A stretch of DNA of 64,000 nucleotides, taken from NCBI RefSeq assembly GCF_002019635.1, contig NZ_KV917371.1, positions 186,001-250,000 on the forward strand, in the 5' to 3' direction. This document shows positions 1 through 64,000 of this stretch, piece by piece (the stretch's first letter is position 1; each line of letters begins with the position of its first letter). This DNA is from Metabacillus halosaccharovorans (GTDB lineage: Bacteria > Bacillota > Bacilli > Bacillales > Bacillaceae). The notes beneath the pieces were generated by a model. The model did no database searches and was not told the origin of the DNA. It saw nothing but the letters and a program-made list of their open reading frames with translations. The position numbers and the translations under genes are program-made.

Positions 1-1972
1 ATAGTCCCGGAATTGTAAGGAGCAGTGCAATTAGTTTTAAACCTAATGCTAATGTAATGTTTAATTTAATAATGGAATTTACCTTCTTTGCTGATTTAAT
101 TGCATTAGGTAATTTCCCGAGATGATTTTGCATTAACACGATATCAGCTGTTTCAATGGCACTATCTGTTCCTTTTCCCATCGCAATTCCTAAATCAGCT
201 GTTGCAAGTGCAGGCGCATCGTTTATTCCATCACCAACCATCGCCACTTTTTCACGATTTGATAGCTCTTTTATTTTGGCCACTTTTTGATCCGGAAGCA
301 AACTAGCAAAATAAGATTTTACCCCTACCTTACCTGCTACCTTTTCGGCCGTTTTTTCATGATCACCTGTTAGCATGACCGTATGTTGAATTCCTGCTGC
401 ATGAAGATTTTTTATCACATTAATACTTTCTTCTCTTATTTCATCAGATATTCCCATAATTCCAAGAATATCCTCGTCTGTTGCTAAAATGACAATTGTC
501 ATTCCTCTTTCTTTGTATTGCTTAATTTGTTCCATCACATTTTGTTGAAAAGTGAAAGCTTTCATATGTGATTCATTTCCAAGAAAATACGTTACTCCTT
601 CAATTTGGGCCACCAATCCGCTACCTGTCACTGTTTTTAACTCTTCTACAGGTAGATATGATAGTCCTTCTGCTTTTTTTATGATCGCTTTCGCAATTGG
701 ATGTGTAGAGTTTTTCTCAATAGAAGCTGCTATTTGCAGAAAGCCGGGATGATATTCAATATAATCTTCTACATAAGGCTCACCTTTTGTTAATGTCCCG
801 GTTTTATCAAAAGCAATTGTTGTAACCTTTCCTAATTGTTCAAGGAAGACTCCACCTTTTATGAGAATTCCGTTTCGGGCATTTTTCGTTATGCCAGACA
901 CGATCGCAATTGGTGAAGAAAGGACTAATGCACATGGACAACCAACAATTAAAACAGCTAACCCCTGATAAAACCAATCGCCCCACCTGCCATCCAACAG
1001 TAGTGGAGGGATCAGCATAACAAATGCTGCAATAATCATAATGAGAGGGGTATAATATTTTGCAAATTTATTAATAAATAATTCCGTTGGTGTCTTTGTT
1101 TCCTGTGCCTCTTCTACAAGATGAAGGATCTTGGCCAGTGATGAATCTTCATATGCTTTTGTTATTTTAATTTTTAAGATTCCTTCATTATTTATACTTC
1201 CTCCAAAAACGGGTTCGTTTATTGCTTTTTCAACAGGCATTGCTTCTCCAGTAATGGCAGCTTCGTTAACAGAACTTTTCCCTTCAATCACGATTCCATC
1301 AGAAGGAATTTTTTCTCCTGCTCGAACGAGTACAATGTGATCTACACCCAATGAGGAAATACTGACTATCCTTTCTTCATTGTTTTCTATTACAGTCGCT
1401 TCTTTTGGTGCAATTTCTAGAAGCTTTTCCATGGATTTTCTCGCCTTTTGCATGCCTAGGCCCTCTAAGTACTCGTTCAGCCCAAACAGTATAGCGACTA
1501 ATGCACCTTCTTTCCATTCACCAATACCTAATGCACCAATCAAGGCAATTGTCATTAATGTTTCGATATTGAATTTAAATTTGCTTAAATTTTTTAACCC
1601 CTTTAGAAAGGTTTGATAACCACTTAATACCGTTGCCGCAAGGAACATACCGATTGCGATATATTCATTTAAGAAATTCTCTGTGATAAACCCTGCGACA
1701 TAGAACAAAGCGGATATAGACAGAAGAGCAATCCAATTGATACCTGATTGATGTTGATGATCATGGTGGCTATCATTTCCATCTTCTATAAAAGCTCCGT
1801 CAGAAGATAAGATCTTTTTGACCTTGTTTAAATCTACAGAATGATCTACCTTCAGCTTTCCTGTATTATAACTTAAAGAGGCTGATTCACCCGATGGCAA
1901 TTTGTTAATTTCATCCTGTAGCTCTCTTGTACAATTGGCACAAGTTAATCCTTTTACTTTATATTCATTCAT
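1..1972 (-). CDS. cadA: Cadmium/zinc-exporting P1B-type ATPase, 3' end outside the window
   Basis: The protein should pump Cd2+, Zn2+ or related ions out across the cytoplasmic membrane. 657 residues are visible. The N-terminal metal-binding domain has a single CANC motif (Cys11, Cys14). A short His-rich stretch (His69, 70, 72, 74) precedes the first membrane segments. The ion-path CPC motif is at about residue 345 and the phosphorylated Asp of DKTGT at residue 389, followed by the TGD and GDGINDAPAL motifs. The reading frame is still open at base 1, so roughly 50-70 C-terminal residues are missing from view. It lies 22 bases downstream of a CzrA-type sensor gene and is probably cotranscribed with it. 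Cd/Zn specificity is inferred from family and partner; cobalt is possible. Confidence 0.93.
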   Translation of the reverse strand, partial: MNEYKVKGLTCANCTRELQDEINKLPSGESASLSYNTGKLKVDHSVDLNKVKKILSSDGAFIEDGNDSHHDHQHQSGINWIALLSISALFYVAGFITENFLNEYIAIGMFLAATVLSGYQTFLKGLKNLSKFKFNIETLMTIALIGALGIGEWKEGALVAILFGLNEYLEGLGMQKARKSMEKLLEIAPKEATVIENNEERIVSISSLGVDHIVLVRAGEKIPSDGIVIEGKSSVNEAAITGEAMPVEKAINEPVFGGSINNEGILKIKITKAYEDSSLAKILHLVEEAQETKTPTELFINKFAKYYTPLIMIIAAFVMLIPPLLLDGRWGDWFYQGLAVLIVGCPCALVLSSPIAIVSGITKNARNGILIKGGVFLEQLGKVTTIAFDKTGTLTKGEPYVEDYIEYHPGFLQIAASIEKNSTHPIAKAIIKKAEGLSYLPVEELKTVTGSGLVAQIEGVTYFLGNESHMKAFTFQQNVMEQIKQYKERGMTIVILATDEDILGIMGISDEIREESINVIKNLHAAGIQHTVMLTGDHEKTAEKVAGKVGVKSYFASLLPDQKVAKIKELSNREKVAMVGDGINDAPALATADLGIAMGKGTDSAIETADIVLMQNHLGKLPNAIKSAKKVNSIIKLNITLALGLKLIALLLTIPGL

Positions 1973-1994
1973 TTCTCTCAACTCCAATGAGTGC

Positions 1995-2321
1995 TTAATG
2001 ATGTTGCGCATGGTGAATGGTTTGCTGCAGGACATTCATGACATGATTATCATCAGGAGAATAAAATAGTGTTGTCCCTTCTCGTCTATATTTAACCAAT
2101 CTCAGGTTTTTCAAAAACCTTAATTGATGAGAAACTGTTGATTGAAGAAGAGAAAGCTTCTCAGCAATATCATTTACTGAATGCTCGTTTTGAGACAATA
2201 AGTGAAGAATTCTAATTCTCGTTGGATCTCCTAAAGCTTTAAACGTTTGTGAAACAATAAATAGTGTTTCCTCATCAAGTTGATCTTGATCCTTTTGTTC
2301 ATGATTTACTGATTCATCCAT
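1995..2321 (-). CDS. czrA: ArsR/SmtB-family zinc sensor repressor, CzrA type
   Basis: This is a 108-residue winged-helix repressor. The recognition helix includes [12 protein letters not shown]. The C-terminal helix carries the alpha-5 metal-site pattern D-x-H followed by H-x-x-H near the end (DDNHV then HHAQHH), as in staphylococcal CzrA. The cysteine motif of CadC (ELCVCD) is absent because the equivalent stretch reads [11 protein letters not shown]. That predicts zinc/cobalt sensing rather than CadC-type Cd/Pb sensing. ATG at 2321 is preferred over GTG at 2330 because GAGGTG lies 6 to 8 bases before it. It is the first gene of the operon with the efflux ATPase and likely represses it by binding the palindrome at 2363-2374. 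Confidence 0.9.
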
Positions 2322-2362
2322 TACATTCACCTCTTGCTTTTATTATATATTCAAATATGTGT

Positions 2363-2374
2363 ATATGTTCATAT
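2363..2374. promoter_or_regulatory. Probable CzrA operator
   Basis: The palindrome ATATG-TT-CATAT lies about 40 bases upstream of the sensor gene inside very AT-rich promoter DNA. Its core resembles known CzrA/SmtB-family operators, which are AT-rich dyads. The assignment is inferred from sequence and position. Confidence 0.6.
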
Positions 2375-2393
2375 TATATAACTAAATGATAAA

Positions 2394-2430
2394 AAAAGAA
2401 TTGGCTGCTGTCAAGCACACCAATTCTTTT
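2394..2430 (-). terminator. Intrinsic terminator of the helicase gene
   Basis: An 11-base stem (AAAAGAATTGG with CCAATTCTTTT) surrounds a 15-base loop just past the helicase stop codon. It has T-rich flanks on both strands. Confidence 0.8.
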
Positions 2431-2441
2431 TAAGAGAATGA

Positions 2442-4685
2442 TTATTCAATTAATTGTTCATGAACGTATTTTGCCAGCTTTATAGAGGAAACACGAACAG
2501 CTACATAGGGAGGTTTGCTATTTTCTGATAGTTCATATGGCATTCCCAGCCACAGATATTTCTGATCAATGATGATAAATGGAAATGGTACGTTTCTTTT
2601 GATCAATCTGTCATATTTAACTCCTGATACAGAATGACTTGCAACTATAGAGAATGTGACAGTTGACTTTCTTTCGTCACACATTGTCCTCCATTCCACA
2701 GGCAGAACTTTCTCCATTGGAATTCCAATCATAATTGAACTTTTTGCTTGTTGTATATCTTTCTTAAAGGGTTCTAATTTCTTTGCATGTAACCATGTTA
2801 CCCGTGAATGTTGATTTTTAATCCAAGTGCCAATCTGATGTGGAGAAACCTCTTGTTTCCTTGCTATTTGATGGTCTACAAGCTTGCGAATAATTTTGCC
2901 GCTATAGACCTTTGATTGAACAAAATGCTTATCTGCAAGATGAATAAACTTACCTCTTGTTCGTGTCATGGCTACATTAACTAACCTTTCACTATTCTTT
3001 CCAATTAATAGCATACCCGGACGTTCTTGCGGAAAGCTATCCACGGTATCAAACACCATAACGTCACGTTCACTTCCTTGAAATTTATGAACGGTCGCCG
3101 ATATAATATCTGCTTCAATCAATTCTTCGGAATATATTTCGTTTAACAATTCCTCCATCAATACTGCTTGAGCTCGATAAGGGGTAACAAAACCAATTGA
3201 CCTTGACCCTGAAATATATGCTTCATGAATGACTTGGAAGGATAATAATAAATGCCATAAATTATATCTGGAATTAGAAGTTTTTTCGCTTAAACAGTGC
3301 ATTCCAGTATAACTACTATCTAATAAAACAGATGCAGAATTAGCAAATGGTTTACGCTCAACAATCTCATGTCTTGCTGTTCTCACACTTTCATGGTCAC
3401 CTACAAGAGAATTGTACACGTATTTATTTGTAAACGAAGAGATATCAGGATGCATTCTTCTCTGCTCTTTTAAAAGAAACAGATGAGGGTGCAGAGGTTG
3501 GCTATAATTTCTGTCTAACCATTCAACTACACCAGCTTTATGAAAGATATCCTCTCTTAACCATTCATCAACAAGTGGATGTTTGGCTGATGCAATCGGT
3601 GGTAATTGTTTAAAGTCTCCACAAATAATGATTCGTTTCCCTAACGAAGCGGCAAATGCAATTTGTGGAACATAAGCCATACTAGCTTCATCGACCATAA
3701 CCACATCAAAGTTTTTTTCATATATAGTAGGATCGGTGGCTGCTTTAGCCAATGTTGTTCCTACAATATCAGCATCATGAACAAGTTCTATTTCCTTATG
3801 GCGGATTTTTTCTGAAACATTTGATAATTTACGTTCAATTTCCAGAAGTTGCTCTGAGTCTCTTCGACTGTAAGATTCCGCTAAGGATACTTTCATTAAC
3901 CTTCTATCTTCATATAGTTCTGCTCTTTCGTTTGCTAAATCGGGGTGTCTTTTTTGGATTAGTTCATTTGTTGTTAAGTTGGTATCTGTATGTATCATCG
4001 ATTGTGATCCATAGCGTACAAGATCACCTTCTCTGTATAAACCTTTATTATGGATAAAGCGTGTTATCTCCATCATAAGAACATCAACAGCTTGATTACT
4101 TTGCGATAAAACTAATACCGAATCTTTTTTGTTGTATTTATTTGCAGCAACCCGGCTTAGTGTATATGTTTTTCCTGTACCTGGTGGACCCCAAACAAAA
4201 GTTACTGGGTTATATTTACTCCTTAACACAAGTTCGTGAACAGGTGATTTAATTTTAGCAATCGGATGCTTTGCTTCATTAGAAGGATTCATTAACCTTT
4301 TTACTCTTGCACGTTTCCTCTTACTTTCCTTTATCTCATCAAGCCGATCATGAAGCTGATCTAATAACTCCCAAGGATCATGAAGCAAGTATAAATCAAA
4401 AAGTTGATGACCTAATGATTGTTCCAAAGAAAGAATAACACTTTTGCCTTCTGATGATAAAATCCTGCCATTTACAATCAACTTACCAGACTCTACCTTT
4501 ATCGAGGAGCCAACTGGTACCTTTAGAGGCATAAGTGATTCAAAATAATACGTAAAGCCATCCTTATATGACATTAGTTGCCCATTTTTTAGGGCGAATT
4601 TTGTACTTCCATACTTTTTGAGGTGCATAATTTCTGCTCGCAATGCTTTTTGCCATAACTTTATGTAAAGATTTGTAGATTTCAT
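2442..4685 (-). CDS. UPF1-like superfamily 1 DNA/RNA helicase
   Basis: This 747-residue cytoplasmic ATP-dependent helicase carries the full SF1B motif set: Walker A GPPGTGKTYT (about residue 165), Walker B VDEAS followed by GDFKQLPPIA (about 330-360), EQRRMHP, the VHKFQGSERD motif, and NVAMTRTRG. The N-terminal 150 residues are not recognised. The C-terminal about 130 residues, after ADKHF, resemble a degenerate PLD-like or extra nuclease region but show no clear HKD motif. The gene stands alone, with its own ribosome site (GAGG before ATG) and terminator. Bacterial members of this group have no firmly known role; RNA or DNA remodelling is the family-level expectation. Confidence 0.85.
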   Translation of the reverse strand: MKSTNLYIKLWQKALRAEIMHLKKYGSTKFALKNGQLMSYKDGFTYYFESLMPLKVPVGSSIKVESGKLIVNGRILSSEGKSVILSLEQSLGHQLFDLYLLHDPWELLDQLHDRLDEIKESKRKRARVKRLMNPSNEAKHPIAKIKSPVHELVLRSKYNPVTFVWGPPGTGKTYTLSRVAANKYNKKDSVLVLSQSNQAVDVLMMEITRFIHNKGLYREGDLVRYGSQSMIHTDTNLTTNELIQKRHPDLANERAELYEDRRLMKVSLAESYSRRDSEQLLEIERKLSNVSEKIRHKEIELVHDADIVGTTLAKAATDPTIYEKNFDVVMVDEASMAYVPQIAFAASLGKRIIICGDFKQLPPIASAKHPLVDEWLREDIFHKAGVVEWLDRNYSQPLHPHLFLLKEQRRMHPDISSFTNKYVYNSLVGDHESVRTARHEIVERKPFANSASVLLDSSYTGMHCLSEKTSNSRYNLWHLLLSFQVIHEAYISGSRSIGFVTPYRAQAVLMEELLNEIYSEELIEADIISATVHKFQGSERDVMVFDTVDSFPQERPGMLLIGKNSERLVNVAMTRTRGKFIHLADKHFVQSKVYSGKIIRKLVDHQIARKQEVSPHQIGTWIKNQHSRVTWLHAKKLEPFKKDIQQAKSSIMIGIPMEKVLPVEWRTMCDERKSTVTFSIVASHSVSGVKYDRLIKRNVPFPFIIIDQKYLWLGMPYELSENSKPPYVAVRVSSIKLAKYVHEQLIE

Positions 4686-4786
4686 ACGTTTATTTCCTCA
4701 CAAGATTTAGCTTATCTCTAACTCGTTTGTTTATATCGAACCATACTATAACATGTTACATATTAAAAAGCCATGTAAACGAAAAA

Positions 4787-4815
4787 AAGTGGAAACTTAA
4801 TAGCTCCCACTCACT
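4787..4815 (-). terminator. Intrinsic terminator downstream of the rhodanese-like gene
   Basis: On the minus strand a stem pairing AGTGGGA with TTCCACT is followed by seven T residues, just beyond the stop codon of the 4826-5194 gene. Confidence 0.65.
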
Positions 4816-4825
4816 TAAAACTTTT

Positions 4826-5194
4826 TTATAAAACCATATTTTTTGAATGACTTGAACATGTGCATTCTGCTAGACTGTATCCTGTCACATCGAAGCCGTT
4901 TTTTCGTAAAAAACGAACACCTATATTTTTTTCAAGTTGGCTTCCTGCTATTACATGGACCTTTTTTGACGGAATTTCATGATAATATCGCTTTAAATAA
5001 GGTATTGGTATCACAATAGCACCTGATATAGTCATTGTTGATAAATTATTATAATCGCGCACATCAACAATTTGACTTGCTTGATCATGGTGCTTGACGT
5101 CAACACATGGAACATTTTTGATCCATCTGCTCCTCTGTACGATAAAGTAACAAATGATTAAAAAAAGTGCTAATCCCCCAATTAATAATAACAA
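4826..5194 (-). CDS. Membrane-anchored rhodanese-like protein lacking the catalytic cysteine
   Basis: The 122-residue protein has one N-terminal membrane helix (about residues 2-19) followed by a rhodanese fold with the VDVRD motif (about 43-47). In active rhodaneses the loop after strand V-x-x holds the sulfur-carrying Cys. Here the loop reads VIAGSQLEKN, with Ala83 at the expected Cys position. The only other cysteines lie in a C-terminal ECTCSSHS tail. A sulfurtransferase role is therefore doubtful, and a structural or sensory role is an alternative. The start is TTG with an AGGGGG ribosome site 7 bases upstream. It appears monocistronic. Confidence 0.7.
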   Translation of the reverse strand: MLLLIGGLALFLIICYFIVQRSRWIKNVPCVDVKHHDQASQIVDVRDYNNLSTMTISGAIVIPIPYLKRYYHEIPSKKVHVIAGSQLEKNIGVRFLRKNGFDVTGYSLAECTCSSHSKNMVL

Positions 5195-5332
5195 TTACTT
5201 TCCCCCTTTTTGCCGGCCATGTTGGATCACAATCTTACTATAAATGGATTAGTTTGTATAAATCAAGAAATTAGATTTAATGGGAACTTCATTCATTAGA
5301 AGCAAAAAAATCTCATATCATCTCAAAGTAAT

Positions 5333-6124
5333 TTATTTTTTATTTAATTCATTTAGAATCGGGTAAAGTTCTTCCAGATGACTGATTTCATAGTCAGGTT
5401 TTACTTCATTTCTTTCTTTATCATGACGATTTATCCAAACTGATTTCATCCCTATTCTTGATGCTCCGAGGATATCAGTCATTAGATTATCTCCTACCAT
5501 TAAGGCTTCATCTTTGGAAAGATTCATTTTTTCTAATGCGTGCTCAAAAATAGTCGGATCTGGTTTCCCTCTCCCAAATGCTCCGGAAATAATAATTTGT
5601 TCAAAGTAGGGTACAAGTTCCGGAGTAATCTCTAATTTTGTATTTTGCAAATCCGGTGATCCATTTGTTAATAATAACAAACGGTAATTTTCTTTTAGTT
5701 TATCTAATACTGAGAACGATTCCTCATACACAAATGGGCTTTTTCGTCTTTGAGCCGGAAATTCCTCAGCTAACTTTTGCCCAAATTCAGGATCATTAAT
5801 TCCACATGCTTTTAACCCTCTAGTCCAAGCGTCTTTTCGATATGTTGGAACGATTTCACTCATTTTTTTAAAATTTTCTTCATCGTCAAGGAAATTTCCC
5901 CAAAGACCTTCAAATGGGTTAATTCCAATCATTTGGGTAAATGAATAGGTTTCATATGAGGAATATAGCTCGCGGGCTTCTTTTCTAACAGCTTCCTCTA
6001 GTTCGACTGGATCAATTCCGTATTGTTGCTTTGCTACTTCACATGTTGCAACAAATGCTTCTTTTACGCTTTTTTGATCCCAAAGTAGCGTATCATCTAA
6101 ATCAAAGAAAATGGCTTTAATCAA
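5333..6124 (-). CDS. ysaA: HAD-superfamily phosphatase, YsaA/YjjG-like
   Basis: This is a 263-residue cytoplasmic haloacid dehalogenase-type hydrolase. Motif I is FFDLDDTLL (residues 6-14), with an alpha-helical C1 cap from about 20 to 110. Motif II is LLTNGS, motif III is the Lys of GRGKPDP, and motif IV is VGDNLMTDI. Such enzymes are Mg-dependent phosphatases. Length and sequence resemble B. subtilis YsaA, and the family includes YjjG-type nucleotidases that clear non-canonical pyrimidine nucleotides. The substrate here is not established. TTG start with GGGGGA upstream. It is transcribed alone, with the puc terminators upstream. Confidence 0.82.
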
Positions 6125-6265
6125 TTTTATTCCCCCAATAATATCTTTACCTTATTTAAAAACTCTTACTATTCAAACAATAGCTTACATAGATTTAAAC
6201 AAGTTGTAAATAGATTAAAGAAAATCCATGTTAAAAAATACAGTGTCTTTACTATATATCTATTA

Positions 6266-6301
6266 GGAAAAAACGACTTACTGCCGATATGGCGGTAGTC
6301 G
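6266..6301 (-). terminator. Second minus-strand terminator-like hairpin after the puc operon
   Basis: CGACTACCGCC and GGCAGTAAGTCG pair with one bulge and are followed by TTTTTT on the minus strand. It lies about 60 bases past the first terminator (6355-6392), so it is either a tandem back-up or the end of a short separate transcript. Confidence 0.5.
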
Positions 6302-6354
6302 ATGGCTTTTCTTATACTTTAATCCTTTAGTATAGTTAAACTTCTTAAAGTAAG

Positions 6355-6392
6355 TAAAAAAACCGTTCAGAAGCTGAACGGTCAAATTTTTC
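6355..6392. terminator. Bidirectional intrinsic terminator ending the puc operon
   Basis: A perfect 9-base stem (ACCGTTCAG with CTGAACGGT) and three-base loop are flanked by an A tract on one side and a T-rich tract on the other, immediately after the UraD-like stop codon. Confidence 0.85.
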
Positions 6393-6407
6393 TTATTCAT
6401 TTACTTT

Positions 6408-6932
6408 TTACATTGACTGTCGATCCAAATGGTAATTTTCTTCATTTTGGATTGTTTCTCTTAATCGATAAAAATAAATCCGTAAAAGCTCGTCAAGAGA
6501 GTTTAGTATTTCCTCAGTTTCTGATTGTTTTACTCTTTTTTTTAAGGCATCATAAATGGATTGTTTATTGTGCCCTCGAACTGAAATGACAAAAGGAAAT
6601 CCAAATTTCTTTTCATATTTATTATTTAACAAAACAAACTTTTTGTATTCGCGTGAAGAGAGCGATTGAAGCCCTGCTAACTTTCTATCAGCCTTTTGTG
6701 AACTTCCATGTGTTATCATGTCAACAAAACCTGGAAAAGCTTGCAACAACAAAAGTTTATGTTCAATTGGAGATTTTTTCACCAGCTTTTTTACAGCGAG
6801 ATGAAGAAATTGATAGCTTGGAAATGGACGTAGTTCTGCTACTTGTTCAACAATCTTTTCATCAAAAATCCAGCAAAACATTAAAACGAAATCCTTTTTT
6901 GAAAGTTCATTTACTATTTGTATTGTTATCAC
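6408..6932 (-). CDS. UraD-like OHCU decarboxylase family protein with altered active-site positions
   Basis: The 174-residue protein aligns over its length with OHCU decarboxylases, which turn 2-oxo-4-hydroxy-4-carboxy-5-ureidoimidazoline into (S)-allantoin after uricase. The family signature NxxYxxxFGFPFVIxVRG is intact (about residues 104-121). The active sites of the family carry an AHP/KHP histidine and an SxREQ glutamate. Here the matching stretch reads AFPGF and, 20 residues on, ADRKLAGL, so His becomes Phe and Glu becomes Asp. In B. subtilis this domain is the N-terminal half of PucL; here it stands alone as the last gene of the xanthine dehydrogenase operon, 22 bases after pucE. The GTG start at 6932 follows AAGGGGAG. 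Confidence 0.75.
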   Translation of the reverse strand: MITIQIVNELSKKDFVLMFCWIFDEKIVEQVAELRPFPSYQFLHLAVKKLVKKSPIEHKLLLLQAFPGFVDMITHGSSQKADRKLAGLQSLSSREYKKFVLLNNKYEKKFGFPFVISVRGHNKQSIYDALKKRVKQSETEEILNSLDELLRIYFYRLRETIQNEENYHLDRQSM

Positions 6933-6954
6933 AAGTCCCCACTCTCCCCTTCTA

Positions 6955-7473
6955 TTATATTGTGTTCTTTTTTACCATCTTCACTTTATAATTTTTAATA
7001 GCGCGAAGAATGCCTGTGTATCCCGTGCATCTGCACAAATTTCCTGATAAATGCTCCAATACCTCTTCATCAGTTGGATCAGGGTTATTTTCCAGCAAAT
7101 CGGAGAGTGCTACAATCATTCCGGGAGTACAATATCCGCATTGTAGACCTCCTTCTTCAAGGAATGCCTGCTGAATGGGGTGTAAACTGTTTTTGGAAAT
7201 AGATTCAATTGTCTCCACTTTGGCATTTTGAAGCTGATAAGCCATCACTAAGCAAGAGTTTACAACCTGACCATTGATCAATACAGAACAAGCACCACAT
7301 CGACCTATCTCACATGACATTTTAGTGCCGGTTAAATTCAGATCTTTCCTTAGGATATCAACTAATCGATAAGTAGGAGGTACGAGTAAATCCACTTTTT
7401 CACCATTTAATTCGAAGGTTACTTCTCTTTTAGTTTCATCCATTCTATTTCTTAATTCAACATTCTCAGCCAC
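6955..7473 (-). CDS. pucE: Xanthine dehydrogenase iron-sulfur subunit
   Basis: The 172-residue subunit carries two [2Fe-2S] clusters that pass electrons from the molybdenum centre to FAD. The N-terminal plant-type ferredoxin domain has CEIGRCGAC and the later Cys of VVNSC. The C-terminal helical domain has CGYCTPGM and CRCTGYTGI. Length and order match PucE. The GTG start overlaps the 3' end of pucD by 8 bases, with GGAGGTG inside the pucD coding end. This indicates translational coupling in the pucABCDE operon. Confidence 0.94.
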   Translation of the reverse strand: MAENVELRNRMDETKREVTFELNGEKVDLLVPPTYRLVDILRKDLNLTGTKMSCEIGRCGACSVLINGQVVNSCLVMAYQLQNAKVETIESISKNSLHPIQQAFLEEGGLQCGYCTPGMIVALSDLLENNPDPTDEEVLEHLSGNLCRCTGYTGILRAIKNYKVKMVKKNTI

Positions 7474-9751
7474 TTAAAGCACCTCCTGCTTTGCAGGGTA
7501 ATAATTCCTCCAAAGCATTCAATATTTCTTCGGAAGAAACTGGAAGTTTTTTCACCCTTATCCCACAAGCTTGATGAATCGCTGCTGTTATAGCAGGTGC
7601 AATTGCGACCGTTCCAATTTCACCGACACCTCTAGGACCAAACACATCTCCTTCCATTAAAGATTCATCAACCATTACGGTCGTTTCGTTTGGAATGTCC
7701 TTAATCGTTGGTATTAAATAAGAATCGAAGTTTTCTGTATGATAGCGTCCATTTTCCATAACTGAGTCTTCAAATAAAGTAAACCCTAAACCCATGACAG
7801 CTCCACCTTCAATTTGTCCCAAATAACCAAGAGGATTGACTACAGGTCCGGCTGCAACGGCATGATCCATTTTTATCACTTTTACTTGTCCTGTTAACAA
7901 ATCAACTTCAACCGCAGCTGCTACTGCGGCAAAGCTATATAAATAATGTCCTCCAATTACAGGATCTGGTGTTGTCGGAAAATGAAAATGTGTTTGAAAC
8001 GTAATAAGGGATGGGTCTGTAAAGTTTGCAAGCTCGCGATAACTTAACACAAAATGATTTCGTTTTCCCTTTCTCCATACTCCATTCTCACCTAAATAGA
8101 GAAGTTTCCTTGTAGTATTCGTATAGTCGGCAACCAGGTCTAATACTTTATCTATAAATGGTTTCTTTAATTTCTGAATTCCGTTCCATATCATATTAGT
8201 TGATCGAGAAGCTGTGGATGAGCCTGACGAAGGAACAAGATCAGTATCTCCAATCACAATTTTTATATCTTCTTTACTACAATTCAGTGCTTCCATTAAC
8301 ATGATCTCTATCGAAGCGATTAAGCCTTGACCAAACTCTTCAAATCCAAATGCAATTTCGATTTGTCCATCCTTTGTTAATGAAAGCCTTGCGCCTGAAG
8401 GATCAGGTCTTCCGTATCCAAGGCCCCCTCCGTGCATCGTGATAGCTACTCCTTTTCCTGTTAGTTTATTAGGCTGTTGCTTCGGCTGATCCATCAATAC
8501 AGATGATGTCTTTATCATCGTAAGCACTGATTTTGCTCCATCATTTTTAACAATTCGTTGACCTAATGGACCGGGTTCATCTGCTTTGCGGAGGTTCTTC
8601 TCACGGAATTGTATCGAATCAATTTTCAGTAACTCTGCTAACCTTTCAATCTGTGTCTCTAAAGCGAAGGTCACTTGATTTCCTCCAAATCCACGATACT
8701 CACCCGCAACTCCATTATTTGTAAAAACAGATACACCTTCAACATCAATATATGGAATCATATATGGACCTGCAGCATGCTCAACCGCAAAGTCTAAAAC
8801 CGCTGGTCCAAGGGTAGCATAGGCTCCAGTATCCGCTGTAATCCTGACATAATGACCAACAAGCTTACCATCCTTATTTGCACCAGTAATCATCTTAATT
8901 TTCATTGGATGACGTTTAATACCTGCTCTAACCGATTCACTTCGTTTATTATGCAGTTTGACAGGCTGCTTTGTTTTTAAAGCAAGTAAAGCTGCATATG
9001 GTTGAATATTCAGTTCATCTTTACCTCCAAACGAGCCACCAATCGGACTTGAAACGACACGTATTTTACATTCTGGTATGGATAAAATTCTCGCTAACTG
9101 CATTCGATCTTTGAACCCATGTTGGGTTGCTGCATAAACCGTCACTTTCCCATCTTCTTCAGGGACGACTACTCCTCCCTCTGTTTCCATATAGGCGTGC
9201 ATTTGCCTAGGGGTTTCATAGGTGTCTTCTACAACATACGGACAATTCTTTAGCTCTATTAAAACTTGTTCACTATTTTTATAGCTTGCCCGATGAAGAA
9301 TGTTTCCTGACGGATGTAACGATATACAGGAACTACTTAGTGATTTTTCAGGACTATCCATTACTTCAAGCGGTTCATATTCTACATGGATTAGAGAGAT
9401 AGCTTGTTCTGCGATCTCTTCACTTATTGCCGCAACTGCTGCAACTGCATCACCAACATAACGGACTACATCCTCACAAAGCACAGGCTGATCCGGAAAA
9501 ATTAGACCAAATCGATTCATACCCGGAACATCTTTATACGTTATTACTGCTTTTACACCCTCTAATTTCTCTGCTTCTTCCGTAACAATAGATTTTATTT
9601 TCGCGTGTGGATAAGTGCTTCTAAGGACCTTACCATATAACATGTTCGGGAAGGTATAGTCAGTTAAATATTTTAAGGAACCAGTTACCTTGTCATATCC
9701 ATCTGGTCTAACTCTCCATTTTTCCCGATAATTATCTCTATTTAGCTCCAT
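7466..9751 (-). CDS. pucD: Xanthine dehydrogenase molybdopterin-binding subunit
   Basis: This large catalytic subunit (761 residues from the chosen start) oxidises hypoxanthine and xanthine to urate. It shows the molybdenum cofactor-binding motifs GGSFGGKDE, GEYRGFGGNQ and GSSTASRSTN. The catalytic glutamate is in RGVGEIG near residue 725. An upstream in-frame ATG at 9766 would place the AGGAGGG ribosome site inside the coding region, so ATG at 9751 is chosen. The start lies just inside the end of pucC, and the stop overlaps pucE. Substrate preference for xanthine is inferred from the operon. Confidence 0.94.
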   Translation of the reverse strand: MELNRDNYREKWRVRPDGYDKVTGSLKYLTDYTFPNMLYGKVLRSTYPHAKIKSIVTEEAEKLEGVKAVITYKDVPGMNRFGLIFPDQPVLCEDVVRYVGDAVAAVAAISEEIAEQAISLIHVEYEPLEVMDSPEKSLSSSCISLHPSGNILHRASYKNSEQVLIELKNCPYVVEDTYETPRQMHAYMETEGGVVVPEEDGKVTVYAATQHGFKDRMQLARILSIPECKIRVVSSPIGGSFGGKDELNIQPYAALLALKTKQPVKLHNKRSESVRAGIKRHPMKIKMITGANKDGKLVGHYVRITADTGAYATLGPAVLDFAVEHAAGPYMIPYIDVEGVSVFTNNGVAGEYRGFGGNQVTFALETQIERLAELLKIDSIQFREKNLRKADEPGPLGQRIVKNDGAKSVLTMIKTSSVLMDQPKQQPNKLTGKGVAITMHGGGLGYGRPDPSGARLSLTKDGQIEIAFGFEEFGQGLIASIEIMLMEALNCSKEDIKIVIGDTDLVPSSGSSTASRSTNMIWNGIQKLKKPFIDKVLDLVADYTNTTRKLLYLGENGVWRKGKRNHFVLSYRELANFTDPSLITFQTHFHFPTTPDPVIGGHYLYSFAAVAAAVEVDLLTGQVKVIKMDHAVAAGPVVNPLGYLGQIEGGAVMGLGFTLFEDSVMENGRYHTENFDSYLIPTIKDIPNETTVMVDESLMEGDVFGPRGVGEIGTVAIAPAITAAIHQACGIRVKKLPVSSEEILNALEELLPCKAGGALSG

Positions 9752-10625
9752 CTTTTCCCTCCTCATCTAAGATGTTGGCTAATTCTGTCATAAGGATGTT
9801 TGCTGCAACTTTTTTTCGGTACGCTTCAGACACAAACGGATCTGAATATGATTGGAATTCATGCAATATCGTTTTATAGAAAATCTCTTTATTCGTTATT
9901 CCCTCTTGTAGAAGCAGCTCTACGTTTTTAAGCCTGATAGGTCGATGATTTCCTCCACCAACTGCAATTCGGACAAATTGAAGCTTACCATCGTTGTTTT
10001 GTTGCCATTGACCACTTATTGTAAGGATAGAAGGGATAAATGCCTCTCTTCTACCAACCTTTCGATAAAAATGCTTTGTATCTTTAGGAGAAATAGGAAT
10101 CATAATCTCTAGCAAAATAAATGGTGATTGTTTTTCATTAGCTAACCATTCCCATAGAGTCATAACATGAATTTCGTCTTTTACTGCCAGTTTTACCTCT
10201 GTGTTTAAAGCTAAAAGTGCCGGTATCGTATCACCTACAAAGCTTGCAATATTTCCTCCTACCGTCGCTCTGTTGCGAACGGCAGGGGCAGCAATGTTTC
10301 GGCAAGCCATTACGAGTAATGGTACATGTTCGACCAATACTGGATGTGTTATGCACTCTGCAATAGTTGTCAAAGCTCCTATTATTATTTTTGTAGACTC
10401 ACCCAAGTCTTGGTAAGAAATCCCCTTTAGATCTTGAAGTAACGAAAGATTTATTAACGTTTTTGGAATAGGGCTCCCAGACTCCCAATGCACTTGAAGT
10501 AATGTTCCCCCTGCAACAAATACATCTAAGGGCTCTTTCTTTTGAGTAAATGCTTCTTCGAGAAATAATGGATGCTTCACAATCATGTCGGATTTTAATG
10601 TCGCAGCTTCTTGTTCATGACTCAA
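9738..10625 (-). CDS. pucC: Xanthine dehydrogenase FAD-binding subunit
   Basis: The 295-residue subunit transfers electrons from the iron-sulfur subunit to NAD+. FAD-binding motifs VAGGTLLQ near the N-terminus and RNRATVGGNIA at about residue 110 are present, and the C-terminal CO dehydrogenase flavoprotein domain follows (AVGGGNHRPIRL). The TTG start at 10625 has GGGGTGA upstream and overlaps the 3' end of pucB by 4 bases. The gene order A-B-C-D-E is that of B. subtilis. Confidence 0.93.
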   Translation of the reverse strand: MSHEQEAATLKSDMIVKHPLFLEEAFTQKKEPLDVFVAGGTLLQVHWESGSPIPKTLINLSLLQDLKGISYQDLGESTKIIIGALTTIAECITHPVLVEHVPLLVMACRNIAAPAVRNRATVGGNIASFVGDTIPALLALNTEVKLAVKDEIHVMTLWEWLANEKQSPFILLEIMIPISPKDTKHFYRKVGRREAFIPSILTISGQWQQNNDGKLQFVRIAVGGGNHRPIRLKNVELLLQEGITNKEIFYKTILHEFQSYSDPFVSEAYRKKVAANILMTELANILDEEGKDGAK

Positions 10626-11248
10626 ATGATCACCCCGTTAAAAAGACTTTTGGAATATTCATACTGTTCTTTTGTATCAATATCTATTAATTTTGAAGGA
10701 TCTACATGTATTTTTACTCCCTTTAATATTCCTCTTTTTAATAGACTTCTTGCCCCTTGATCACCAGTAGTTGACAAAAGAAATGGAAATGCTTTTTTTT
10801 GAAATAATATAGGAGGTTTCGTATGTTCACCATCAAACGCTGCCACAAAATCCTTCTCCTTGTTTGATTGATGGATGAGGTGGTTAATCATATGTGAGGT
10901 AATAAAGGGTTGATCAGCTAAAAAAATGACAACAGAATCTGCTCCAATTTGTATAGCTCTTTGAATACCAGCTTGAAGAGAATAGGATTGACCTAAGTGT
11001 GCCTGTAAACTTATGATATTTTCCCAATGTACAGTGTTTGTTAGTAACATTTCGACTGACCTTAACCATGATGTTTGAAGATCTTTTGTAACAATTAGTA
11101 AAGAATTGATTTTTGATTGAGCGATTTCTTTTAATGCCATTGCTCCAAGTGGGACACCGGCAAATGGCAATGATAATTTACAGGTCCCCATTCTTGAGCT
11201 ATGACCAGCTGCTAAATAGATACCGACTATATGTTCATACGAGGACAC
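10622..11248 (-). CDS. pucB: Molybdenum cofactor nucleotidyltransferase for xanthine dehydrogenase
   Basis: The 208-residue protein is a MobA/MocA-like nucleotidyltransferase that would attach CMP (or another nucleotide) to molybdopterin for the enzyme made by the same operon. The N-terminal signature LAAGHSSRMGTCKLSLPF and FLADQPF (metal-binding DQP) are clear. ATG at 11254 directly abuts the AGGAGGG site, while GTG at 11248 has ideal spacing, so the GTG is chosen. It overlaps the end of pucA and the start of pucC. Confidence 0.87.
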   Translation of the reverse strand: MSSYEHIVGIYLAAGHSSRMGTCKLSLPFAGVPLGAMALKEIAQSKINSLLIVTKDLQTSWLRSVEMLLTNTVHWENIISLQAHLGQSYSLQAGIQRAIQIGADSVVIFLADQPFITSHMINHLIHQSNKEKDFVAAFDGEHTKPPILFQKKAFPFLLSTTGDQGARSLLKRGILKGVKIHVDPSKLIDIDTKEQYEYSKSLFNGVII

Positions 11249-12245
11249 TGGCATCCCTCCTCTTTTTAGTCAGTTGAATTAGTTCTGCCATTATACTGAT
11301 GGCAATTTCATGAGGTCCTTCGGCACCAATATCTAATCCAACAGGAAAGTGAACCCAACCGGGAGGATTTACCCCATTAAATAATCTGCGTGCCCGATCT
11401 TTTGATCCTAATATTCCCAAATAACGAATTCGTGTTTTAATTAATAACCTAATTAACTCAACATCTTTTTGAAAATGATGGGTCATTACCACAATCGAAT
11501 CAACGTCTGAAAAAGTAAATGTACTCACAAATTCACCTGGGGTAACGACAGAAGTTTTTGAAAAGGGAAAATTGTCTTTATGACAAAGTCCTGCTCTCCA
11601 ATCTGCAACAATTACTTGATAGCCTGATAAAGAGGCAAGGTTAGCAAGTGGTCTAGCATCTGTTCCAGCACCATAAATAAAGAGCCTCGGCCTTGCAGGT
11701 ATTGTCTGTTTAAAGAAAATGCCTCTTTCTGAAAACGATAGTTTATTTAATGTTAAATCATTTATATTTGGAATATCTCCATTCCATTGGCCAAAATACT
11801 CTGAGGCTGCTGTAAAAAAGAGATAGCCTGTTACAAAACCTTCCGGCGTCATCCTCTTTACGCATGTGACAGTTTGACCATTATCAATATAGTCTTTTAC
11901 CTTTTTCAAGTGGGTAGATAATTGAGATGATATTGTCTCAATTAATACGGTGATTTTACCGTTACATCCAATCCCCTGGCCCCATGAAAGGTCATCTTCC
12001 GCCGATAAATCATACGTCACAATAGTTGAAGCTTGTGCTTCAATTAAATCTTTAGATCTTGCATGAAGGTCTTCTTCCAGACAACCACCACTTAATAAGC
12101 CAGTTTGTTCTCCATTTTCATCTATTAGCATCATGGAGCCACCTTTTTTATATGCAGAACCTTCAACATTTACAATTGTGGCAAGCACCTTCTTGACTTT
12201 TGTTTGTGAGATCGTCTCAAGTATTTCATAAACATCTGAACGCAT
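11235..12245 (-). CDS. pucA: XdhC/CoxI-family molybdoenzyme maturation factor
   Basis: The 336-residue protein belongs to the family that binds molybdenum cofactor and promotes its sulfuration and insertion into xanthine dehydrogenase. The N-terminal XdhC domain has SGGCLEEDL and a second small domain. The C-terminal Rossmann domain begins FIYGAGTDARPL, and a conserved GSKDRARR motif follows. ATG at 12245 is preferred because AAGGTGG lies 6 bases before it; a GTG at 12263 would put that site in the coding region. It is the first gene of the puc operon. No PucR or TnrA box could be identified with confidence upstream. Confidence 0.9.
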   Translation of the reverse strand: MRSDVYEILETISQTKVKKVLATIVNVEGSAYKKGGSMMLIDENGEQTGLLSGGCLEEDLHARSKDLIEAQASTIVTYDLSAEDDLSWGQGIGCNGKITVLIETISSQLSTHLKKVKDYIDNGQTVTCVKRMTPEGFVTGYLFFTAASEYFGQWNGDIPNINDLTLNKLSFSERGIFFKQTIPARPRLFIYGAGTDARPLANLASLSGYQVIVADWRAGLCHKDNFPFSKTSVVTPGEFVSTFTFSDVDSIVVMTHHFQKDVELIRLLIKTRIRYLGILGSKDRARRLFNGVNPPGWVHFPVGLDIGAEGPHEIAISIMAELIQLTKKRRDASVLV

Positions 12246-12481
12246 CCTTTCCCACCTTTTCACATATCGGCAATTCTGTTATTGACCGATACGTTTTAAT
12301 TCCATAGAAATGTCACAGACTGAGTATTTAGCATTTCTATTGGCGAAATGTTACAAAATATAACAACCTTACACTTTTCTTGTAAATTATTCCTACAATA
12401 TATTAAATAAGATTATACACTTGAAGAGCATTGAACGTTATAAATGTGTTAGTTTTTCTAACATAGTTTTATCAAACAAAG

Positions 12482-12513
12482 AAAAAAGACCAACAGATTG
12501 ACTGTTAGTCTTT
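12482..12513. terminator. Intrinsic terminator after the Cof-type phosphatase gene
   Basis: AAAGAC-AACAG pairs with CTGTT-GTCTTT around a five-base loop. On the minus strand a TTTTTT run follows. Confidence 0.75.
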
Positions 12514-12527
12514 GATATTCCAGTAAT

Positions 12528-13352
12528 TTATGCTTCTATATGATATGATACTAAAATAAATTCTTCCACTACTTTTGCAACACCATCATTCATGTTCGAT
12601 TCTGTTACAAAATTAGCTATTTCTTTGATGTCATCAGGAGCATTCCCCATTGCTACTCCTAGACCCGCAAACTCAATCATTGATAAGTCATTGTAACTAT
12701 CGCCAATGGCAATTATTTCCTCACGCTTGATTCCACAAGCCTGTATTAATTGATCTAAGCTTGTCCCTTTTGTAACACCTTTTTCCGTAAACTCTAAAAA
12801 ATAAGGCTTGGACCGCATGATACTAAATTCATCTGCAAGTTCTGTTTGTAACTTTCTTTCAACTTCCTTTAATTGTTCAGGGGGTCCAACCATTAAGCTT
12901 TTTACCACAGGTTCATTCACAGCATTCACAAAATTAGGAACAATCTTTATTGGTAAGCCTGTTAAATTTGCTTCTATGTCAGTGTAAGGATTTTCATCTT
13001 GGGTAATAATTTCGTCCCCCAAATACGTGTGAATAAAAACACCCTCTCTGACACTTACTTCATATAACTTATGGATAGCTTCAGGACTTAGAGTACTGCT
13101 AAACATTTCTTCCTCGGTTGAGCAGTTTATTATTTTCCCACCATTAAATGAAAGAATGAAGCTTCCATAATGATCCAAATTTAATTCTTGAGCAATATGT
13201 CTCATCCCAAATGTAGGACGTCCTGAAGCCAGGACAACTTTCACTCCAAGCTCTTGCGCTTTCATCAACGCATCTTTTGTTCGAACGGAAATGGAATGAT
13301 CATCACGAAGTAAGGTATCATCTAAATCTAATACAATCATTTTATATGACAT
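12528..13352 (-). CDS. Cof-type HAD hydrolase (sugar phosphatase family)
   Basis: A 274-residue cytoplasmic phosphatase of the Cof/YidA/YwpJ subfamily. Motif I is LDLDDTLL (residues 8-15), motif II is VLASGRPT, a Lys lies before motif IV, and motif IV is AIGDSYNDLSMI (about 215-226). A C2-type alpha/beta cap occupies the middle, and the length is typical. Family members dephosphorylate sugar phosphates, flavin mononucleotide or pyridoxal phosphate, so the substrate is unknown here. AAAGGAA precedes the ATG. It is transcribed alone. Confidence 0.85.
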   Translation of the reverse strand: MSYKMIVLDLDDTLLRDDHSISVRTKDALMKAQELGVKVVLASGRPTFGMRHIAQELNLDHYGSFILSFNGGKIINCSTEEEMFSSTLSPEAIHKLYEVSVREGVFIHTYLGDEIITQDENPYTDIEANLTGLPIKIVPNFVNAVNEPVVKSLMVGPPEQLKEVERKLQTELADEFSIMRSKPYFLEFTEKGVTKGTSLDQLIQACGIKREEIIAIGDSYNDLSMIEFAGLGVAMGNAPDDIKEIANFVTESNMNDGVAKVVEEFILVSYHIEA

Positions 13353-13456
13353 TTTATTCGTTCCTTTCTATCAAGCAATCTTCTACTATCATACTATAAA
13401 AAGTCCTTTAATAGGAGTGTGATGAAAAGGAGGATTATCTATATTTACAAAAAATA

Positions 13457-13482
13457 AAAAAACTGGCGGCACCAGTTTTTTT
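13457..13482 (-). terminator. Intrinsic terminator of the VanW gene
   Basis: A stem of AAACTGG with CCAGTTT and a five-base loop is flanked by A and T tracts, 20 bases past the stop codon. Confidence 0.8.
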
Positions 13483-13501
13483 ATTCAACAACATTTTTTC
13501 C

Positions 13502-14443
13502 TTATACCTTTGCAGCATTTTGTTTTGATGCTAAAATTTGAACCTCAATTGAACCGGATTGTTTATCTACGATTGTTTTGATCATCACAGGGTAATCTTT
13601 GTTATTCATAAATTTAAAGTCCGGACCTCCCCAGGATACAGTTGCATCTTTACCAGCCGGAACATATCCTACAGATCTTGAATGAGAGTGAAGTTCAATA
13701 ATTTCCAATCCTGCCTCTGCGACAGCATTATATAAGGTAGAAGAAGTTTGGCATATTCCTCCACCAATTCCTTCAACAAATTCTTTATTGACTATTTCCT
13801 TTGCTTTTTGATAACCTCTCGCAGTTGTTCGTTCACCAACAACCAAATTAAAATAAAAGCGATCCCCAGGTCCAAGTACAATTTGGTTAATTTCATTTGC
13901 CGACAAGAAAATATTTTGAGATCGTCCGGTCACACTAGAATCAAACGAAGTTTTATAGCTTCCGATGACTACTTCATTTACCCCTTTAACAGTTTCCGCT
14001 GTTACATTAGGTTCCGCGACTTCTAATGGCAGATCTAACGTTTTATCCAACGGCCTGACATTCAGAAGCATACCAACTAATTTACTTTCATCCAAAATCA
14101 CACGGCTCTTGCCTTCTGTTAATTGACCATTGCCGGTGTATTTTGCAGGGACCATCGCCTGATCCAGGCTGTTTGCTAATTCATCTGCAATTTGGGCAAT
14201 TTCTTTTTTATACTCATCTTGATTCTCATGAACAGTTGGAATAAAGGAATATAGGATATCTTTTGTCTTAGGATGTAATAAATTTACTGCATACTCTGCT
14301 TTTTTTTCAGATAATTGTGACAGATGTGTGGTCATTTGACTGACTGGTAATGGCCCTTCTTCTTGACTACCGTTTGCCACATTCGAACTACAGCCTGCCA
14401 TCATCAATAAGAGAATCATTGTCGATACACACTTTTTTCTCAT
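13502..14443 (-). CDS. VanW-family lipoprotein
   Basis: The 313-residue exported protein has a lipoprotein signal peptide with lipobox MAGC (Cys18), so it should be attached to the outer face of the membrane. The C-terminal half is a VanW domain with GIGGGICQTSSTLYNA and LHSHSRSVGYVPAGKDATV. The family is named after a gene in vanB-type vancomycin resistance clusters, but most members lie outside them and have no known activity. VanW domains are thought to act at peptidoglycan. No resistance genes lie nearby, so a resistance role is not supported. Confidence 0.83.
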   Translation of the reverse strand: MRKKCVSTMILLLMMAGCSSNVANGSQEEGPLPVSQMTTHLSQLSEKKAEYAVNLLHPKTKDILYSFIPTVHENQDEYKKEIAQIADELANSLDQAMVPAKYTGNGQLTEGKSRVILDESKLVGMLLNVRPLDKTLDLPLEVAEPNVTAETVKGVNEVVIGSYKTSFDSSVTGRSQNIFLSANEINQIVLGPGDRFYFNLVVGERTTARGYQKAKEIVNKEFVEGIGGGICQTSSTLYNAVAEAGLEIIELHSHSRSVGYVPAGKDATVSWGGPDFKFMNNKDYPVMIKTIVDKQSGSIEVQILASKQNAAKV

Positions 14444-14812
14444 AGTACTCCCACATTTCCCTATAAATTTTCTAAAACTATAACAATATTATAAAAACAT
14501 AATATTTTTTACAATCATTACAATTATATTTCATATTTTATCAAAATATCCTTCTTTATTGTTAAAAATTCCCTTGAAGAGTGAAATTTTTTTCTTTATA
14601 AGGCTCAATATTAAATATATATGTAAGACGAGTAAACGAATCAAAATGTTTCAAATTTATTACAATTTTTCTAAAAGATTTATATGTTTTTTGAATTAGA
14701 GAATTTATGTATCACAGGATATGATTTGGGTGAAGGAGTATGATTGAGAAATGAACTTACAGAGATAAAGAGGCAGTAAAAAGACCGCCTTAAATGTGCG
14801 GTCTTTTCAAAA
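14444..14812. other. Gene-free region between ilvE and the VanW gene
   Basis: This very AT-rich stretch holds the ilvE terminator at its left end and presumably the VanW promoter at its right. I see no convincing open reading frame or RNA structure in the remainder. Confidence 0.5.
14778..14807 (-). terminator. Intrinsic terminator of the aminotransferase gene
   Basis: AAAAGACCGC pairs with GCGGTCTTTT around a nine-base loop, six bases past the stop codon. Confidence 0.85.
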
Positions 14813-15889
14813 TCAGTTTACGTCTACTACCCAATTAAATGGATCCTGCATTGTTCCTCTTTGAATACCTGATAAAGTATCATATAGTTTTTTAGATAGT
14901 TCGCCGGTTAAACCATCGTTAATCACCATTTTTTGTTCATTATATAGGAACTCACCAACTGGAGAGATAACTGCTGCTGTTCCAGTACCGAACACTTCCT
15001 CAAGTTCACCTTTTTTATAGGTTTCATAAACTTCTTCCATAGATATTTTTCGTTCTGACACTGGAATATCCCAAGATTTTAATAACTCAATGATTGAATT
15101 TCTTGTTACACCTTCTAAAATACTACCATTTAACTCAGGTGTAACAACCTCACCATTAATTTTGAAGAAAATATTCATACTTCCTACTTCTTCGATATAT
15201 TTCTTCTCCACCCCATCCAACCATAATACCTGTGAGTAACCTTTTTTCGCTGCTTCTTCCTGAGCTTTTAAACTCGAAGCGTAGTTTGCGCCGGTTTTCG
15301 CCTTACCTGTACCGCCATCAACTGCACGCACATAATGATTTTCAACAAAGATTTTTACTGGATGGATTCCTTCCTTATAATATGAACCTACTGGAGAAAG
15401 AATGATCATAAAACGATAAAAATTAGATGGTGCGACACCTAAAAAATATTCTGTCGGAATAATAAATGGGCGAATATATAATGAAGTTCCTTCCGCTGTA
15501 GGGATCCATTCTTTTTCAATCGAAACTAATTGTTTTAAAGCTTCAATGACAAATTCACCATCAATTTGTGGAATACACAGGCGTTCGTTCGATAAATTCA
15601 ATCTGTGCATATTTTTTTCCGGTCTAAATAGCAATACTTTATCATCTTGTGTACGATAAGCCTTTAATCCTTCAAAAACAGTTTGCCCATAATGAAAAAC
15701 CATTGATGCAGGACTTAACGAAATAGGTTCATATGGAACGATTCTCGCATCATGCCATCCTTTAGTTGGGCTATAATCCATTACAAACATATGATCTGTA
15801 AATACACGTCCAAATTCTAATTGATCTGATTGTGGTTTTTCCTTCTTTGTTTCGCTTAATGTTACATCGATCTTAGTTTTCGTCATCAT
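14813..15889 (-). CDS. ilvE: Branched-chain amino acid aminotransferase
   Basis: This 358-residue PLP enzyme of fold type IV interconverts leucine, isoleucine and valine with their 2-oxo acids using glutamate. The segment GGTGKAKTGANYASSL surrounds a conserved region, and the PLP lysine lies in EKKYIEEVGSMN. SILEGVTRNSII binds the cofactor phosphate. Length and ends match the B. subtilis paralogues YbgE and YwaA; which one is orthologous cannot be told. GGGAG precedes the first of two ATG codons. No T-box or obvious leader element is visible in the 300 bases upstream. Confidence 0.92.
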   Translation of the reverse strand: MMTKTKIDVTLSETKKEKPQSDQLEFGRVFTDHMFVMDYSPTKGWHDARIVPYEPISLSPASMVFHYGQTVFEGLKAYRTQDDKVLLFRPEKNMHRLNLSNERLCIPQIDGEFVIEALKQLVSIEKEWIPTAEGTSLYIRPFIIPTEYFLGVAPSNFYRFMIILSPVGSYYKEGIHPVKIFVENHYVRAVDGGTGKAKTGANYASSLKAQEEAAKKGYSQVLWLDGVEKKYIEEVGSMNIFFKINGEVVTPELNGSILEGVTRNSIIELLKSWDIPVSERKISMEEVYETYKKGELEEVFGTGTAAVISPVGEFLYNEQKMVINDGLTGELSKKLYDTLSGIQRGTMQDPFNWVVDVN

Positions 15890-16192
15890 GTCTTAACTCT
15901 CCCACTCAAATAATTTATCTTCATCAACACTTCTGAGCATATTAAGTTATGTTCATTCAAGTTTCTATATTTCTCTATTTTATATCTTTCGTAAGGTAAT
16001 TAACAACTCTTTTTCGACAAAAGATTCAAAATAATCAATAAAAATATTATATTAGACCAATTTTAACGTTATTTTTGAATATCAAAATACTAAATATACG
16101 AATATTTCCATTTAAAATCTAACTTAGACCAAATATTCTCCATCGTATATAAAATAGAGCAGGAGTTTACCCCGCTCTCACATTATATCTTT
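15890..16192. other. Intergenic promoter region upstream of ilvE
   Basis: AT-rich DNA containing the terminator of the upstream surface-protein gene (16149-16172) and the ilvE promoter region. No open reading frame or conserved RNA motif was seen. Confidence 0.5.
16149..16172 (-). terminator. Probable terminator of the surface-protein gene
   Basis: AGAGC-GGG pairs with CC-GCTCT around a short loop on the minus strand, followed by ATTTTAT. The T tract is weak. Confidence 0.6.
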
Positions 16193-18247
16193 CTATTCTT
16201 TTACCATAAATCTTTTCTTTACTACCAGCCCTATACCAACAATTACACTTACGATTCCCAGTAAAAGAATAGTAAAGTTATTCGTAGCTGTATTTGGTAA
16301 GAAATAACCGTTTTCACTTTCTGATTTTTCTGTTTCATCTAATGCTTTTGTGACTTTTTGTTGTTCTGAAAATACCTGATCATTTTGTCTAACTTCTTCT
16401 TTATCTTCTGTTGCTCCTTGCTCCTGATGATCATTGTTGTCAATCTTTTCACCATCACTATGCTCTAATGGGTCCTCATCAGTTGTTGGTTGTTGGTTTT
16501 CATCGGGAACTTCGGTTTCAGGTTGCTCTTCATCAACCGGTTCATTCGGATTCTCACTTTCCTCTTCTTTAACTTCAATCCCAATTTGATAAGCAGCAAT
16601 TGTTCCGGAAACTTCATGTGCTGCTAAAAGAATATTTTGACCAGTAGGACTTTCATCTGCCGGAATAAAAGTTAAACCTTCCGGTGCTGTATCGCCATTA
16701 GCAACAGTTACCTTTTCCTCGCCATTAAAGATCCGTGAGGAGAAGTATCTATTAAATTCCGGTTTTTCAGGGTTGTCTATATCGTAAACCATGATTCCAC
16801 CAACACGCTCTAAGCCAATGAAAGCGTAATTCTTACCTTGAACATGGCCAATTGTTACTGTCTCCGGCTCCGGCCCTTTATCATCACTGCGGGAGTCAAA
16901 ATTATTTTCATCATTATTAGAATTAAAGTTATCTTCACCATATACTTGCTTTGTGATTTCCTCAAAATCAGAACCACTATCATATGTTAAATCTAATGAA
17001 TTAGCATTCCATATGGAAAATGACCTGGCTCCATACCCATAAATCGCTTCATATTTGCCATTATCATTCTTTGGTGCTGATATTGTTGTATTCAGTCTTC
17101 CTACTTGTTCTTCAGTAAACAGTCCATTTTCTATAAGCTGATTCAATTGTTCTTGATTATATCCCTCATATAAATCAGCATTTAATTCATAGGATTCTTT
17201 CAGATCCGCTACTCTTTCTTCCTCTGAAAAGCCATCATAATCCTGTGCATCACCTTCATTAGCAGATAATATGTATGTTTGCCCATTCACTTTGTATGAT
17301 GCCATTCCATCAGGTTGGTACATTGATAAAACAGGCCAGTTAGTGATGTTAATCTCATTGTCCTCGTTTGAAGCATCTAACTTATTTTTCCCTATAGAAA
17401 AATCCTTATATCCAAGGCTTTTTACTCGGACAAATCTTTTTGCTTGAAGATCCAGTTTCGCCATCGCATTATTTTCTTGCAGTGCAACAAAAGCATATTT
17501 GCTTTCTTCATCTACAACAATGTATTCAGGTTCAAGATCTTGAGCATATGTAGAGGTTTCTGAAACCTTCCTAACTCCTTGTTCTATTACATTCTCTTCA
17601 AATTGAATAGTTGTGACAACATCATTTGTTATTCCTTCTACACCATTTGAAACATCAATCATACTAACTGAGCCCTCTGGATTGATTTGATAATCATTAC
17701 TCGGCTCTCCTTCATTGGCAACAAGCACAAAGGAACCATCCGGTGTAAATGTCAGCATATCAGGTAATGCTCCAACTGTTACATGTGATAGATAGTCACC
17801 TTCTGTTGACAAAAATACGACAAACCCGGGATCAGCTTTATTTGCAGCAGGTGCCGAAACAGCAATATACTTACCTTTCGGATGAATTGCTACACTTGTT
17901 ACATCAGAAGCAGCTACACCTAAATCTTTTAAATTGATCTGTTTTAGACGAGGGATTTCTTGAGAGTCTTTAAGAACATTTAAATCAATAATATCTACTG
18001 CCTTTGCTGAACCATTTACTGAAAAAGCATGTTTGGAAATTGAATCATACGCAACAATCTCTGTTCCTCCCTCACTAATTCCCGCTTCACTGAAGTATCT
18101 CCCAAGCAATTGAACATGGACACCTTGTCCATTTTCTCCATCAAATTTCACTACATGGTTAGCAGCCGATGTTTGAACAGGAGAAAGAAGCAGTACACAT
18201 GAAGCAGCAGCAAAAATGATTTTGCTCATAAAATGCTGAAAATTCAA
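16193..18247 (-). CDS. Sortase-anchored choice-of-anchor I domain surface protein
   Basis: The 684-residue protein has an N-terminal signal peptide (about residues 1-29, ending SAA). A beta-propeller-like choice-of-anchor I region of about 520 residues follows, with phrases such as HPKGKYIAVSAPA and FTPDGSFVLVANEGEPSND. A Glu/Asp/Pro/Gln-rich spacer (about 565-650) precedes a sorting signal LPNTAT, a hydrophobic helix and the charged tail KKRFMVKE. LPNTA is the motif used by the sporulation-linked SrtC (class D) of B. anthracis, so cell-wall attachment during sporulation is possible. The enzymatic role of the propeller domain is unknown. TTG start with GGGAGG upstream. Confidence 0.87.
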   Translation of the reverse strand: MNFQHFMSKIIFAAASCVLLLSPVQTSAANHVVKFDGENGQGVHVQLLGRYFSEAGISEGGTEIVAYDSISKHAFSVNGSAKAVDIIDLNVLKDSQEIPRLKQINLKDLGVAASDVTSVAIHPKGKYIAVSAPAANKADPGFVVFLSTEGDYLSHVTVGALPDMLTFTPDGSFVLVANEGEPSNDYQINPEGSVSMIDVSNGVEGITNDVVTTIQFEENVIEQGVRKVSETSTYAQDLEPEYIVVDEESKYAFVALQENNAMAKLDLQAKRFVRVKSLGYKDFSIGKNKLDASNEDNEINITNWPVLSMYQPDGMASYKVNGQTYILSANEGDAQDYDGFSEEERVADLKESYELNADLYEGYNQEQLNQLIENGLFTEEQVGRLNTTISAPKNDNGKYEAIYGYGARSFSIWNANSLDLTYDSGSDFEEITKQVYGEDNFNSNNDENNFDSRSDDKGPEPETVTIGHVQGKNYAFIGLERVGGIMVYDIDNPEKPEFNRYFSSRIFNGEEKVTVANGDTAPEGLTFIPADESPTGQNILLAAHEVSGTIAAYQIGIEVKEEESENPNEPVDEEQPETEVPDENQQPTTDEDPLEHSDGEKIDNNDHQEQGATEDKEEVRQNDQVFSEQQKVTKALDETEKSESENGYFLPNTATNNFTILLLGIVSVIVGIGLVVKKRFMVKE

Positions 18248-18507
18248 CCTAGCAACCTCCCAAATTTTATTTTAATATGAAAATCTTACTAGGTTATGGT
18301 AAAGATTGATTAAGAGTTTTGTAATATTTTTGTTAATTTTATATAAATTTGTCGTTAAATGTTAAATACGAATGCAAATTATGTTGATCTGCCTTTATGT
18401 TTATCATAACTGAATATTATACGGAAATAACTAGGGTTACTTTATATTATCTTTAAGTATTTTAAGTTGTCTTCCTGTAATGGACACTCGATGAACAAAT
18501 GTAAAAC

Positions 18508-18545
18508 CGTTAATATCCGTTTCGGAAATTAACGTGAATTTTTTG
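18508..18545 (+). terminator. Orphan plus-strand terminator-like hairpin
   Basis: CGTTAAT-TCCG pairs with CGGA-ATTAACG (11 pairs with one A/A mismatch and a three-base loop), followed by TGAATTTTTTG. No plus-strand gene precedes it for more than 2 kb. Confidence 0.5.
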
Positions 18546-18792
18546 TCTCTTTTTGTTTTGAATTCAGTTAGACTATACAAAAATTTACAATTTTCTACCT
18601 TTTTCGTACACTGATAAGGAATTATCTAAACTCATTTTATCATTTCATTCAGATACATCTAGTTTTGTCGAAATAAAGCTCGTCAATCTTGAAATAATGA
18701 AAAATCAGGCGAGAACATATGTTAAGGGACATGTGATAATGGGGCAAGCAGTCAGGGGTGCATTATAGAATAGATGAATGAACACACAAAAG

Positions 18793-18836
18793 AAGGAAAA
18801 CGATCAGTAGGATTAGGAATGTCGTTTTCCTTTTTA
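18793..18836. terminator. Terminator after cwlJ
   Basis: A perfect 11-base stem (AAGGAAAACGA with TCGTTTTCCTT) around an 18-base loop lies 7 bases past the cwlJ stop codon. The T tract is stronger on the plus strand. Confidence 0.75.
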
Positions 18837-18842
18837 ACACCA

Positions 18843-19271
18843 TCAAAATGTATTATAAATATTTTCACATTCTTCTGCAGTAGGTTCATAAAAACAATGA
18901 AGTTTGAATCTCCCCACCAGGGGCTGATTGTACCATTGTGGAGGGCAATCACCCTGAGGACGAAAATACCATAGGCTAAATTTTGCCGGCCAAAACCTTT
19001 CTCCGTTTACGACTCTTCGAGCAAGTCTTTTTTCACTCTCTCTTGCCCTCTGAAAAAAATAACCTTTGGTTGTGGCTTCAAAAGCATGTGGTTGAAAAAT
19101 CATATTCCGAATTGTACGTAATCCCTTAAAATCCGAACAGTTGGAACGAATCCGATTTATTCCTACATTTCCAACTAAAAGCATACCTTGAATTCCTTCT
19201 CCTTCAGCTTCCGCACGAAGCAACCTAGCTAATAAGGCAATATCTGCTTCGTTCGTTTTTACAACGGCCAT
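18843..19271 (-). CDS. cwlJ: Spore cortex-lytic cell wall hydrolase CwlJ
   Basis: The 142-residue protein matches B. subtilis CwlJ in length and nearly end to end. It has LLRAEAEGEG at residues 17-26 with the catalytic Glu, GNVGINRIRSNC, FSLWYFRPQGDCPPQWYNQP and the terminal ENIYNTF. CwlJ sits in the spore coat and degrades cortex peptidoglycan on germination triggered by Ca-dipicolinate. Its activity depends on GerQ, which is not in this window. GAGGTGA precedes the ATG. The gene is monocistronic. Confidence 0.96.
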   Translation of the reverse strand: MAVVKTNEADIALLARLLRAEAEGEGIQGMLLVGNVGINRIRSNCSDFKGLRTIRNMIFQPHAFEATTKGYFFQRARESEKRLARRVVNGERFWPAKFSLWYFRPQGDCPPQWYNQPLVGRFKLHCFYEPTAEECENIYNTF

Positions 19272-19402
19272 GCATTCACCTCATTTCAATCCTCTTTTTA
19301 TCATATTTTATAGAAAGCTAGGCACATGACTATTTATATACATATCTCCATATAAAAAAAATGCGATGTTTTCGCATTCTTTTCTTCTATATTTTTTATC
19401 AT

Positions 19403-19723
19403 TTACTTAAACCCGCTTCTCTGGAAGTGAGAGTTTAATTGTCCTCTAATCATTTTTTTCTTTAATTCAGCATCTGTTTCCTTTTTTCTATAATCTCTCC
19501 GTATTTCATCTGTTTGAACACCCTCTTCAACCTTTTCTGCAATGTCCATTAGTTTTTCAATATCTGAAAAAGAATATTTACGGAAACCAGTTGAAGTACG
19601 CTCAGGAAAAATTAGTTTTCTTTCTTCATAGTAGCGGATTCTTCTCTCAGATAATCCTGTCATTTCACATACTGTTCCCATTGACATTACTTTTTTATCA
19701 CGGTAAGACATACTTTTCTCCAT
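19403..19723 (-). CDS. tnrA: MerR-family global nitrogen regulator TnrA
   Basis: The 106-residue MerR-type protein has the winged helix at residues 14-80 ([20 protein letters not shown] and [15 protein letters not shown]). The short C-terminus [13 protein letters not shown] matches the segment of TnrA that is bound by feedback-inhibited glutamine synthetase. It lacks the longer C-terminal region of GlnR. In B. subtilis TnrA acts under nitrogen limitation on TGTNA-N7-TNACA sites, repressing gltAB and activating its own gene. Both glt and puc operons occur in this window. A TnrA-like site lies upstream at 19885-19901. Confidence 0.92.
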
Positions 19724-19884
19724 ATGAATCCCCTCTTATGAATGATAAATTTTCGTTCAGTTAATCTCTTTTTTACTTTAGCAACAGTAACCGTTTTCTA
19801 ACAAGAATTATTTATGTAATTTTTGGTTTATTTATAATATTCCGTCTCTTTTGTTCTGAGAAATACTTTACTTCTTAATTTTTA

Positions 19885-19901
19885 CGTAAGAATAGTTAAC
19901 A
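19885..19901. promoter_or_regulatory. TnrA/GlnR-like site upstream of tnrA
   Basis: On the minus strand the sequence TGTTA-ACTATTC-TTACG fits the consensus TGTNA-N7-TNACA at every fixed position except the last base. It lies about 160 bases upstream of the tnrA start, where positive autoregulation is known in B. subtilis. Confidence 0.5.
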
Positions 19902-19923
19902 CGCAAAAATGTCCATAATAATG

Positions 19924-19956
19924 AAGAGACATCCTTTTTAGATGCCTCTTTTTCTT
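19924..19956 (+). terminator. Plus-strand terminator hairpin upstream of tnrA
   Basis: AAGAG-CATC pairs with GATG-CTCTT across one mismatch, and TTTTTCTT follows on the plus strand. No plus-strand gene ends here. Confidence 0.55.
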
Positions 19957-19988
19957 ATTTATCATAAGGCCACCAGAAAACTTACTAC

Positions 19989-20108
19989 TCACTCTGGTTC
20001 CCCTATCTCGAAACTGCTATTAATAAGTTCTATTGCTTGTTCAGGAGTAATCTTAAACTCATCCGCTACTTTTTTAATCATATTTTCTCTTATCTCCCTA
20101 ATTGTCAT
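19989..20108 (-). CDS. Possible 39-residue small protein
   Basis: The ATG at 20108 opens a frame encoding MTIREIRENMIKKVADEF and 21 further residues, ending in a TGA. An in-frame TGA directly precedes the ATG, and AAAGGG lies 11 bases upstream, which is a weak and rather distant ribosome site. The composition (amphipathic helix, then acidic end) looks protein-like, and a helix-turn ITPEQAIELI is suggestive. I do not recognise the family. It lies between the MFS exporter gene and tnrA. Confidence 0.4.
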   Translation of the reverse strand: MTIREIRENMIKKVADEFKITPEQAIELINSSFEIGEPE

Positions 20109-20226
20109 TCAGAACACAACCCTTTCTCTTTGATCTGTTACTATCATATTATCAGAAAATTCATATACCAAAAGTTATTTGTAAGATTATCTGACATTGT
20201 TTTTTCGAGTAGTATGACAGAATATC

Positions 20227-21408
20227 TTACAACTCTTTTCTATCATTGTTGATAAGAACTATATATAATATGATTGACACGAAAACAGAAAAAGCTGAAA
20301 CCAAATAAATCGTATGATATCCGAATAAATGACCTATCTGTCCAAATAATAAAGCACCCATTCCAACACCTAGATCAAAGGAAGAGAAGAAGGTTGCATT
20401 TGCCATACCTCTTCTATGTTTCGGTGCATTCTCAATTGACCATGCCTGTAGAGCTGGCTGTACAGATCCAAAGCCTATTCCATATAAAACAGCAGCAATT
20501 AACAGAACGGTTGTATTTAATAACCATGCCAATAAAATCATAGCAGCAACAATGAGAATAGTTCCAGGTATAAAAATTGCACGATGTCCTTTTACATCAT
20601 ATATTTTTCCCGCAAACGTTCTGGATGCCATCAAAGCCAAGGCAAAAACAAGGAAATACCATTGTATACCTGAGATTCCTTTTTGAGCTGTATATAACGG
20701 TAAGAATGAAGCAATGCCCCCAAAGGTTACTGTAATGAAAAAAAGCAACAGGGACGGTTTGAGTGCAGTTTTTTCATAAATATCCCATTTTTCTTTTTTA
20801 CCTACTTGTTGGGTTTTCTCTATTGTTTTATAGCGTATTCTTGATGAAAGGAGAAACGCTATTAACCCTAGGATTGCACAAATCATAAATAATTGTGTAT
20901 AAGATAAAACCCCAGCTAAGGAAAGTCCCAATGATGGTCCAAAGGCTAGTGCGATGTTTCCTGATAAGCCATAGTATCCCATTCCTTCTCCACGTCTCTT
21001 TGAAGGGATTATATCACTCGCAATTGTTCCAGATGCCGTTGTAGAAAAACCCCAACCAATACCTTGAATAAATCTCATAAAAAATAAAAATCCTATCGCC
21101 GGCAGAAAGCCAAAGGACCCAACGGATACAACAAAAATTAGAATACCAGTTAAATACACAATTTTTCTGCCTCTTGTTTCAAGTGCATGCCCTGCATAGG
21201 ATCTTACTAATAAGGCTGAAAAAGTGAAAATACTAACAACAATCCCAATTAGTTGGTCATTTCCCCCTAACTCTTCTACATAAAGCGGAATCGTTGGCAA
21301 GGTCATTTGAAAACCAAGGAAAATAAAAAAGTTTGATATACAAATTAATATAAAGTCACGTGTCCAAATCTTTTCTTTATGTAATGCATTTGATTGCTGA
21401 GAATCCAA
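20227..21408 (-). CDS. MFS transporter, probable drug/metabolite exporter
   Basis: The 393-residue integral membrane protein has 12 predicted helices. The MFS motif between helices 2 and 3 (AGHALETRGRKIVYLTG) is at about residues 73-90, and a motif C-like stretch in helix 5 reads LSGNIALAFGPSLGLSLAG. It resembles the YwoG/TetA-type drug:H+ antiporters of Bacillus. The substrate is unknown. The TTG start has AGGAGG upstream. It is transcribed alone, divergently from the endonuclease IV family gene. Confidence 0.85.
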   Translation of the reverse strand: MDSQQSNALHKEKIWTRDFILICISNFFIFLGFQMTLPTIPLYVEELGGNDQLIGIVVSIFTFSALLVRSYAGHALETRGRKIVYLTGILIFVVSVGSFGFLPAIGFLFFMRFIQGIGWGFSTTASGTIASDIIPSKRRGEGMGYYGLSGNIALAFGPSLGLSLAGVLSYTQLFMICAILGLIAFLLSSRIRYKTIEKTQQVGKKEKWDIYEKTALKPSLLLFFITVTFGGIASFLPLYTAQKGISGIQWYFLVFALALMASRTFAGKIYDVKGHRAIFIPGTILIVAAMILLAWLLNTTVLLIAAVLYGIGFGSVQPALQAWSIENAPKHRRGMANATFFSSFDLGVGMGALLFGQIGHLFGYHTIYLVSAFSVFVSIILYIVLINNDRKEL

Positions 21409-21582
21409 AAAAGCCCTCCTCTTCCAATGTAATAAGCTATTATTTAATAAGGTTAATATTTATAAGACTAAATAACAAATGATATGTTTTACAATATATA
21501 CTCAACTGCAAGAATAAAGTGTTTTATTTTATAAATAATAAAAAGATGACAAGCAACTAAAGTGACGGTTAGGGTGAGATAA

Positions 21583-22425
21583 ATGAAATTTGGTTGTCAT
21601 GTGAGTATTAAAAATGGATATTTTGCCGCTGCTAAGCATGCATATACCATAGGTGCTAAAGCATTTCAGTACTTTCCAAAAAATCCAAGGAGCTTGTCAG
21701 TGAAAGTGTTTAATTTAGAAGATGCAAATCAATGCTCCGGATTTTGTAATGAACATGATCTTGTATCCATAGCACATACACCTTACCCAACTTCTCTTAC
21801 TCCATCATTAGAGAAAAAGGAACTAACGATTGCATCATTGTTAAATGATTTAGAGATTGCTGAAAGTTGCGGATCTATCGGAGTAGTTGTCCATTTCGGG
21901 CACCTTCTCGATGCAGATCATCCACTGACAAGCTATCAGTTAATGATTGAGATGTTAAATCTTGTTTTATCGCAATGGAATGGAAAATGCAAGTTATTAA
22001 TTGAAAATAATGCCGGAACATCAGGAGCACTGGGGACAACATTGGAAGAGCTTGTTCAAATTAGGAGCCTAATAGATAATCCCGAAAAAGTCGGATTTTG
22101 TCTCGATACTTGTCATGCTTTTGCAAGTGGTCTATGGAGCGGGCAACAAAATGAGGAATTTTGGCAAAAAGCAATTGAACTAGGTTACCTTGAATATCTG
22201 GAAGCTATACATTTAAATAATTCCAAATACCCGCTTGGATCTCGTAAAGATAGACATGCGAATATTTTTGGTAATGGATTCATAGAGAGTGATGAATTTA
22301 TTAAATTGTTTCAGTTAGATCTATTATCAGAAATTCCTTTTGTTCTTGAAACACCATCAAATGAAGGTGTAACACACATGGAAGAAATAAACCAGCTCTA
22401 CCAATTTGTTAAGAACTACCGGTAG
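21583..22425 (+). CDS. Endonuclease IV family AP endonuclease
   Basis: The 280-residue TIM-barrel protein has all the expected zinc ligands of endonuclease IV. They lie in AHTPYP, VVHFGH, LIENNAG, CLDTCHAFASG, AIHLNNSK, KDRHANIFGNG and VLETPS. Such enzymes cut DNA 5' to abasic sites in base excision repair. The sequence is more divergent than the usual Nfo/YqfS, so it may be a second paralogue. AGGGTGAG precedes the ATG. An 8-base inverted repeat overlaps the stop codon but lacks a T tract. Confidence 0.85.
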   Translation: MKFGCHVSIKNGYFAAAKHAYTIGAKAFQYFPKNPRSLSVKVFNLEDANQCSGFCNEHDLVSIAHTPYPTSLTPSLEKKELTIASLLNDLEIAESCGSIGVVVHFGHLLDADHPLTSYQLMIEMLNLVLSQWNGKCKLLIENNAGTSGALGTTLEELVQIRSLIDNPEKVGFCLDTCHAFASGLWSGQQNEEFWQKAIELGYLEYLEAIHLNNSKYPLGSRKDRHANIFGNGFIESDEFIKLFQLDLLSEIPFVLETPSNEGVTHMEEINQLYQFVKNYR

Positions 22426-22542
22426 AGCCTCATCCTTATCTAATCAACAAAAAATCCATCCGAGAAACCTCTACATTTCATAAACCAGCATGTTACGACA
22501 AAGAACTACCTTTTTGTCAAGTTTTGCGCTTTCCCGAGAAAT

Positions 22543-23262
22543 TTATATCCTACCGTTTTTAAGGACCTGTATCATCATATCAGCATTTGGATAACCGGCT
22601 TCTCTATACTGTTTCATAACCTTTTCAATATCATAGCCAACTCTTTCAATAGATGTACTAAATCCACTCTCATCTATTGTGATAATACCGTAAGATGCTT
22701 TTGTTACACCATCAAAGGGCAGGCCTACACTCCCAATATTCATTATCACTTTACCATTAATGTACCGAATATAAGGCTTATGAATATGAGCATAAAGATA
22801 AATAGTTGCATCCTTTTTCGAAAACACCTTTTCATGTAACAGGCAATCTTCTGCATTTTGGGGTATCACTTCAAATAAACTGGTAGGTGTTGCATGAAAA
22901 GCAAAGATTTCAATACCATGTTCATTTAAGTGTAATTCTGTAGGTAGCTGAGATAAATAGCAAATATCTGTTGATTCAAGGTTAGAAAATATCCATTCAC
23001 GTTCCTTGTTCATCATTTCAAGAGCTCCATCAGGTACTTCTCCTTGCCGAACCCCTCTCACAACCCATTCATCAGCATTTCCTTTTATCACCTCAGCTTG
23101 TAAGGATTGAATAAGTTCTAACGATTTTTTTGGTTCAGGTCCTCTATAGCATATGTCACCAAGAACACAAATTTTTTCAATATTTTTCTTTTTAAGATCT
23201 TCTAAGACTGCTTCAAGTGCAACAGCATTACCGTGTATATCTGAGATAAATGCAATTTTCAC
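22543..23262 (-). CDS. Metallophosphoesterase family protein (YfcE/MJ0936-like)
   Basis: The 239-residue calcineurin-like phosphoesterase has SDIHGN (residues 7-12), GDICYRGP, GNADEW, and HAHIHKP-type metal ligands (YAHIHKPYI), followed by NIGSVGLP. Small bacterial members are phosphodiesterases or phosphatases with a dinuclear metal site, and the substrate is unknown. GTG at 23262 is chosen because GGAGG is 9 bases upstream. A TTG at 23268 would be too close to that site. Confidence 0.83.
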   Translation of the reverse strand: MKIAFISDIHGNAVALEAVLEDLKKKNIEKICVLGDICYRGPEPKKSLELIQSLQAEVIKGNADEWVVRGVRQGEVPDGALEMMNKEREWIFSNLESTDICYLSQLPTELHLNEHGIEIFAFHATPTSLFEVIPQNAEDCLLHEKVFSKKDATIYLYAHIHKPYIRYINGKVIMNIGSVGLPFDGVTKASYGIITIDESGFSTSIERVGYDIEKVMKQYREAGYPNADMMIQVLKNGRI

Positions 23263-23453
23263 GATCAAATCCCTCCAAATTAAACGAATCTTTCTCTAGT
23301 ATACCAATCCAATGGTTTGGTAGCCATTTGTAAAAAATTGTTAGTTTAATTATTAAATTTTCTTCTTTTCTTGGAAGGAGAGTTAAACAAAGAAAAAGAA
23401 TAATTAAATAATAAACATTATAGAGAAGATGTGTTTTTATTGGAGGGGAATCC

Positions 23454-24044
23454 ATGTTAGCTCAAAAACATATAAACAGCAATGTCATACCTCAAAGTAT
23501 TATTCCATATGATCACACAATTGCTCCATATTTGATTCGAAATGTTTTATTTCAACATATACCGAAAGCAACAAAACATATTTATGTTGTGGGAATAGGG
23601 TCGAATCAAATAAACGGTGACAGTCTCGGTCCTTTTGTTGGTACACTCCTGCAACATAAATTCCCAAGACATTTAACTGTGTTAGGGAATCTTCAGTCCC
23701 CACTAGATTCATCAAACTTAGTGAGTGAATTTACCAAGATCTGCTTACCACAAAATAGTTTTGTCATAGCTATTGATAGTGTTTTAGGATCTAAAAACAT
23801 AGTTCAGTCAATTGTCATTAAAGATGGACCTATTCTGCCTGGTGAGGGTTTAGGAAAACAGCTTCCTGCAATTGGTGATTGTAGTATTATGGGAGTTGTC
23901 CTTGAGAAGGATTTTCAGGATCAGTCTACACTATTTCATACAAATTTACATCTTATCTACACAATGACAACAAATATTGCCAAAGGAATTTCTCTTGCAG
24001 TTCGGCAATTTTTCCAATACCCTCCTAATTATCCGATATTTTGA
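23454..24044 (+). CDS. yyaC: Sporulation protein YyaC
   Basis: The 196-residue protein is a YyaC/DUF1256 family member. The signature segments are YVVGIGSNQINGDSLGPFVG and VLGNLQSPLDSSN, with DSVLGSKN and GPILPGEGLGKQLPAIGD further on. The fold is related to GPR and hydrogenase-maturation peptidases, and YyaC is expressed in sporulation in B. subtilis. Its exact substrate is unknown. GGAGGGGA precedes the ATG. It converges on the SRPBCC gene across a hairpin at 24055-24093. Confidence 0.88.
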   Translation: MLAQKHINSNVIPQSIIPYDHTIAPYLIRNVLFQHIPKATKHIYVVGIGSNQINGDSLGPFVGTLLQHKFPRHLTVLGNLQSPLDSSNLVSEFTKICLPQNSFVIAIDSVLGSKNIVQSIVIKDGPILPGEGLGKQLPAIGDCSIMGVVLEKDFQDQSTLFHTNLHLIYTMTTNIAKGISLAVRQFFQYPPNYPIF

Positions 24045-24054
24045 AGCAGCAGTA

Positions 24055-24093
24055 GCCGAATGCAGAATCTAATTACGAAATTCTCCATTCGGC
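24055..24093 (+). terminator. Possible terminator after yyaC
   Basis: GCCGAATG pairs with CATTCGGC, with an inner GAAT/ATTC pairing. The T tract is weak, so termination is uncertain. Confidence 0.4.
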
Positions 24094-24129
24094 ACTAGTT
24101 CTTATCAATAATTTTTGCTTTAGATTATT

Positions 24130-24585
24130 TTATCGAAGGACATTCTCTCTTTCATCAATTTTAGATACGATTGCTTCCGTTAGCTCTTCTGTTATTTCCA
24201 CTAAATTTTTTTCTAACTTGGCGCTTACCATTTTTGCTAAGGCACCTTCAGGAGTAATGTCAAGAAAACCTGACATTAACGTTTTATTTGATTCCAGAGG
24301 CTTTGCTTCAAAATATCCCTTTCCACTAATCTTCTCATTGATTCCGGTTAGATTAAACTCCACTTTTGATGGTTCTAACCATGTCAAAATATCTACTTTT
24401 AGATGGATTTTTCGTTTTATAACACCTAAGTCTGTTTTAAATTTCCATGTTGATTCTTTTTCACTAATTATTTCATGATCAATATAGCCAGGTACAAGTG
24501 GTGCCCAATGATCCATTACACTTACAAAACTCCATATAGAATGGATAGGATGATCAACTTCTACTTTGTATAAATGATTGGCCAT
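24130..24585 (-). CDS. SRPBCC/CoxG-like lipid-binding fold protein
   Basis: The 151-residue protein fits the START/SRPBCC helix-grip fold of the CoxG family. Features are the N-terminal strand VDHPIHSIWSFVSVMDHWAPLVPG, alternating strands, and a long C-terminal helix (about residues 110-150). CoxG proteins accompany carbon monoxide dehydrogenases, but most homologues have no known ligand. It is 140 bases downstream of the alcohol dehydrogenase gene and could share its transcript. AGGTAGG precedes the ATG. Confidence 0.7.
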   Translation of the reverse strand: MANHLYKVEVDHPIHSIWSFVSVMDHWAPLVPGYIDHEIISEKESTWKFKTDLGVIKRKIHLKVDILTWLEPSKVEFNLTGINEKISGKGYFEAKPLESNKTLMSGFLDITPEGALAKMVSAKLEKNLVEITEELTEAIVSKIDERENVLR

Positions 24586-24726
24586 TTATCAAACCTACCT
24601 TCACGTTCAATTAATGATTCATAGATGAAAAACCATTTATACAGTACTTATTCTTTTTCATTGTCCAATATGTGTTGAAAATGTATTATTCATAAAACAT
24701 TAACTTCCGTTACGAATGTCCTTTTC

Positions 24727-25863
24727 TCAGGGTTTTAAAATAATCTTCAAACAATTTTCCTTATGTGAATTAAAAATCTTATAGGCATGCTCTGCTTCTT
24801 CTAAAGAAAGATGGTGGGTGATCACATCCAACAAATTTACTTGTTTCGTTTTGAGAAGATCGTATAAAAAAGGAATTAGATGGATAACAGAAGCAAGTCC
24901 CATTTTTAATGTAATGTTTCTCGCAAATAAATCACCCAATGGAAACTGATTATATCTTGTACCATATATTCCCACCAATTGAATAATTCCACCCGAGCGA
25001 ACTACCTGGCTTGCAAATTCGATGGCACCTAAAGCCCCGCCTTGTAGCCTAAGAGCTGTTTCCATTATTTCTGTCGGTCTCATTTTCCCGCTCATTCCGA
25101 CACAGTCAATTACTACATCAGAACCACCTTTTGTTATTTCTTTAAGATGTTGCTTAAGTTCTTTAACTTCTTGGAAATTAAAAGCTTCTACACGATTCCA
25201 TTTTTCTGCATGTTCAAGTCGATAAGGTACATGATCAACTGCTATCACTCTTTTTGCGCCTTTTAACCACGCAAGTTTCTGTGTGATCAATCCGATAGGA
25301 CCACAACCCAAAACAATCACAGTGTCACCACTCTTTACCTCAGCTTGCTGTATTCCCCAATATGCTGTTGAATAGGCATCAGTTAATAGTAATAATTCTT
25401 CATCTGCCACTTCATTATATTCCGGAACTTTAAAGGTCCCAAAATTTGCATATGGTACACGAACATATTCTGCTTGAGTACCACTATAATCTCCAAACAA
25501 TCTGGAACAGCCATAACAACCACCAATCTCACCATCGAGATTTGATCGTAAACATTGACTCTCAAGTTTTCTTTTGCAGTTTACACATTCACCGCAAGCG
25601 ATATTATATGGTAATACAACTTTGTCTCCCTTTTTAATACGATGTACATCCGAGCCGATTTCATAAACGATCCCTATTGCTTCATGTCCGATAATATAAT
25701 CCTTTTTCATACTTGGTATCATACCATGATAAAAATGTCGGTCTGAACCACAAATTGATGTATGAGTTACTTTTACGATCATATCATCCTTATTTTTAAT
25801 TTGTGGATCAGGCATATCTTTTACCTTTACATCCATAAACCCCTGATATGTGACCGCCCTCAT
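24727..25863 (-). CDS. Zinc-dependent alcohol dehydrogenase, AdhB/formaldehyde dehydrogenase-like
   Basis: The 378-residue medium-chain dehydrogenase has catalytic-zinc residues in SICGSDRHFYHG and GHEAIG. Structural-zinc cysteines are in CGECVNCKRKLESQC, and the NAD-binding Rossmann motif is VLGCGPIGL at about residue 185. The extra insertions near 285-300 resemble glutathione-independent formaldehyde dehydrogenases and B. subtilis AdhB. It starts inside the end of the di-haem cytochrome gene (ATGA overlap), so the two are translationally coupled. The substrate is unknown. Confidence 0.85.
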   Translation of the reverse strand: MRAVTYQGFMDVKVKDMPDPQIKNKDDMIVKVTHTSICGSDRHFYHGMIPSMKKDYIIGHEAIGIVYEIGSDVHRIKKGDKVVLPYNIACGECVNCKRKLESQCLRSNLDGEIGGCYGCSRLFGDYSGTQAEYVRVPYANFGTFKVPEYNEVADEELLLLTDAYSTAYWGIQQAEVKSGDTVIVLGCGPIGLITQKLAWLKGAKRVIAVDHVPYRLEHAEKWNRVEAFNFQEVKELKQHLKEITKGGSDVVIDCVGMSGKMRPTEIMETALRLQGGALGAIEFASQVVRSGGIIQLVGIYGTRYNQFPLGDLFARNITLKMGLASVIHLIPFLYDLLKTKQVNLLDVITHHLSLEEAEHAYKIFNSHKENCLKIILKP

Positions 25864-27758
25864 TTACTCTTACTCCCATCATTTTGATCAGTTACTGTTA
25901 ATAAATACATAATGAGTGCCTGCTGCTCTTCTTCTGTAAAACCAGTAGTATGATCCACCCAAAATTCATGACCTTCTCCACTTACATGTGCTGTTTTTAA
26001 TTTTTGGTTTTTCACGTTTTCTTTTACTACTTTCTGTCTCAATTCGGAATCAATTAGTGCTAATAGACTGTTTATCGGATCTGCTTTCTTTCCTTTATAT
26101 AAAGTTTCATTTACTCCTATTTCTTCATTCAGATTTTGACCAACTGCAACTCCCCCGTCATGCAAATATGGTGCACTCCAGAATAGTCCAACAAGACTTG
26201 GAACTTTGTATGCTCCATCTGAACCATTATGTCCCCAGCTTCTTTTTAATTGTTTTTCTTGTTCAGCTGTTAAAGTTAGTTCTCTGATAATCGGTTTTTC
26301 CGGTAGAGGAACAGGTGTTTCAGGGTCATATAGGCCACCTGGGCTAGAGAAAAATTTTTCAGTGTTGTTAAGTGCTCTAGCTCTAGAACTTTCTGTACCA
26401 ATCTCTTTTGGAGACATTAATTGATTATTTGTTAAATACTGACCTGCATGACACTTGATGCAACCAGCACGATTAAAAACTGATTTCCCGTCAAGTAGTA
26501 TTTTATCATCATTATTTATTGCTGTTTTTGGCGGTTTTAAAGAATTCATAAAGGCAGACATCGAATTTAATTGCTCCCATGCCCGATATCCATCAGAACT
26601 TGCAAATAAACCTACACTTGATAAAAATGATACTTTAGGATATGAGGGAGACTCAATTAACTCTAATACTCCATCTGCATTCGGAGTTGGATCTATTTTT
26701 GCTAAAAAATCCGTCGGACTTTCTCCGCTCTCAGGATCATATTTATACCTTTTATCTGCAGCATTTTGAAGTAATATTGCCACATATAATTCTTTATCAA
26801 TACCTAATATTTCTTTACTAATCGTCATTTGGGAAACAGCGTCCATATTTTGAGCATGTGCATTATTAATAATGGCACTTAGTCCCTTAAAAGGTCCTAA
26901 TTGTCCTTGTCCACTCCATCCATACGGATGGTCACCTAATGTAAAGACGTCAGGTGTTTGTACCGGATTATTTATAAGATCAATTGTTGTGTCATTTCCA
27001 CCTCGTGGCCATTTCATTACTTCTTGATCAACATATTTCTCAAGTCGTTGAATGTCAGGTAAAGCGAGTTCCTCCCCTTCTGTACTTTTAACAGTACGAT
27101 CTGTAGAGGTAATGAAGTCTTGTATATTTTTCATTTCAGTATGTGTAAAATAGGAAGCAGAATTTGTAGCTAATGCCACAAGTAATCCAATATTTAAATC
27201 TGCATTCGGTATTCCGTGAACTACCTCTTTCTGATCATCTAATGAGGAGTGACAAACCGCACAACTAATTCCAGCTCTTACCTTTCCCTCCTCATACCTA
27301 ACCTTCACTCCAAGAGGGATTAATGCACCCTTGGGTACATCAAGACCTGTGTCAATTAAGTCACCTTTATTTACTTTTATATCACCGATGATTACCGATT
27401 TAGCTGCTTGTACTTGAAGATTATCTGTACCTTGTCCGTTTAATTTAATGATTGCCGACGCTACATTAGGAAGTGTCAACGCACCGTCAAACATTCCCAT
27501 AACATCTGTAAAAAAAACTTCATTTCCGAATGTTTCTTCATAAAAAAGCTTTCTGCCTGTTTGAATGAATTCATGATCAGGTTCTTCCTGTACATCACTT
27601 GTCATCTGGCGAATTCCTTTAAAAGAATTGCTTTCTTTAGTATCTACATTTGAGTCTGGAGGTACATATGCATATTCAATTCCTACCACTGTAAAATAAG
27701 CAACTGGCACAATCAAGCATATAAAAAGAATGGATAGTATGATGGATCGTTTTCTCAA
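25860..27758 (-). CDS. Membrane-anchored di-haem cytochrome c, peroxidase-like
   Basis: The 632-residue protein has an uncleaved N-terminal anchor (about residues 5-26), and the rest should be outside the membrane. Two CxxCH haem c motifs are present, CAVCH at 166-170 and CIKCH at 433-437. The second half resembles the di-haem cytochrome c peroxidase/MauG family (KVPSLVGLFWSAPYLHDGG), with APYLHDGG supplying typical loop residues. The N-terminal half has a long insertion between the haems. It is translationally coupled to a zinc alcohol dehydrogenase, which is an unusual pairing. Function as an oxidase, peroxidase or electron acceptor is inference. TTG start with AAAGGAG. Confidence 0.8.
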   Translation of the reverse strand: MRKRSIILSILFICLIVPVAYFTVVGIEYAYVPPDSNVDTKESNSFKGIRQMTSDVQEEPDHEFIQTGRKLFYEETFGNEVFFTDVMGMFDGALTLPNVASAIIKLNGQGTDNLQVQAAKSVIIGDIKVNKGDLIDTGLDVPKGALIPLGVKVRYEEGKVRAGISCAVCHSSLDDQKEVVHGIPNADLNIGLLVALATNSASYFTHTEMKNIQDFITSTDRTVKSTEGEELALPDIQRLEKYVDQEVMKWPRGGNDTTIDLINNPVQTPDVFTLGDHPYGWSGQGQLGPFKGLSAIINNAHAQNMDAVSQMTISKEILGIDKELYVAILLQNAADKRYKYDPESGESPTDFLAKIDPTPNADGVLELIESPSYPKVSFLSSVGLFASSDGYRAWEQLNSMSAFMNSLKPPKTAINNDDKILLDGKSVFNRAGCIKCHAGQYLTNNQLMSPKEIGTESSRARALNNTEKFFSSPGGLYDPETPVPLPEKPIIRELTLTAEQEKQLKRSWGHNGSDGAYKVPSLVGLFWSAPYLHDGGVAVGQNLNEEIGVNETLYKGKKADPINSLLALIDSELRQKVVKENVKNQKLKTAHVSGEGHEFWVDHTTGFTEEEQQALIMYLLTVTDQNDGSKSK

Positions 27759-27848
27759 TTTTATTTCTCCTTTAGACTTGATGATAGTTATTATTTAACC
27801 ATCCATTCACGTTATGCTTATTTTGTTTATTTTTTCACCCAAATACCT

Positions 27849-28253
27849 CTACAGCCACCGCAAAGAGACCGTCAATTGACAGCATTCTGCTCCTCCAATT
27901 GAAGATGAAAGATTCAAATGTATTCCATCTGGATTAAAGGAGGTTTTTACTTTCGATTTAATTCCAGTTGATTTTATTAGTTTATTAACTTCGTTCATAT
28001 TTGACTGTTGTGCGGCATACATCACCTTAGAAGCAAAATCTTTGGATTGAGCAAGTTTGTTTAACACTAAACTTGCCTCTTTCATTAAAACTTGCATAGA
28101 TTTAGCTGATTGTTCAAAAAGTGTCGGGTCTATTTCAGGGAATTGTCTGTTAGGAGAGAATGACATGCAATAGTCTTGTACTGTATCGACTATTCTTAAA
28201 CCATTATAATGAGGTATAGGAAAACATATTGGACAATAGTATATTGGCAGCAT
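27849..28253 (-). CDS. Conserved Bacillus protein of unknown function
   Basis: A 134-residue protein with a Cys- and Tyr-rich N-terminus (MLPIYYCPICFP), a central helical region (about 45-110, DPTLFEQSAKSMQVLMKEA) and a beta-strand C-terminus containing GGAECCQLTVSLRWL. I recognise a family-like pattern (helical middle, CC-x-LT-x-x-LRW end) shared by small proteins of spore formers, but I cannot name it. A spore-associated role is a guess only. AAGGAG precedes the ATG. It is upstream of the cytochrome gene but separated by 90 bases. Confidence 0.65.
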   Translation of the reverse strand: MLPIYYCPICFPIPHYNGLRIVDTVQDYCMSFSPNRQFPEIDPTLFEQSAKSMQVLMKEASLVLNKLAQSKDFASKVMYAAQQSNMNEVNKLIKSTGIKSKVKTSFNPDGIHLNLSSSIGGAECCQLTVSLRWL

Positions 28254-28418
28254 AGTAACAGCTCCTTTTCAGGTTCTTCTTCCAATATACGGGAATTAGG
28301 AAAAGATGTGATGACATATCTAAACTACGTAGTGAATAATAAACAATTAACTAAATGGCAGTAAAAAGAAATGGAGCAAGAAAAGTAACAACACGTTTTT
28401 AAAATACCTTTTTTCTGA

Positions 28419-28446
28419 ATAAAAACCCTAAGAAGAAGTCTTAGGG
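28419..28446 (-). terminator. Intrinsic terminator of the histidine kinase gene
   Basis: CCCTAAGA pairs with TCTTAGGG around a five-base loop overlapping the stop codon, followed by TTTTTATT on the minus strand. Confidence 0.85.
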
Positions 28447-30084
28447 CATTGTACTTTTATAAATAGGTAAAAGAAGTTCAACTTCAGTTCCTTTATTTTT
28501 AGAACTAATAAAAGATATTTTTCCTTTATGGAATTCAACAATACGATAACTTACAGTTAAACCAAGTCCTGTTCCTTTTTCCTTCATTGAATAAAATGGC
28601 TCACCTAAATGTTTTAGACGGTCCTCATCAATTCCACATCCGTCATCTTTAAACGTAACCTTTACAGTTTTTACATCCATCATTTCAAGTGAAACATATA
28701 CATTTTTTGATGAAGCTTCAATAGAGTTTTTCATAATGTTAATAAAAAGTTGTTTTAATTGATTTGGTTCACAATCAATTATAGGAAGATTTTTATTTAT
28801 TTGAATATGCAATGTCACTCCATATAAATTTGCTTCTGATTCAAGTAAGGACTTTACATCCCTTAACAGATTATTAATGTCCTTTTTTTGAAATTGAATT
28901 TTTTGAGGTTTTGCAAGTACTAATAATTCACTTGAGATAATATTCATTCTTTCAAGTTCATCAAGCATGATACGGTAGTAAAATTCATTCTCTTTATTAC
29001 TCCTTTGAAGCATCTGTACAAAACCTTTTAATGATGTTAACGGATTTCGAATTTCGTGAGCAACGCTAGCTGCAAGCTCACCTACAACGGATAATTTCTC
29101 TGTTTTTCGAAGAAGCCTTTCTGTTTCTTTTTCTTTTGAAATGTCTACTGCATATCCAATGATCCCGACTGTTTTTTCGTTAATAATCATTGGCACTGAT
29201 GTGCATCTTAATATTTTTGTTGTATGATCTTTCATTACAATTTCAATCTCTTCATTTGTAAACGATAGATTATGGTGGATAATTTGTTTGTACGACTTGT
29301 AAATCTTCCAACGGTCTCTTTTCGATATTATCGGTAAGACCGTCTTATTCACAATTTCTTCTTTTGTAAACCCTGTAAAGCGGTAAAAATGTTCATTAAC
29401 CTCTGTGAGCCTTCCTTCTAAGTCAATCATATACACTAACTCAGGGTTAAAATCAAAAAGAGATTTATACCTTTGTTCACTTGCTGCTAATTTTTTCTCA
29501 GCTAGGACTTTTTCAGTTACATCTCTTCCCATCACAACTAATTCCTTACGTGATCCATCTTCATGAAACAGCGGAATTTTAATCGTATCAAATGTTTTTA
29601 CACTACCATCTGGCATAGGTATTTCTTCAATACATCTGCTTTTTGTTCCAATTAACCATGCCTGCTCATCAGATGTTTCACAATATCTTAATGCTTCAGC
29701 ATAAAACTCAGTATTTTCAGCAAGTTCTGAGTCTTTTTTTCCAACATAATCCACATCTTCTAATTGAAATAATTCAAGTGCAAAATCATTCGCTTTTGTC
29801 CAACGCCCTTCTCCATCTTTAAAATTAACAAAATCAACCATTGAGTTAATTAAAATACTTAGTTTGTCTTTTTCTCGCTTCTCATTTTTATATGCTTCTC
29901 TTTTTAAGACTAAATAAAAAATAAAGATGCTGGTTAAAAGGACAAACAAGAAACCTTTTATATTATGAAATAATAGTAAGGTCCCTTTGGGGATATTTAA
30001 TAGAACCAGAAGATTGTCTGTAGCAAGAATCCATACCGAACTGAAAATCACATAATATACTAGAATTTTATATTTATTTACCAT
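28441..30084 (-). CDS. Membrane-bound PAS-domain sensor histidine kinase
   Basis: The 547-residue kinase has two N-terminal membrane helices (about 5-25 and 35-60). Two PAS domains follow (about 70-190 and 205-320), then the HisKA domain with the phosphorylated His in SVAHEIRNPLTSLKG near residue 340. The HATPase domain has NIMKNSIEA, DDGCGIDEDRL and GTGLGLTVSYRIVEFHKGKI. The layout resembles the sporulation kinases KinA-KinE, which feed phosphate into Spo0F. No response regulator gene is adjacent, which also fits an orphan phosphorelay kinase. AAGGAG precedes the ATG. Confidence 0.85.
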   Translation of the reverse strand: MVNKYKILVYYVIFSSVWILATDNLLVLLNIPKGTLLLFHNIKGFLFVLLTSIFIFYLVLKREAYKNEKREKDKLSILINSMVDFVNFKDGEGRWTKANDFALELFQLEDVDYVGKKDSELAENTEFYAEALRYCETSDEQAWLIGTKSRCIEEIPMPDGSVKTFDTIKIPLFHEDGSRKELVVMGRDVTEKVLAEKKLAASEQRYKSLFDFNPELVYMIDLEGRLTEVNEHFYRFTGFTKEEIVNKTVLPIISKRDRWKIYKSYKQIIHHNLSFTNEEIEIVMKDHTTKILRCTSVPMIINEKTVGIIGYAVDISKEKETERLLRKTEKLSVVGELAASVAHEIRNPLTSLKGFVQMLQRSNKENEFYYRIMLDELERMNIISSELLVLAKPQKIQFQKKDINNLLRDVKSLLESEANLYGVTLHIQINKNLPIIDCEPNQLKQLFINIMKNSIEASSKNVYVSLEMMDVKTVKVTFKDDGCGIDEDRLKHLGEPFYSMKEKGTGLGLTVSYRIVEFHKGKISFISSKNKGTEVELLLPIYKSTMP

Positions 30085-30235
30085 TAATTTCTCCTTAGTG
30101 ATTGGTTAAACCTAAGTCACCTGCACTATTATTTCATCTATTATTTTATTCCAAAAGTTAATTCTACTAAAAATGTACTATATCGTCCATTAGGAATTAT
30201 TGCTAAGACTTAGACGTTTTTTGAAACAAAAGAAA

Positions 30236-30268
30236 AAGGATCAAAGCAACTAAATGCCTTGATCCTTG
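30236..30268 (-). terminator. Intrinsic terminator of the glt operon
   Basis: AAGGATCAA pairs with TTGATCCTT, with inner GCA/TGC pairing, 10 bases past the gltB stop. The minus strand continues TTTCTTTTG. Confidence 0.85.
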
Positions 30269-30276
30269 GAAGAATA

Positions 30277-31761
30277 TTAAGCTAAAACAGTGCTTCCCAT
30301 TAAATAAAGATCTACTTCACGCGCAGCTTCTCTACCTTCATTGATTGCCCATACAATCAAACTTTGACCACGACGAGCATCGCCTGCTGCGAAAACACCA
30401 TCAATGTTTGTACGGAAGTCTCCATATTTAGCAGCAACAACATTGCGTGCAGTTTGGTCAACATTAAACTGCTTTAATACTGGTTGTTCTGAACCTTCAA
30501 ATCCAATTGCTATAAAGACTAGTTGAGCAGGCCATACTTTTTCAGAACCCGGGACTTCTTTGAAGTAATATAAGCCTTGTTCATCTTTTAGTTTTTCCAT
30601 TTGAATTGTGTGAAGTTCTTTAAGGTTTCCTTTTTCATCCGAAATGAGCTTTGTTGTTTGGATACAGTATTGACGCGGATCCTCACCGAACTTAGCTTCT
30701 GCTTCCTCATACGCGTATTCCATCGTAAACACATGTGGAGCCTCTGGCCACATATTTTCAACTGTACGAGACATTGGCAATTTAGGGTGTTTACCAAATT
30801 GAACCACACTATTACAATTTTGGCGGAGTGCGGTTGCTACACAGTCAGCACCTGTATCTCCACCACCGATTACAATTACATCTTTGCCTTCAGCATTGAT
30901 AAATTGATTATCTTCAAAATTTGTATTTAAATAGCTTTTTGTTACATCTGTTAGATAATCCATTGCAAAGTGAACTCCGTTTGCTTCTCGTCCTTCTATA
31001 CGTAAATCACGTTGCTTCTGAGCACCGACACATAGGATCACAGCATCGTGTTGAGCACGCAGTTCATCTGCTGTAATGTCTTTTCCGACCTCAGTATTCG
31101 TAATAAACGTAATACCTTCTTGAGTCAACAGGTTTACTCGACGTTCCACAATACCTTTATCAAGCTTCATATTAGGAATACCATATGTTAACAATCCGCC
31201 TGCACGGTCTGCACGTTCATAAACAGTCACTGTATGACCTGCTTGGTTAAGTTGATCTGCTGCAGCTAAACCAGCAGGACCTGAGCCAACAATTGCTACC
31301 TTTTTACCCGTACGTTTCTCGGGAATGCGCGGTGTAATCCAACCATTTTCAAAGCCTTTGTCAATAATAGCTTTTTCAATGTTTTTAATTGTAACAGCCG
31401 GGTCAGAAATGGCTACATTACAAGAACCCTCGCACGGTGCCGGGCAAACCCTTCCAGTGAATTCCGGAAAGTTATTTGTTTTTAGTAAGCGTTCAAGTGC
31501 TTCCTTCCATCTACCACGATAGACTAAGTCATTCCACTCAGGAATCAAGTTATGAATTGGACATCCTGACGTGAAACCATTAATCTCAGTTCCAATATGA
31601 CAGAAAGGAGTGGCGCAATCCATGCAGCGCGCTCCTTGTCTGCTTAACTTTTCCTCAGAGAAAGGAGCTGAATACTCTTTCCAGTCATCTAAACGCTTGA
31701 GAGGATCACGTTCTGCTGCCTCTTCACGTTTAAACTCCAAAAATCCTGTTGCTTTCCCCAT
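30277..31761 (-). CDS. gltB: Glutamate synthase (NADPH) small subunit
   Basis: This 494-residue flavin/iron-sulfur subunit passes electrons from NADPH to the large subunit for glutamate synthesis. N-terminal cysteine clusters are CMDCATPFCH and CPAPCEGSC. The FAD-binding motif is VAIVGSGPAGLAAADQL and the NADPH-binding motif is VIVIGGGDTGADC. GDARRGQSLIVWAINEGR near the C-terminus closes the FAD site. It follows gltA by 15 bases in the same operon, and its length equals that of the B. subtilis GltB. AGGGGAG precedes the ATG. Confidence 0.97.
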   Translation of the reverse strand: MGKATGFLEFKREEAAERDPLKRLDDWKEYSAPFSEEKLSRQGARCMDCATPFCHIGTEINGFTSGCPIHNLIPEWNDLVYRGRWKEALERLLKTNNFPEFTGRVCPAPCEGSCNVAISDPAVTIKNIEKAIIDKGFENGWITPRIPEKRTGKKVAIVGSGPAGLAAADQLNQAGHTVTVYERADRAGGLLTYGIPNMKLDKGIVERRVNLLTQEGITFITNTEVGKDITADELRAQHDAVILCVGAQKQRDLRIEGREANGVHFAMDYLTDVTKSYLNTNFEDNQFINAEGKDVIVIGGGDTGADCVATALRQNCNSVVQFGKHPKLPMSRTVENMWPEAPHVFTMEYAYEEAEAKFGEDPRQYCIQTTKLISDEKGNLKELHTIQMEKLKDEQGLYYFKEVPGSEKVWPAQLVFIAIGFEGSEQPVLKQFNVDQTARNVVAAKYGDFRTNIDGVFAAGDARRGQSLIVWAINEGREAAREVDLYLMGSTVLA

Positions 31762-31776
31762 CTTCCTCTCCCCTTT

Positions 31777-34700
31777 CTACTGTACTACTGCTTTGGAACG
31801 TGACGGCTTTGTCACTGAACCTTTTTTTTCAGATTTTGCATTTGCTTCAAATGCACTCATGATCGCTTCTTCATTAGTTAAACCAGCTTCCATTTGCTCA
31901 GCAATACGATTCATCATACGCTTGTAGTCTTTTGGAATTACTTTAACAAACTTCGGAAGTATTTCGTTCCAGTTGTCTAATACAAATCGAGCTTTTGGAC
32001 TGTTTGTATAATGTAAATGATTTTGAACCATTTCGTTTAGGAATTCAATTTCCTTTTCATCTACTAAACTTTCAAACTCAATCATTTCATCATTACTAAT
32101 TGCTTTAAATTCTTCTTTATTATCAGCAAGTACGTAAGCAATACCGCCTGACATACCTGCACCAAAGTTTTTGCCGACTTCACCAAGGATAACTACACGG
32201 CCACCTGTCATGTACTCACAACCGTGGTCTCCCACACCTTCAACGACTACATTAACACCACTGTTACGAACACCGAAACGTTCCCCCGCACGACCATTGA
32301 TATATGCTTCACCACTTGTCGCACCATAGAATGGAACATTTCCGATAATTACATTGTCAGCAGCTACAATACTCGAATCAACTGAAGGTTTAACGATAAT
32401 TTTACCGCCTGAAAGTCCTTTACCGATATAGTCATTCGCATCACCCGTTAAGTGCATAGTTACACCTTTTGGAACGAATGCTCCGAAACTTTGACCTGCC
32501 GATCCTGTAAAGCGAAGTGTGATTGTATCTTCCGGTAATCCTTCTTCACCGTATCGTTTAGAAATCTCACTTCCAACAATTGTTCCAGCCACACGGTTGA
32601 TGTTCTTAATGTTAAATGAAACATCAATAGGTGTACCTGCTTCAATTGCTTTTTCAACTTTTGGTAAGATTTCAACCATATCTAAAGATTGATCAATTTT
32701 ATGGTTTTGTTTAATTCTTGCCGTACGTGCACCTTCCGGCTGGTATAGAAGTGTAGATAAATCCAAATCTTTAGCTTTCCAGTGAGCTTTTGCACGTTCG
32801 CTAACTTCAAGTACATCCGTGCTGCCAACCATTTCTTCCATAGTTCTGAAGCCAAGTTCTGCCATGATTTCGCGGACCTCTTGAGCAACAAAACGCATGT
32901 AGTTAACAATGTGATCCGGATCTCCAGTAAATTTATCACGAAGCTCTGGATTTTGTGTAGCTACTCCAACAGGACATGTATCCAGATGACATACACGCAT
33001 CATAATACAACCCATTACAACTAGCGGAGCTGTTGCAAAGCCATATTCCTCAGCACCAAGGATAGCAGCTAATGCTACATCACGACCTGTCATTAATTTA
33101 CCGTCGGTTTCTAATACAACACGATCACGAAGACCGTTTAGCATCAAGGTTTGGTGTGCTTCGGCCAAGCCAAGCTCCCAAGGTAACCCTGTGTGCTTAA
33201 TACTCGTTTTCGGAGAAGCACCTGTACCGCCATCATAACCACTAATAACAATTACATCCGCTGCCCCTTTTGCAACACCTGCAGCAATTGTCCCAACTCC
33301 AGCTTTGGCAACTAACTTAACACTAATACGCGCATCACGGTTAGAGTTTTTCAAATCGTGGATAAGTTGTGCTAAATCCTCAATAGAATAAATATCATGA
33401 TGAGGAGGAGGTGAAATTAATCCTACACCAGGTGTTGAACCACGAACATCCGCAACCCATGGATAGACTTTATTTCCAGGTAACTGACCACCTTCACCAG
33501 GCTTAGCACCTTGAGCCATTTTTATTTGAAGCTCATCCGCATTTACTAGATAGTGACTTTTTACACCGAAACGACCAGATGCGATTTGTTTTACTGCACT
33601 GCGACGTAAATCGCCATTTTCATCAGCAATGAATCTGTTTGAATCTTCTCCACCTTCACCACTGTTGCTTTTACCGCCAAGACGATTCATCGCAATTGCT
33701 AATGTTTCATGTGCTTCCTTACTTAATGAACCAAATGACATTGCACCAGTTTTAAAACGTTTTACGATTGAATCAACTGATTCAACTTCATCAATTGAAA
33801 TTGATGATCTTTTACCATTGAATGAGAATAGATTACGTAAGAATCCAATTCTTTCTTCATTCGCAGCATCTGAATATTTTTTAAATAGACTATAATCATT
33901 TTTTCGACAAGCCCATTGTAATGTGTGAATTGTTGAAGGATTGAATGCATGGTGCTCTCCATTTTTTCTCCATTGGAAGTCACTTCCTGAATCCAGAACC
34001 TTGTCAACTTTCTCAGAATACGCTTCTTGATGACGTAATACTGCTTCTTTTGCAATTGTTTCAAGATTAATACCGCCAAGTTGTGATGCTGTTCCAGTAA
34101 AGAAACGGTCAATCACATCTTGACTAATACCGACAGCCTCAAAAATTTGTGCTCCACGATAACTTTGAACAGTTGAGATCCCCATCTTAGACATTACTTT
34201 AACGACACCTTCAGTAACACCTTTGATATATTTCGCAACAACCTCTTCATAGCTATAAGATAAGCTGCCATCTAAAACTGCCTCTTTGTAAGTTGCAAAT
34301 GCAAGATAAGGGTTAATTGCATCGACACCATATCCAATTAAAGCTGCAAAGTGATGTACTTCTCTTACTTCACCGGATTCAATAACAAGGCTTGCTTTTG
34401 AGCGAGTACCTTGACGAATTAAGTGTTGATGAAGTGCACCAACAGCTAATAATGCAGGAATTGCAATGTTTTCAGAATTCATTCCTCGATCAGAAACGAT
34501 GAGAATATTAACACCATTTCCGATTGCTTCATCTGCTTCAGTACATAATTTCTCGATTGCTTCGTCTAAATTTCCAGTAAAAATCGCTTGAATTGTTTTG
34601 CTCTTAAATCCAGAGTTTAGATTTAAACGTAATTGGGCTAATTGGATATTAGAAAGTACAGGCGAATCCAACTGGATTCTACGTGCATTTTCTTTTGTAG

Positions 34701-36345
34701 GGTGAAGGATATTACCTTCAGTACCAAGCAAAGTCATGGTAGATGTTACAATTTGCTCGCGAATTGCATCAATTGGCGGGTTTGTAACTTGTGCAAATAA
34801 TTGCTTAAAATAATTAAATAATGATTGAGGTCGATCTGATAATACTGCAAGTGGTGTATCATTTCCCATTGATCCTAATGGATCTTTTCCTTCCGTAATA
34901 ATAGGAAGTAAATATTTTTGAATATCTTCATACGTATATCCAAAAGCACGATGACGTACTGCAATATCAGTCACAACTTCTTCTTCTAAAACATCAGATT
35001 GGTCATCAAGCTTAATTAGTTGCTCGTTTAACCATTCTTGATATGGCTCTTCTTTTGCCATTTCTTCTTTAATTTCTTCATCAGAAATAATGCGTCCTTC
35101 TTCTAAATCGATTAGAAGCATTTTACCTGGGCTTAAGCGATCTTTGTATAATACATCTTTTTCATCTACTTCTATAACGCCGACTTCAGAAGAGAAAATG
35201 ATGTAATCGTCTTTTGTTACATAATAGCGCGCCGGGCGAAGTCCGTTACGATCAAGAATAGCACCAATTTGCTTTCCGTTCGTAAATGAAATAGCGGTTG
35301 GTCCATCCCATGGCTCCATTAAGCAGCTATGATATTCATAGAAAGCTCTCTTTTCCTGACTCATATGAGGATTCTCAGTCCAAGGCTCTGGAATCATCAT
35401 CATAGCGGCATGTGCCGGCTTCCGACCTGCCAAGACGAAAAACTCAAACGCGTTATCTAAAATAGATGAATCACTACCATCTGCATCTAGAATTGGTAGT
35501 ACCTTTTCAAGATCCTCACCGAATGCTTCTGATACAAACTGTTGCTCTCTTGCTTTCATCCAATTCATATTTCCACGAAGTGTGTTTATTTCACCGTTAT
35601 GAATTAAATAGCGGTTTGGATGTGCTCTTTCCCAGCTTGGGAATGTATTTGTACTAAAACGTGAATGTACAAGTGAAAATGCAGAAACAAAATCTTCATC
35701 CTGTAAATCCAAGTAGAAAGCATCAACTTGTTCAGGTGTTAAAAGTCCTTTATACACAATTGTGCTACTTGAAAGACTAGTAAAGTAGAAACGCAATTCA
35801 CGCTCTCTAGCCCAATTTTCTGCTTGTTTACGAATCACATACAATTTACGTTCAAACGTAATATTGTCTTGGATTGATTCATTTGCTCCAATAAATACTT
35901 GGCGAACAACCGGACAGCTCATTTTTGCAACTGGTCCAATTCCCTCTGCATTAACTGGTACATCTCTCCAACCTAAAAGTGTCTGACCTTCAGCTTCAAT
36001 AAAGTTGTTAAGTTGCTCTTCAATTTGCTGCCGTTCAGAATCGTCATTTGAGAAAAACATCATTCCTACACCATAGCGGCCTTTTTCAGGAAGAGTCATT
36101 TCCTTGCAAGCCTTTTTGAAGAATGCATCAGGAATTTGCACCATTAAACCAGCGCCATCTCCTGTTAATGGGTCACTGCCTTGTCCACCCCTGTGATCTA
36201 GTTGGCAAAGCATATTTAGTCCTTTTTTTACAATATCATGTGTAGCATGGCCTTTAATATGAGCGTATAAACCGATACCGCATGCATCATGTTCAAATTC
36301 AGGACGGTAGAGACCTTGTGCTTTAGGTATTTGATTGTAAGTCAT
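31777..36345 (-). CDS. gltA: Glutamate synthase large subunit
   Basis: This 1522-residue glutamine amidotransferase and synthase makes two glutamates from glutamine and 2-oxoglutarate. The N-terminal nucleophile is Cys22 of HDACGIG after a 21-residue propeptide. The synthase domain has [20 protein letters not shown] and DGGTGASP. A [3Fe-4S] site is in [19 protein letters not shown], and the C-terminal GXGXG domain includes SGGKI and [12 protein letters not shown]. It is divergent from gltC, which should activate it. GGGGGGAG precedes the ATG. Confidence 0.97.
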
Positions 36346-36398
36346 GTATATCTCCCCCCGTTAGATAATCTTACACCCGATAATTTTCAGATAATTAC

Positions 36399-36427
36399 AT
36401 TATATCTTCCATAATTGATGTTAACAA
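36399..36427 (-). promoter_or_regulatory. gltA promoter
   Basis: On the minus strand, -35 TTGTTA (36427-36422) and -10 TATAAT (36404-36399) are separated by exactly 17 bases. This predicts a start about 45 bases upstream of the gltA ATG. TGTTA-ACATCAA-TTATG overlapping the -35 region fits six of the eight fixed TnrA-site positions and may be a repressor site. Confidence 0.7.
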
Positions 36428-36435
36428 TATATAAT

Positions 36436-36454
36436 TTAGATAGAATCAATCTAA
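36436..36454. promoter_or_regulatory. GltC operator between gltA and gltC
   Basis: A perfect dyad TTAGAT-AGAATCA-ATCTAA lies in the divergent promoter region, centred about 53 bases upstream of the predicted gltA start site. LysR-type regulators bind such T-N11-A dyads. Confidence 0.75.
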
Positions 36455-36482
36455 TATTGATATATATGATCGGAGGCCTATG

Positions 36483-37385
36483 ATGGAATTACGACAATTA
36501 CGATATTTTATGGAAGTAGCAGAGCGTGAGCATGTGTCAGAAGCTGCACAATATTTACATGTTGCTCAGTCTGCAATAAGCAGACAAATCGCTAACCTTG
36601 AAGCAGAATTAGGTGTTACTTTGTTTGAAAGAGAAGGGCGAAACGTTAAGCTTACACCAATTGGAAAGGTATTTCTTACACATACCAAAACAGCCATGAA
36701 GGCAATTGATTATGCAAAAAAACAAATCGATGAGTATTTAGATCCTGAAAGAGGAACAATCAAAATCGGGTTTCCTACAAGTCTTGCAAGTCACTTATTG
36801 CCAACCGTGATATCAGCATTTAAGGAAAAACACCCGAATGTTGCCTTCCATTTGCGACAGGGTTCATATAATTTCTTAATTGATTCTGTAATAAACCGTG
36901 AAATAGATTTAGCATTTTTAGGGCCTGTACCACAGAACATCCCAGATATAGAAGGATCTATTTTATTTACGGAAAGTATTTTGGCCTTATTGCCGTCATC
37001 TCACCCTCTCGCATCTAAAAGAAGCATTCTTTTGAATGAACTGAGAAACGATTCATTCGTTTTATTTCCAAAAGGTTATATTCTCCAACATATTGTTGTT
37101 GATGCATGCAAGCAAGCTGGTTTTGTACCGAATATTTCCTCAGTTGGTGAAGATTTAGATGCAATAAAAGGGTTAGTATCTGCAGGAATGGGTGTCACAC
37201 TTTTACCAGAAAGTACTTTTCACGAATCCATCCCTCGGTTTACGGTAAAAGTACCGATAGAACTTCCATTAGTTAGAAGATCTGTTGGAATCATTGTTTC
37301 GAAAAAAAGAGATCTTGCACCTTCAGAGAAGGTATTCTATAAATTTGTAAAAGAATTTTTCTCAATGCTTGAACAATATAAATAA
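36483..37385 (+). CDS. gltC: LysR-family activator of glutamate synthase
   Basis: The 300-residue LysR-type regulator has its winged helix at residues 1-60 (MELRQLRYFMEVAEREHVSEAAQ as start region, with SAISRQIANLEAELG). The C-terminal effector-binding domain begins near residue 90. GltC activates gltAB with 2-oxoglutarate and represses its own gene in B. subtilis. The second of two adjacent ATG codons is chosen because GGAGG is 6 bases upstream of it and it gives the family's length. It is divergent from gltA. Confidence 0.94.
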   Translation: MELRQLRYFMEVAEREHVSEAAQYLHVAQSAISRQIANLEAELGVTLFEREGRNVKLTPIGKVFLTHTKTAMKAIDYAKKQIDEYLDPERGTIKIGFPTSLASHLLPTVISAFKEKHPNVAFHLRQGSYNFLIDSVINREIDLAFLGPVPQNIPDIEGSILFTESILALLPSSHPLASKRSILLNELRNDSFVLFPKGYILQHIVVDACKQAGFVPNISSVGEDLDAIKGLVSAGMGVTLLPESTFHESIPRFTVKVPIELPLVRRSVGIIVSKKRDLAPSEKVFYKFVKEFFSMLEQYK

Positions 37386-37395
37386 AAAAACAAAA

Positions 37396-37430
37396 GACTG
37401 ACAAAGTTATTTTTCATTTGTCAGTCCTCT
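37396..37430 (+). terminator. Intrinsic terminator of gltC
   Basis: GACTGACAAA pairs perfectly with TTTGTCAGTC, followed by CTCTTGTATT. Confidence 0.8.
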
Positions 37431-37628
37431 TGTATTATATCATTTATTAATCTTCTGTTATTTTGTAAATTATGGAGATGAAACCTTTTTAGACGAGTTT
37501 CTACCATTATATAAGATTTTATAGCGCTTCCATTCCAACCTCTTTATTGTATGAGAAATCATTTTTTGGAAAAGGATATGTATGATAAGAAAAACTTAAT
37601 CTGTGTCATATAAGAAGGAGGATTGTTT

Positions 37629-37814
37629 ATGGAAAACAAAGAAAAGTACTTAACGAACGCTCCAAAAGATGAAAACATTACAATTCAAACAGACAGCACA
37701 TTTCCAAATCTAAAAAATAGTAATGGCGATTCAGTAAACAAACATAAACAGCAAGAAGTAGCAAATTCGATCATTGCAGAGAAGGAAATTGGCCAACAAC
37801 AAGAAAATCTTTGA
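37629..37814 (+). CDS. Small hydrophilic protein of unknown function
   Basis: A 61-residue polar protein rich in Lys, Asn, Gln and Glu (MENKEKYLTNAPKDEN at the start, QQQENL at the end) with no cysteine or hydrophobic segment. It looks disordered. The ATG at 37629 is chosen because AAGGAGG is 7 bases upstream; a TTG at 37623 is too near that site. I do not recognise the family. Confidence 0.6.
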   Translation: MENKEKYLTNAPKDENITIQTDSTFPNLKNSNGDSVNKHKQQEVANSIIAEKEIGQQQENL

Positions 37815-37845
37815 CATTCAGGGATTCCCTGAATGCCACCTTCAT

Positions 37846-38649
37846 CTAAGTAAAATAATCCGGGAAATCAGTAATAATTCCATCCACATTTGCATCTATT
37901 AGGTTTTTAATTGACTTTTTATCTCTCACTGTATACGGCATAACTTTCATATCGTATGAATGAATTCGTTTAACCAAATTCTTTGTAATTAATGCTTTAT
38001 TTGGATTAATGTATTGTACCAAAGAAGACCAATCTCTTAATTGAACCTTTGATATTCCATGAACTCTATATTTCACTAATAGTCCAAGTGGTATATTCGG
38101 CAAGGATTTATGAAATGTCTCCAGCCATTCAAAGTCAAATGACTGTATGATAATTTCATTATTTATAGGACGGTTTACATTACATTTTTTCATTACTTCT
38201 TCCAACTTTAAGATTAAGTTCGGATACATGACCGGATTCTTAATTTCCACCAGTAAACCCATTTTATTTTTGTATGTTTCTATTACTTCCTCCAGGGTTG
38301 GAATGTATTGACCGGTAAATCTTTTATGAAACCAGCCCCCTGCATCTAAGTTACGTAGCTCTTCATATGTATATTGATGTACCTCACCTGTTCCATTCGT
38401 TGTTCGATCTACAGTTGGATCATGAATAACAACCAATTTTTCATCTTTGGTCATTTGTATATCTATTTCGAGATAATCGGATTTCATTTGTAATGCTTTT
38501 TCAAAAGCAGCCATCGTGTTCTCTGGAGCATAGCCTGAAGCCCCTCGATGGGCTACAACTAGCTTGTTTCCACTCTCCTTCTTTTCGCCGCCTATTGGAA
38601 GAGTTTTTATTTTACTGAAATGATTTAGAATAAAGAATTTTTTACTCAT
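37846..38649 (-). CDS. Glycerophosphodiester phosphodiesterase
   Basis: The 267-residue GDPD-family TIM-barrel enzyme hydrolyses glycerophosphodiesters to glycerol 3-phosphate and an alcohol. Catalytic motifs are AHRGASGYAPENT (about residues 32-44), EIDIQMTKD, VIHDPTVDRTTNGTG and LLVEIKNP. There is no cleavable signal peptide, so a cytoplasmic YqiK-like enzyme is likely. The ATG at 38649 with AAAGGTG upstream is preferred over GTG at 38658. It is divergent from the nitroreductase gene. Confidence 0.88.
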   Translation of the reverse strand: MSKKFFILNHFSKIKTLPIGGEKKESGNKLVVAHRGASGYAPENTMAAFEKALQMKSDYLEIDIQMTKDEKLVVIHDPTVDRTTNGTGEVHQYTYEELRNLDAGGWFHKRFTGQYIPTLEEVIETYKNKMGLLVEIKNPVMYPNLILKLEEVMKKCNVNRPINNEIIIQSFDFEWLETFHKSLPNIPLGLLVKYRVHGISKVQLRDWSSLVQYINPNKALITKNLVKRIHSYDMKVMPYTVRDKKSIKNLIDANVDGIITDFPDYFT

Positions 38650-38758
38650 ACTTTTCACACCTTTAAAGGATTGTAATTATTATTAACTTAAATCTTTGAA
38701 ACTCACTTATATTTCAAGTAAAGTTAATAGTAAGATCATTCTCTAGGAGGTATCTTTA

Positions 38759-39517
38759 GTGAACGAAGTACTAAATACTTTAACAAGTCATCGATCTTTT
38801 CGTCAATACAAGGATAAACCTGTTGAAGAAGAACATTTAGAAGACATTCTCCAAGCGGCACAGGCTGCTCCTACTTGGATACATGGACAGCAAGTATCTG
38901 TTATTGTGATCAAAAATCAGGATAAAAAAAAACAATTAGCTTCTTATTGTGGAAATCAGGAGCATATTAGGCAGGCACCTGTTTTTTTAGTATTTTGTGC
39001 TGACTTTTATCGTGCAAAACTGGCAAGTGAGCTGGAAGGTATGTCATTTGAAGTAGTAAACGATACTGATGCATTACTTGTTGGGGCAACTGATGTTGGG
39101 ATATCCATGAGCAACGCTATAGTTGCTGCAGAATCAATTGGGCTGGGTACAGTTCCAATTGGTGGCATACGAAGAAATCCATTAGGTGTCATTGAGCTGT
39201 TGGAAATCCCCAAATATGTTATTCCAATTGCAGGTTTATGTGTTGGTTATCCGTCAGAAGACCCTGGACTAAACCCACGACTTCCAAAAGAAGCATTTCG
39301 ACATGACGAAAATTACAATTCTAATCAGACTCAATATATTAAATCATATAATGAGATATTCAAACAACATCAACTAAAAAGGACAAATGGAAAACACGAA
39401 AATAATTGGTCATATAGAATATCTAAATTTTATCAAGAAAAGCATTATAACAATCAATATCCAGACGTTCCCAAAATGCTGCATCAACAAGGTTTTGTTT
39501 GTAAGGATTTGAAATAA
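38759..39517 (+). CDS. NfrA-type FMN NAD(P)H nitroreductase
   Basis: The 252-residue oxygen-insensitive nitroreductase-family flavoprotein has SHRSFRQYKDKPV (phosphate-binding Arg pair) near residues 9-21. AAQAAPTWIHGQQ and the flavin-contacting ESIGLGTVPIGGIR follow. In B. subtilis NfrA1/NfrA2 such enzymes reduce FMN, nitro compounds or chromate using NADPH. The GTG start has AGGAGG 8 bases upstream. A terminator follows at 39525. Confidence 0.85.
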   Translation: MNEVLNTLTSHRSFRQYKDKPVEEEHLEDILQAAQAAPTWIHGQQVSVIVIKNQDKKKQLASYCGNQEHIRQAPVFLVFCADFYRAKLASELEGMSFEVVNDTDALLVGATDVGISMSNAIVAAESIGLGTVPIGGIRRNPLGVIELLEIPKYVIPIAGLCVGYPSEDPGLNPRLPKEAFRHDENYNSNQTQYIKSYNEIFKQHQLKRTNGKHENNWSYRISKFYQEKHYNNQYPDVPKMLHQQGFVCKDLK

Positions 39518-39524
39518 GTAATAG

Positions 39525-39555
39525 ACTGCCGGAAAGCTGGCAGTTTTCATTTTGT
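39525..39555 (+). terminator. Intrinsic terminator of the nitroreductase gene
   Basis: ACTGCC pairs with GGCAGT, extended by an inner GG/CT contact, and is followed by TTTTCATTTTG. Confidence 0.75.
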
Positions 39556-39661
39556 AAACGCCTTGATAGTAACTTAAAAAAATATAAATTTCTGTTTCAC
39601 CTTTTATACTTGTGGGTAAAGTATTAAGATTCTTTACATATTATTATGGGGGTGGGATCAC

Positions 39662-39787
39662 TTGACTGATCAGAAAAAAATGAATATCGATAATAAAATA
39701 ATTCTCCTTATTAACGAAGCGATGAAATCCGGTGTTAGTAAAGAAGAATTCTCACTTTTTATTAAGAGAAAAGCCTTGAAAAAATGA
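39662..39787 (+). CDS. SinI-like anti-repressor peptide
   Basis: The 41-residue protein reads NIDNKIILLINEAMKSGVSK and then EEFSLFIKRK, which fits the SinI/SlrA domain pattern (LDxEWVxLIxEAxxxGxSxEEIRxFL). This is the helical hook that pairs with SinR to free it from DNA. In B. subtilis SinI relieves SinR repression of biofilm matrix genes. The conserved Trp of SinI is replaced here by Ile. The TTG start follows GGGGGTGG, and a strong terminator ends the gene. No sinR-like gene is adjacent, so it is an orphan that could target SinR or an Slr-type paralogue elsewhere. Confidence 0.72.
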   Translation: MTDQKKMNIDNKIILLINEAMKSGVSKEEFSLFIKRKALKK

Positions 39788-39801
39788 ACAAGTAAAAATA
39801 T

Positions 39802-39842
39802 AAACGGGACAATTTCATAAAGAATTTGTCCCGTTTTTTTTC
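39802..39842. terminator. Strong terminator shared by the SinI-like gene and the helD operon
   Basis: An 11-base perfect stem (AAACGGGACAA with TTGTCCCGTTT) is followed by a long T run on the plus strand. It overlaps the end of the convergent gene. Confidence 0.85.
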
Positions 39843-40138
39843 CATTCCTTTACTTCTTTAAATTTTTTCATAAAAATTTGTGGATTTATTCTTACAGTAT
39901 AGGAATACATACCCTTTGTTGTATGAAGATATAAAAGACCAAGTTCCTGTGAAAAATCACGGAAAGAAATATCTAATACTTCTGCAAGGGAAAAAGTATC
40001 ACATGTGGTTTCAATTTCATTTGTTGTTAACGTGATAACATGTTCCTCTTCCTTATGATTTTGAACGTTGTCTTCAATAACCCTAGTTACCTTCACATAT
40101 CGGATATTTGCAATAATTTCCATATTCTCTTCATTCAA
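39815..40138 (-). CDS. Unknown protein cotranscribed with helD
   Basis: The 107-residue protein begins LNEENMEIIANIRYVKVTRV and has mainly beta-strand character with a C-terminal FMKKFKEVKEWKK helix. The segment LLYLHTTKGMYSYTVRINPQIF resembles PH-like or LytTR-like strands, but I do not recognise the family. An upstream ATG at 40240 would overlap helD by 100 bases. TTG at 40138 has AAAGGAG 8 bases before it, inside the last helD codons, and starts 2 bases past the helD stop. Coupled translation with helD is likely. Confidence 0.6.
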   Translation of the reverse strand: MNEENMEIIANIRYVKVTRVIEDNVQNHKEEEHVITLTTNEIETTCDTFSLAEVLDISFRDFSQELGLLYLHTTKGMYSYTVRINPQIFMKKFKEVKEWKKNGTNSL

Positions 40139-40140
40139 TA

Positions 40141-42486
40141 CTACGACTCCTTTGTGTACAGATGATTTGGTACATTTTCCACTAATGAAGAAATGTTGCC
40201 CCTTGAGAATATAACCAGTTCGTGCATAGCTCTTGTACAAGCAGTATAAAAAAGGTTTTTTACTTGTTCACTCCCGTAAACCTCATCTGAACCATCATAA
40301 ATAATGACCACATCAAACTCAATACCTTTTGCCAAGTAAGCAGGAATGATTACATTACCTTCATTATATTCATTACTACGTTTATCTACTAATTGGACCT
40401 CTAACTGTGATTGTAATTTCTTATGAACAACCTCTGCTTCCTGAGCGGATTGGCATATGATCGCAACCGTCTTGTATTGTTGAAAATATTTCACTTTTTC
40501 AATGATTCCTCTAAGTAAATCTTCCTGATTATCTTTTTCGATCACTATCGGCTTTTTTCCATCGCGGTTAAAGGGAATGATGGATTTTGCATTTTCTAAA
40601 AGCTCACGAGTAAATTCAATAATTGGTTTTGTTGAGCGATAGCTTTTCGTTAGGATAATGGTTTCAGCCCGTACATCTGGAAAAAGTTCTTTTAATGCAT
40701 CTATACCGGACTGAGAGTTATGAGCATAAATTGCCTGATTCATATCCCCTAAAATTGTTAGTCGTGCGTTTGGGAATAAGTGATTAATAAAAGCATATTG
40801 AAAGGCTGAATAGTCCTGTGCCTCGTCAATAAACACATATTTAACACTCGTATTCACTTGAAATCCAATAATCTTCTCTTTTAAATATAAAAAAGGTGTT
40901 GCATCTTCATAAAGCAGTCTATCACGTTTTAACACTTTTAAAGTAAATGAACTAACTCCCTCCCATATATCCATTGAAAGATTTAATGTTTCTCCTCCAA
41001 GAAAAGTCTTCGGGTCAAGTTCGAAAATTTGCTCATACATTTTTTTCATATTTAGAAACGCTTGAGACTTGATTAGTTTTCTTACTGGACTTAAATGACG
41101 TTTGACAACATATTTTCGAAGCATTTCTTGTTCCCTTTCATAATCATCAAAGGTGTCTTGTGTAAAACGCTTTTGTTTACTTAACTTTTCATAGTAAAAT
41201 TGATATTCTTCTTTACTTAAATACTGTATTTCTTCGTCTACCCAAGCCTTCTTCCGTTCTCTTTTTTCAATCTTCTTTATTTCACCTAGAAGCCAATCCG
41301 TCACAAGCTTTATGCGATTTGGTGTAGAAATTGTCTTACTTATTGAATAAAAATGTGATTTAATTTGCTCTGAGGATATTAACAGTTCTTCTCTAAAAAT
41401 AATGTCATGAAAAACTAGCCCCTCTTCACTTAAATGCTCAAGGTAATGATTAATTAATGTCATATATTGAAAGGATGATTTAAACTTTGCTGAATACCGT
41501 CTTATATCATAGTTATCATCACTAGTAGCTGTAAGCATGTATTCCATTTGTGTAAACGGATCTTCTACCTCAAAGTCCTTTGCCAAAAAATGCTCAAGAT
41601 ATTGTTGAAATGTTGTTTGTTGCATATTTTCTTCACCAAGTTCAGGTAACACATTTCGAATATAACTATTAAACATAAGGTTTGGAGAAAATAAAAGGAT
41701 TTCTTCCGCCTCTAGGGTTTCACGATATTTATACAATAAATACGCTACTCGTTGCAGAGCTGCAGATGTTTTTCCGCTCCCCGCAGCACCTTGAACAATA
41801 AGTAACTTACCCTTTTCATTACGAATCACTTGATTTTGCTCCTGTTGAATTGTTGCTACAATACTTTTCATTTGTGTATTTGATTGATTCCCTAATACCT
41901 CCTGCAGCAACTCATCCCCTATCGTAATACCTGTATCAAACATCCCTTTAATAACAGCGTTTTTTATGATAAATTGTCTTTTCAAAGTAAGTTCACCTTT
42001 AACAGTGCCACCTGGTGCTTTAAACTCTGCTTGACCAAGAGAATAGTCATAATAAAGGCTGGAAATCGGAGCTCGCCAATCATAGATAAGGAATTCATCG
42101 GTTTTTCGATCTATATAAGAGGCAATTCCAAGATAAATGCTTTCAATCACTTGCTCACCTTTTTCAAGAAAATCAATTCTTGCAAAATAAGGGGTGTCCA
42201 TTAATCTCTGCAGGTTATTTAGATCTCGGTGAAGATGTTTATGACGGTGTTCCTGTTCAGATAAAAATTCCGCTTGCTGTTTGATGCTTGCTGCTGTTTC
42301 GCTTGCTTCAACTGCATCATCAAGATTTACCGTAACATCTTCCCAAAAGTTTTTGCGCATTGACACTATATCTGTTTTAACAGTTGACGTTTTTTCTGTT
42401 AAAGCGATTAAATCAGCTTTTATTTTATGTAATATAAAATCAATTCTTTCTTGTTCCATTTTTTTAGCTTCTTCAAAAGAATCCAT
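40141..42486 (-). CDS. helD: RNA polymerase-recycling helicase-like ATPase HelD
   Basis: The 781-residue UvrD-like ATPase binds stalled RNA polymerase and strips it from nucleic acid. The N-terminal antiparallel coiled coil (about 1-100) reaches the secondary channel. Walker A is GAAGSGKTSAALQRVAY (about 234-250), Walker B is VFIDEAQDYS, and motif VI is ACTRAMHELV. A long insert between the 1A and 2A domains is typical of HelD. Its length matches the B. subtilis protein. A small unknown gene follows in the same operon. GGGCGGGG lies upstream of the ATG. Confidence 0.93.
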   Translation of the reverse strand: MDSFEEAKKMEQERIDFILHKIKADLIALTEKTSTVKTDIVSMRKNFWEDVTVNLDDAVEASETAASIKQQAEFLSEQEHRHKHLHRDLNNLQRLMDTPYFARIDFLEKGEQVIESIYLGIASYIDRKTDEFLIYDWRAPISSLYYDYSLGQAEFKAPGGTVKGELTLKRQFIIKNAVIKGMFDTGITIGDELLQEVLGNQSNTQMKSIVATIQQEQNQVIRNEKGKLLIVQGAAGSGKTSAALQRVAYLLYKYRETLEAEEILLFSPNLMFNSYIRNVLPELGEENMQQTTFQQYLEHFLAKDFEVEDPFTQMEYMLTATSDDNYDIRRYSAKFKSSFQYMTLINHYLEHLSEEGLVFHDIIFREELLISSEQIKSHFYSISKTISTPNRIKLVTDWLLGEIKKIEKRERKKAWVDEEIQYLSKEEYQFYYEKLSKQKRFTQDTFDDYEREQEMLRKYVVKRHLSPVRKLIKSQAFLNMKKMYEQIFELDPKTFLGGETLNLSMDIWEGVSSFTLKVLKRDRLLYEDATPFLYLKEKIIGFQVNTSVKYVFIDEAQDYSAFQYAFINHLFPNARLTILGDMNQAIYAHNSQSGIDALKELFPDVRAETIILTKSYRSTKPIIEFTRELLENAKSIIPFNRDGKKPIVIEKDNQEDLLRGIIEKVKYFQQYKTVAIICQSAQEAEVVHKKLQSQLEVQLVDKRSNEYNEGNVIIPAYLAKGIEFDVVIIYDGSDEVYGSEQVKNLFYTACTRAMHELVIFSRGNISSLVENVPNHLYTKES

Positions 42487-42621
42487 ATAACCCCGCCCTT
42501 CATAACATACCTATTATTAGTTCGATATGTCCTTTAAAAACTCCTACATTCTCTTATGTTTCTATTAACATTATCTTTTTGAAGCCCAAAAACTTCCACT
42601 AAAGGACCAGATAAAAAGAAA

Positions 42622-42652
42622 AAAGATGCTAAAAATGAATACATTCATTTAA
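42622..42652 (-). terminator. Intrinsic terminator of the acidic-protein gene
   Basis: AAGATG pairs with CATCTT, with a longer inner AAATGAAT/ATTCATTT arm. TTTTCTTTTT follows on the minus strand. Confidence 0.75.
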
Positions 42653-42679
42653 AACATCTTATATTGTTCAGCATATTCA

Positions 42680-43297
42680 TTACAGCTCAAATTCAGACAA
42701 AGAATCCATATGACTAGCAATCATTGCAATAATTGTGCTTGCCTCTTCTTTACTGAAAATAAAATTTGTTTCATCTTTGATAAGATCATCATCTTCTGTT
42801 TTAATGCGGTTTACGCGTCGCAGCACCCCATCACCTGTTTCTTGAACAATGCCAAACTGATAAGTGACCTCTACCTCATCTTCATAAATAAATGCTGTTA
42901 CTTCAGGAGTTTCCCACTCCACATCAATTTCTTCAAAAATATCTGTTTCTTCCTCATCTAACCCATCATCATCAATTTCATCTTCTACCTCATCATTTAT
43001 GTACACATGAAAGCTTTCATGGACTGCTTCAATAATTTCTTCAATATCGGCTAAAATTGTCCTTGTGGTTTGCTCATACTCAAAATCAAATGTTTCAAAA
43101 TAGAATTCCTCATTATAAGGGTCGAAGAACAGAGTGCAAAAATATTCTCGATCATCATCATCTGTTTCAATAAAAAATTCAATCCGTGGGTGCTTTGCAC
43201 CACGATCGATTGACATATTTCCTTCTTGATCGTACTTTTCACATATCGATTCTAAATGATCTTGAAGTTCACTACTAACACGATCAAACCACTCCAT
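42680..43297 (-). CDS. Acidic conserved protein of unknown function
   Basis: The 205-residue protein is very rich in Glu and Asp, with a run EDEIDDDGLDEEETDIFEEI near residues 105-125 and an overall beta-rich feel (FFIETDDDDREYF, AFIYEDEVEVTYQFG). It has no membrane segment and no recognisable catalytic motif. GTG at 43315 and an inner ATG are possible starts. The ATG at 43297 is favoured because TGGAGA lies 7 bases upstream. It is transcribed alone. Confidence 0.65.
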   Translation of the reverse strand: MEWFDRVSSELQDHLESICEKYDQEGNMSIDRGAKHPRIEFFIETDDDDREYFCTLFFDPYNEEFYFETFDFEYEQTTRTILADIEEIIEAVHESFHVYINDEVEDEIDDDGLDEEETDIFEEIDVEWETPEVTAFIYEDEVEVTYQFGIVQETGDGVLRRVNRIKTEDDDLIKDETNFIFSKEEASTIIAMIASHMDSLSEFEL

Positions 43298-43463
43298 GCT
43301 CATTCTCCATACCACCTTCTACTTATTTTCATTTGTAGTATGTCCTTCTTTCTGCTTCTCTTTACATTTTTTTGTTCGTTCAAAAAAAAACTTATCAAAC
43401 AGCCCTGCTCACACATATGATATTAACATCATTTTTAAAAAAAAGTGAAAGGAGTGAGTTTCA

Positions 43464-44246
43464 TTGGTCTATATAAAAAATCAACAAAATCCACTTCTAT
43501 ACAAACAACCAACGAAGGTAGAAGCAACATCCAATCAACCGACATTTAGGAAGAATTATTTACAAGAGTTTATTAAAAATCAACAAACAATGAACGGAGA
43601 ACTTAAAAATGCTTCTAATTCATTAAATTCTTTACTTCATAAAACAAAACATGAACAACAAAAGCATTTTCACCAATTAACAAAACAACTCGTTGATCAG
43701 GAAAATCGAACAATTCCATTGCTCGAAAACATTAATAAGCAAGAGGAAGCTAACGAATTGTTCTTCCAAAAATTTACGGCGATCGACTCATTTAACAAGG
43801 ATATATTAAAAAAATATGAAGAGGAAGGATTAATAAATCAAGCAATAATTGATCAACTTACGCTTCAGGATACTGCTATGAATCAGCTTGTAAACAAAAT
43901 TGATCAATTCAAAGAACAACATTCTAATGTAAATAAACAATTAGTAAGTCAAAAAGAAATTAATGACCAAATTTTAAAAACAATTGAAATTCAAGAAACA
44001 TTTCATAAAACAATATTAGATCGCATTGATCAGCAGGAGGCCATCAATTTAAAAACATCTCGTGAACTGGATAGCTTAAGATCTACAATTTTTGAAAGGA
44101 TTAGTTTTGTTGTAGAAAAAATAGAAGAAAACTACCGGCAAATTACAGGTTATTTTGCCCATTTCTTTAATAGATCTGCTTCAACAAGAAATAATGACAA
44201 CCAATCATCTGATAAAAAGGAAAAAGAAACAACAATTAGCAGGTAA
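43464..44246 (+). CDS. Long coiled-coil protein of unknown function
   Basis: The 260-residue protein is mostly a predicted helical coiled coil (about residues 30-230), rich in Gln, Asn and Lys, with NKIDQFKEQHSNVNKQLVSQ as a typical heptad stretch. There are no cysteines or signal peptide, and the C-terminus is polar and probably disordered. The TTG start has AAAGGAG 9 bases upstream. Proteins like this occur among spore-associated genes, but nothing here proves such a role. Confidence 0.7.
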   Translation: MVYIKNQQNPLLYKQPTKVEATSNQPTFRKNYLQEFIKNQQTMNGELKNASNSLNSLLHKTKHEQQKHFHQLTKQLVDQENRTIPLLENINKQEEANELFFQKFTAIDSFNKDILKKYEEEGLINQAIIDQLTLQDTAMNQLVNKIDQFKEQHSNVNKQLVSQKEINDQILKTIEIQETFHKTILDRIDQQEAINLKTSRELDSLRSTIFERISFVVEKIEENYRQITGYFAHFFNRSASTRNNDNQSSDKKEKETTISR

Positions 44247-44372
44247 ATAACCTTTTTTGAAATACTGGTTAGGAATTTATCGCCCTTTTAAAATTTTACA
44301 GTTTGAAAATTTGAGTTTATCCCTTCAATTCGGTAAAAGCTAAACATAATGAAGATAAATGGAGGGATTCTC

Positions 44373-44564
44373 ATAACTATAAAAAAACCTGATTTTATGA
44401 ATAGTAAATTTTTCGTTGATGAGCCCGGAAATTGGCATTTAAAAGAAGGAGCCCCGGCAGATGTACAAAAAGAGTTTGAGAAATATATGGAGTCATTAAA
44501 CACGATACAGGATGAACCTGGTACAATTGACAGTATTCGTGTTTCATATCCGTATGAGGATTAA
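44373..44564 (+). CDS. Small protein with an apparent AUA start codon
   Basis: The frame encodes TIKKPDFMNSKFFVDEPGN after the proposed start and ends in RVSYPYED. A strong GGAGGG lies 6 bases before ATA at 44373. The in-frame ATG at 44349 has no ribosome site and would put GGAGGG inside the gene. The next ATG, at 44397, is 30 bases beyond that site. The likely protein is about 63 residues, acidic, with no membrane segment. The family is not recognised. A terminator follows at 44573. Confidence 0.55.
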   Translation: MTIKKPDFMNSKFFVDEPGNWHLKEGAPADVQKEFEKYMESLNTIQDEPGTIDSIRVSYPYED

Positions 44565-44572
44565 CTAAAAGA

Positions 44573-44600
44573 CCCCTCGTTTTTTGAGGGGCTTGATTTT
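44573..44600. terminator. Bidirectional intrinsic terminator
   Basis: CCCCTC pairs with GAGGGG around a seven-base loop between the small AUA-start gene and the convergent mutarotase gene. Confidence 0.85.
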
Positions 44601-45649
44601 TATTTTAAAACATTAAATCTATAAGTTGTGGATGTCTTGTACTCTTCCCCAGTATCCAAAATACATGGTGAAAATTGTGGATGATTTATTGAATCAGGAA
44701 GACCTTGCGTTTCCAAACAAACACCCATGTACCTTCTAGCCTTTGTTCCTCTAATATCAAATGGCTCCTCGAGCATATTACTTGTGTATATGACAACACT
44801 TTGTTGATCTGTTTCCACGATTAGCTTTCTTCCACTCTTTTCATCGATTAACACAATTTCTTCATTTTGATGGTCATCTAAAAGAAATGGATGGTCCACA
44901 CCTTGACCTACGAGTTGAATTTGCTCATGAGTTGAAGATATTGCTTCCTCAATCTTCTTCCCAGTATTAAAATCAAAAGGTGTATTTGTAACATTCATAA
45001 ACTTTCCAGTCGGTACCACATTGGCATTTAACTCAAGGATTTCACTACTCTTCACTTGTAATTTATGTGATAAAATATCATCTTTTAGATCTCCACTTAA
45101 GTTAAAATAGCTATGATTTGTTAAATTAACTATTGTCTTTTTATCAGTTGTTGCATGATATGTAATAGAAAGCTCATTTTGCTCGTTTAAAGTGTATGTA
45201 ATTCTAACAGATAAGTTTCCTGGATACCCGTTCTCACCATCTTTGCTAACATAGGAGAACTCCACACCTACTGCGTCGATATCATTTATTTCCTGAGCAT
45301 CCCAAAGCTTTTTATCAAAGGCTTCTGGCCCGCCATGTAAATGATTATTAGCATCATTTTTTGGCAATTCATATATTTGGCCATCTAGTTCAAATTGCCC
45401 GTTACTTATTCTCCCTGCTACACGTCCACAAACAGCTCCAAAATAAGGAGAATCTTTTATGTAACTTTCAACATTGTCAAACCCAAGTACTACATTCTCC
45501 AATTTACCATTCTTATCTGGTACGATAACGTCTGTGATAATACATCCGAGCGTGATACATGATACTTTCATTCCGTTACGATTTTCTAACGTAAAAGAGT
45601 AGACTTTTTCCCCATTTAACTCTCCAAATACTTCTTTTACAACCTTCAC
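44600..45649 (-). CDS. galM: Galactose mutarotase (aldose 1-epimerase)
   Basis: The 349-residue beta-sandwich enzyme interconverts alpha and beta anomers of galactose and glucose. Catalytic His residues are in NNHLHGGPEAFDKKLW and TNHSYFNLSG, and the catalytic Glu is in CLETQGLPDS near the C-terminus. Length is typical. No other Leloir-pathway gene is nearby, so it is a stand-alone sugar gene here. GTG start with AGAGGAGA upstream. Confidence 0.92.
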   Translation of the reverse strand: MKVVKEVFGELNGEKVYSFTLENRNGMKVSCITLGCIITDVIVPDKNGKLENVVLGFDNVESYIKDSPYFGAVCGRVAGRISNGQFELDGQIYELPKNDANNHLHGGPEAFDKKLWDAQEINDIDAVGVEFSYVSKDGENGYPGNLSVRITYTLNEQNELSITYHATTDKKTIVNLTNHSYFNLSGDLKDDILSHKLQVKSSEILELNANVVPTGKFMNVTNTPFDFNTGKKIEEAISSTHEQIQLVGQGVDHPFLLDDHQNEEIVLIDEKSGRKLIVETDQQSVVIYTSNMLEEPFDIRGTKARRYMGVCLETQGLPDSINHPQFSPCILDTGEEYKTSTTYRFNVLK

Positions 45650-45772
45650 AATATCTCTCCTCTTTCTTAACAGTCTTATCTTTATATCAGATGATATCTA
45701 AACCATTATATCACATTATTTGACAGCGTTTTCCTCCAATAAAGTCAAAGATGCACTAACCTATATAATTAA

Positions 45773-46567
45773 TCATTCATTCTGCTTTTCCTGCATTATT
45801 TGAATTTTTCCACAAAATAATTCGATCTCTTTGTTTGCTATCTTCCATCTTTTTGTTGGAACTTGATGATTTGTTTTGTTAATGATTACAACACGGAGGT
45901 GTTTTATTCTTTTTTTATAAAAAGTATGATAGGTATTCGTTAATTCTGATTTTGATCCATCAATGATTAAAGCCGGGACAGAGATATGTTTAAGTTCTTT
46001 CATAAGATTACAATTTAAGACATCGAAATAATAGTTATACCATGCTTCCTTTTGAGCTTTCCGCATATGCTCCACAAGCAATTTTCTCACATACTTATTT
46101 TTTGTATGACTTATTGCTAACAATTTACAAAGGAAATCACGATGATGTCTAACAAGATACATTCCTGTTTTATGCTCTAATTGAAATAGTGGATCTACTA
46201 CAGCTGGATATCCTCCAAATAAAATAAGCCCTTTCATTCGTTCCTTGTAATGAATACTCATATACTGCGCTATCATCCCTCCTGCAGAATACCCACAAAC
46301 AATAGCACAATCAATTCCTAATCTATCTAAGAGTAAGATTATTTCTTCTGCATAATACTTCACCAAATTATCAACTGGTTCAACACGTGAACTATCACCA
46401 TGTCCTGATAAATCAGGTATGATCAATCTCATACTTTGACCTAGGTTTCCTTGAAAATAAAAAACATGTCTACCCATACCTGGTGGGTGAATAAAAACAA
46501 TCGGCACACCCTCTCCAATTTCATCATAGGCTATGCTTTGTCCGTTTTCTAATTCTACGGTAGGCAT
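45773..46567 (-). CDS. Alpha/beta hydrolase
   Basis: The 264-residue protein has the alpha/beta hydrolase fold. An oxyanion-hole loop is at IHPPGMG, the nucleophile elbow is GYSAGGM (Ser about residue 93), the acid is in IIDGSKSE, and the catalytic His is in NKTNHQVPTKR. The substrate is unknown; esterases and hydrolases of metabolites share this signature. AGGAGG precedes the ATG. It is transcribed alone. Confidence 0.82.
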   Translation of the reverse strand: MPTVELENGQSIAYDEIGEGVPIVFIHPPGMGRHVFYFQGNLGQSMRLIIPDLSGHGDSSRVEPVDNLVKYYAEEIILLLDRLGIDCAIVCGYSAGGMIAQYMSIHYKERMKGLILFGGYPAVVDPLFQLEHKTGMYLVRHHRDFLCKLLAISHTKNKYVRKLLVEHMRKAQKEAWYNYYFDVLNCNLMKELKHISVPALIIDGSKSELTNTYHTFYKKRIKHLRVVIINKTNHQVPTKRWKIANKEIELFCGKIQIMQEKQNE

Positions 46568-46660
46568 AAACTTTTCCTCCTAAATATTTTTTACTTGTAG
46601 TGTTCCTAGAACAACAACGAATTACCCGTTTTTAATGGAAAAACTTTCATACACAATCAT

Positions 46661-46691
46661 TGAATAAATAATTTGTAACCGAGTTATATTA
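46661..46691 (+). promoter_or_regulatory. Sigma-G-type promoter of the spore protein gene
   Basis: TGAATA (46661-46666) and TATATTA (46685-46691) are separated by 18 bases. This matches the sigma-G -35 consensus exactly and fits most of the -10 consensus CATACTA. It lies 113 bases before the spore protein start. Confidence 0.65.
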
Positions 46692-46804
46692 AATATCAAC
46701 AAAAGCAAATAATTTTTTTAAGGGTTAACCTAGATGGTTAATGGATGGTGCAAATCCACCCTAACCCACCACACAATACATTTTTAAAAGGAGATGGATT
46801 TATT

Positions 46805-47020
46805 ATGGCCAGCAACAGTAACAACAATTCTAATCAATTAGTAGTACCTGGTGCTTCTCAAGCGATCGACCAAATGAAATACGAAATCGCAAGTGAATTC
46901 GGTGTAAATCTTGGTGGCGAAACAACATCTCGTGCAAATGGTTCTGTTGGTGGCGAAATTACAAAACGCTTAGTATCTATGGCTCAGCAACAAATGAGCG
47001 GCGGAACTGGTAGATTTTAA
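46805..47020 (+). CDS. Alpha/beta-type small acid-soluble spore protein
   Basis: The 71-residue DNA-binding protein coats spore DNA and protects it from UV and other damage, then feeds amino acids on germination. The GPR protease site is [10 protein letters not shown], and the second conserved block is [15 protein letters not shown]. The N-terminus is [12 protein letters not shown]. The ATG at 46805 follows AAAGGAG; an earlier in-frame ATG at 46745 lacks support. Which Ssp paralogue it is cannot be told. Confidence 0.95.
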
Positions 47021-47038
47021 TTAAATATAATTGGCTAA

Positions 47039-47069
47039 GAGCATCGCATGCAGCGGTGCTCTTTTTATT
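47039..47069 (+). terminator. Intrinsic terminator of the spore protein gene
   Basis: GAGCATCGC pairs with GCGGTGCTC (one G-T pair) around ATGCA, followed by TTTTTATT. Confidence 0.85.
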
Positions 47070-47141
47070 GGTTTGTCATGAAAACATTCTGATTGGACAC
47101 CCTAATAAAGCCTCTATTAATTGAAAAAGGGAGTGGAGTTA

Positions 47142-47312
47142 ATGGTTAACGAAAATTTTGATGAATTTATAAAGACTGAAGCAAAACATAAATCGCAATA
47201 TCTCGGCTCTAAACAGCCTTCACATGGAATATATAAAAATGATGAAGAGATTAATTCCCGAACAAATACTGATGACTCAGTAGGAGCGGATGGACGAGAT
47301 GTTTTTAAATAA
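47142..47312 (+). CDS. Small hydrophilic protein of unknown function
   Basis: The 56-residue protein reads MVNENFDEFIKTEAKHKSQY at the start and ends VGADGRDVFK. It is polar and probably mainly disordered. The ATG at 47142 follows GGGAGTGGAG; a TTG at 47121 precedes the ribosome site and is rejected. I do not recognise the family. Confidence 0.55.
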   Translation: MVNENFDEFIKTEAKHKSQYLGSKQPSHGIYKNDEEINSRTNTDDSVGADGRDVFK

Positions 47313-47430
47313 AACAAGTTGATTTTTGGGCAGTCAGTGTTATAAAATGGCTGCCTTTTTTAACATTTTGAATTATCTTCGATTTTGTTTTTTCATTACT
47401 ATTAGACATAAAACTTCACAAATCGGCAAA

Positions 47431-47460
47431 AATCCTCTTCTTATAATAGAAGAGGATTTT
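47431..47460. terminator. Bidirectional terminator after the LysM/CAP gene
   Basis: AATCCTCTTCT pairs perfectly with AGAAGAGGATT around a six-base loop, with T tracts on both strands. Confidence 0.85.
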
Positions 47461-47473
47461 TCCTACTTTATAC

Positions 47474-48097
47474 TTATCTACCCTTAATAAACATTTGCAC
47501 CCATGCACCATGATAGAACCCTACTCCGATTGCATCAAATTCAGGTTTTAAAATATTTGCACGATGACCTGATGAGTTCATCCAGGCATTCATTACTTCT
47601 TGTGGAGTTTTTTGACCTTTTGCAATATTTTCTCCTGCATACGAGTAGCTAATTCCAAATGTTTTTAACATATTAAAAGGTGATCCGTAATTTGGACTTG
47701 TGTGTGAGAAGTAATTTGAATTAATCATGTCCTCTGCTTTTTTCTGAGCTACATTTTTCACATCCGCTCGATGTGTTAAAGGTCTTAATCCTGCTTTTGC
47801 ACGCTCTTGATTTACTAGTTGAACAACTTGCTCTTGGAAGCTGCTAACACTTTTAGCTGAAGGTTTAAGACGGATTACCTCTCCCACATGCATATTTCTT
47901 GGTTCAACGTTAGGGTTTAATTCCATTAACTTCTGATAATCTAACCCATATCGTTGGGCTATGTACCAGAAAGTATCACCTTTTGATACTTTGTAAAATT
48001 CAAATGGCGGTTCTTTAAAGGTTTTAATTTGCCCATGTGATATAGAAGGGATCACCATAAATAAGACAAATGTTGCTAAAAAAAGCTTTTTTAACAT
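47474..48097 (-). CDS. Secreted LysM and CAP-domain protein (YkwD-like)
   Basis: The 207-residue exported protein has an N-terminal signal peptide (MLKKLFLATFVLFMVIPSIS). One LysM domain follows (YKVSKGDTFWYIAQRYGL to VGEVIRLKP, about residues 32-77) for peptidoglycan binding, then a CAP/SCP domain (about 88-207) with HTSPNYG, YAGENIAKG and SGHRANILK. Such proteins occur in spore coat or vegetative wall; their activity is unknown. ATG at 48097 is chosen because GGAGG precedes it; an in-frame upstream start at 48187 would bury the signal peptide. Confidence 0.88.
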   Translation of the reverse strand: MLKKLFLATFVLFMVIPSISHGQIKTFKEPPFEFYKVSKGDTFWYIAQRYGLDYQKLMELNPNVEPRNMHVGEVIRLKPSAKSVSSFQEQVVQLVNQERAKAGLRPLTHRADVKNVAQKKAEDMINSNYFSHTSPNYGSPFNMLKTFGISYSYAGENIAKGQKTPQEVMNAWMNSSGHRANILKPEFDAIGVGFYHGAWVQMFIKGR

Positions 48098-48161
48098 ATA
48101 GTTTTCCTCCAATTTTTTGTTTTTTCCCATGTTAGTTTGGCTAATTTTCTTAAAACCATAC

Positions 48162-48192
48162 AAAAAAGAGATCAGACTATGGTCCAATCTCT
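48162..48192 (-). terminator. Terminator of the aminohydroxybenzoate-type operon
   Basis: AGAGAT-GGAC pairs with GTC-ATCTCT around a short loop, followed by TTTTTTG on the minus strand, 32 bases past the last gene of the operon. Confidence 0.75.
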
Positions 48193-48223
48193 CCTACTTA
48201 ATCATTTTTTTAGCGATTCTTTG

Positions 48224-48415
48224 TTATTCATTTTGATCTTTTTCGCCTCTAAAATTCTCCGGTAATTTTTCTAAAGGGATATTTATTCCAAGTTCACGTA
48301 GCATATCGAATACAGCACCTTGGATTTTGTCACCTGATGCTCCTTGTTTCTTTAACTCTGCGATTTTCTTTGATAAGTTACCAATTGCTTCGTTTGTGAA
48401 TTGTTGTTTCTCCAT
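48224..48415 (-). CDS. 63-residue protein, last gene of the biosynthetic operon
   Basis: The protein begins MEKQQFTNEAIGNLSKKIAE and is mainly helical and charged, with MLRELGINIPLEKLPENF in the second half. There is no cysteine, no carrier-protein DSL serine motif and no leader-peptide pattern. It starts 8 bases after the aldolase stop and shares the operon and its terminator. I do not recognise it. A small accessory or binding partner of the pathway enzymes is a guess. Confidence 0.6.
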   Translation of the reverse strand: MEKQQFTNEAIGNLSKKIAELKKQGASGDKIQGAVFDMLRELGINIPLEKLPENFRGEKDQNE

Positions 48416-48423
48416 ATTTCACC

Positions 48424-49188
48424 TCATGATTGATTTAAAATAGATCGGATATTTTCACATAATTTCTTTGGATCATCATCTTGAAAAATATTTCGACCTA
48501 TTGAGATTCCACTTGCACCAGCATTTACCGCATCGTCAATCATCGTGATTAAATCATCGTTTGATGATAGTCTTTCCCCACCAGCGATTAACACAGGAAT
48601 TTTCACCCCGGAAACGACTTGTTTGAATGTCTCAGATGAACCACTATAATTGACTTTCACAATATCTGCTCCAAGCTCCTCGGCTACACGTGCAGCATGG
48701 CGGATTCGGTCCGGGTCAAATTCATGCACTCTGGAACCGTCACGAACATACATCATAGCTAATAAAGGCAAGCCCCACTTATCACATTCTTCAGCAATTA
48801 AACCAACATCCTTTATTTGTTCGGCTTCGAAAGGGGATCCGAGGTTTACATGTGTTGAAATAGCAGTTGCACCCAATCGAATCGAATGCTCTACTGAAGA
48901 AACAAGTTCTTTTCGCATTGATTGAGATTCTGGAGCTAAAGCTGTTGATGCTGATAAATGAATGATAAGTTCACCTTTGTTTGAACCAATTGCATCTGTT
49001 AAATATCGAACAAGCCCTTTATGAACGACAACAGCATCTGCACCACCATCGAATACAGCTTCAACTGTTTTGTTAATATCTGTTAACCCTGTAACAGGTC
49101 CGATCGTAATTCCATGATCCATCGGGACAATGAGTAGTTTGTCGGAATGATGGTAAAGCTTCTTTAGACGAATTTCTTTTCCGGACAT
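48424..49188 (-). CDS. GriI/ADTH synthase-like class I aldolase
   Basis: The 254-residue DeoC/FbaB-fold aldolase is of the type that joins aspartate semialdehyde to a C3 or C6 ketose phosphate. The expected residues of MJ0400-type enzymes are present: Asp24-His25 in VPMDHG, Tyr147 in MMYVRD and the Schiff-base Lys178 in DIVKVNYSG. Phosphate-binding segments are IAGGER and SIGRNIF. Archaeal ADTH synthase starts an alternative shikimate route; Streptomyces GriI instead makes the precursor of 3-amino-4-hydroxybenzoate. Adjacency to the synthase II gene (18 bases) fits either. GGAGGAA precedes the ATG. Confidence 0.85.
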   Translation of the reverse strand: MSGKEIRLKKLYHHSDKLLIVPMDHGITIGPVTGLTDINKTVEAVFDGGADAVVVHKGLVRYLTDAIGSNKGELIIHLSASTALAPESQSMRKELVSSVEHSIRLGATAISTHVNLGSPFEAEQIKDVGLIAEECDKWGLPLLAMMYVRDGSRVHEFDPDRIRHAARVAEELGADIVKVNYSGSSETFKQVVSGVKIPVLIAGGERLSSNDDLITMIDDAVNAGASGISIGRNIFQDDDPKKLCENIRSILNQS

Positions 49189-49206
49189 TCTGATTCCTCC
49201 AATGTT

Positions 49207-50313
49207 CTATCTTTCGATAATTGTTTCACTTACTTTTACACCAACGTGTCTTCCTGGTTCACAAATATATGATAATAATTCATCACCCGGTTGTATTGTA
49301 GAAGCATTACGCGGTTTTCCGTCTGCACTCATAATACGAATGTGCCAGTCATCTTGTACGATTACGTTTAATTCACGCTCTCCTACTTTTCCTTTGATGA
49401 GCAACATCGGACGAACCTCTGTTTTTATACGCCCAACTGTTAACACACGAGTTTCACCTTTTGTATTCACACACAACACCTTATCTCCAGCTTTTAAATC
49501 ACTTAAATATTCAGCTGCATCCTCTGGCTGCCATACATATGAGTGAACAGCACCAGCGTTTACACGAAATGGTCTTAAATTCATATAAGGAAGGTAATGA
49601 GTTTCAGAACAAACGAATACTCCTCCACCAGAAGTTGATCCAATGATCATTCCCTCATCCTGGGTCATAATGCCAGTAGTATCAATACAAGCACGGACAC
49701 CCATCCCTGCATGCATCACCTCGGTTACGACCAATGGGTGCAATTCAAGGTTTGGTAAACTTTGTTTTGACATAAATTCAGTTAATCTTTTCACTTCACT
49801 AACATTTGATGTAGCAAATAATACGCCATCACTACCTTTTTCAAGTGTTCCATAAGCGATCTCTGTATCGATTGCTGTATTTACTGCTCTTAAAAGGACA
49901 GTATTGCTTTCCTCTAAACGGGCAATAATTAACTCTAATGGAATATTTGTCGGTAAATCAAAGTCAACAGCCGCAAAATTATACTCACTTGCTTCTCTTG
50001 AGCAGCGTTCTAACATTTCTCTATTATCAACAGAATAAAAGATACATGTTTGAAACCCTTGTTTTTTCGCTTCTGCTAGTACCTCTTCCTTATTAGAAAA
50101 AATGACATCTCCAGCAGGTACTTCCTCTAATTGTTCACTGTTTTCGACTTCAGTCATGAACGTCATTTTTTGAGGAAAATAACCTTCTTGACGTTGTTGT
50201 AGAGATACCAACACTTTATCAATTGGTGAATGGTTGATTAGTTCCCACACATCCATATTTTCTACTGATACTCCTCTTCCGTCATACCATACTTGCCTAG
50301 CTTTTTGTTGCAT
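49207..50313 (-). CDS. GriH/3-dehydroquinate synthase II-like enzyme
   Basis: The 368-residue protein matches the archaeal-type 3-dehydroquinate synthase II family across its length. Recognisable segments are WYDGRG at the start, EVMHAGMGVRACIDT, EGMIIGSTSGGGVFVCSE, RPFRVNAGAVHSYV and the C-terminal EPGRHVGV. Archaeal members oxidatively deaminate and cyclise the ADTH product to dehydroquinate. Streptomyces GriH closes the ring to give 3-amino-4-hydroxybenzoate. It is not homologous to the AroB expected elsewhere in a Bacillus. Next to the GriI-like gene in the same operon. AGGAGTAAGG precedes the ATG. Confidence 0.87.
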   Translation of the reverse strand: MQQKARQVWYDGRGVSVENMDVWELINHSPIDKVLVSLQQRQEGYFPQKMTFMTEVENSEQLEEVPAGDVIFSNKEEVLAEAKKQGFQTCIFYSVDNREMLERCSREASEYNFAAVDFDLPTNIPLELIIARLEESNTVLLRAVNTAIDTEIAYGTLEKGSDGVLFATSNVSEVKRLTEFMSKQSLPNLELHPLVVTEVMHAGMGVRACIDTTGIMTQDEGMIIGSTSGGGVFVCSETHYLPYMNLRPFRVNAGAVHSYVWQPEDAAEYLSDLKAGDKVLCVNTKGETRVLTVGRIKTEVRPMLLIKGKVGERELNVIVQDDWHIRIMSADGKPRNASTIQPGDELLSYICEPGRHVGVKVSETIIER

Positions 50314-50333
50314 CTATCCTTACTCCTTCCAAA

Positions 50334-51587
50334 CTAATTAGTTTTAATTTTGTTTAATAAATTTACTGTTTCTTGGTCAGTTAAAAAGTAACGGGGCTTC
50401 CCTTTCATTCCGAAGGAAACATCATCTGTCCTATCGTACAAGGTTCCTTTATCTAAAAGGATAATAGAGATGTTGACCCCATACATCTTCTTCAACTTTT
50501 CAATATCATTCACATGAATCGTATCAGTACTAGACTCCTTTTCAATAAATAGATAGAGTGTATTGGTAATCTTTCCTGCAGACCAAAAGCGCCTTGCAGG
50601 TAATGGAGCGATCATCTTCTCTATTTCGTACAGGTCAAATGAAACTGACTCAATTGTTATCAGGTTTTCTTTTCTGCCTCTAATGACAAATGAACGACCT
50701 CTACCACATGAACAAGAGCTGTTTATCTCCTGAACAATATCTCCTGTTGCATACCGAATCAAAGGTGTAGCTCTTTTACGAAGCGTTGTAATGACAAGAT
50801 TTCCACATTCACCAGGTTTTACATCAGTTTCAAAATCATCGTTTAAAATTTCAACATGAAAATAGTCTTCAAACATGTGAAGATGCTGTTGAGTACAATC
50901 AACCATTGCTGTGCCGACCTCTGTCATACCATAGTTATCAAACACTGGCACACCCCAGATATCTTCAATTAACTTCCTGCGATAAGGTGTTAATGGTTCA
51001 CCTGCTGTACATATTGCTCTTAAAAAAGGAAAATCTCTTTTAGGTTCAAGACCTTGCATTTCTGCCATTTCCGCCAGCATAATAGCCTGTAATGAAATAC
51101 ACGCAAGGACCGTTATATTTAATCTTTTCATCAGATCTATCACTTTTGGCATAGGTGTAACAGTTGTACGACTATCTGCAGGAATTACACATCCACTCTG
51201 CATTTGAACAGACCGGTGCATAAAATGAGATATTGTTGATAGTGCATATGGAAAGCGGATGAGAACTCGGTCATTGTGGTTAAAATTGACTCCACAGCTT
51301 GTAATACCTCTAGCAATTTCGTCAAGATCAGTCTCCGAATACCATACCGAAACAGGTGTTCCGGTTGTTCCGGAAGATTCATGGTATTGAGATAACAACA
51401 TATTAGAATCAGGCAGTAAACCAAAAGGTGATTGTTCTCTAAGATCAGCTTTCGTCGTTAACGGGATTGTTTTTAAATCATAAAGAGAATGCAGTAGTGG
51501 GATTTGAATGCGTTTAGAGTAATATGGAGATGTTTTGGCATAGGTTAGGATTTCATTTATAGCATTGATCTTCTTCTGTGTGTTCAT
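50334..51587 (-). CDS. PaaK-like adenylating acid ligase
   Basis: The 417-residue ANL-superfamily protein of the phenylacetate-CoA ligase/F390 synthetase group has the P-loop SSGTTGTPVSV (about residue 70), NYGMTEVGTAM, RYATGDIV, a CSCGRGR zinc-type motif and a C-terminal GKPRYFL lysine region. Such enzymes activate an aromatic carboxylate as an adenylate and pass it to CoA or another acceptor. The sequence differs widely from the second ligase at 52369-53703, so the two probably activate different acids or act at different steps. AGAGGTGTG precedes the ATG. Confidence 0.82.
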   Translation of the reverse strand: MNTQKKINAINEILTYAKTSPYYSKRIQIPLLHSLYDLKTIPLTTKADLREQSPFGLLPDSNMLLSQYHESSGTTGTPVSVWYSETDLDEIARGITSCGVNFNHNDRVLIRFPYALSTISHFMHRSVQMQSGCVIPADSRTTVTPMPKVIDLMKRLNITVLACISLQAIMLAEMAEMQGLEPKRDFPFLRAICTAGEPLTPYRRKLIEDIWGVPVFDNYGMTEVGTAMVDCTQQHLHMFEDYFHVEILNDDFETDVKPGECGNLVITTLRKRATPLIRYATGDIVQEINSSCSCGRGRSFVIRGRKENLITIESVSFDLYEIEKMIAPLPARRFWSAGKITNTLYLFIEKESSTDTIHVNDIEKLKKMYGVNISIILLDKGTLYDRTDDVSFGMKGKPRYFLTDQETVNLLNKIKTN

Positions 51588-51601
51588 CTACAAACACACC
51601 T

Positions 51602-52357
51602 CTATTTCATTTGTAATAAATGTTTAATATTTTGGCTTAAAATTTCTTCCCGCTCCCGGTCACTGATATTGAGCTTTAACACTTTCTCAAGTTCAATTCC
51701 GGGGTGTGATAACGGGTATTCTGATCCAAAAATCACTTTTGATGAGCCGATTTTTTTTACTGATTCTTGAATGTGAAGATAATTTCCTGTTGACGTTTCT
51801 AAATAAAAGTTCTTCATAACTGCTGCAGCTTCAAGTGCCTCTTGATCAGCAGGACCAAATCCCATATGTCCAATAATAAAATTAGTTTTTGGAAATTGTT
51901 TTGCTAATTGAACAAATTTTGCTGTCGAAGCGCCCGGACTGTAAACGACGTGCGAATAAACTGGAAACCCATAATTTCCACATAATTCAGCTAAACCTGT
52001 TACTCCCTTGGATGCAAAGGAAAACTGATGTGATAACGGAGATAACTTTAAGCCTTTAAACCCTTGTTTTTTTCCGCTTTCCAATTGAGAAAGAACATCT
52101 TTATCATGCGGATTAAGACAAATAAATCCATGAATTTGTTGATTTGCTTTGGATGCTTTTTCAACATATAAATTGTCGGGAACCGGATTATCCGGTTTTG
52201 AACGTCCTGTAATATATTCCGTCATTTTTCGGACATCCAGCATTGCACCTGGTACAGCTACTGCCTCATCAATCCCTGCCTCTTTCATCAATTTCAAATA
52301 CGTTTCCGTGTTTCCATATTCGGTATTTGAAAGATGTGTATGCGCATCGATAATCAT
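51602..52357 (-). CDS. Metal-dependent amidohydrolase-2 family protein
   Basis: The 251-residue TIM-barrel protein has the metal-binding DAHTH (His6, His8), Lys-containing FKGLKLSP, His136 in VYSHVVYS and His164 in IIGHMGFG. The C-terminal site usually reads GSDYP; here it is GSEYP with Glu213. The family includes ACMSD and several hydroxybenzoate decarboxylases as well as hydrolases. In this operon a role in processing an aminohydroxybenzoate, for instance decarboxylation or hydrolysis of an activated product, is plausible but unproven. GGGGTGG precedes the ATG. Confidence 0.8.
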   Translation of the reverse strand: MIIDAHTHLSNTEYGNTETYLKLMKEAGIDEAVAVPGAMLDVRKMTEYITGRSKPDNPVPDNLYVEKASKANQQIHGFICLNPHDKDVLSQLESGKKQGFKGLKLSPLSHQFSFASKGVTGLAELCGNYGFPVYSHVVYSPGASTAKFVQLAKQFPKTNFIIGHMGFGPADQEALEAAAVMKNFYLETSTGNYLHIQESVKKIGSSKVIFGSEYPLSHPGIELEKVLKLNISDREREEILSQNIKHLLQMK

Positions 52358-52368
52358 ATTTCCACCCC

Positions 52369-53703
52369 CTATTCATAAACAACACGAACTGTTTTTCCTT
52401 GTGGCCGTGGAAGCTTATCAACAAATTCCAATTCAAATGGTATTCCTGAAGCAAATTCAAGTTTACTAGCTAGAGAATCAGCTAAATGTTCTGATGCTTC
52501 AATTCCTTCGGCCAGTTCACAGCGCACATGAATGGCGTCATTATCACCATCGCGAGTTAATACAAATTCAAACCAGTTTCCTATTTCAGGCTCGCGCATT
52601 AAAAACTCCTCAAGATAAAATGGGGACAGAGAGGTTCCATTGTACTTAATTTGATCTACTACCCTTCCTCGAAGATAGAATTTTGGCATTGTAACTCCAC
52701 ATGGACAGCTTTCCGACTCAATATAGCCAAGATCACCTGTACGGAAACGAAGTATTGGCGTATCATAACGAAGAGCACTAGTTACAACAATCTCGCCAAT
52801 TTCTCCTTCGTCGAGTGGTTCACCTGTTTTTGGATCAACAATCTCGACAATAGCATGTGCTTGGGCAAGGTGGTATCCATCGTGGTGATCACATTCAATC
52901 CCAAGAACTCCGCATTCAAGACTTCCATAAAAGAAGTTAGCGGTAGCTCCCCAAAGGTTTTCTAATCTTTGACGAAATGCAGGAGAACATCCTTCACCCG
53001 TAATCCAAAGTTTTTTTAATTGCAAACTTTGCAAATTAAAGTCCTGCTCAGTTGCTTCTTCAGCAAGTAACATAGCCCATGATGGAGTAGTTATAACGAC
53101 ATTGGGCTTAAGATCTTTTATCATTTTTAGCGTCTTCTTCGGTGTTGAATAAGCTCCACCTTTACCTGCAGGGATAACCGTTGCTTCACAGCCTTCCATG
53201 AACGTTTTATGAAAAGCTAAACCTGCTGCACTCATTTCATATGGTAGTGCATTTAAACAAACATCTCCGGGGTTGACCTCAAATAATTCCGGATATCTGG
53301 GAGCAAGATCGTGTAAATAGTAATCATTCCAGGTGTACATCATATAGATTTCTTCTCCACCTGTTGTGCCTGTTGATACTTGCACAAGAGCAATGTCTTT
53401 TTTATCACAAGTTAATAAAATATAAGGTTTTCCTCTTAATTCATCTTTTGTTAAAAATGGTAGCTTACTTAAATCACTTAGCTTTTTTATATGACCTGGT
53501 TTCACGTTTGCTTCATCTAGTTTCTGACGGTAAAACTCATTTTTTTCATATGCTTTTTTGACAATTTGTTTTAATGATTCAACATGATAGGTCTCAATCT
53601 GCTGTTGAGACATTTTATCTGGATGAACCGATCCATTAAAGAAGCGTTTGATCGTTAAAGGCGTTCGTAACTTCTTTAATTTTTTTTCAAATAAAGAGCT
53701 CAT
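52369..53703 (-). CDS. PaaK-like adenylating acid ligase
   Basis: The 444-residue phenylacetate-CoA ligase family protein carries STGTTGGEEIYM, FYGSLECGVLG, RFRTGDLGY, CPCGVTMP (zinc-type site), RGRVVDQIKYNG and the C-terminal PQGKTVRVVYE lysine. It should activate a carboxylic acid with ATP, and the operon suggests an aminohydroxybenzoate as substrate. It overlaps the preceding TPR gene by 4 bases (ATGA), so translation is coupled. Confidence 0.83.
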   Translation of the reverse strand: MSSLFEKKLKKLRTPLTIKRFFNGSVHPDKMSQQQIETYHVESLKQIVKKAYEKNEFYRQKLDEANVKPGHIKKLSDLSKLPFLTKDELRGKPYILLTCDKKDIALVQVSTGTTGGEEIYMMYTWNDYYLHDLAPRYPELFEVNPGDVCLNALPYEMSAAGLAFHKTFMEGCEATVIPAGKGGAYSTPKKTLKMIKDLKPNVVITTPSWAMLLAEEATEQDFNLQSLQLKKLWITGEGCSPAFRQRLENLWGATANFFYGSLECGVLGIECDHHDGYHLAQAHAIVEIVDPKTGEPLDEGEIGEIVVTSALRYDTPILRFRTGDLGYIESESCPCGVTMPKFYLRGRVVDQIKYNGTSLSPFYLEEFLMREPEIGNWFEFVLTRDGDNDAIHVRCELAEGIEASEHLADSLASKLEFASGIPFELEFVDKLPRPQGKTVRVVYE

Positions 53704-55823
53704 ATTTCTTCACCTACCTGGCTTGCTACTTGCTGAGCATAATGTGATTGTGGGGCTTCATTTATAAGAGTTTTCCATGTTTTCAAAGCCTTATCTACAA
53801 AACTAGTTTTTTTGTAGAGATGACCTAAATCATAAAGCAGTTTTACATATTGTTCTTGTGTGATTGGGGGGTTCTCACTGTTTTGTTCATATGCTAATTT
53901 AACAGCTTTAAAATCCCTTACTGCTTTGTCACTTGAATGGAAGAAACCTTCAGGTAAATTGTAATAGATACATCCACGCAAATACTTCAATTCAGGATTA
54001 TTGGATTTAATAGATGTTTTTAACAACTTTAATGCCTTTATCGTTTCTCCAAACATTTCCTGTGGATCACTGGCATATTTACCCATTAAAGCTACAGAGG
54101 CAGCATAATAGGTGTTCGCAATTTCACAATTTGGAAATCTGCTTCTCGCTAGTTCCCACACTTCCAAACTTTGCTTTGCAGCGATACGACTACCTTTCGC
54201 TCCCACTAAATGAATTTCTTTTGCTTTGCTGTACATTTTCTCTTGGGAGTAAACCGAGAAGATCCGGATGTCAATTTCTTTATATGAATGAACATCTATT
54301 TTTTCTTGTATTCTATTTTTCAGTTCCTCACTTGGTTGCATTTTCAATAATTTATTCCAGATTTCCTGAGCATTTTCAAGCATCTCCAGCTTTTCATATG
54401 CGTTCCCTAAATCAAATAGCAATTGGTGGTGAACCTCCAGCTCGGCTTCATCAATAAAGGTTGTATCTTTTAATAGCATTTCTATATCGCTGACTGCAAT
54501 AGCAGCTCTTCTAAAAAACATCTCCGGTAAGCGCAAACTATGTCTTGCCCGGATTAATCGAAGTTCACTTATAGTGGGGTGTTCATTTATGAGATTATCC
54601 ATAGCTTTCATAGACTTTATAGCAGAGCCAAACATTTCATAGGTGTTAATAGAATCTCTCCCTATCATTGATTGAAGATCAATATAGGTCATTTCTACTT
54701 CTGGAGCGGTATTCGTTAACACAAATACTTCAAAAAATGATAGTGCCTCTTTCACTTCTTTTTGCCCACCATTAAGAGCATTTAGATAAAAGTTTTTTGC
54801 TTCCTCTGTTAATCCTTCTCCAGTTGTCTCATCTACACTACTCATCATTTGAGATCGAGTTTCAGTATTGGCTATAGTGTTATCAGTTTGTTTGAATGCT
54901 TTTAATTTTTCTTGATAGTTTTGCGCATTTTCATGTTGATTAAGACGTGTAAAAGCCCCAACTAAATTTTTTAAAATCTCAACATACTCTCTCTCTGATA
55001 AAATTGAGTTGTTAGATTCATAAGCTTCTATAAGATACCGAAAATCCTCAATTGCTGTCGCTGTACGTTGAAAATATAATTCCGGCAAACGATAGGATAC
55101 GTTTCCTCTTAAAATTCTTGCAATAATAAAGTCCGGATTCCTTTCCACTACTTGATCTAATTGCTTTAAACCCTCTAATGCATATTTCATTTTATCCGTA
55201 ACACTGCTTGCATCTCTTGCTAGTAGCGTTGTTGCACTTCCGAAGTAGGATTTTATATTAAGGTCGTTTGGGTGCTTCTCGTGTAAGTCTTTTAAGGCTG
55301 TATATGCCTTTTTTACAGAGAGTTTATTTCCTTTTATTCCATCATCATGGTTTTTTATTGCTTCTTCTAATGGTGATAGATTTCTTGATACATTTGATTC
55401 TGCTTCTGCAACATTTTTGATGGTAGTTGGTTTGCTCTCAGCTTTTTTTATTACAAGTTCTTTTTCTCTCTTTGAAGATTCGTTATAGTTTTGAGGGGGT
55501 GTTTTTCCTTTTACATTCCTATTCTTAGGAAGATTCGGTACATATGTTGACTTTTTATCCCTCTCGTCATAAGTGTTTTTTAATTTTTGTTTTTGTTCTA
55601 CTTTATTCTTTTTCTCTTTACTTTGGTTTGAGGGAAGATTTTTTTCTGTTTTTCTAGCTTCCAACAAGTGATTAATAATACTTTCTGTTGTTTTATTAGA
55701 CATTTCCAAAATACTATTTGGGATAGGCAAATTATTCAAAAACTGTTTATTAGAACTGGGCAAAAAACCGTTTCCCCTTGCTAGCTTTCTTAATAGTTCT
55801 GCATTTTTTTTATTATAAAGCAA
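53700..55823 (-). CDS. Protein with three TPR-like repeat modules
   Basis: The 707-residue protein has a basic, low-complexity N-terminal region (about 1-150). Three copies of a module of about 160 residues follow, at about 155-310, 343-500 and 536-700. Each module holds helical pairs and the mark LRG-x4-RLPE-x-[FY]F (about 238-251, 424-437 and 615-628). The same module forms the neighbouring 188-residue protein. TPR helices usually scaffold protein complexes. No signal peptide or membrane helix is seen. TTG start, with GGAGGTGA in the end of the upstream gene. I do not know a described family with this mark. Confidence 0.75.
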   Translation of the reverse strand: MLYNKKNAELLRKLARGNGFLPSSNKQFLNNLPIPNSILEMSNKTTESIINHLLEARKTEKNLPSNQSKEKKNKVEQKQKLKNTYDERDKKSTYVPNLPKNRNVKGKTPPQNYNESSKREKELVIKKAESKPTTIKNVAEAESNVSRNLSPLEEAIKNHDDGIKGNKLSVKKAYTALKDLHEKHPNDLNIKSYFGSATTLLARDASSVTDKMKYALEGLKQLDQVVERNPDFIIARILRGNVSYRLPELYFQRTATAIEDFRYLIEAYESNNSILSEREYVEILKNLVGAFTRLNQHENAQNYQEKLKAFKQTDNTIANTETRSQMMSSVDETTGEGLTEEAKNFYLNALNGGQKEVKEALSFFEVFVLTNTAPEVEMTYIDLQSMIGRDSINTYEMFGSAIKSMKAMDNLINEHPTISELRLIRARHSLRLPEMFFRRAAIAVSDIEMLLKDTTFIDEAELEVHHQLLFDLGNAYEKLEMLENAQEIWNKLLKMQPSEELKNRIQEKIDVHSYKEIDIRIFSVYSQEKMYSKAKEIHLVGAKGSRIAAKQSLEVWELARSRFPNCEIANTYYAASVALMGKYASDPQEMFGETIKALKLLKTSIKSNNPELKYLRGCIYYNLPEGFFHSSDKAVRDFKAVKLAYEQNSENPPITQEQYVKLLYDLGHLYKKTSFVDKALKTWKTLINEAPQSHYAQQVASQVGEEI

Positions 55824-55825
55824 CT

Positions 55826-56392
55826 CTATTCACCTCCGTTCTTTCTTGCTTTTTCAATTAATTTTTTATATTTACTATTGTTCATCTTAAGGAGTTTCCC
55901 CCAGATATTTTCAGCATTTTGATTGTCTCCTAAGGTTTTATAGGCAATACCTAAATTCAATAGTAACTCACTGTATTGCTCCTTTGAAATGTTGTTCCTT
56001 TTATCTTCATATTCTTTAATAAGGAATTGAAAATCCTCAATTGCTGTTTTTGTTTTTTTAAAATACGTTTCCGGAAGTCGAAATGCAACATTACCTCTTA
56101 ACACTCTAATTTCACTATTACTCGGCTCTGTTTTGACAGCTTGATCAAGAACTTTTAATCCTCTCTTTGCAAGATTCATTTTTTCTATTAAATCTGGATG
56201 GTCTCTTGCAATTAAAGCGGATGAACTACCATAATAGGCTTCAATAAGTGCATGATTAGCAGTTTTTAATTTTACTTTTTTTAATATTTCATAGGCTTTC
56301 TTCGCTGCTTGCTTATCACCATCTATGGCTTGTTGATGAAGTTGGATTGCTTCTTGAAACTCTTTTTTCCAATCTCCTTTACTATACGCCAA
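55826..56392 (-). CDS. Single-module TPR-like protein, first gene of the operon
   Basis: The 188-residue helical protein consists of one copy of the module repeated three times in the next gene. Its shared marks are KKAYEILKKV, KMNLAKRGLKVLDQAVK, VLRGNVAFRLPETYF (about 97-111) and LLLNLGIAYKTLGDNQNAENIW. Common origin by duplication is clear. The TTG start has a perfect AAAGGAGGTG ribosome site 7 bases upstream. It begins the operon, separated from the next gene by 2 bases. Function unknown. Confidence 0.75.
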   Translation of the reverse strand: MAYSKGDWKKEFQEAIQLHQQAIDGDKQAAKKAYEILKKVKLKTANHALIEAYYGSSSALIARDHPDLIEKMNLAKRGLKVLDQAVKTEPSNSEIRVLRGNVAFRLPETYFKKTKTAIEDFQFLIKEYEDKRNNISKEQYSELLLNLGIAYKTLGDNQNAENIWGKLLKMNNSKYKKLIEKARKNGGE

Positions 56393-56705
56393 TCCCTGCC
56401 ACCTCCTTTGGTTCGTATACTATTTGCTAGTTGACTCTTTTCTGAGTACATATACAACTTATGTGACGGTCATCGTAAAGTGATAGACGAAAATGGAAAT
56501 GAAGATATTTGATGATAGCGACTAAAATGGAAGCGTATACAAATCGTGTTTTTTGATTTTATTGATTAAGTAGTCTATTACTACCTATTTTTGGTCATTT
56601 GAACTTTTGCAGATATTACATTATTTGGAGATTAAACTAAAAAACCTACCAATTCTTCTGATTGGTAGATTTTTCGTGATAAAATATAGCCAGTACGTTG
56701 TGATA
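56393..56705. other. Region upstream of the biosynthetic operon
   Basis: This holds the terminator of the upstream DUF421 gene (56646-56668) and must contain the operon promoter. No clear sigma-A, sigma-E, sigma-G or sigma-K promoter could be picked out. There is no open reading frame or recognisable riboswitch. Confidence 0.5.
56644..56675 (-). terminator. Intrinsic terminator of the DUF421 gene
   Basis: CTACCAAT pairs with ATTGGTAG around a seven-base loop. A run of six T follows on the minus strand. Confidence 0.8.
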
Positions 56706-57341
56706 TTACTGTAATTCTTGAGGTGGTTGGGGATTATTTTTATTTTTCACAACCTCGGTAAATAATGTCGTAGCCGATGAAGATGGTTGTTCTTGTTGTG
56801 TATTTGTAGCTGTTCTAAGCGGATAGATTCCCATCATTTGTTTTAGTTGTTGGATTTCTTCCATGATAAACGTAATATCTTCTTTCGTTGCAGGTTTTTT
56901 ATTTTCCTTTAATTCAAACCCAACCTGACCATTCGGTTCTAAAGTTGCATATTGAACATCATTCATATTAGTAACACTTGATTGCCTTAATTTCATTTCT
57001 AACAAATCAACAGATAAACGCAACTTTTTTAATTGATCAGTTTGCAATTTACCATTATCTATTAACACTTTTGATTTTCCCGAAATGAATTTTTCAAGCT
57101 TATCAGATTTTATCTGACTATATTCACCAATAACTAAGGTAACAACCAAAGTAAAACCTACAATTAATGTAGACCATACATTTTTTCCGACTAATGGCTG
57201 CACAAGCAAAGATCCAATTCCAATCATAATGACAACTTGTGAAAGAGTCATTTGAGAAATTGACTTTCGACCTGCAACTCTTAACAGGATCGTACCACCT
57301 ATGACAATCACAACACTTTTCCATATCAAGTTCAAATCCAT
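56706..57341 (-). CDS. DUF421 (YetF-family) membrane protein
   Basis: The 211-residue protein has two or three N-terminal membrane helices (about residues 5-80), including RVAGRKSISQMTLSQVVIMIGIGS. A soluble DUF421/YetF domain follows (about 85-180, SGKSKVLIDNGKLQ), then a Gln/Pro-rich C-terminal tail (QEQPSSS to PQPPQELQ). Some Bacillus relatives work with spore proteins in germination, but most have no assigned role. AGGAGG precedes the ATG. It is divergent from the DUF418 gene. Confidence 0.82.
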   Translation of the reverse strand: MDLNLIWKSVVIVIGGTILLRVAGRKSISQMTLSQVVIMIGIGSLLVQPLVGKNVWSTLIVGFTLVVTLVIGEYSQIKSDKLEKFISGKSKVLIDNGKLQTDQLKKLRLSVDLLEMKLRQSSVTNMNDVQYATLEPNGQVGFELKENKKPATKEDITFIMEEIQQLKQMMGIYPLRTATNTQQEQPSSSATTLFTEVVKNKNNPQPPQELQ

Positions 57342-57431
57342 ATATTTAAGAGCCTCCTATACAAAGGTAATTATTATTATCATCTGTGGAAGTTTATTTT
57401 TTATGCCAAAATAGGAAAGAAAGGGAAAAAT

Positions 57432-58577
57432 ATGAAAGCACAAGAACGAATCGTGTTGATTGATGTGATCCGGGGATTTGCTCTTTTGGGCATTCTCTTT
57501 ATAAATATGAAAAGCTATTATTCTCCAGCATTTATCCAATCATTATACGGGATAACCCCTAATGTAAAAGGGGTTGATAAAATCATCCATATTTTTTATC
57601 AAACATTTATCCAAATGAAGTTTTATCCCATTTTTTCATTGTTATTCGGTTTAAGCTTTTATCTATTTTTACGGAAGGGATTCCATGTAATTTTATATAC
57701 TAGAAGAATGATGATTCTATTTTTAATTGGATTGATACACCTTATTTTTGTTTGGTATGGAGATATTCTTCACGTTTATGCTTTAACCAGCATCTTGTTA
57801 CTGTTATTTTATCAAGTTTCCAGTAAATCGATTTTATATTGGGGAATTGCATTATTAGCGGTTTATCATGTATTTATTAGCTGGAATTCTTATTTACCAA
57901 CCTTTACAATTGGAAAAAATGAGTATTCCAACATGCTTTCAACCTATCTTTCAATTTATAAGCAAGGTTCTTACTTTGAATGGGTTTTGTATAGGATAAA
58001 TATTGAAGTCATTCCTGTTTTGTTACAATTCCCATTCATTTTTGTTCCGGTGCTTGCATGGTTTTTATTAGGGTTATACATAGGGAAAGAAGGCATATAC
58101 GAAAGAACCCCATTAAATTTAATCAGGGTTAAATTATGGTGGAAAATCAGTTTAATTGTTGCTCCTGTTTTTCTTAGCTTGAGTTTATTGGCACATATTT
58201 TTTTGCCTGACACTTTATATTTGTTGTCAAGTTTAAGTGGAATAGGTTTAACTATATTGTATATAACAAGTATTTACATCTTTTTTGATCACCAATTTGT
58301 TAAGAAAGTTCTATATCCTCTCCGTTATGTTGGAAGGATGTCATTATCAAATTACCTTTTCCAATCTATATTTCTAATCAGCTTCTTTCGTATTTTTGAT
58401 CTTTATAACAATATAAGTTTGAGTGAAGGGTTTATAATAACTATCCTTTTTTTTCTTATCCAACTAATTGTTAGTAAATATTGGCTGGCTTATTTTCACC
58501 AAGGTCCGATCGAATGGATTTGGCGATCCTTTTCAATAAAAAAGTTTAGCCCTTTTATAAAGAATACTGAGAAGTAA
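57432..58577 (+). CDS. DUF418 (YeiB-family) membrane protein
   Basis: The 381-residue polytopic membrane protein has about eight to ten helices. The N-terminus RIVLIDVIRGFALLGILFINM is characteristic of the YeiB/acyltransferase-3-like family. The C-terminal DUF418 domain includes GRMSLSNYLFQS and the ending HQGPIEWIWRSF. No transported or modified substrate is known. AAAGGGA precedes the ATG. It is divergent from the DUF421 gene. Confidence 0.83.
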   Translation: MKAQERIVLIDVIRGFALLGILFINMKSYYSPAFIQSLYGITPNVKGVDKIIHIFYQTFIQMKFYPIFSLLFGLSFYLFLRKGFHVILYTRRMMILFLIGLIHLIFVWYGDILHVYALTSILLLLFYQVSSKSILYWGIALLAVYHVFISWNSYLPTFTIGKNEYSNMLSTYLSIYKQGSYFEWVLYRINIEVIPVLLQFPFIFVPVLAWFLLGLYIGKEGIYERTPLNLIRVKLWWKISLIVAPVFLSLSLLAHIFLPDTLYLLSSLSGIGLTILYITSIYIFFDHQFVKKVLYPLRYVGRMSLSNYLFQSIFLISFFRIFDLYNNISLSEGFIITILFFLIQLIVSKYWLAYFHQGPIEWIWRSFSIKKFSPFIKNTEK

Positions 58578-58678
58578 ATACACTAATTTATGGCAGGATT
58601 GATTATATTTACCTTTATATGTATAAAAATAAATCATACAGTTAAAAATAAAATGATTATTTTTAGGAGGTATTTGAA

Positions 58679-58861
58679 TTGGATATTAATCGTGTAAAGC
58701 AGATTTTATCATCTTCTGCAGATATAAAAGTCATGTATAACGGTACTTCTGTCTGGATTGACGAATTGCATGAAGATCAGGAGATGGTAACTTGTCATCT
58801 TAGAGGACCACTTGAAGAAAGAACTCAAGTAAGTGTCGCAGAACTTAAAGAAATGGATTAA
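58679..58861 (+). CDS. sspH: SspH-type small acid-soluble spore protein
   Basis: The 60-residue protein matches the minor H-type spore proteins in length and layout, with MDINRVKQILSSSADIKV at the start, VWIDEL in the middle and VSVAELKEMD at the end. Such proteins are made in the forespore; their role is unclear. The TTG start has AGGAGG 8 bases upstream. The promoter could not be identified with confidence. Confidence 0.85.
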   Translation: MDINRVKQILSSSADIKVMYNGTSVWIDELHEDQEMVTCHLRGPLEERTQVSVAELKEMD

Positions 58862-59039
58862 AGCCTTATCTGTCTGACTTCTTTATAAATTTTTGTAGAG
58901 ATCGTCAGACATATCTTTTATTACTTTTATTAAAATCACCAACGAAATAAAAGGAATTAGTTAACAGTTATACATATTGTTAGAGAAAATGTGTATAATG
59001 TATGTAGTACTAAATCTCCTTACTGAAGGATGTGTTGAT

Positions 59040-59249
59040 ATGAGATTTCAACAACAAGTCGAAAAGCCACCAGAGGTTAACTTAAAAATATGGACTTGTG
59101 GTTCAGATGATTGTAACGGGTGGATGCGTGATAATTTTAAATCGAACGAAAATCCGGACTGTCCTTTATGTGGACACGCAATGGTTGAAGACGAGCGTAC
59201 ATTACCTGTATTGGAAAACTTTTCAGCAGTAAGCCAGAAAAAGGAATAA
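59040..59249 (+). CDS. ydjO: Cold-inducible YdjO-like protein
   Basis: The 69-residue protein has a zinc-ribbon-like arrangement, WTCGSDDCNGWMRDNF and CPLCGHAMV, giving four cysteines in two pairs. It matches B. subtilis YdjO, a cold-induced protein of unknown function. ATG at 59040 is used because GAAGGATG precedes it; an upstream start at 58977 has no ribosome site. Confidence 0.85.
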   Translation: MRFQQQVEKPPEVNLKIWTCGSDDCNGWMRDNFKSNENPDCPLCGHAMVEDERTLPVLENFSAVSQKKE

Positions 59250-59277
59250 TTTCATTATCAACAATATTTTAAAGCAG

Positions 59278-59310
59278 AATCCCATGTTCAATACATGGGA
59301 TTTTTCTTTT
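59278..59310 (+). terminator. Intrinsic terminator of ydjO
   Basis: AATCCCATGT pairs perfectly with ACATGGGATT, followed by TTTCTTTTTAG. It also lies at the end of the convergent reductase gene. Confidence 0.85.
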
Positions 59311-60125
59311 TAGTTCTCACCTTTTGCCTTCTTATTAGTTGCAATAACAGCTTGTTGAAGTAAGTCAACAAAGTTACCGTTTGTTAATACGTTTATTCCT
59401 TCTGCTGTTGCTCCACCAGGTGTTGTTACCTGTTCCCTCAATTCCTTTGGAGAGTAATCTCCTTTTAACATCTCTACAGAGCCATTTACCATTTCTTTCA
59501 CCAATTTTTGCGCTGTATCTTTTGAAACATTGTACCTTTTTGTTTGTTCAATTAAAGCTTCAACAAATAAGTAAAAAAAAGCTGGTGCACTACCGGTAAT
59601 CGCTGTTAAATTGTGAATCTCTTCTTCTGAGCAATATTGTGAGGTTCCAATTGAGTTGACCAATAACTCCATTTGAACATGATTCTTTTCACTTGCAAAT
59701 GTTCCATATGTATATAAAGAAATAGAATGACCAACCATTGCAGCAGTATTTGGCATAATCCAACCAACAGCCGTTCTTTCCGGAAGGAATTTCTCCATAA
59801 ATGAGGGACTTATTCCCGCTGCTACCGTTACAACAAATTGCGAAGTAATGTAAGGGCTTAATTTATTAAGAACTACTTCATGTTCTGAAGGCGGAATCGC
59901 TAGTACGATCAGATCCACTTTATCAATAATGTCATCGAATGTCTCGATTGGTTGGATTTGATATTTCATTGCCAATTCTTTCAGTCGTTCAACACTCTTC
60001 TGATTCGAAACATAAATTGAATTTATTTGTTCGCGGCTGCTTGTCGTTAAACCTGCAATGATCGCTTCTGCCATTCTGCCTGCCCCAATAAACAAAATAG
60101 AATTTTTCAAAAAAAACTGCCTCAC
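59310..60125 (-). CDS. Pyrroline-5-carboxylate reductase family protein
   Basis: The 271-residue ProC-type enzyme would reduce 1-pyrroline-5-carboxylate to proline with NAD(P)H. The N-terminal Rossmann motif is FIGAGRMAEAIIAGL, and the C-terminal catalytic helices include GSAPAFFYLFVEAL, EQVTTPGGATAEGI. B. subtilis has several paralogues (ProI, ProH, ProG and the divergent ComER); the orthologue cannot be fixed. GTG at 60125 and TTG at 60110 are both possible starts; GTGAGG spaced 9 bases from the TTG slightly favours the latter. A structured RNA with terminator lies 75 bases upstream. Confidence 0.88.
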   Translation of the reverse strand: MRQFFLKNSILFIGAGRMAEAIIAGLTTSSREQINSIYVSNQKSVERLKELAMKYQIQPIETFDDIIDKVDLIVLAIPPSEHEVVLNKLSPYITSQFVVTVAAGISPSFMEKFLPERTAVGWIMPNTAAMVGHSISLYTYGTFASEKNHVQMELLVNSIGTSQYCSEEEIHNLTAITGSAPAFFYLFVEALIEQTKRYNVSKDTAQKLVKEMVNGSVEMLKGDYSPKELREQVTTPGGATAEGINVLTNGNFVDLLQQAVIATNKKAKGEN

Positions 60126-60198
60126 TTTCTTTTCATATCATTTGTTATTATTAAACCTAATATCGTCATTTGAAAGTTTCAAGTTGCCAAAAATTGAA

Positions 60199-60230
60199 AA
60201 AATAAAAAGACGTCTATAAATAGACGTCTT
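60199..60230 (-). terminator. Intrinsic terminator of the candidate small RNA
   Basis: A perfect 10-base stem (AAGACGTCTA with TAGACGTCTT) and four-base loop is followed by TTTTTATTTT on the minus strand. It lies upstream of, not downstream of, the reductase gene. Confidence 0.85.
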
Positions 60231-60316
60231 GCGTATTGAGGCGAAAAACTGCACGCCACATCGTGCATTTAGCCTTCCGGCATGTTATTCGACTTACACA
60301 ATTCAGCTCATCGCTC
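60199..60316 (-). ncRNA. Candidate structured small RNA or attenuating leader
   Basis: On the minus strand a closing stem pairs GAGCGA near the 5' end with TCGCCTC (plus positions 60311-60319 and 60235-60244, one bulge). Two hairpins lie inside: GCC-GGAA-GGC with a GNRA tetraloop (60272-60281) and GCACG-ATGTGG-CGTGC (60251-60266). A strong terminator follows. A -10-like TATATT sits at 60326-60321, 5 to 8 bases before the predicted 5' end. No open reading frame is present and no T-box, purine or other riboswitch consensus was seen. It is either a free small RNA of about 115 bases or a leader that attenuates the reductase gene. Confidence 0.6.
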
Positions 60317-60413
60317 AATTAATATACCACAAACTAAAATAAATAGAAAGAGAAATCTTCTAATAACCATAAATTTTTTAAATAGGAGGAAAAGACTATT
60401 TCAAACTATAAGT

Positions 60414-60439
60414 GTTTAATGAACCCCAATTCGTGATAT
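60414..60439 (+). promoter_or_regulatory. Possible sigma-B promoter of the stress protein gene
   Basis: GTTTAA matches the sigma-B -35 consensus, and TGATAT follows after 14 bases with four of six matches to GGGTAT. It is about 40 bases upstream of a gene whose family is sigma-B controlled in B. subtilis. Confidence 0.45.
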
Positions 60440-60480
60440 TGAATACTATAAAATTAAAAGTTTAAGGAGGAAATAAACTT

Positions 60481-60825
60481 ATGAAACCATATATAGAAGA
60501 ATTTCAAAATGAAGAAAATTTAGAGCAAGCTGTGAATATGTTAAAAAGTAAAGGTGTACAAGCTACTGATCTCTATGTTTTAACACATGATGACGACCGG
60601 ACTGAAAGAATCTCAGATAAAGCAGATACGAATTTAATTGGTGTAGAAGAAACCGGCTTGACAAAAACACTAGAAAACCTATTCGTTAAAAAAGGTGATG
60701 AAATACGAAACAAACTTCATGAATTAGGATTTTCAACAGCTGAAGCCGAAATGTATGAGGAAAAACTTGATCAAGGGAAAGCCCTTTTAATTATTAAGAA
60801 TCCCGAGCAATATCAACTTGTATAA
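60481..60825 (+). CDS. General stress protein 17M-like (YflT family)
   Basis: The 114-residue protein has the YflT/GS17M pattern, with KPYIEEFQNEENLEQAVNML at the start, DLYVLTHDDDRTERISD in the middle and a C-terminal YEEKLDQGKALLIIKNPE. It is acidic and cytoplasmic. In B. subtilis the homologue belongs to the sigma-B general stress regulon, with no known biochemical role. TAAGGAGGAAA precedes the ATG. Confidence 0.85.
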   Translation: MKPYIEEFQNEENLEQAVNMLKSKGVQATDLYVLTHDDDRTERISDKADTNLIGVEETGLTKTLENLFVKKGDEIRNKLHELGFSTAEAEMYEEKLDQGKALLIIKNPEQYQLV

Positions 60826-60836
60826 GATAAATTGAG

Positions 60837-60866
60837 AGGATGGCCGAAAGGGCACATCCTTTTTTA
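60837..60866 (+). terminator. Intrinsic terminator of the stress protein gene
   Basis: AGGATG pairs with CATCCT, with an inner CC/GG contact around GAAA, followed by TTTTTT. Confidence 0.85.
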
Positions 60867-60939
60867 ATATGAAAAATTAGACAAGTTTCATCCTACCCTC
60901 TCATATAAATAAGGTAGACATGCTATTAGGAGGGTAAAT

Positions 60940-61389
60940 ATGAGGTTTGTTTTTATACGAAAAAAATGGATATTTTTTGTTGTAGCCGCTATCTTAATGG
61001 GAAGTTTATATTTTTTAACAACCGAAACAGTCCCAACGTTCCAAAGTACCCAAACATCTAATGAAGAAATTACAATTAATATGGTCACTGGTGAATTTTC
61101 TACAACAACAGCTGATGGTAAAAAACTGGAGGCTTATCGTTGGGATCCGGGTACCATCATGATTCCAAAAGGTCAAGATGTTACCTTAAAGATTTTTGGT
61201 GTAAATGGAGAGGAGCATCCTTTTTATATTGAAGGAACAGATATAAAAGGCACAGTTAAAAAGGGTGAAGAAACTGTGATTCCTCTTAACTTTACGACAG
61301 AAGGCACTTATCGTCTAATTTGTGACATACACACACATGAAGGTCATAATGAGGTTCCTCCTATGATTGCTTATCTTGTCGTTGATTAA
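60940..61389 (+). CDS. Membrane-anchored cupredoxin-domain protein
   Basis: The 149-residue protein has an N-terminal membrane anchor (about residues 8-27) and one extracellular cupredoxin domain. Likely copper ligands are His in GEEHPFYI, Cys and His in LICDIHTHEGH, and Met in PPMIAYL. Such domains bind copper for electron transfer or storage, or resemble the N-terminal part of EfeO-type proteins. No oxidase gene is adjacent. AGGAGGG precedes the ATG. Confidence 0.82.
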   Translation: MRFVFIRKKWIFFVVAAILMGSLYFLTTETVPTFQSTQTSNEEITINMVTGEFSTTTADGKKLEAYRWDPGTIMIPKGQDVTLKIFGVNGEEHPFYIEGTDIKGTVKKGEETVIPLNFTTEGTYRLICDIHTHEGHNEVPPMIAYLVVD

Positions 61390-61498
61390 TTAATAGGTAC
61401 ATTCATTTTTATAAATTTATAATATGATATTATAATGGTTCATTTTAGAATTAACTCATATAGTATCATGCATATTGTAACGATTCTTTTAATTTAGA

Positions 61499-61529
61499 AG
61501 CAAAGCGGGATATCACGCTTTGCTTTTTG
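61499..61529. terminator. Terminator between the cupredoxin and NrnB genes
   Basis: AGCAAAGCG pairs with CGCTTTGCT around an eight-base loop, with a T tract on the plus strand. It overlaps the stop codon of the convergent gene. Confidence 0.75.
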
Positions 61530-62724
61530 TCTGTTTTTTTTGTTTTGAATCATTGGAGTCGATTAAATACTGAATCAGCATGTCGTCTTTTGAAAGATAT
61601 GCAGAGTATGTTCTTTTTATAAATCTTTCAGCCTCTTCAAAAGTTGAAAAGTCATCTGGTAGTAAATGATGATCTTTTTCTACCTTCCATTTATTTCCTT
61701 TATTTTTATATAATAAAAAACGTTTCTTATCAAAATTTTCATAATGAGCACATTGCTGTTTCAAATTCATTTTATTATGAGAATGATCCATTCTTAAGGA
61801 CTTTAAAGAGAATGTTTTATCAACAAACTCATGATATCCTTCTGGTGTTAATGAACAACCTGCTGCTTTTGCATGTCCTCCCCCTCCGTATTGTGCGGCA
61901 ATTTCAGATACGTCAATATGATCATGAATTGTTCGAAATCCCAATTTTTTATTCCCCATATTAACAATGGCAATACAATCAAGATGCGGATGTTCCTTTC
62001 CAAGCTCATTTCCTAGTTCTGAGTGATATGATTCTGCATGAACGACTCCGATACATTTGTCACCAATAAAGGTTTGTACCAATTCCCTTTTCTTTCTTTT
62101 TATGTATCGCTCTGTTTTCTTATCTTCAATATTCAACAATTTTTCTTCAAACTCATTAAAGGAAAAAGACTCTTCTATAGTAAGACGCTCAACCATACTT
62201 TGTTCAAACTCTTCAATAGATTGTAAAAATAAAAGGTCATTTAAATGTTTTGCATGAATATTTTTCTTTCTCTCCCATTCCCAGGTATCATACTGTCTGA
62301 CCAGTTCAACATATTCACTGAGAGAAGAACGTTCTTTAAGGAGATTCTGTTTTTGAAGGTGTGAATAAAATAATGAAGTTGCAGATGCAAGCTTACCTAT
62401 TGATTCCTCTACACTGACATCTCCCCACTCATATTCGTTAAAATGCAAGGCTGTCTTATGATGATCTATTAATTGAACAAGTCCTCCTCTTTGAGCATAT
62501 TTTTTTAATCTCATCTCATTGTCCTTATTAACGGACAAATCAGTTATATATATTTTACATGAAAAATTTCTGTCAGTTTGTTCTTTCATTAATTGCTCTA
62601 TATGATAATCAAGGCTATTTACTGAATGGTAATGGACATCTACAAATTCACCAAAAGCCAGTTTTGCAAGAATCCCACAACTGACACCATCCAAATCATT
62701 GTGTGTTAATAAAATATATCGCAT
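61513..62724 (-). CDS. nrnB: DHH-family oligoribonuclease NrnB
   Basis: The 403-residue DHH/DHHA1 phosphoesterase degrades short RNA oligonucleotides and related phosphodiesters. The metal-binding motifs are THNDLDGVSCG (residues 6-16), VNKDNEMRL-type linker, and LIDHHKTAL (DHH, about 90-98). The DHHA1 substrate-binding motif is GGGGHAKAAGCSL. Length and motifs match B. subtilis NrnB. The ATG at 62724 is chosen because AGAAGGTGG precedes it. Confidence 0.88.
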   Translation of the reverse strand: MRYILLTHNDLDGVSCGILAKLAFGEFVDVHYHSVNSLDYHIEQLMKEQTDRNFSCKIYITDLSVNKDNEMRLKKYAQRGGLVQLIDHHKTALHFNEYEWGDVSVEESIGKLASATSLFYSHLQKQNLLKERSSLSEYVELVRQYDTWEWERKKNIHAKHLNDLLFLQSIEEFEQSMVERLTIEESFSFNEFEEKLLNIEDKKTERYIKRKKRELVQTFIGDKCIGVVHAESYHSELGNELGKEHPHLDCIAIVNMGNKKLGFRTIHDHIDVSEIAAQYGGGGHAKAAGCSLTPEGYHEFVDKTFSLKSLRMDHSHNKMNLKQQCAHYENFDKKRFLLYKNKGNKWKVEKDHHLLPDDFSTFEEAERFIKRTYSAYLSKDDMLIQYLIDSNDSKQKKQTKSKA

Positions 62725-62873
62725 GAGTCCACCTTCTCTATCCTTTGACATTTTCTTTCCTATATGAAGTATGTGTCTTAACGGCTTAACTATTCAAATA
62801 GCAATACACTTGTTTTGTCTAATTTATTAGTTCCTCCTACTCTTCAGATACGTTTTCCTTTGTTAACGAACAA

Positions 62874-62904
62874 AAAGGATACAAAATAACGATTTGTATC
62901 CTTT
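62874..62904 (-). terminator. Intrinsic terminator of the acetyltransferase gene
   Basis: A perfect 12-base stem (AAAGGATACAAA with TTTGTATCCTTT) and seven-base loop, with TTTTTG on the minus strand. Confidence 0.85.
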
Positions 62905-62928
62905 CTGAGAGATTTTATATTTTTAGTG

Positions 62929-63438
62929 TTATTCAATAATTCTTTTTCCTAAAATGACTAAGTCTCTCTCCACGCCTTCCATATTAGCGATTTTCGGAAG
63001 ATGTGCCCATCTCTCAAATGAATAATGTTCAAAAAGCTTGATACTTGGTGCATTATGACCAAATACAAATGCTAACAATGTTTTTATCCCTAGATTAGGA
63101 CATTCTGAAATTGCTTTATCCATTAAAATACGAGCATAGCCCTTACCATGTATGACTGGATCTAGATAAATACTAACCTCTGCTGTCGCATTATAAGCTG
63201 GTCTTCCATAAAAGGATTGAAAACTTAACCAACCAACAATACCTTGATCTTCTTCTATAACCCACAAAGGCCTTTGGTGTGTGTTATGTTCATGAAACCA
63301 AGCTAACCTGCTTTCAACTGTTACCTCTTCCAGATCTGCTGTTGCAAGTTTACCGGGTATGGATGTATTATAAATTTCAACTATTTGTGGAAGATCTTCA
63401 ATGTTTGCATCTCTGATTATATATGTTTGATCACACAT
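62929..63438 (-). CDS. GNAT N-acetyltransferase, phosphinothricin acetyltransferase-like
   Basis: The 169-residue GNAT protein of the Pat/Bar/YwnH group carries IRDANIEDLPQIVEIYN at the start. The acetyl-CoA loop is LDPVIHGKGYARILMDKAI (about 92-110), and FVFGHNAPSIKLFEHYSFERW follows. Family members acetylate phosphinothricin, methionine sulfoximine and related amino acid analogues. The native substrate is unknown. It is transcribed alone. Confidence 0.85.
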   Translation of the reverse strand: MCDQTYIIRDANIEDLPQIVEIYNTSIPGKLATADLEEVTVESRLAWFHEHNTHQRPLWVIEEDQGIVGWLSFQSFYGRPAYNATAEVSIYLDPVIHGKGYARILMDKAISECPNLGIKTLLAFVFGHNAPSIKLFEHYSFERWAHLPKIANMEGVERDLVILGKRIIE

Positions 63439-63526
63439 CTTGTCATTTCCCTTTCTATGTACAAATGTTCATCATGGATAGCTATTTTATTATCTTATTA
63501 TAATTGAAAATCTTTATTAGATCATA

Positions 63527-64000
63527 CTATTTTTTTGCATCAGGGATGAAAATAGTAGAAATATTCCTTGCCTTTCTTTCATTAGATGGTTCATTATTGA
63601 TAACTTTTAAAAAGACTTCTGACATTTCAGCGATAAATTCCTGAAATTCTTGATCTGATAAATATATCATTGCTTGCCTAAAGCTAACCCCATCTTTAAC
63701 TAAATCAATTTCATCTTGTTGTAAATAGGCTTCATATTGACCTAATATATGTGTCATAAAAGTTAAAAATAAATGTAAATGTTCATCACGGTTTAATTTT
63801 TGAATATCTCCTGTTGCTGATTGTTCTTGTTCATTTAAAGCGTAAAATTTTTCAACCGTTCCTCGAATTTGATTTTCCTTAACAACCTGAATCACATTTC
63901 CTTCTAAAAGTTTATTTAGATGGCGATATAAAGTGGCCTGAGGAACTTCAGTTAATCTTGCTTGGATTTGCTGGACATTCAACTCTTTTCTTCCAATTAA
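63527..64000 (-). CDS. Winged-helix transcriptional regulator, 5' end outside the window
   Basis: The reading frame is open at the right edge, with LIGRKELNVQQIQARLTEVP visible from base 64000. The wHTH recognition segment is VPQATLYRHLNKLLEGNVI. The C-terminal part (LFLTFMTHILGQYEAYLQQ and MIYLSDQEFQEFIAEMSEVF) is helical and probably a dimerisation domain, as in HTH_20/PadR-like regulators. A TTG at 63982 falls within the recognition domain and is not the true start. Regulated genes are unknown. Confidence 0.78.
   Translation of the reverse strand, partial: LIGRKELNVQQIQARLTEVPQATLYRHLNKLLEGNVIQVVKENQIRGTVEKFYALNEQEQSATGDIQKLNRDEHLHLFLTFMTHILGQYEAYLQQDEIDLVKDGVSFRQAMIYLSDQEFQEFIAEMSEVFLKVINNEPSNERKARNISTIFIPDAKK

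Follow-up and report, generated by a model that had tools for sequence, protein, structure and literature searches.

The eight minus-strand genes at positions 48224–56392 of the window (the whole stretch of 64,000 nucleotides of Metabacillus halosaccharovorans DNA analyzed here) probably encode a TPR-linked branch of the closoxazole-type pathway, in which 3-amino-4-hydroxybenzoate (3,4-AHBA) would be made, coupled, and cyclized, with TPR proteins as a scaffold and a 63-residue protein (p63) as a partner; a part in spore biology is suggested only. In the closoxazole sets described in the available text of PMC12118335, clxA-E of Clostridium cavendishii and pfxA-E of Pyxidicoccus fallax, ligases and an amidohydrolase make benzoxazoles from 3,4-AHBA. 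A reading made from the sequence only had called the operon undescribed and its product unlike known members. Neither description is supported, because the five enzyme types it encodes are those of clxA-E and pfxA-E, which already make benzoxazoles from 3,4-AHBA, and a benzoxazole is thus the expected product type. That reading also missed the amidohydrolase as the probable benzoxazole-forming enzyme and the status of the TPR and p63 genes as conserved partners in a distinct branch. The part for which no published description was found is the pair of TPR proteins, both from a single family, and p63 beside the five known enzymes; these additions mark the operon as a separate, widespread branch.

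Operon Structure

An ORF check of the window found all eight reading frames where the sequence-only reading had placed them, with the same gaps of 2–20 bases and one 4-base overlap: in order from 48224 to 56392, the intergenic distances are 8, 18, 20, 14, 11, −4, and 2 bases. The first gene, TPR188 (55826–56392, on the minus strand like all the others; 188 aa, TTG start), encodes a protein of a TPR family. It is followed by TPR707 (53700–55823; 707 aa), which has an N-terminal part without a family match and three modules of the TPR188 family; ligB (52369–53703; 444 aa), a PaaK-like adenylating ligase with the C-terminal domain PF14535; amh (51602–52357; 251 aa), an amidohydrolase (PF04909); ligA (50334–51587; 417 aa), a PaaK-like ligase with a conserved Cys/His zinc motif; syn (49207–50313; 368 aa), of the 3-dehydroquinate synthase II (DHQS-II) family and a GriH-type candidate 3,4-AHBA synthase; ald (48424–49188; 254 aa), a DhnA/ADTH-synthase-type aldolase and GriI-type candidate; and p63 (48224–48415; 63 aa), a recurrent partner gene. 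Family matches were to PF01791 and TIGR01949 (above cut-off), PF01959, PF00501 (twice), and PF04909; TPR matches were weak, and p63 had zero matches in Pfam or NCBIfam.

A promoter-like conserved block, TCTATCAC-N16-CATAAGTT, lies at 56456–56487 (minus strand), and a hairpin with a T-run at 56639–56675 (minus strand) lies between the operon and a yetF-like gene. The terminator proposed earlier 3′ of p63, at 48162–48192, is visible on inspection of the minus strand as an intrinsic-terminator-like hairpin (AGAGAT-tg-GAC-cata-GTC-tg-ATCTCT, with a T-run after it), but it is absent from the list of a mechanical terminator scan. That scan returned 6 terminator-like sites, the one at 56639–56675 included, against a shuffle mean of 5.7, which is no excess.

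Aldolase/Synthase Pair

The ald/syn pair is best read as the source of 3,4-AHBA, as had been proposed earlier. A DhnA-type aldolase and a DHQS-II-type synthase, the GriI/GriH-type combination, occur here in a genome that encodes an ordinary aroB elsewhere (E 8e-45), and a DAHP synthase as well; this reading is preferred for that reason and because ligases and a condensing-type amidohydrolase accompany the pair. The two enzymes would convert aspartate semialdehyde and a triose phosphate into 3,4-AHBA. Absence of the usual aroB, together with clustering of both proteins among archaeal enzymes, had been named in advance as grounds for giving up this assignment, and the genome search found the gene; since aroB and DAHP synthase are both encoded elsewhere, a shikimate role for the pair was rejected.

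It is very improbable that ald and syn form an archaeal-type dehydroquinate route while the remaining genes are catabolic, their CoA ligases and amidohydrolase having aromatic acids as substrates. The best PDB match of ald is MJ0400 (E 4e-73), ald passes the ADTH synthase cut-off (TIGR01949), and decarboxylases do occur within Amidohydro_2, all of which would suit such a route; yet the genome has its own aroB and DAHP synthase, the pair stays beside the amidohydrolase in 14 of 14 operons of the genus, no ring-cleavage family appeared among the genes scanned, and a nearby alpha/beta hydrolase scores 64 bits against PcaD, for which the cut-off is 256 bits. The search of PDB with syn gave 0 matches at E 0.01.

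Ligases and Amidohydrolase

Judging from the enzyme families and their published relatives, ligA would adenylate 3,4-AHBA and couple a second unit, amh would form the benzoxazole ring in a metal-dependent condensation, and a further unit would be added or activated by ligB. The best PDB match of ligA is 9s3l (E 9e-62), which we take to be ClxA because the ClxA residues discussed in the available text of PMC12519233 (Ser118, Lys140, Tyr218, and Asn226) land on those letters. Over the ClxA stretch of 9s3l, ligA is 37% identical; it retains Ser118 and has Thr for Asn226, Asn for Tyr218, and Ser, with an adjoining Arg, for Lys140. Natural oligomer formation through loss of Lys140 was considered and set aside as over-reading, an Arg occupying the next position in 8 of 9 other alignment rows. 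The zinc motif of NatL2 (residues from the available text of PMC7204872) is retained, its Cys, His, Cys, and Cys being invariant in the ligA alignment. In a quick ligase tree with SH-aLRT support only, ClxA groups with Lachnospiraceae rows (94) and ligA belongs to a different, 37-row clade (99), so that the TPR-linked ligases form a clade apart from ClxA.

The amidohydrolase is the likely benzoxazole-forming (cyclocondensation) step. Its putative metal ligands are H6, H8, H136, H164, and E213: the HxH, His, and His elements are retained, and the strand-8 acid is Glu in every alignment row, in contrast to the Asp of NatAM. The NatAM-type site of four His and one Asp is therefore matched in its four His and changed from Asp to Glu.

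Conservation and the TPR Link

Across the genus, 14 of 21 genomes keep the operon in synteny, so it is no chance grouping. All eight genes are present in 10 of the 14, two of these (L025 and L030) with an interrupted frame; both ligases are missing from the other four, each of which has a ligB relative (70–72%) elsewhere in its genome. The order TPR-ligB-amh-ligA-synthase-aldolase repeats from Metabacillus through Syntrophomonas, and p63 relatives adjoin ald, ligA, or amh in distant class-2 loci. Among the Bacillota genomes sampled, a TPR gene was present, at the chosen match level, in 19 of the 20 with an amh-type amidohydrolase and in 10 of the 309 without one (Fisher p 1e-22, uncorrected for kinship among genomes). 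A second even sample gave TPR linkage in 4 of 5 genomes with the amidohydrolase, and the two genes share a stretch in 14 of the 15 phylum loci fetched. Two loci (L104 and L105) were tallied as having ligases without TPR only through a cut stretch; L250 and L251, whose contigs match theirs in length, hold TPR and amidohydrolase. As judged by this conservation, the TPR and p63 genes belong to the enzyme system.

The amidohydrolase loci compared numbered 79, a set without C. cavendishii and P. fallax. In a tree of 59 rows, one of them a distant additional amidohydrolase from L103 with a very long branch, the TPR-linked Bacillota sequences (39 rows) form a single group with support 92/97. An earlier tree with fewer loci, in which the spirochaete MAG L114 was labeled TPR-free, had the TPR rows on one side of a branch (72/97). 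This MAG has a TPR gene, seen by profile search and missed by BLAST, together with most of the enzymes, and it stands in the tree as a separate TPR occurrence; a single origin of the TPR link over the whole amidohydrolase tree is therefore unsupported.

These patterns bear on whether the operon is instead an ordinary closoxazole-like secondary-metabolite cluster, with a small diffusible product (antibiotic or chelator) and with TPR and p63 as accessories, which we consider somewhat unlikely. TPR-free clusters of the same enzymes do exist in Bacillota, both in the same genus (L038–L040) and in Lachnospiraceae and Paenibacillus (L101–L103 and L157), and the enzyme types are shared with clx and pfx. 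The synteny among congeners, the usual TPR linkage in even samples, and the separation of TPR-linked from TPR-free Bacillota amidohydrolases argue against it, as does the lack of any transporter, regulator, or resistance gene within the eight genes. A further TPR-free cluster in Bacillota is L071.

Within the TPR-linked pathway that we favor, the TPR proteins are proposed to be a dedicated scaffold for the enzymes or the product, and p63 would be a small dedicated partner; their membership of the system rests on conservation. The two TPR proteins do share modules, as the sequence-only reading had noticed: those of TPR707 are 45, 30, and 29% identical to TPR188 (E 3e-40 to 3e-20). The predicted structure of TPR188 (AF2 pLDDT 92.9) has MamA as its top Foldseek match (E 8e-4, TM 0.61/0.66).

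Sister Loci and a Possible Second Monomer

In each of the 35 sister loci read, the TPR family and ligase types of the operon occur together with chorismate-lyase-like genes, and these accompanying genes imply 4-hydroxybenzoate as an alternative monomer there. Metabacillus also has split ligase loci (L160, L163, and L170) with a chorismate-lyase-like gene in front (29% identity, E 3e-29 for that of L160). It is accordingly possible, though with a chance clearly short of even, that the ligases of the operon couple a different aromatic acid, such as 4-hydroxybenzoate, with 3,4-AHBA to give a mixed ester, amide, or benzoxazole unlike closoxazole. Along with the sister and split loci, the altered ClxA positions of ligA would fit such a product, and ClxA and PfxC can join 4-hydroxybenzoate as an ester, according to the available texts of PMC12519233 and PMC12118335; against it, a search of the window from 40001 to 62000 found no chorismate-lyase-like gene.

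Possible Spore-Related Signals and Neighbors

Several observations suggest a role of the operon in the spore, with expression in the sporulating mother cell and an aromatic product that would go to the spore. The conserved block at 56456–56487 resembles what we take to be the SigK consensus. Of 26 loci, 17 have AC-N15-17-CATANNNT upstream of the first TPR gene (shuffles average 1.8 and reach at most 6), and of 33 sister loci, 16 have CATANNNTA ahead of the TPR gene (shuffles average 2.8, again at most 6), both counts resting on start estimates of the kind found to be late for class-1 ligB; the 17 matches are not independent, since 15 come from Metabacillus and Bacillus suaedae. The strict form of the presumed SigK consensus, ending in TA, was found in 3 of 26 loci (shuffled maximum 3), and a SigE-type pattern in 0 of 26 loci and 1 of 33 sister loci. 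The excess of CATANNNT upstream of class-1 ligB (26 of 33) was discarded as an artefact, because the start estimate is late and most matches lie inside the coding start; a SigA-type count of 9 of 33 was likewise left unused. A second match of TCTATCAC-N15-17-CATANNNT in the genome itself (L216) looks like chance, a backward control pattern having also matched once, and no regulon can thus be read from the block.

A SASP gene adjoins the operon and is present in 14 of 14 Metabacillus loci; the split ligase pair likewise has one as a neighbor in all 3 loci read, one of them confirmed. In L069 two gerPA/gerPF-like genes, one above cut-off, directly follow the operon, and YkwD was counted among the neighboring spore hints. 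Co-occurrence with SpoIVA proved weak as spore evidence (28 of 29 TPR genomes vs. 249 of 300 others, p 0.06). The system is not confined to spore formers, L114 being a counter-example in which no SpoIVA was found, with the proviso that this is a binned genome and contamination is possible.

A bolder and unlikely extension is that these are ancient Bacillota spore-associated machines, in which TPR scaffolds and PaaK-like ligases string 3,4-AHBA (as oligo- or polybenzoxazole) or 4-hydroxybenzoate (as an aromatic polyester) into a protective or pigmented endospore layer. Thermostable plastics (PMC8697445, available text) and poly(benzoxazole/benzimidazole) (PMC6595406, available text) have 3,4-AHBA as a precursor, and such a polymer would be their natural counterpart. 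If the TPR-linked pathway itself is borne out, benzoxazole chemistry would be more than scattered secondary metabolism, forming a conserved system present in about 6% of the Bacillota sampled (TPR and amidohydrolase together in 19 of 329 genomes) with a sister system seemingly built on 4-hydroxybenzoate. A TPR family and a family of small proteins, neither with an assigned function, would also gain one. Benzoxazole synthesis would have new ligase/amidohydrolase pairs at its disposal, and spore research would have a new class of aromatic small molecules or polymers to search for.

Comparison with Known Systems

A literature search returned no TPR-linked or spore-linked system of this type among the matches listed, most subscription papers lying outside its scope. 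MamA, a magnetosome TPR protein, is 15% identical to TPR188, a generic TPR resemblance. The GriI/GriH, BagB/BagC, and FevI/FevH pairs belong to the same aldolase and synthase families as ald and syn (NF041223, 225 bits; NF041224, 229 bits), although these scores are far under the curated cut-offs of 500 and 750, and unlike those systems the operon has no tyrosinase-like oxidase within its eight genes. The nataxazole enzymes NatL2 and NatAM are likewise a ligase and a metal-dependent amidohydrolase, with the ligase zinc motif and the HxH/His/His pattern. However, NatAM has about 494 residues, an extra domain, and Asp345 (PMC7204872, available text) vs. the 251 residues and Glu of amh, and the nataxazole monomer is 3-hydroxyanthranilate (PMC12118335, available text).

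The closest likeness is to clx and pfx, each of which, like the operon, combines an aldolase, a DHQS-II-type synthase, two AMP ligases, and a small amidohydrolase in one cluster; direct sequence comparison was with ClxA, while ClxB-E and the Pfx proteins were likened by enzyme type. The 37% identity of ligA to ClxA is near the 38–40% similarity of pfx to clx ligases given in the available text of PMC12118335, in which the pfx set has five genes and the word “TPR” is absent. The paper lists masses of m/z 289.08 for the dimer, 271.07 for the benzoxazole, and 406.10 for the trimer. Relative to both sets, the operon adds two TPR genes and p63, is inherited in synteny across the genus, and has its ligA in another clade.

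Operon Content and Gene Families

Re-examination of open reading frames in the window bore out the order, gaps and strand of all eight genes proposed in the sequence-only reading. The minus-strand operon (48224-56392) encodes, first to last, two TPR proteins of 188 and 707 residues (TPR188 and TPR707), a ligase (LigB), an amidohydrolase, a second ligase (LigA), a synthase, an aldolase and a 63-residue protein (p63); the genome spans 5.4 Mb in 4 contigs. Profile scans placed the aldolase in the DeoC/LacD type (312 bits vs. an ADTH synthase cut-off of 299.45) and the others in the DHQ synthase II, PaaK-like ligase (two), Amidohydro_2 and TPR (two) families, while p63 had no family match in Pfam or NCBIfam. 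A plus-strand ORF of the same length as p63 (63 residues, 47121-47312), also lacking a Pfam match, lies between SASP and ykwD genes. TPR707 contains three modules resembling TPR188. The AlphaFold2 model of TPR188 is all-helical (pLDDT 92.9), and its nearest solved folds in Foldseek are TPR proteins, with MamA at the top (E 8e-4); judged from the model, this likeness is a generic TPR resemblance that sets no function.

Conservation within Metabacillus

Within the family, 17 of 80 genomes searched have an amidohydrolase match; in the genus, 14 of 21 have one at 80% identity or higher. In those 14 the operon is syntenic, flanked by ykwD and an alpha/beta-hydrolase gene at one end and by proC at the other; 12 also have a yetF-like gene. 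All eight genes are present in ten of the 14 operons, two of these with an interrupted frame. Split tblastn matches, reflecting frame interruption or assembly error, were seen for the aldolase in L025, TPR707 in L030 and proC in L028 (L-numbers denote fetched loci, G-numbers genomes). Both ligase genes are missing from the other four operons (G053, G056, G058, G071), all of whose genomes carry a LigB relative elsewhere (70-72%), as well as further TPR matches that make up a second set. At the three such loci read (L160, L163, L170), the LigB relative is paired with a LigA relative; a chorismate-lyase-like gene precedes the pair, in L160 with a pterin-4a-carbinolamine dehydratase gene in between.

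Of the remaining seven genomes of the genus, G064 has a locus (L263) of the amidohydrolase-free sister type described below and G059 a TPR-free cluster; in G055, G060, G066, G069 and G070 both LigB and TPR fell below the thresholds used. Three Metabacillus genomes harbour divergent closoxazole-like clusters that lack TPR genes (L038, L039, L040); two of these genomes, G052 and G062, have the operon too (clusters L039 and L040). Both of the latter clusters contain a chorismate-lyase-like gene, and at L039 a gerPA gene (E 5e-30) lies roughly 2.7 kb from the cluster.

TPR-Amidohydrolase Linkage across Bacillota

At a threshold of E 1e-100, the amidohydrolase was found in five of 397 genomes in the order sample; in four of these, TPR188 relatives adjoin it, and two further genomes carry a TPR relative but no amidohydrolase at this level. 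In the phylum sample it was found in 22 of 398 genomes at a threshold of E 1.8e-100. A TPR profile search of 329 phylum genomes, including 20 of those 22, found the TPR family in 19 of the 20 (the exception being G119) vs. 10 of 309 others (p 1e-22, kinship ignored). Both genes lay in one stretch in 14 of 15 fetched phylum loci and on separate contigs in G645. One Bacillales genome (G181, L072:4402-5043) has a solitary TPR-family gene; the 14 kb read there contains none of the ligase, amidohydrolase and synthase genes.

Named genomes were scanned with an alignment of ClxA (a closoxazole-pathway ligase) and LigA; the best 80 of 112 relatives yielded 79 loci. After removal of 11 duplicates from 122 profile-annotated loci, 111 remained: TPR genes accompany the amidohydrolase in 37, and ligases but no amidohydrolase in 35; TPR is absent from 20 loci with the amidohydrolase and from 8 with ligases, and the other 11 fall outside these groups. 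These counts hinge on search seeds and stretch ends, only the order and phylum samples being even. The gene order from TPR through ligB, amidohydrolase, ligA and synthase to aldolase is shared by Metabacillus, Bacillus suaedae, Aquisalibacillus, Brevibacillus dissolubilis and Syntrophomonas zehnderi; Heliorestis has the synthase-aldolase pair first, and clostridial loci such as L249-L251, L255 and L258 have other arrangements.

The amidohydrolase tree had 59 rows after 9 duplicates or fragments were set aside. In it, the 38 TPR-linked Bacillota rows form one group (92/97) with L261, whose TPR gene sits on another contig. A second TPR occurrence, the spirochaete L114, falls next to Sorangium (100/100). 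An earlier 45-row tree, in which L114 was labelled TPR-free, gave 72/97. Besides two TPR genes, the L114 locus, from a MAG, contains genes for synthase, LigB, amidohydrolase and LigA. A quick tree of LigA was built from 80 rows, the sister-type ones being drawn from 12 of the 35 loci. One of its clades (37 rows, SH-aLRT 99) unites the three split Metabacillus rows with 30 of 32 TPR-plus-amidohydrolase rows; outside it lie L249 and L114. ClxA groups with Lachnospiraceae rows (SH-aLRT 94), and sister-type rows are separate.

By profile search, p63 relatives adjoin the aldolase, ligA or amidohydrolase gene in Metabacillus, Bacillus suaedae, L069, Brevibacillus, L252, L253, L256 and some MAGs, although twelve of the matched sequences seeded the profile and so match by construction. 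In Syntrophomonas the relative lies about 0.9 kb from the aldolase gene. A second, shorter copy is present in 9 of 14 Metabacillus loci, the window having none, and a few weak matches are on the opposite strand (L124/L248, L143).

Sister Loci and a Predicted Second Monomer Supply

The 35 TPR-plus-ligase loci come from Paenibacillus, Cohnella, Gracilibacillus, Peribacillus, Shimazuella and others. With L109 proteins as phmmer queries, a chorismate-lyase-like gene was found in 35/35 and DAHP synthase in 30/35; in L109, the sole sister locus scanned with Pfam, PF01947 and PF00793 were over cut-off. These loci (L106-L155, e.g., L109:5153-11968) contain TPR genes, ligB-ligA, DAHP synthase and the chorismate-lyase-like gene. 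A gene for a small membrane-type protein frequently comes next, and L109 and L117 also have a CAAX-type protease-family gene. The chorismate-lyase-like and DAHP synthase genes lead us to predict 4-hydroxybenzoate as the monomer, a compound joined as an ester by ClxA (PMC12519233) and PfxC (PMC12118335). Compared with the TPR-amidohydrolase loci, this would mean one TPR family and one ligase-type pair with two different monomer supplies, a combination for which no published mention was found in the literature searched.

Indications of a Spore Link

A block upstream of the TPR188 gene, TCTATCAC...CATAA, is kept in all 14 Metabacillus loci. The SigK promoter consensus is AC-N16/17-CATANNNTA, and the block resembles it in sequence, with the final A of CATANNNTA replaced by G. 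Nine patterns were run on three upstream sets, one of which was discarded. AC-N15-17-CATANNNT occurs in 17 of 26 TPR-amidohydrolase upstream regions (100 shuffles: mean 1.8, maximum 6), but Metabacillus and Bacillus suaedae account for 15 of the 17. The strict form occurs in 3 of 26 (shuffled maximum 3). Upstream of the sister-type TPR gene, CATANNNTA is present in 16 of 33 regions (shuffled mean 2.8, maximum 6); six of the 33 contain the strict form (shuffled mean 0.3, maximum 3). By genus, CATANNNTA was found in Paenibacillus (9/15), Gracilibacillus (4/7), Cohnella (0/5), and Bacillus, Aquibacillus and Peribacillus (1/1 each), with none in three single genera.

A SASP gene (46805-47020 in the window) lies beside the operon in 14/14 Metabacillus loci and near the split ligase pair in 3/3 (one confirmed). 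The ykwD gene on the same side is of the spore type and exceeds the TIGR02909 cut-off. Two gerPA/gerPF-like genes, one over cut-off, directly follow the operon on the same strand in L069 (3862-4326), where an HSP20-family gene is also near. Behind the last TPR gene of L070 (14598-15005) and L127 is a Tyr/Asn-rich protein without a family match, coat-like to the eye. Counting against a spore role, SpoIVA is nearly as frequent in TPR-free genomes (p 0.06). A set of 31 genomes checked for SpoIVA includes 25 known TPR carriers (L104's genome counted via L250), of which 23 have it; the two without it are L125's MAG and the spirochaete MAG of L114.

Comparison with Closoxazole-Type Pathways

A shikimate route for the aldolase-synthase pair, whose aldolase matches archaeal MJ0400 well (E 4e-73), is made unlikely by aroB (E 8e-45) and DAHP synthase (E 4e-90) elsewhere in the genome. 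Absence of the usual aroB was half of what the sequence-only reading had set against its own proposal, and the genome search found the gene.

In Clostridium cavendishii (clxA-E) and Pyxidicoccus fallax (pfxA-E), 3-amino-4-hydroxybenzoate (3,4-AHBA) is assigned to aldolase and synthase (PMC12118335); an AMP ligase couples two units, a small amidohydrolase condenses the coupled product into a benzoxazole, and the third unit is attached by the other ligase. Reconstitution was carried out with PfxA, PfxB and PfxC (PMC12118335). All five of its enzyme types are present in the window. The top PDB match of LigA is 9s3l (E 9e-62, 37% identity), which we identify as ClxA because it has Ser, Lys, Tyr and Asn at positions 118, 140, 218 and 226, respectively, in agreement with the ClxA paper (PMC12519233). 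LigA retains Ser118. Asn226, which touches the para-hydroxyl group, is Thr, as in the nataxazole enzyme NatL2; Tyr218 is Asn; and Lys140, modelled as holding the acceptor, is replaced by Ser then Arg (ClxA and NatL2 residues from PMC12519233). Because of the changes at Asn226, Tyr218 and Lys140, LigA may act on a substrate other than that of ClxA.

The four histidines of the nataxazole amidohydrolase NatAM are all present in the window protein. The strand-8 acid is Glu in all rows of the alignment (rows L151 and L173 partial), whereas NatAM has Asp345 (PMC7204872); some histidines are missing in the actinobacterial rows L169 and L174. Within the literature searched, the novelty lies in the breadth and existence of the TPR-plus-p63 branch, its likely 4-hydroxybenzoate sister and the hints of a spore role. 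Production of 3,4-AHBA, as originally suggested, is the best available idea of what the operon would do, judging by its genes. The enzyme set, first taken to be undescribed, is of the closoxazole type already described.
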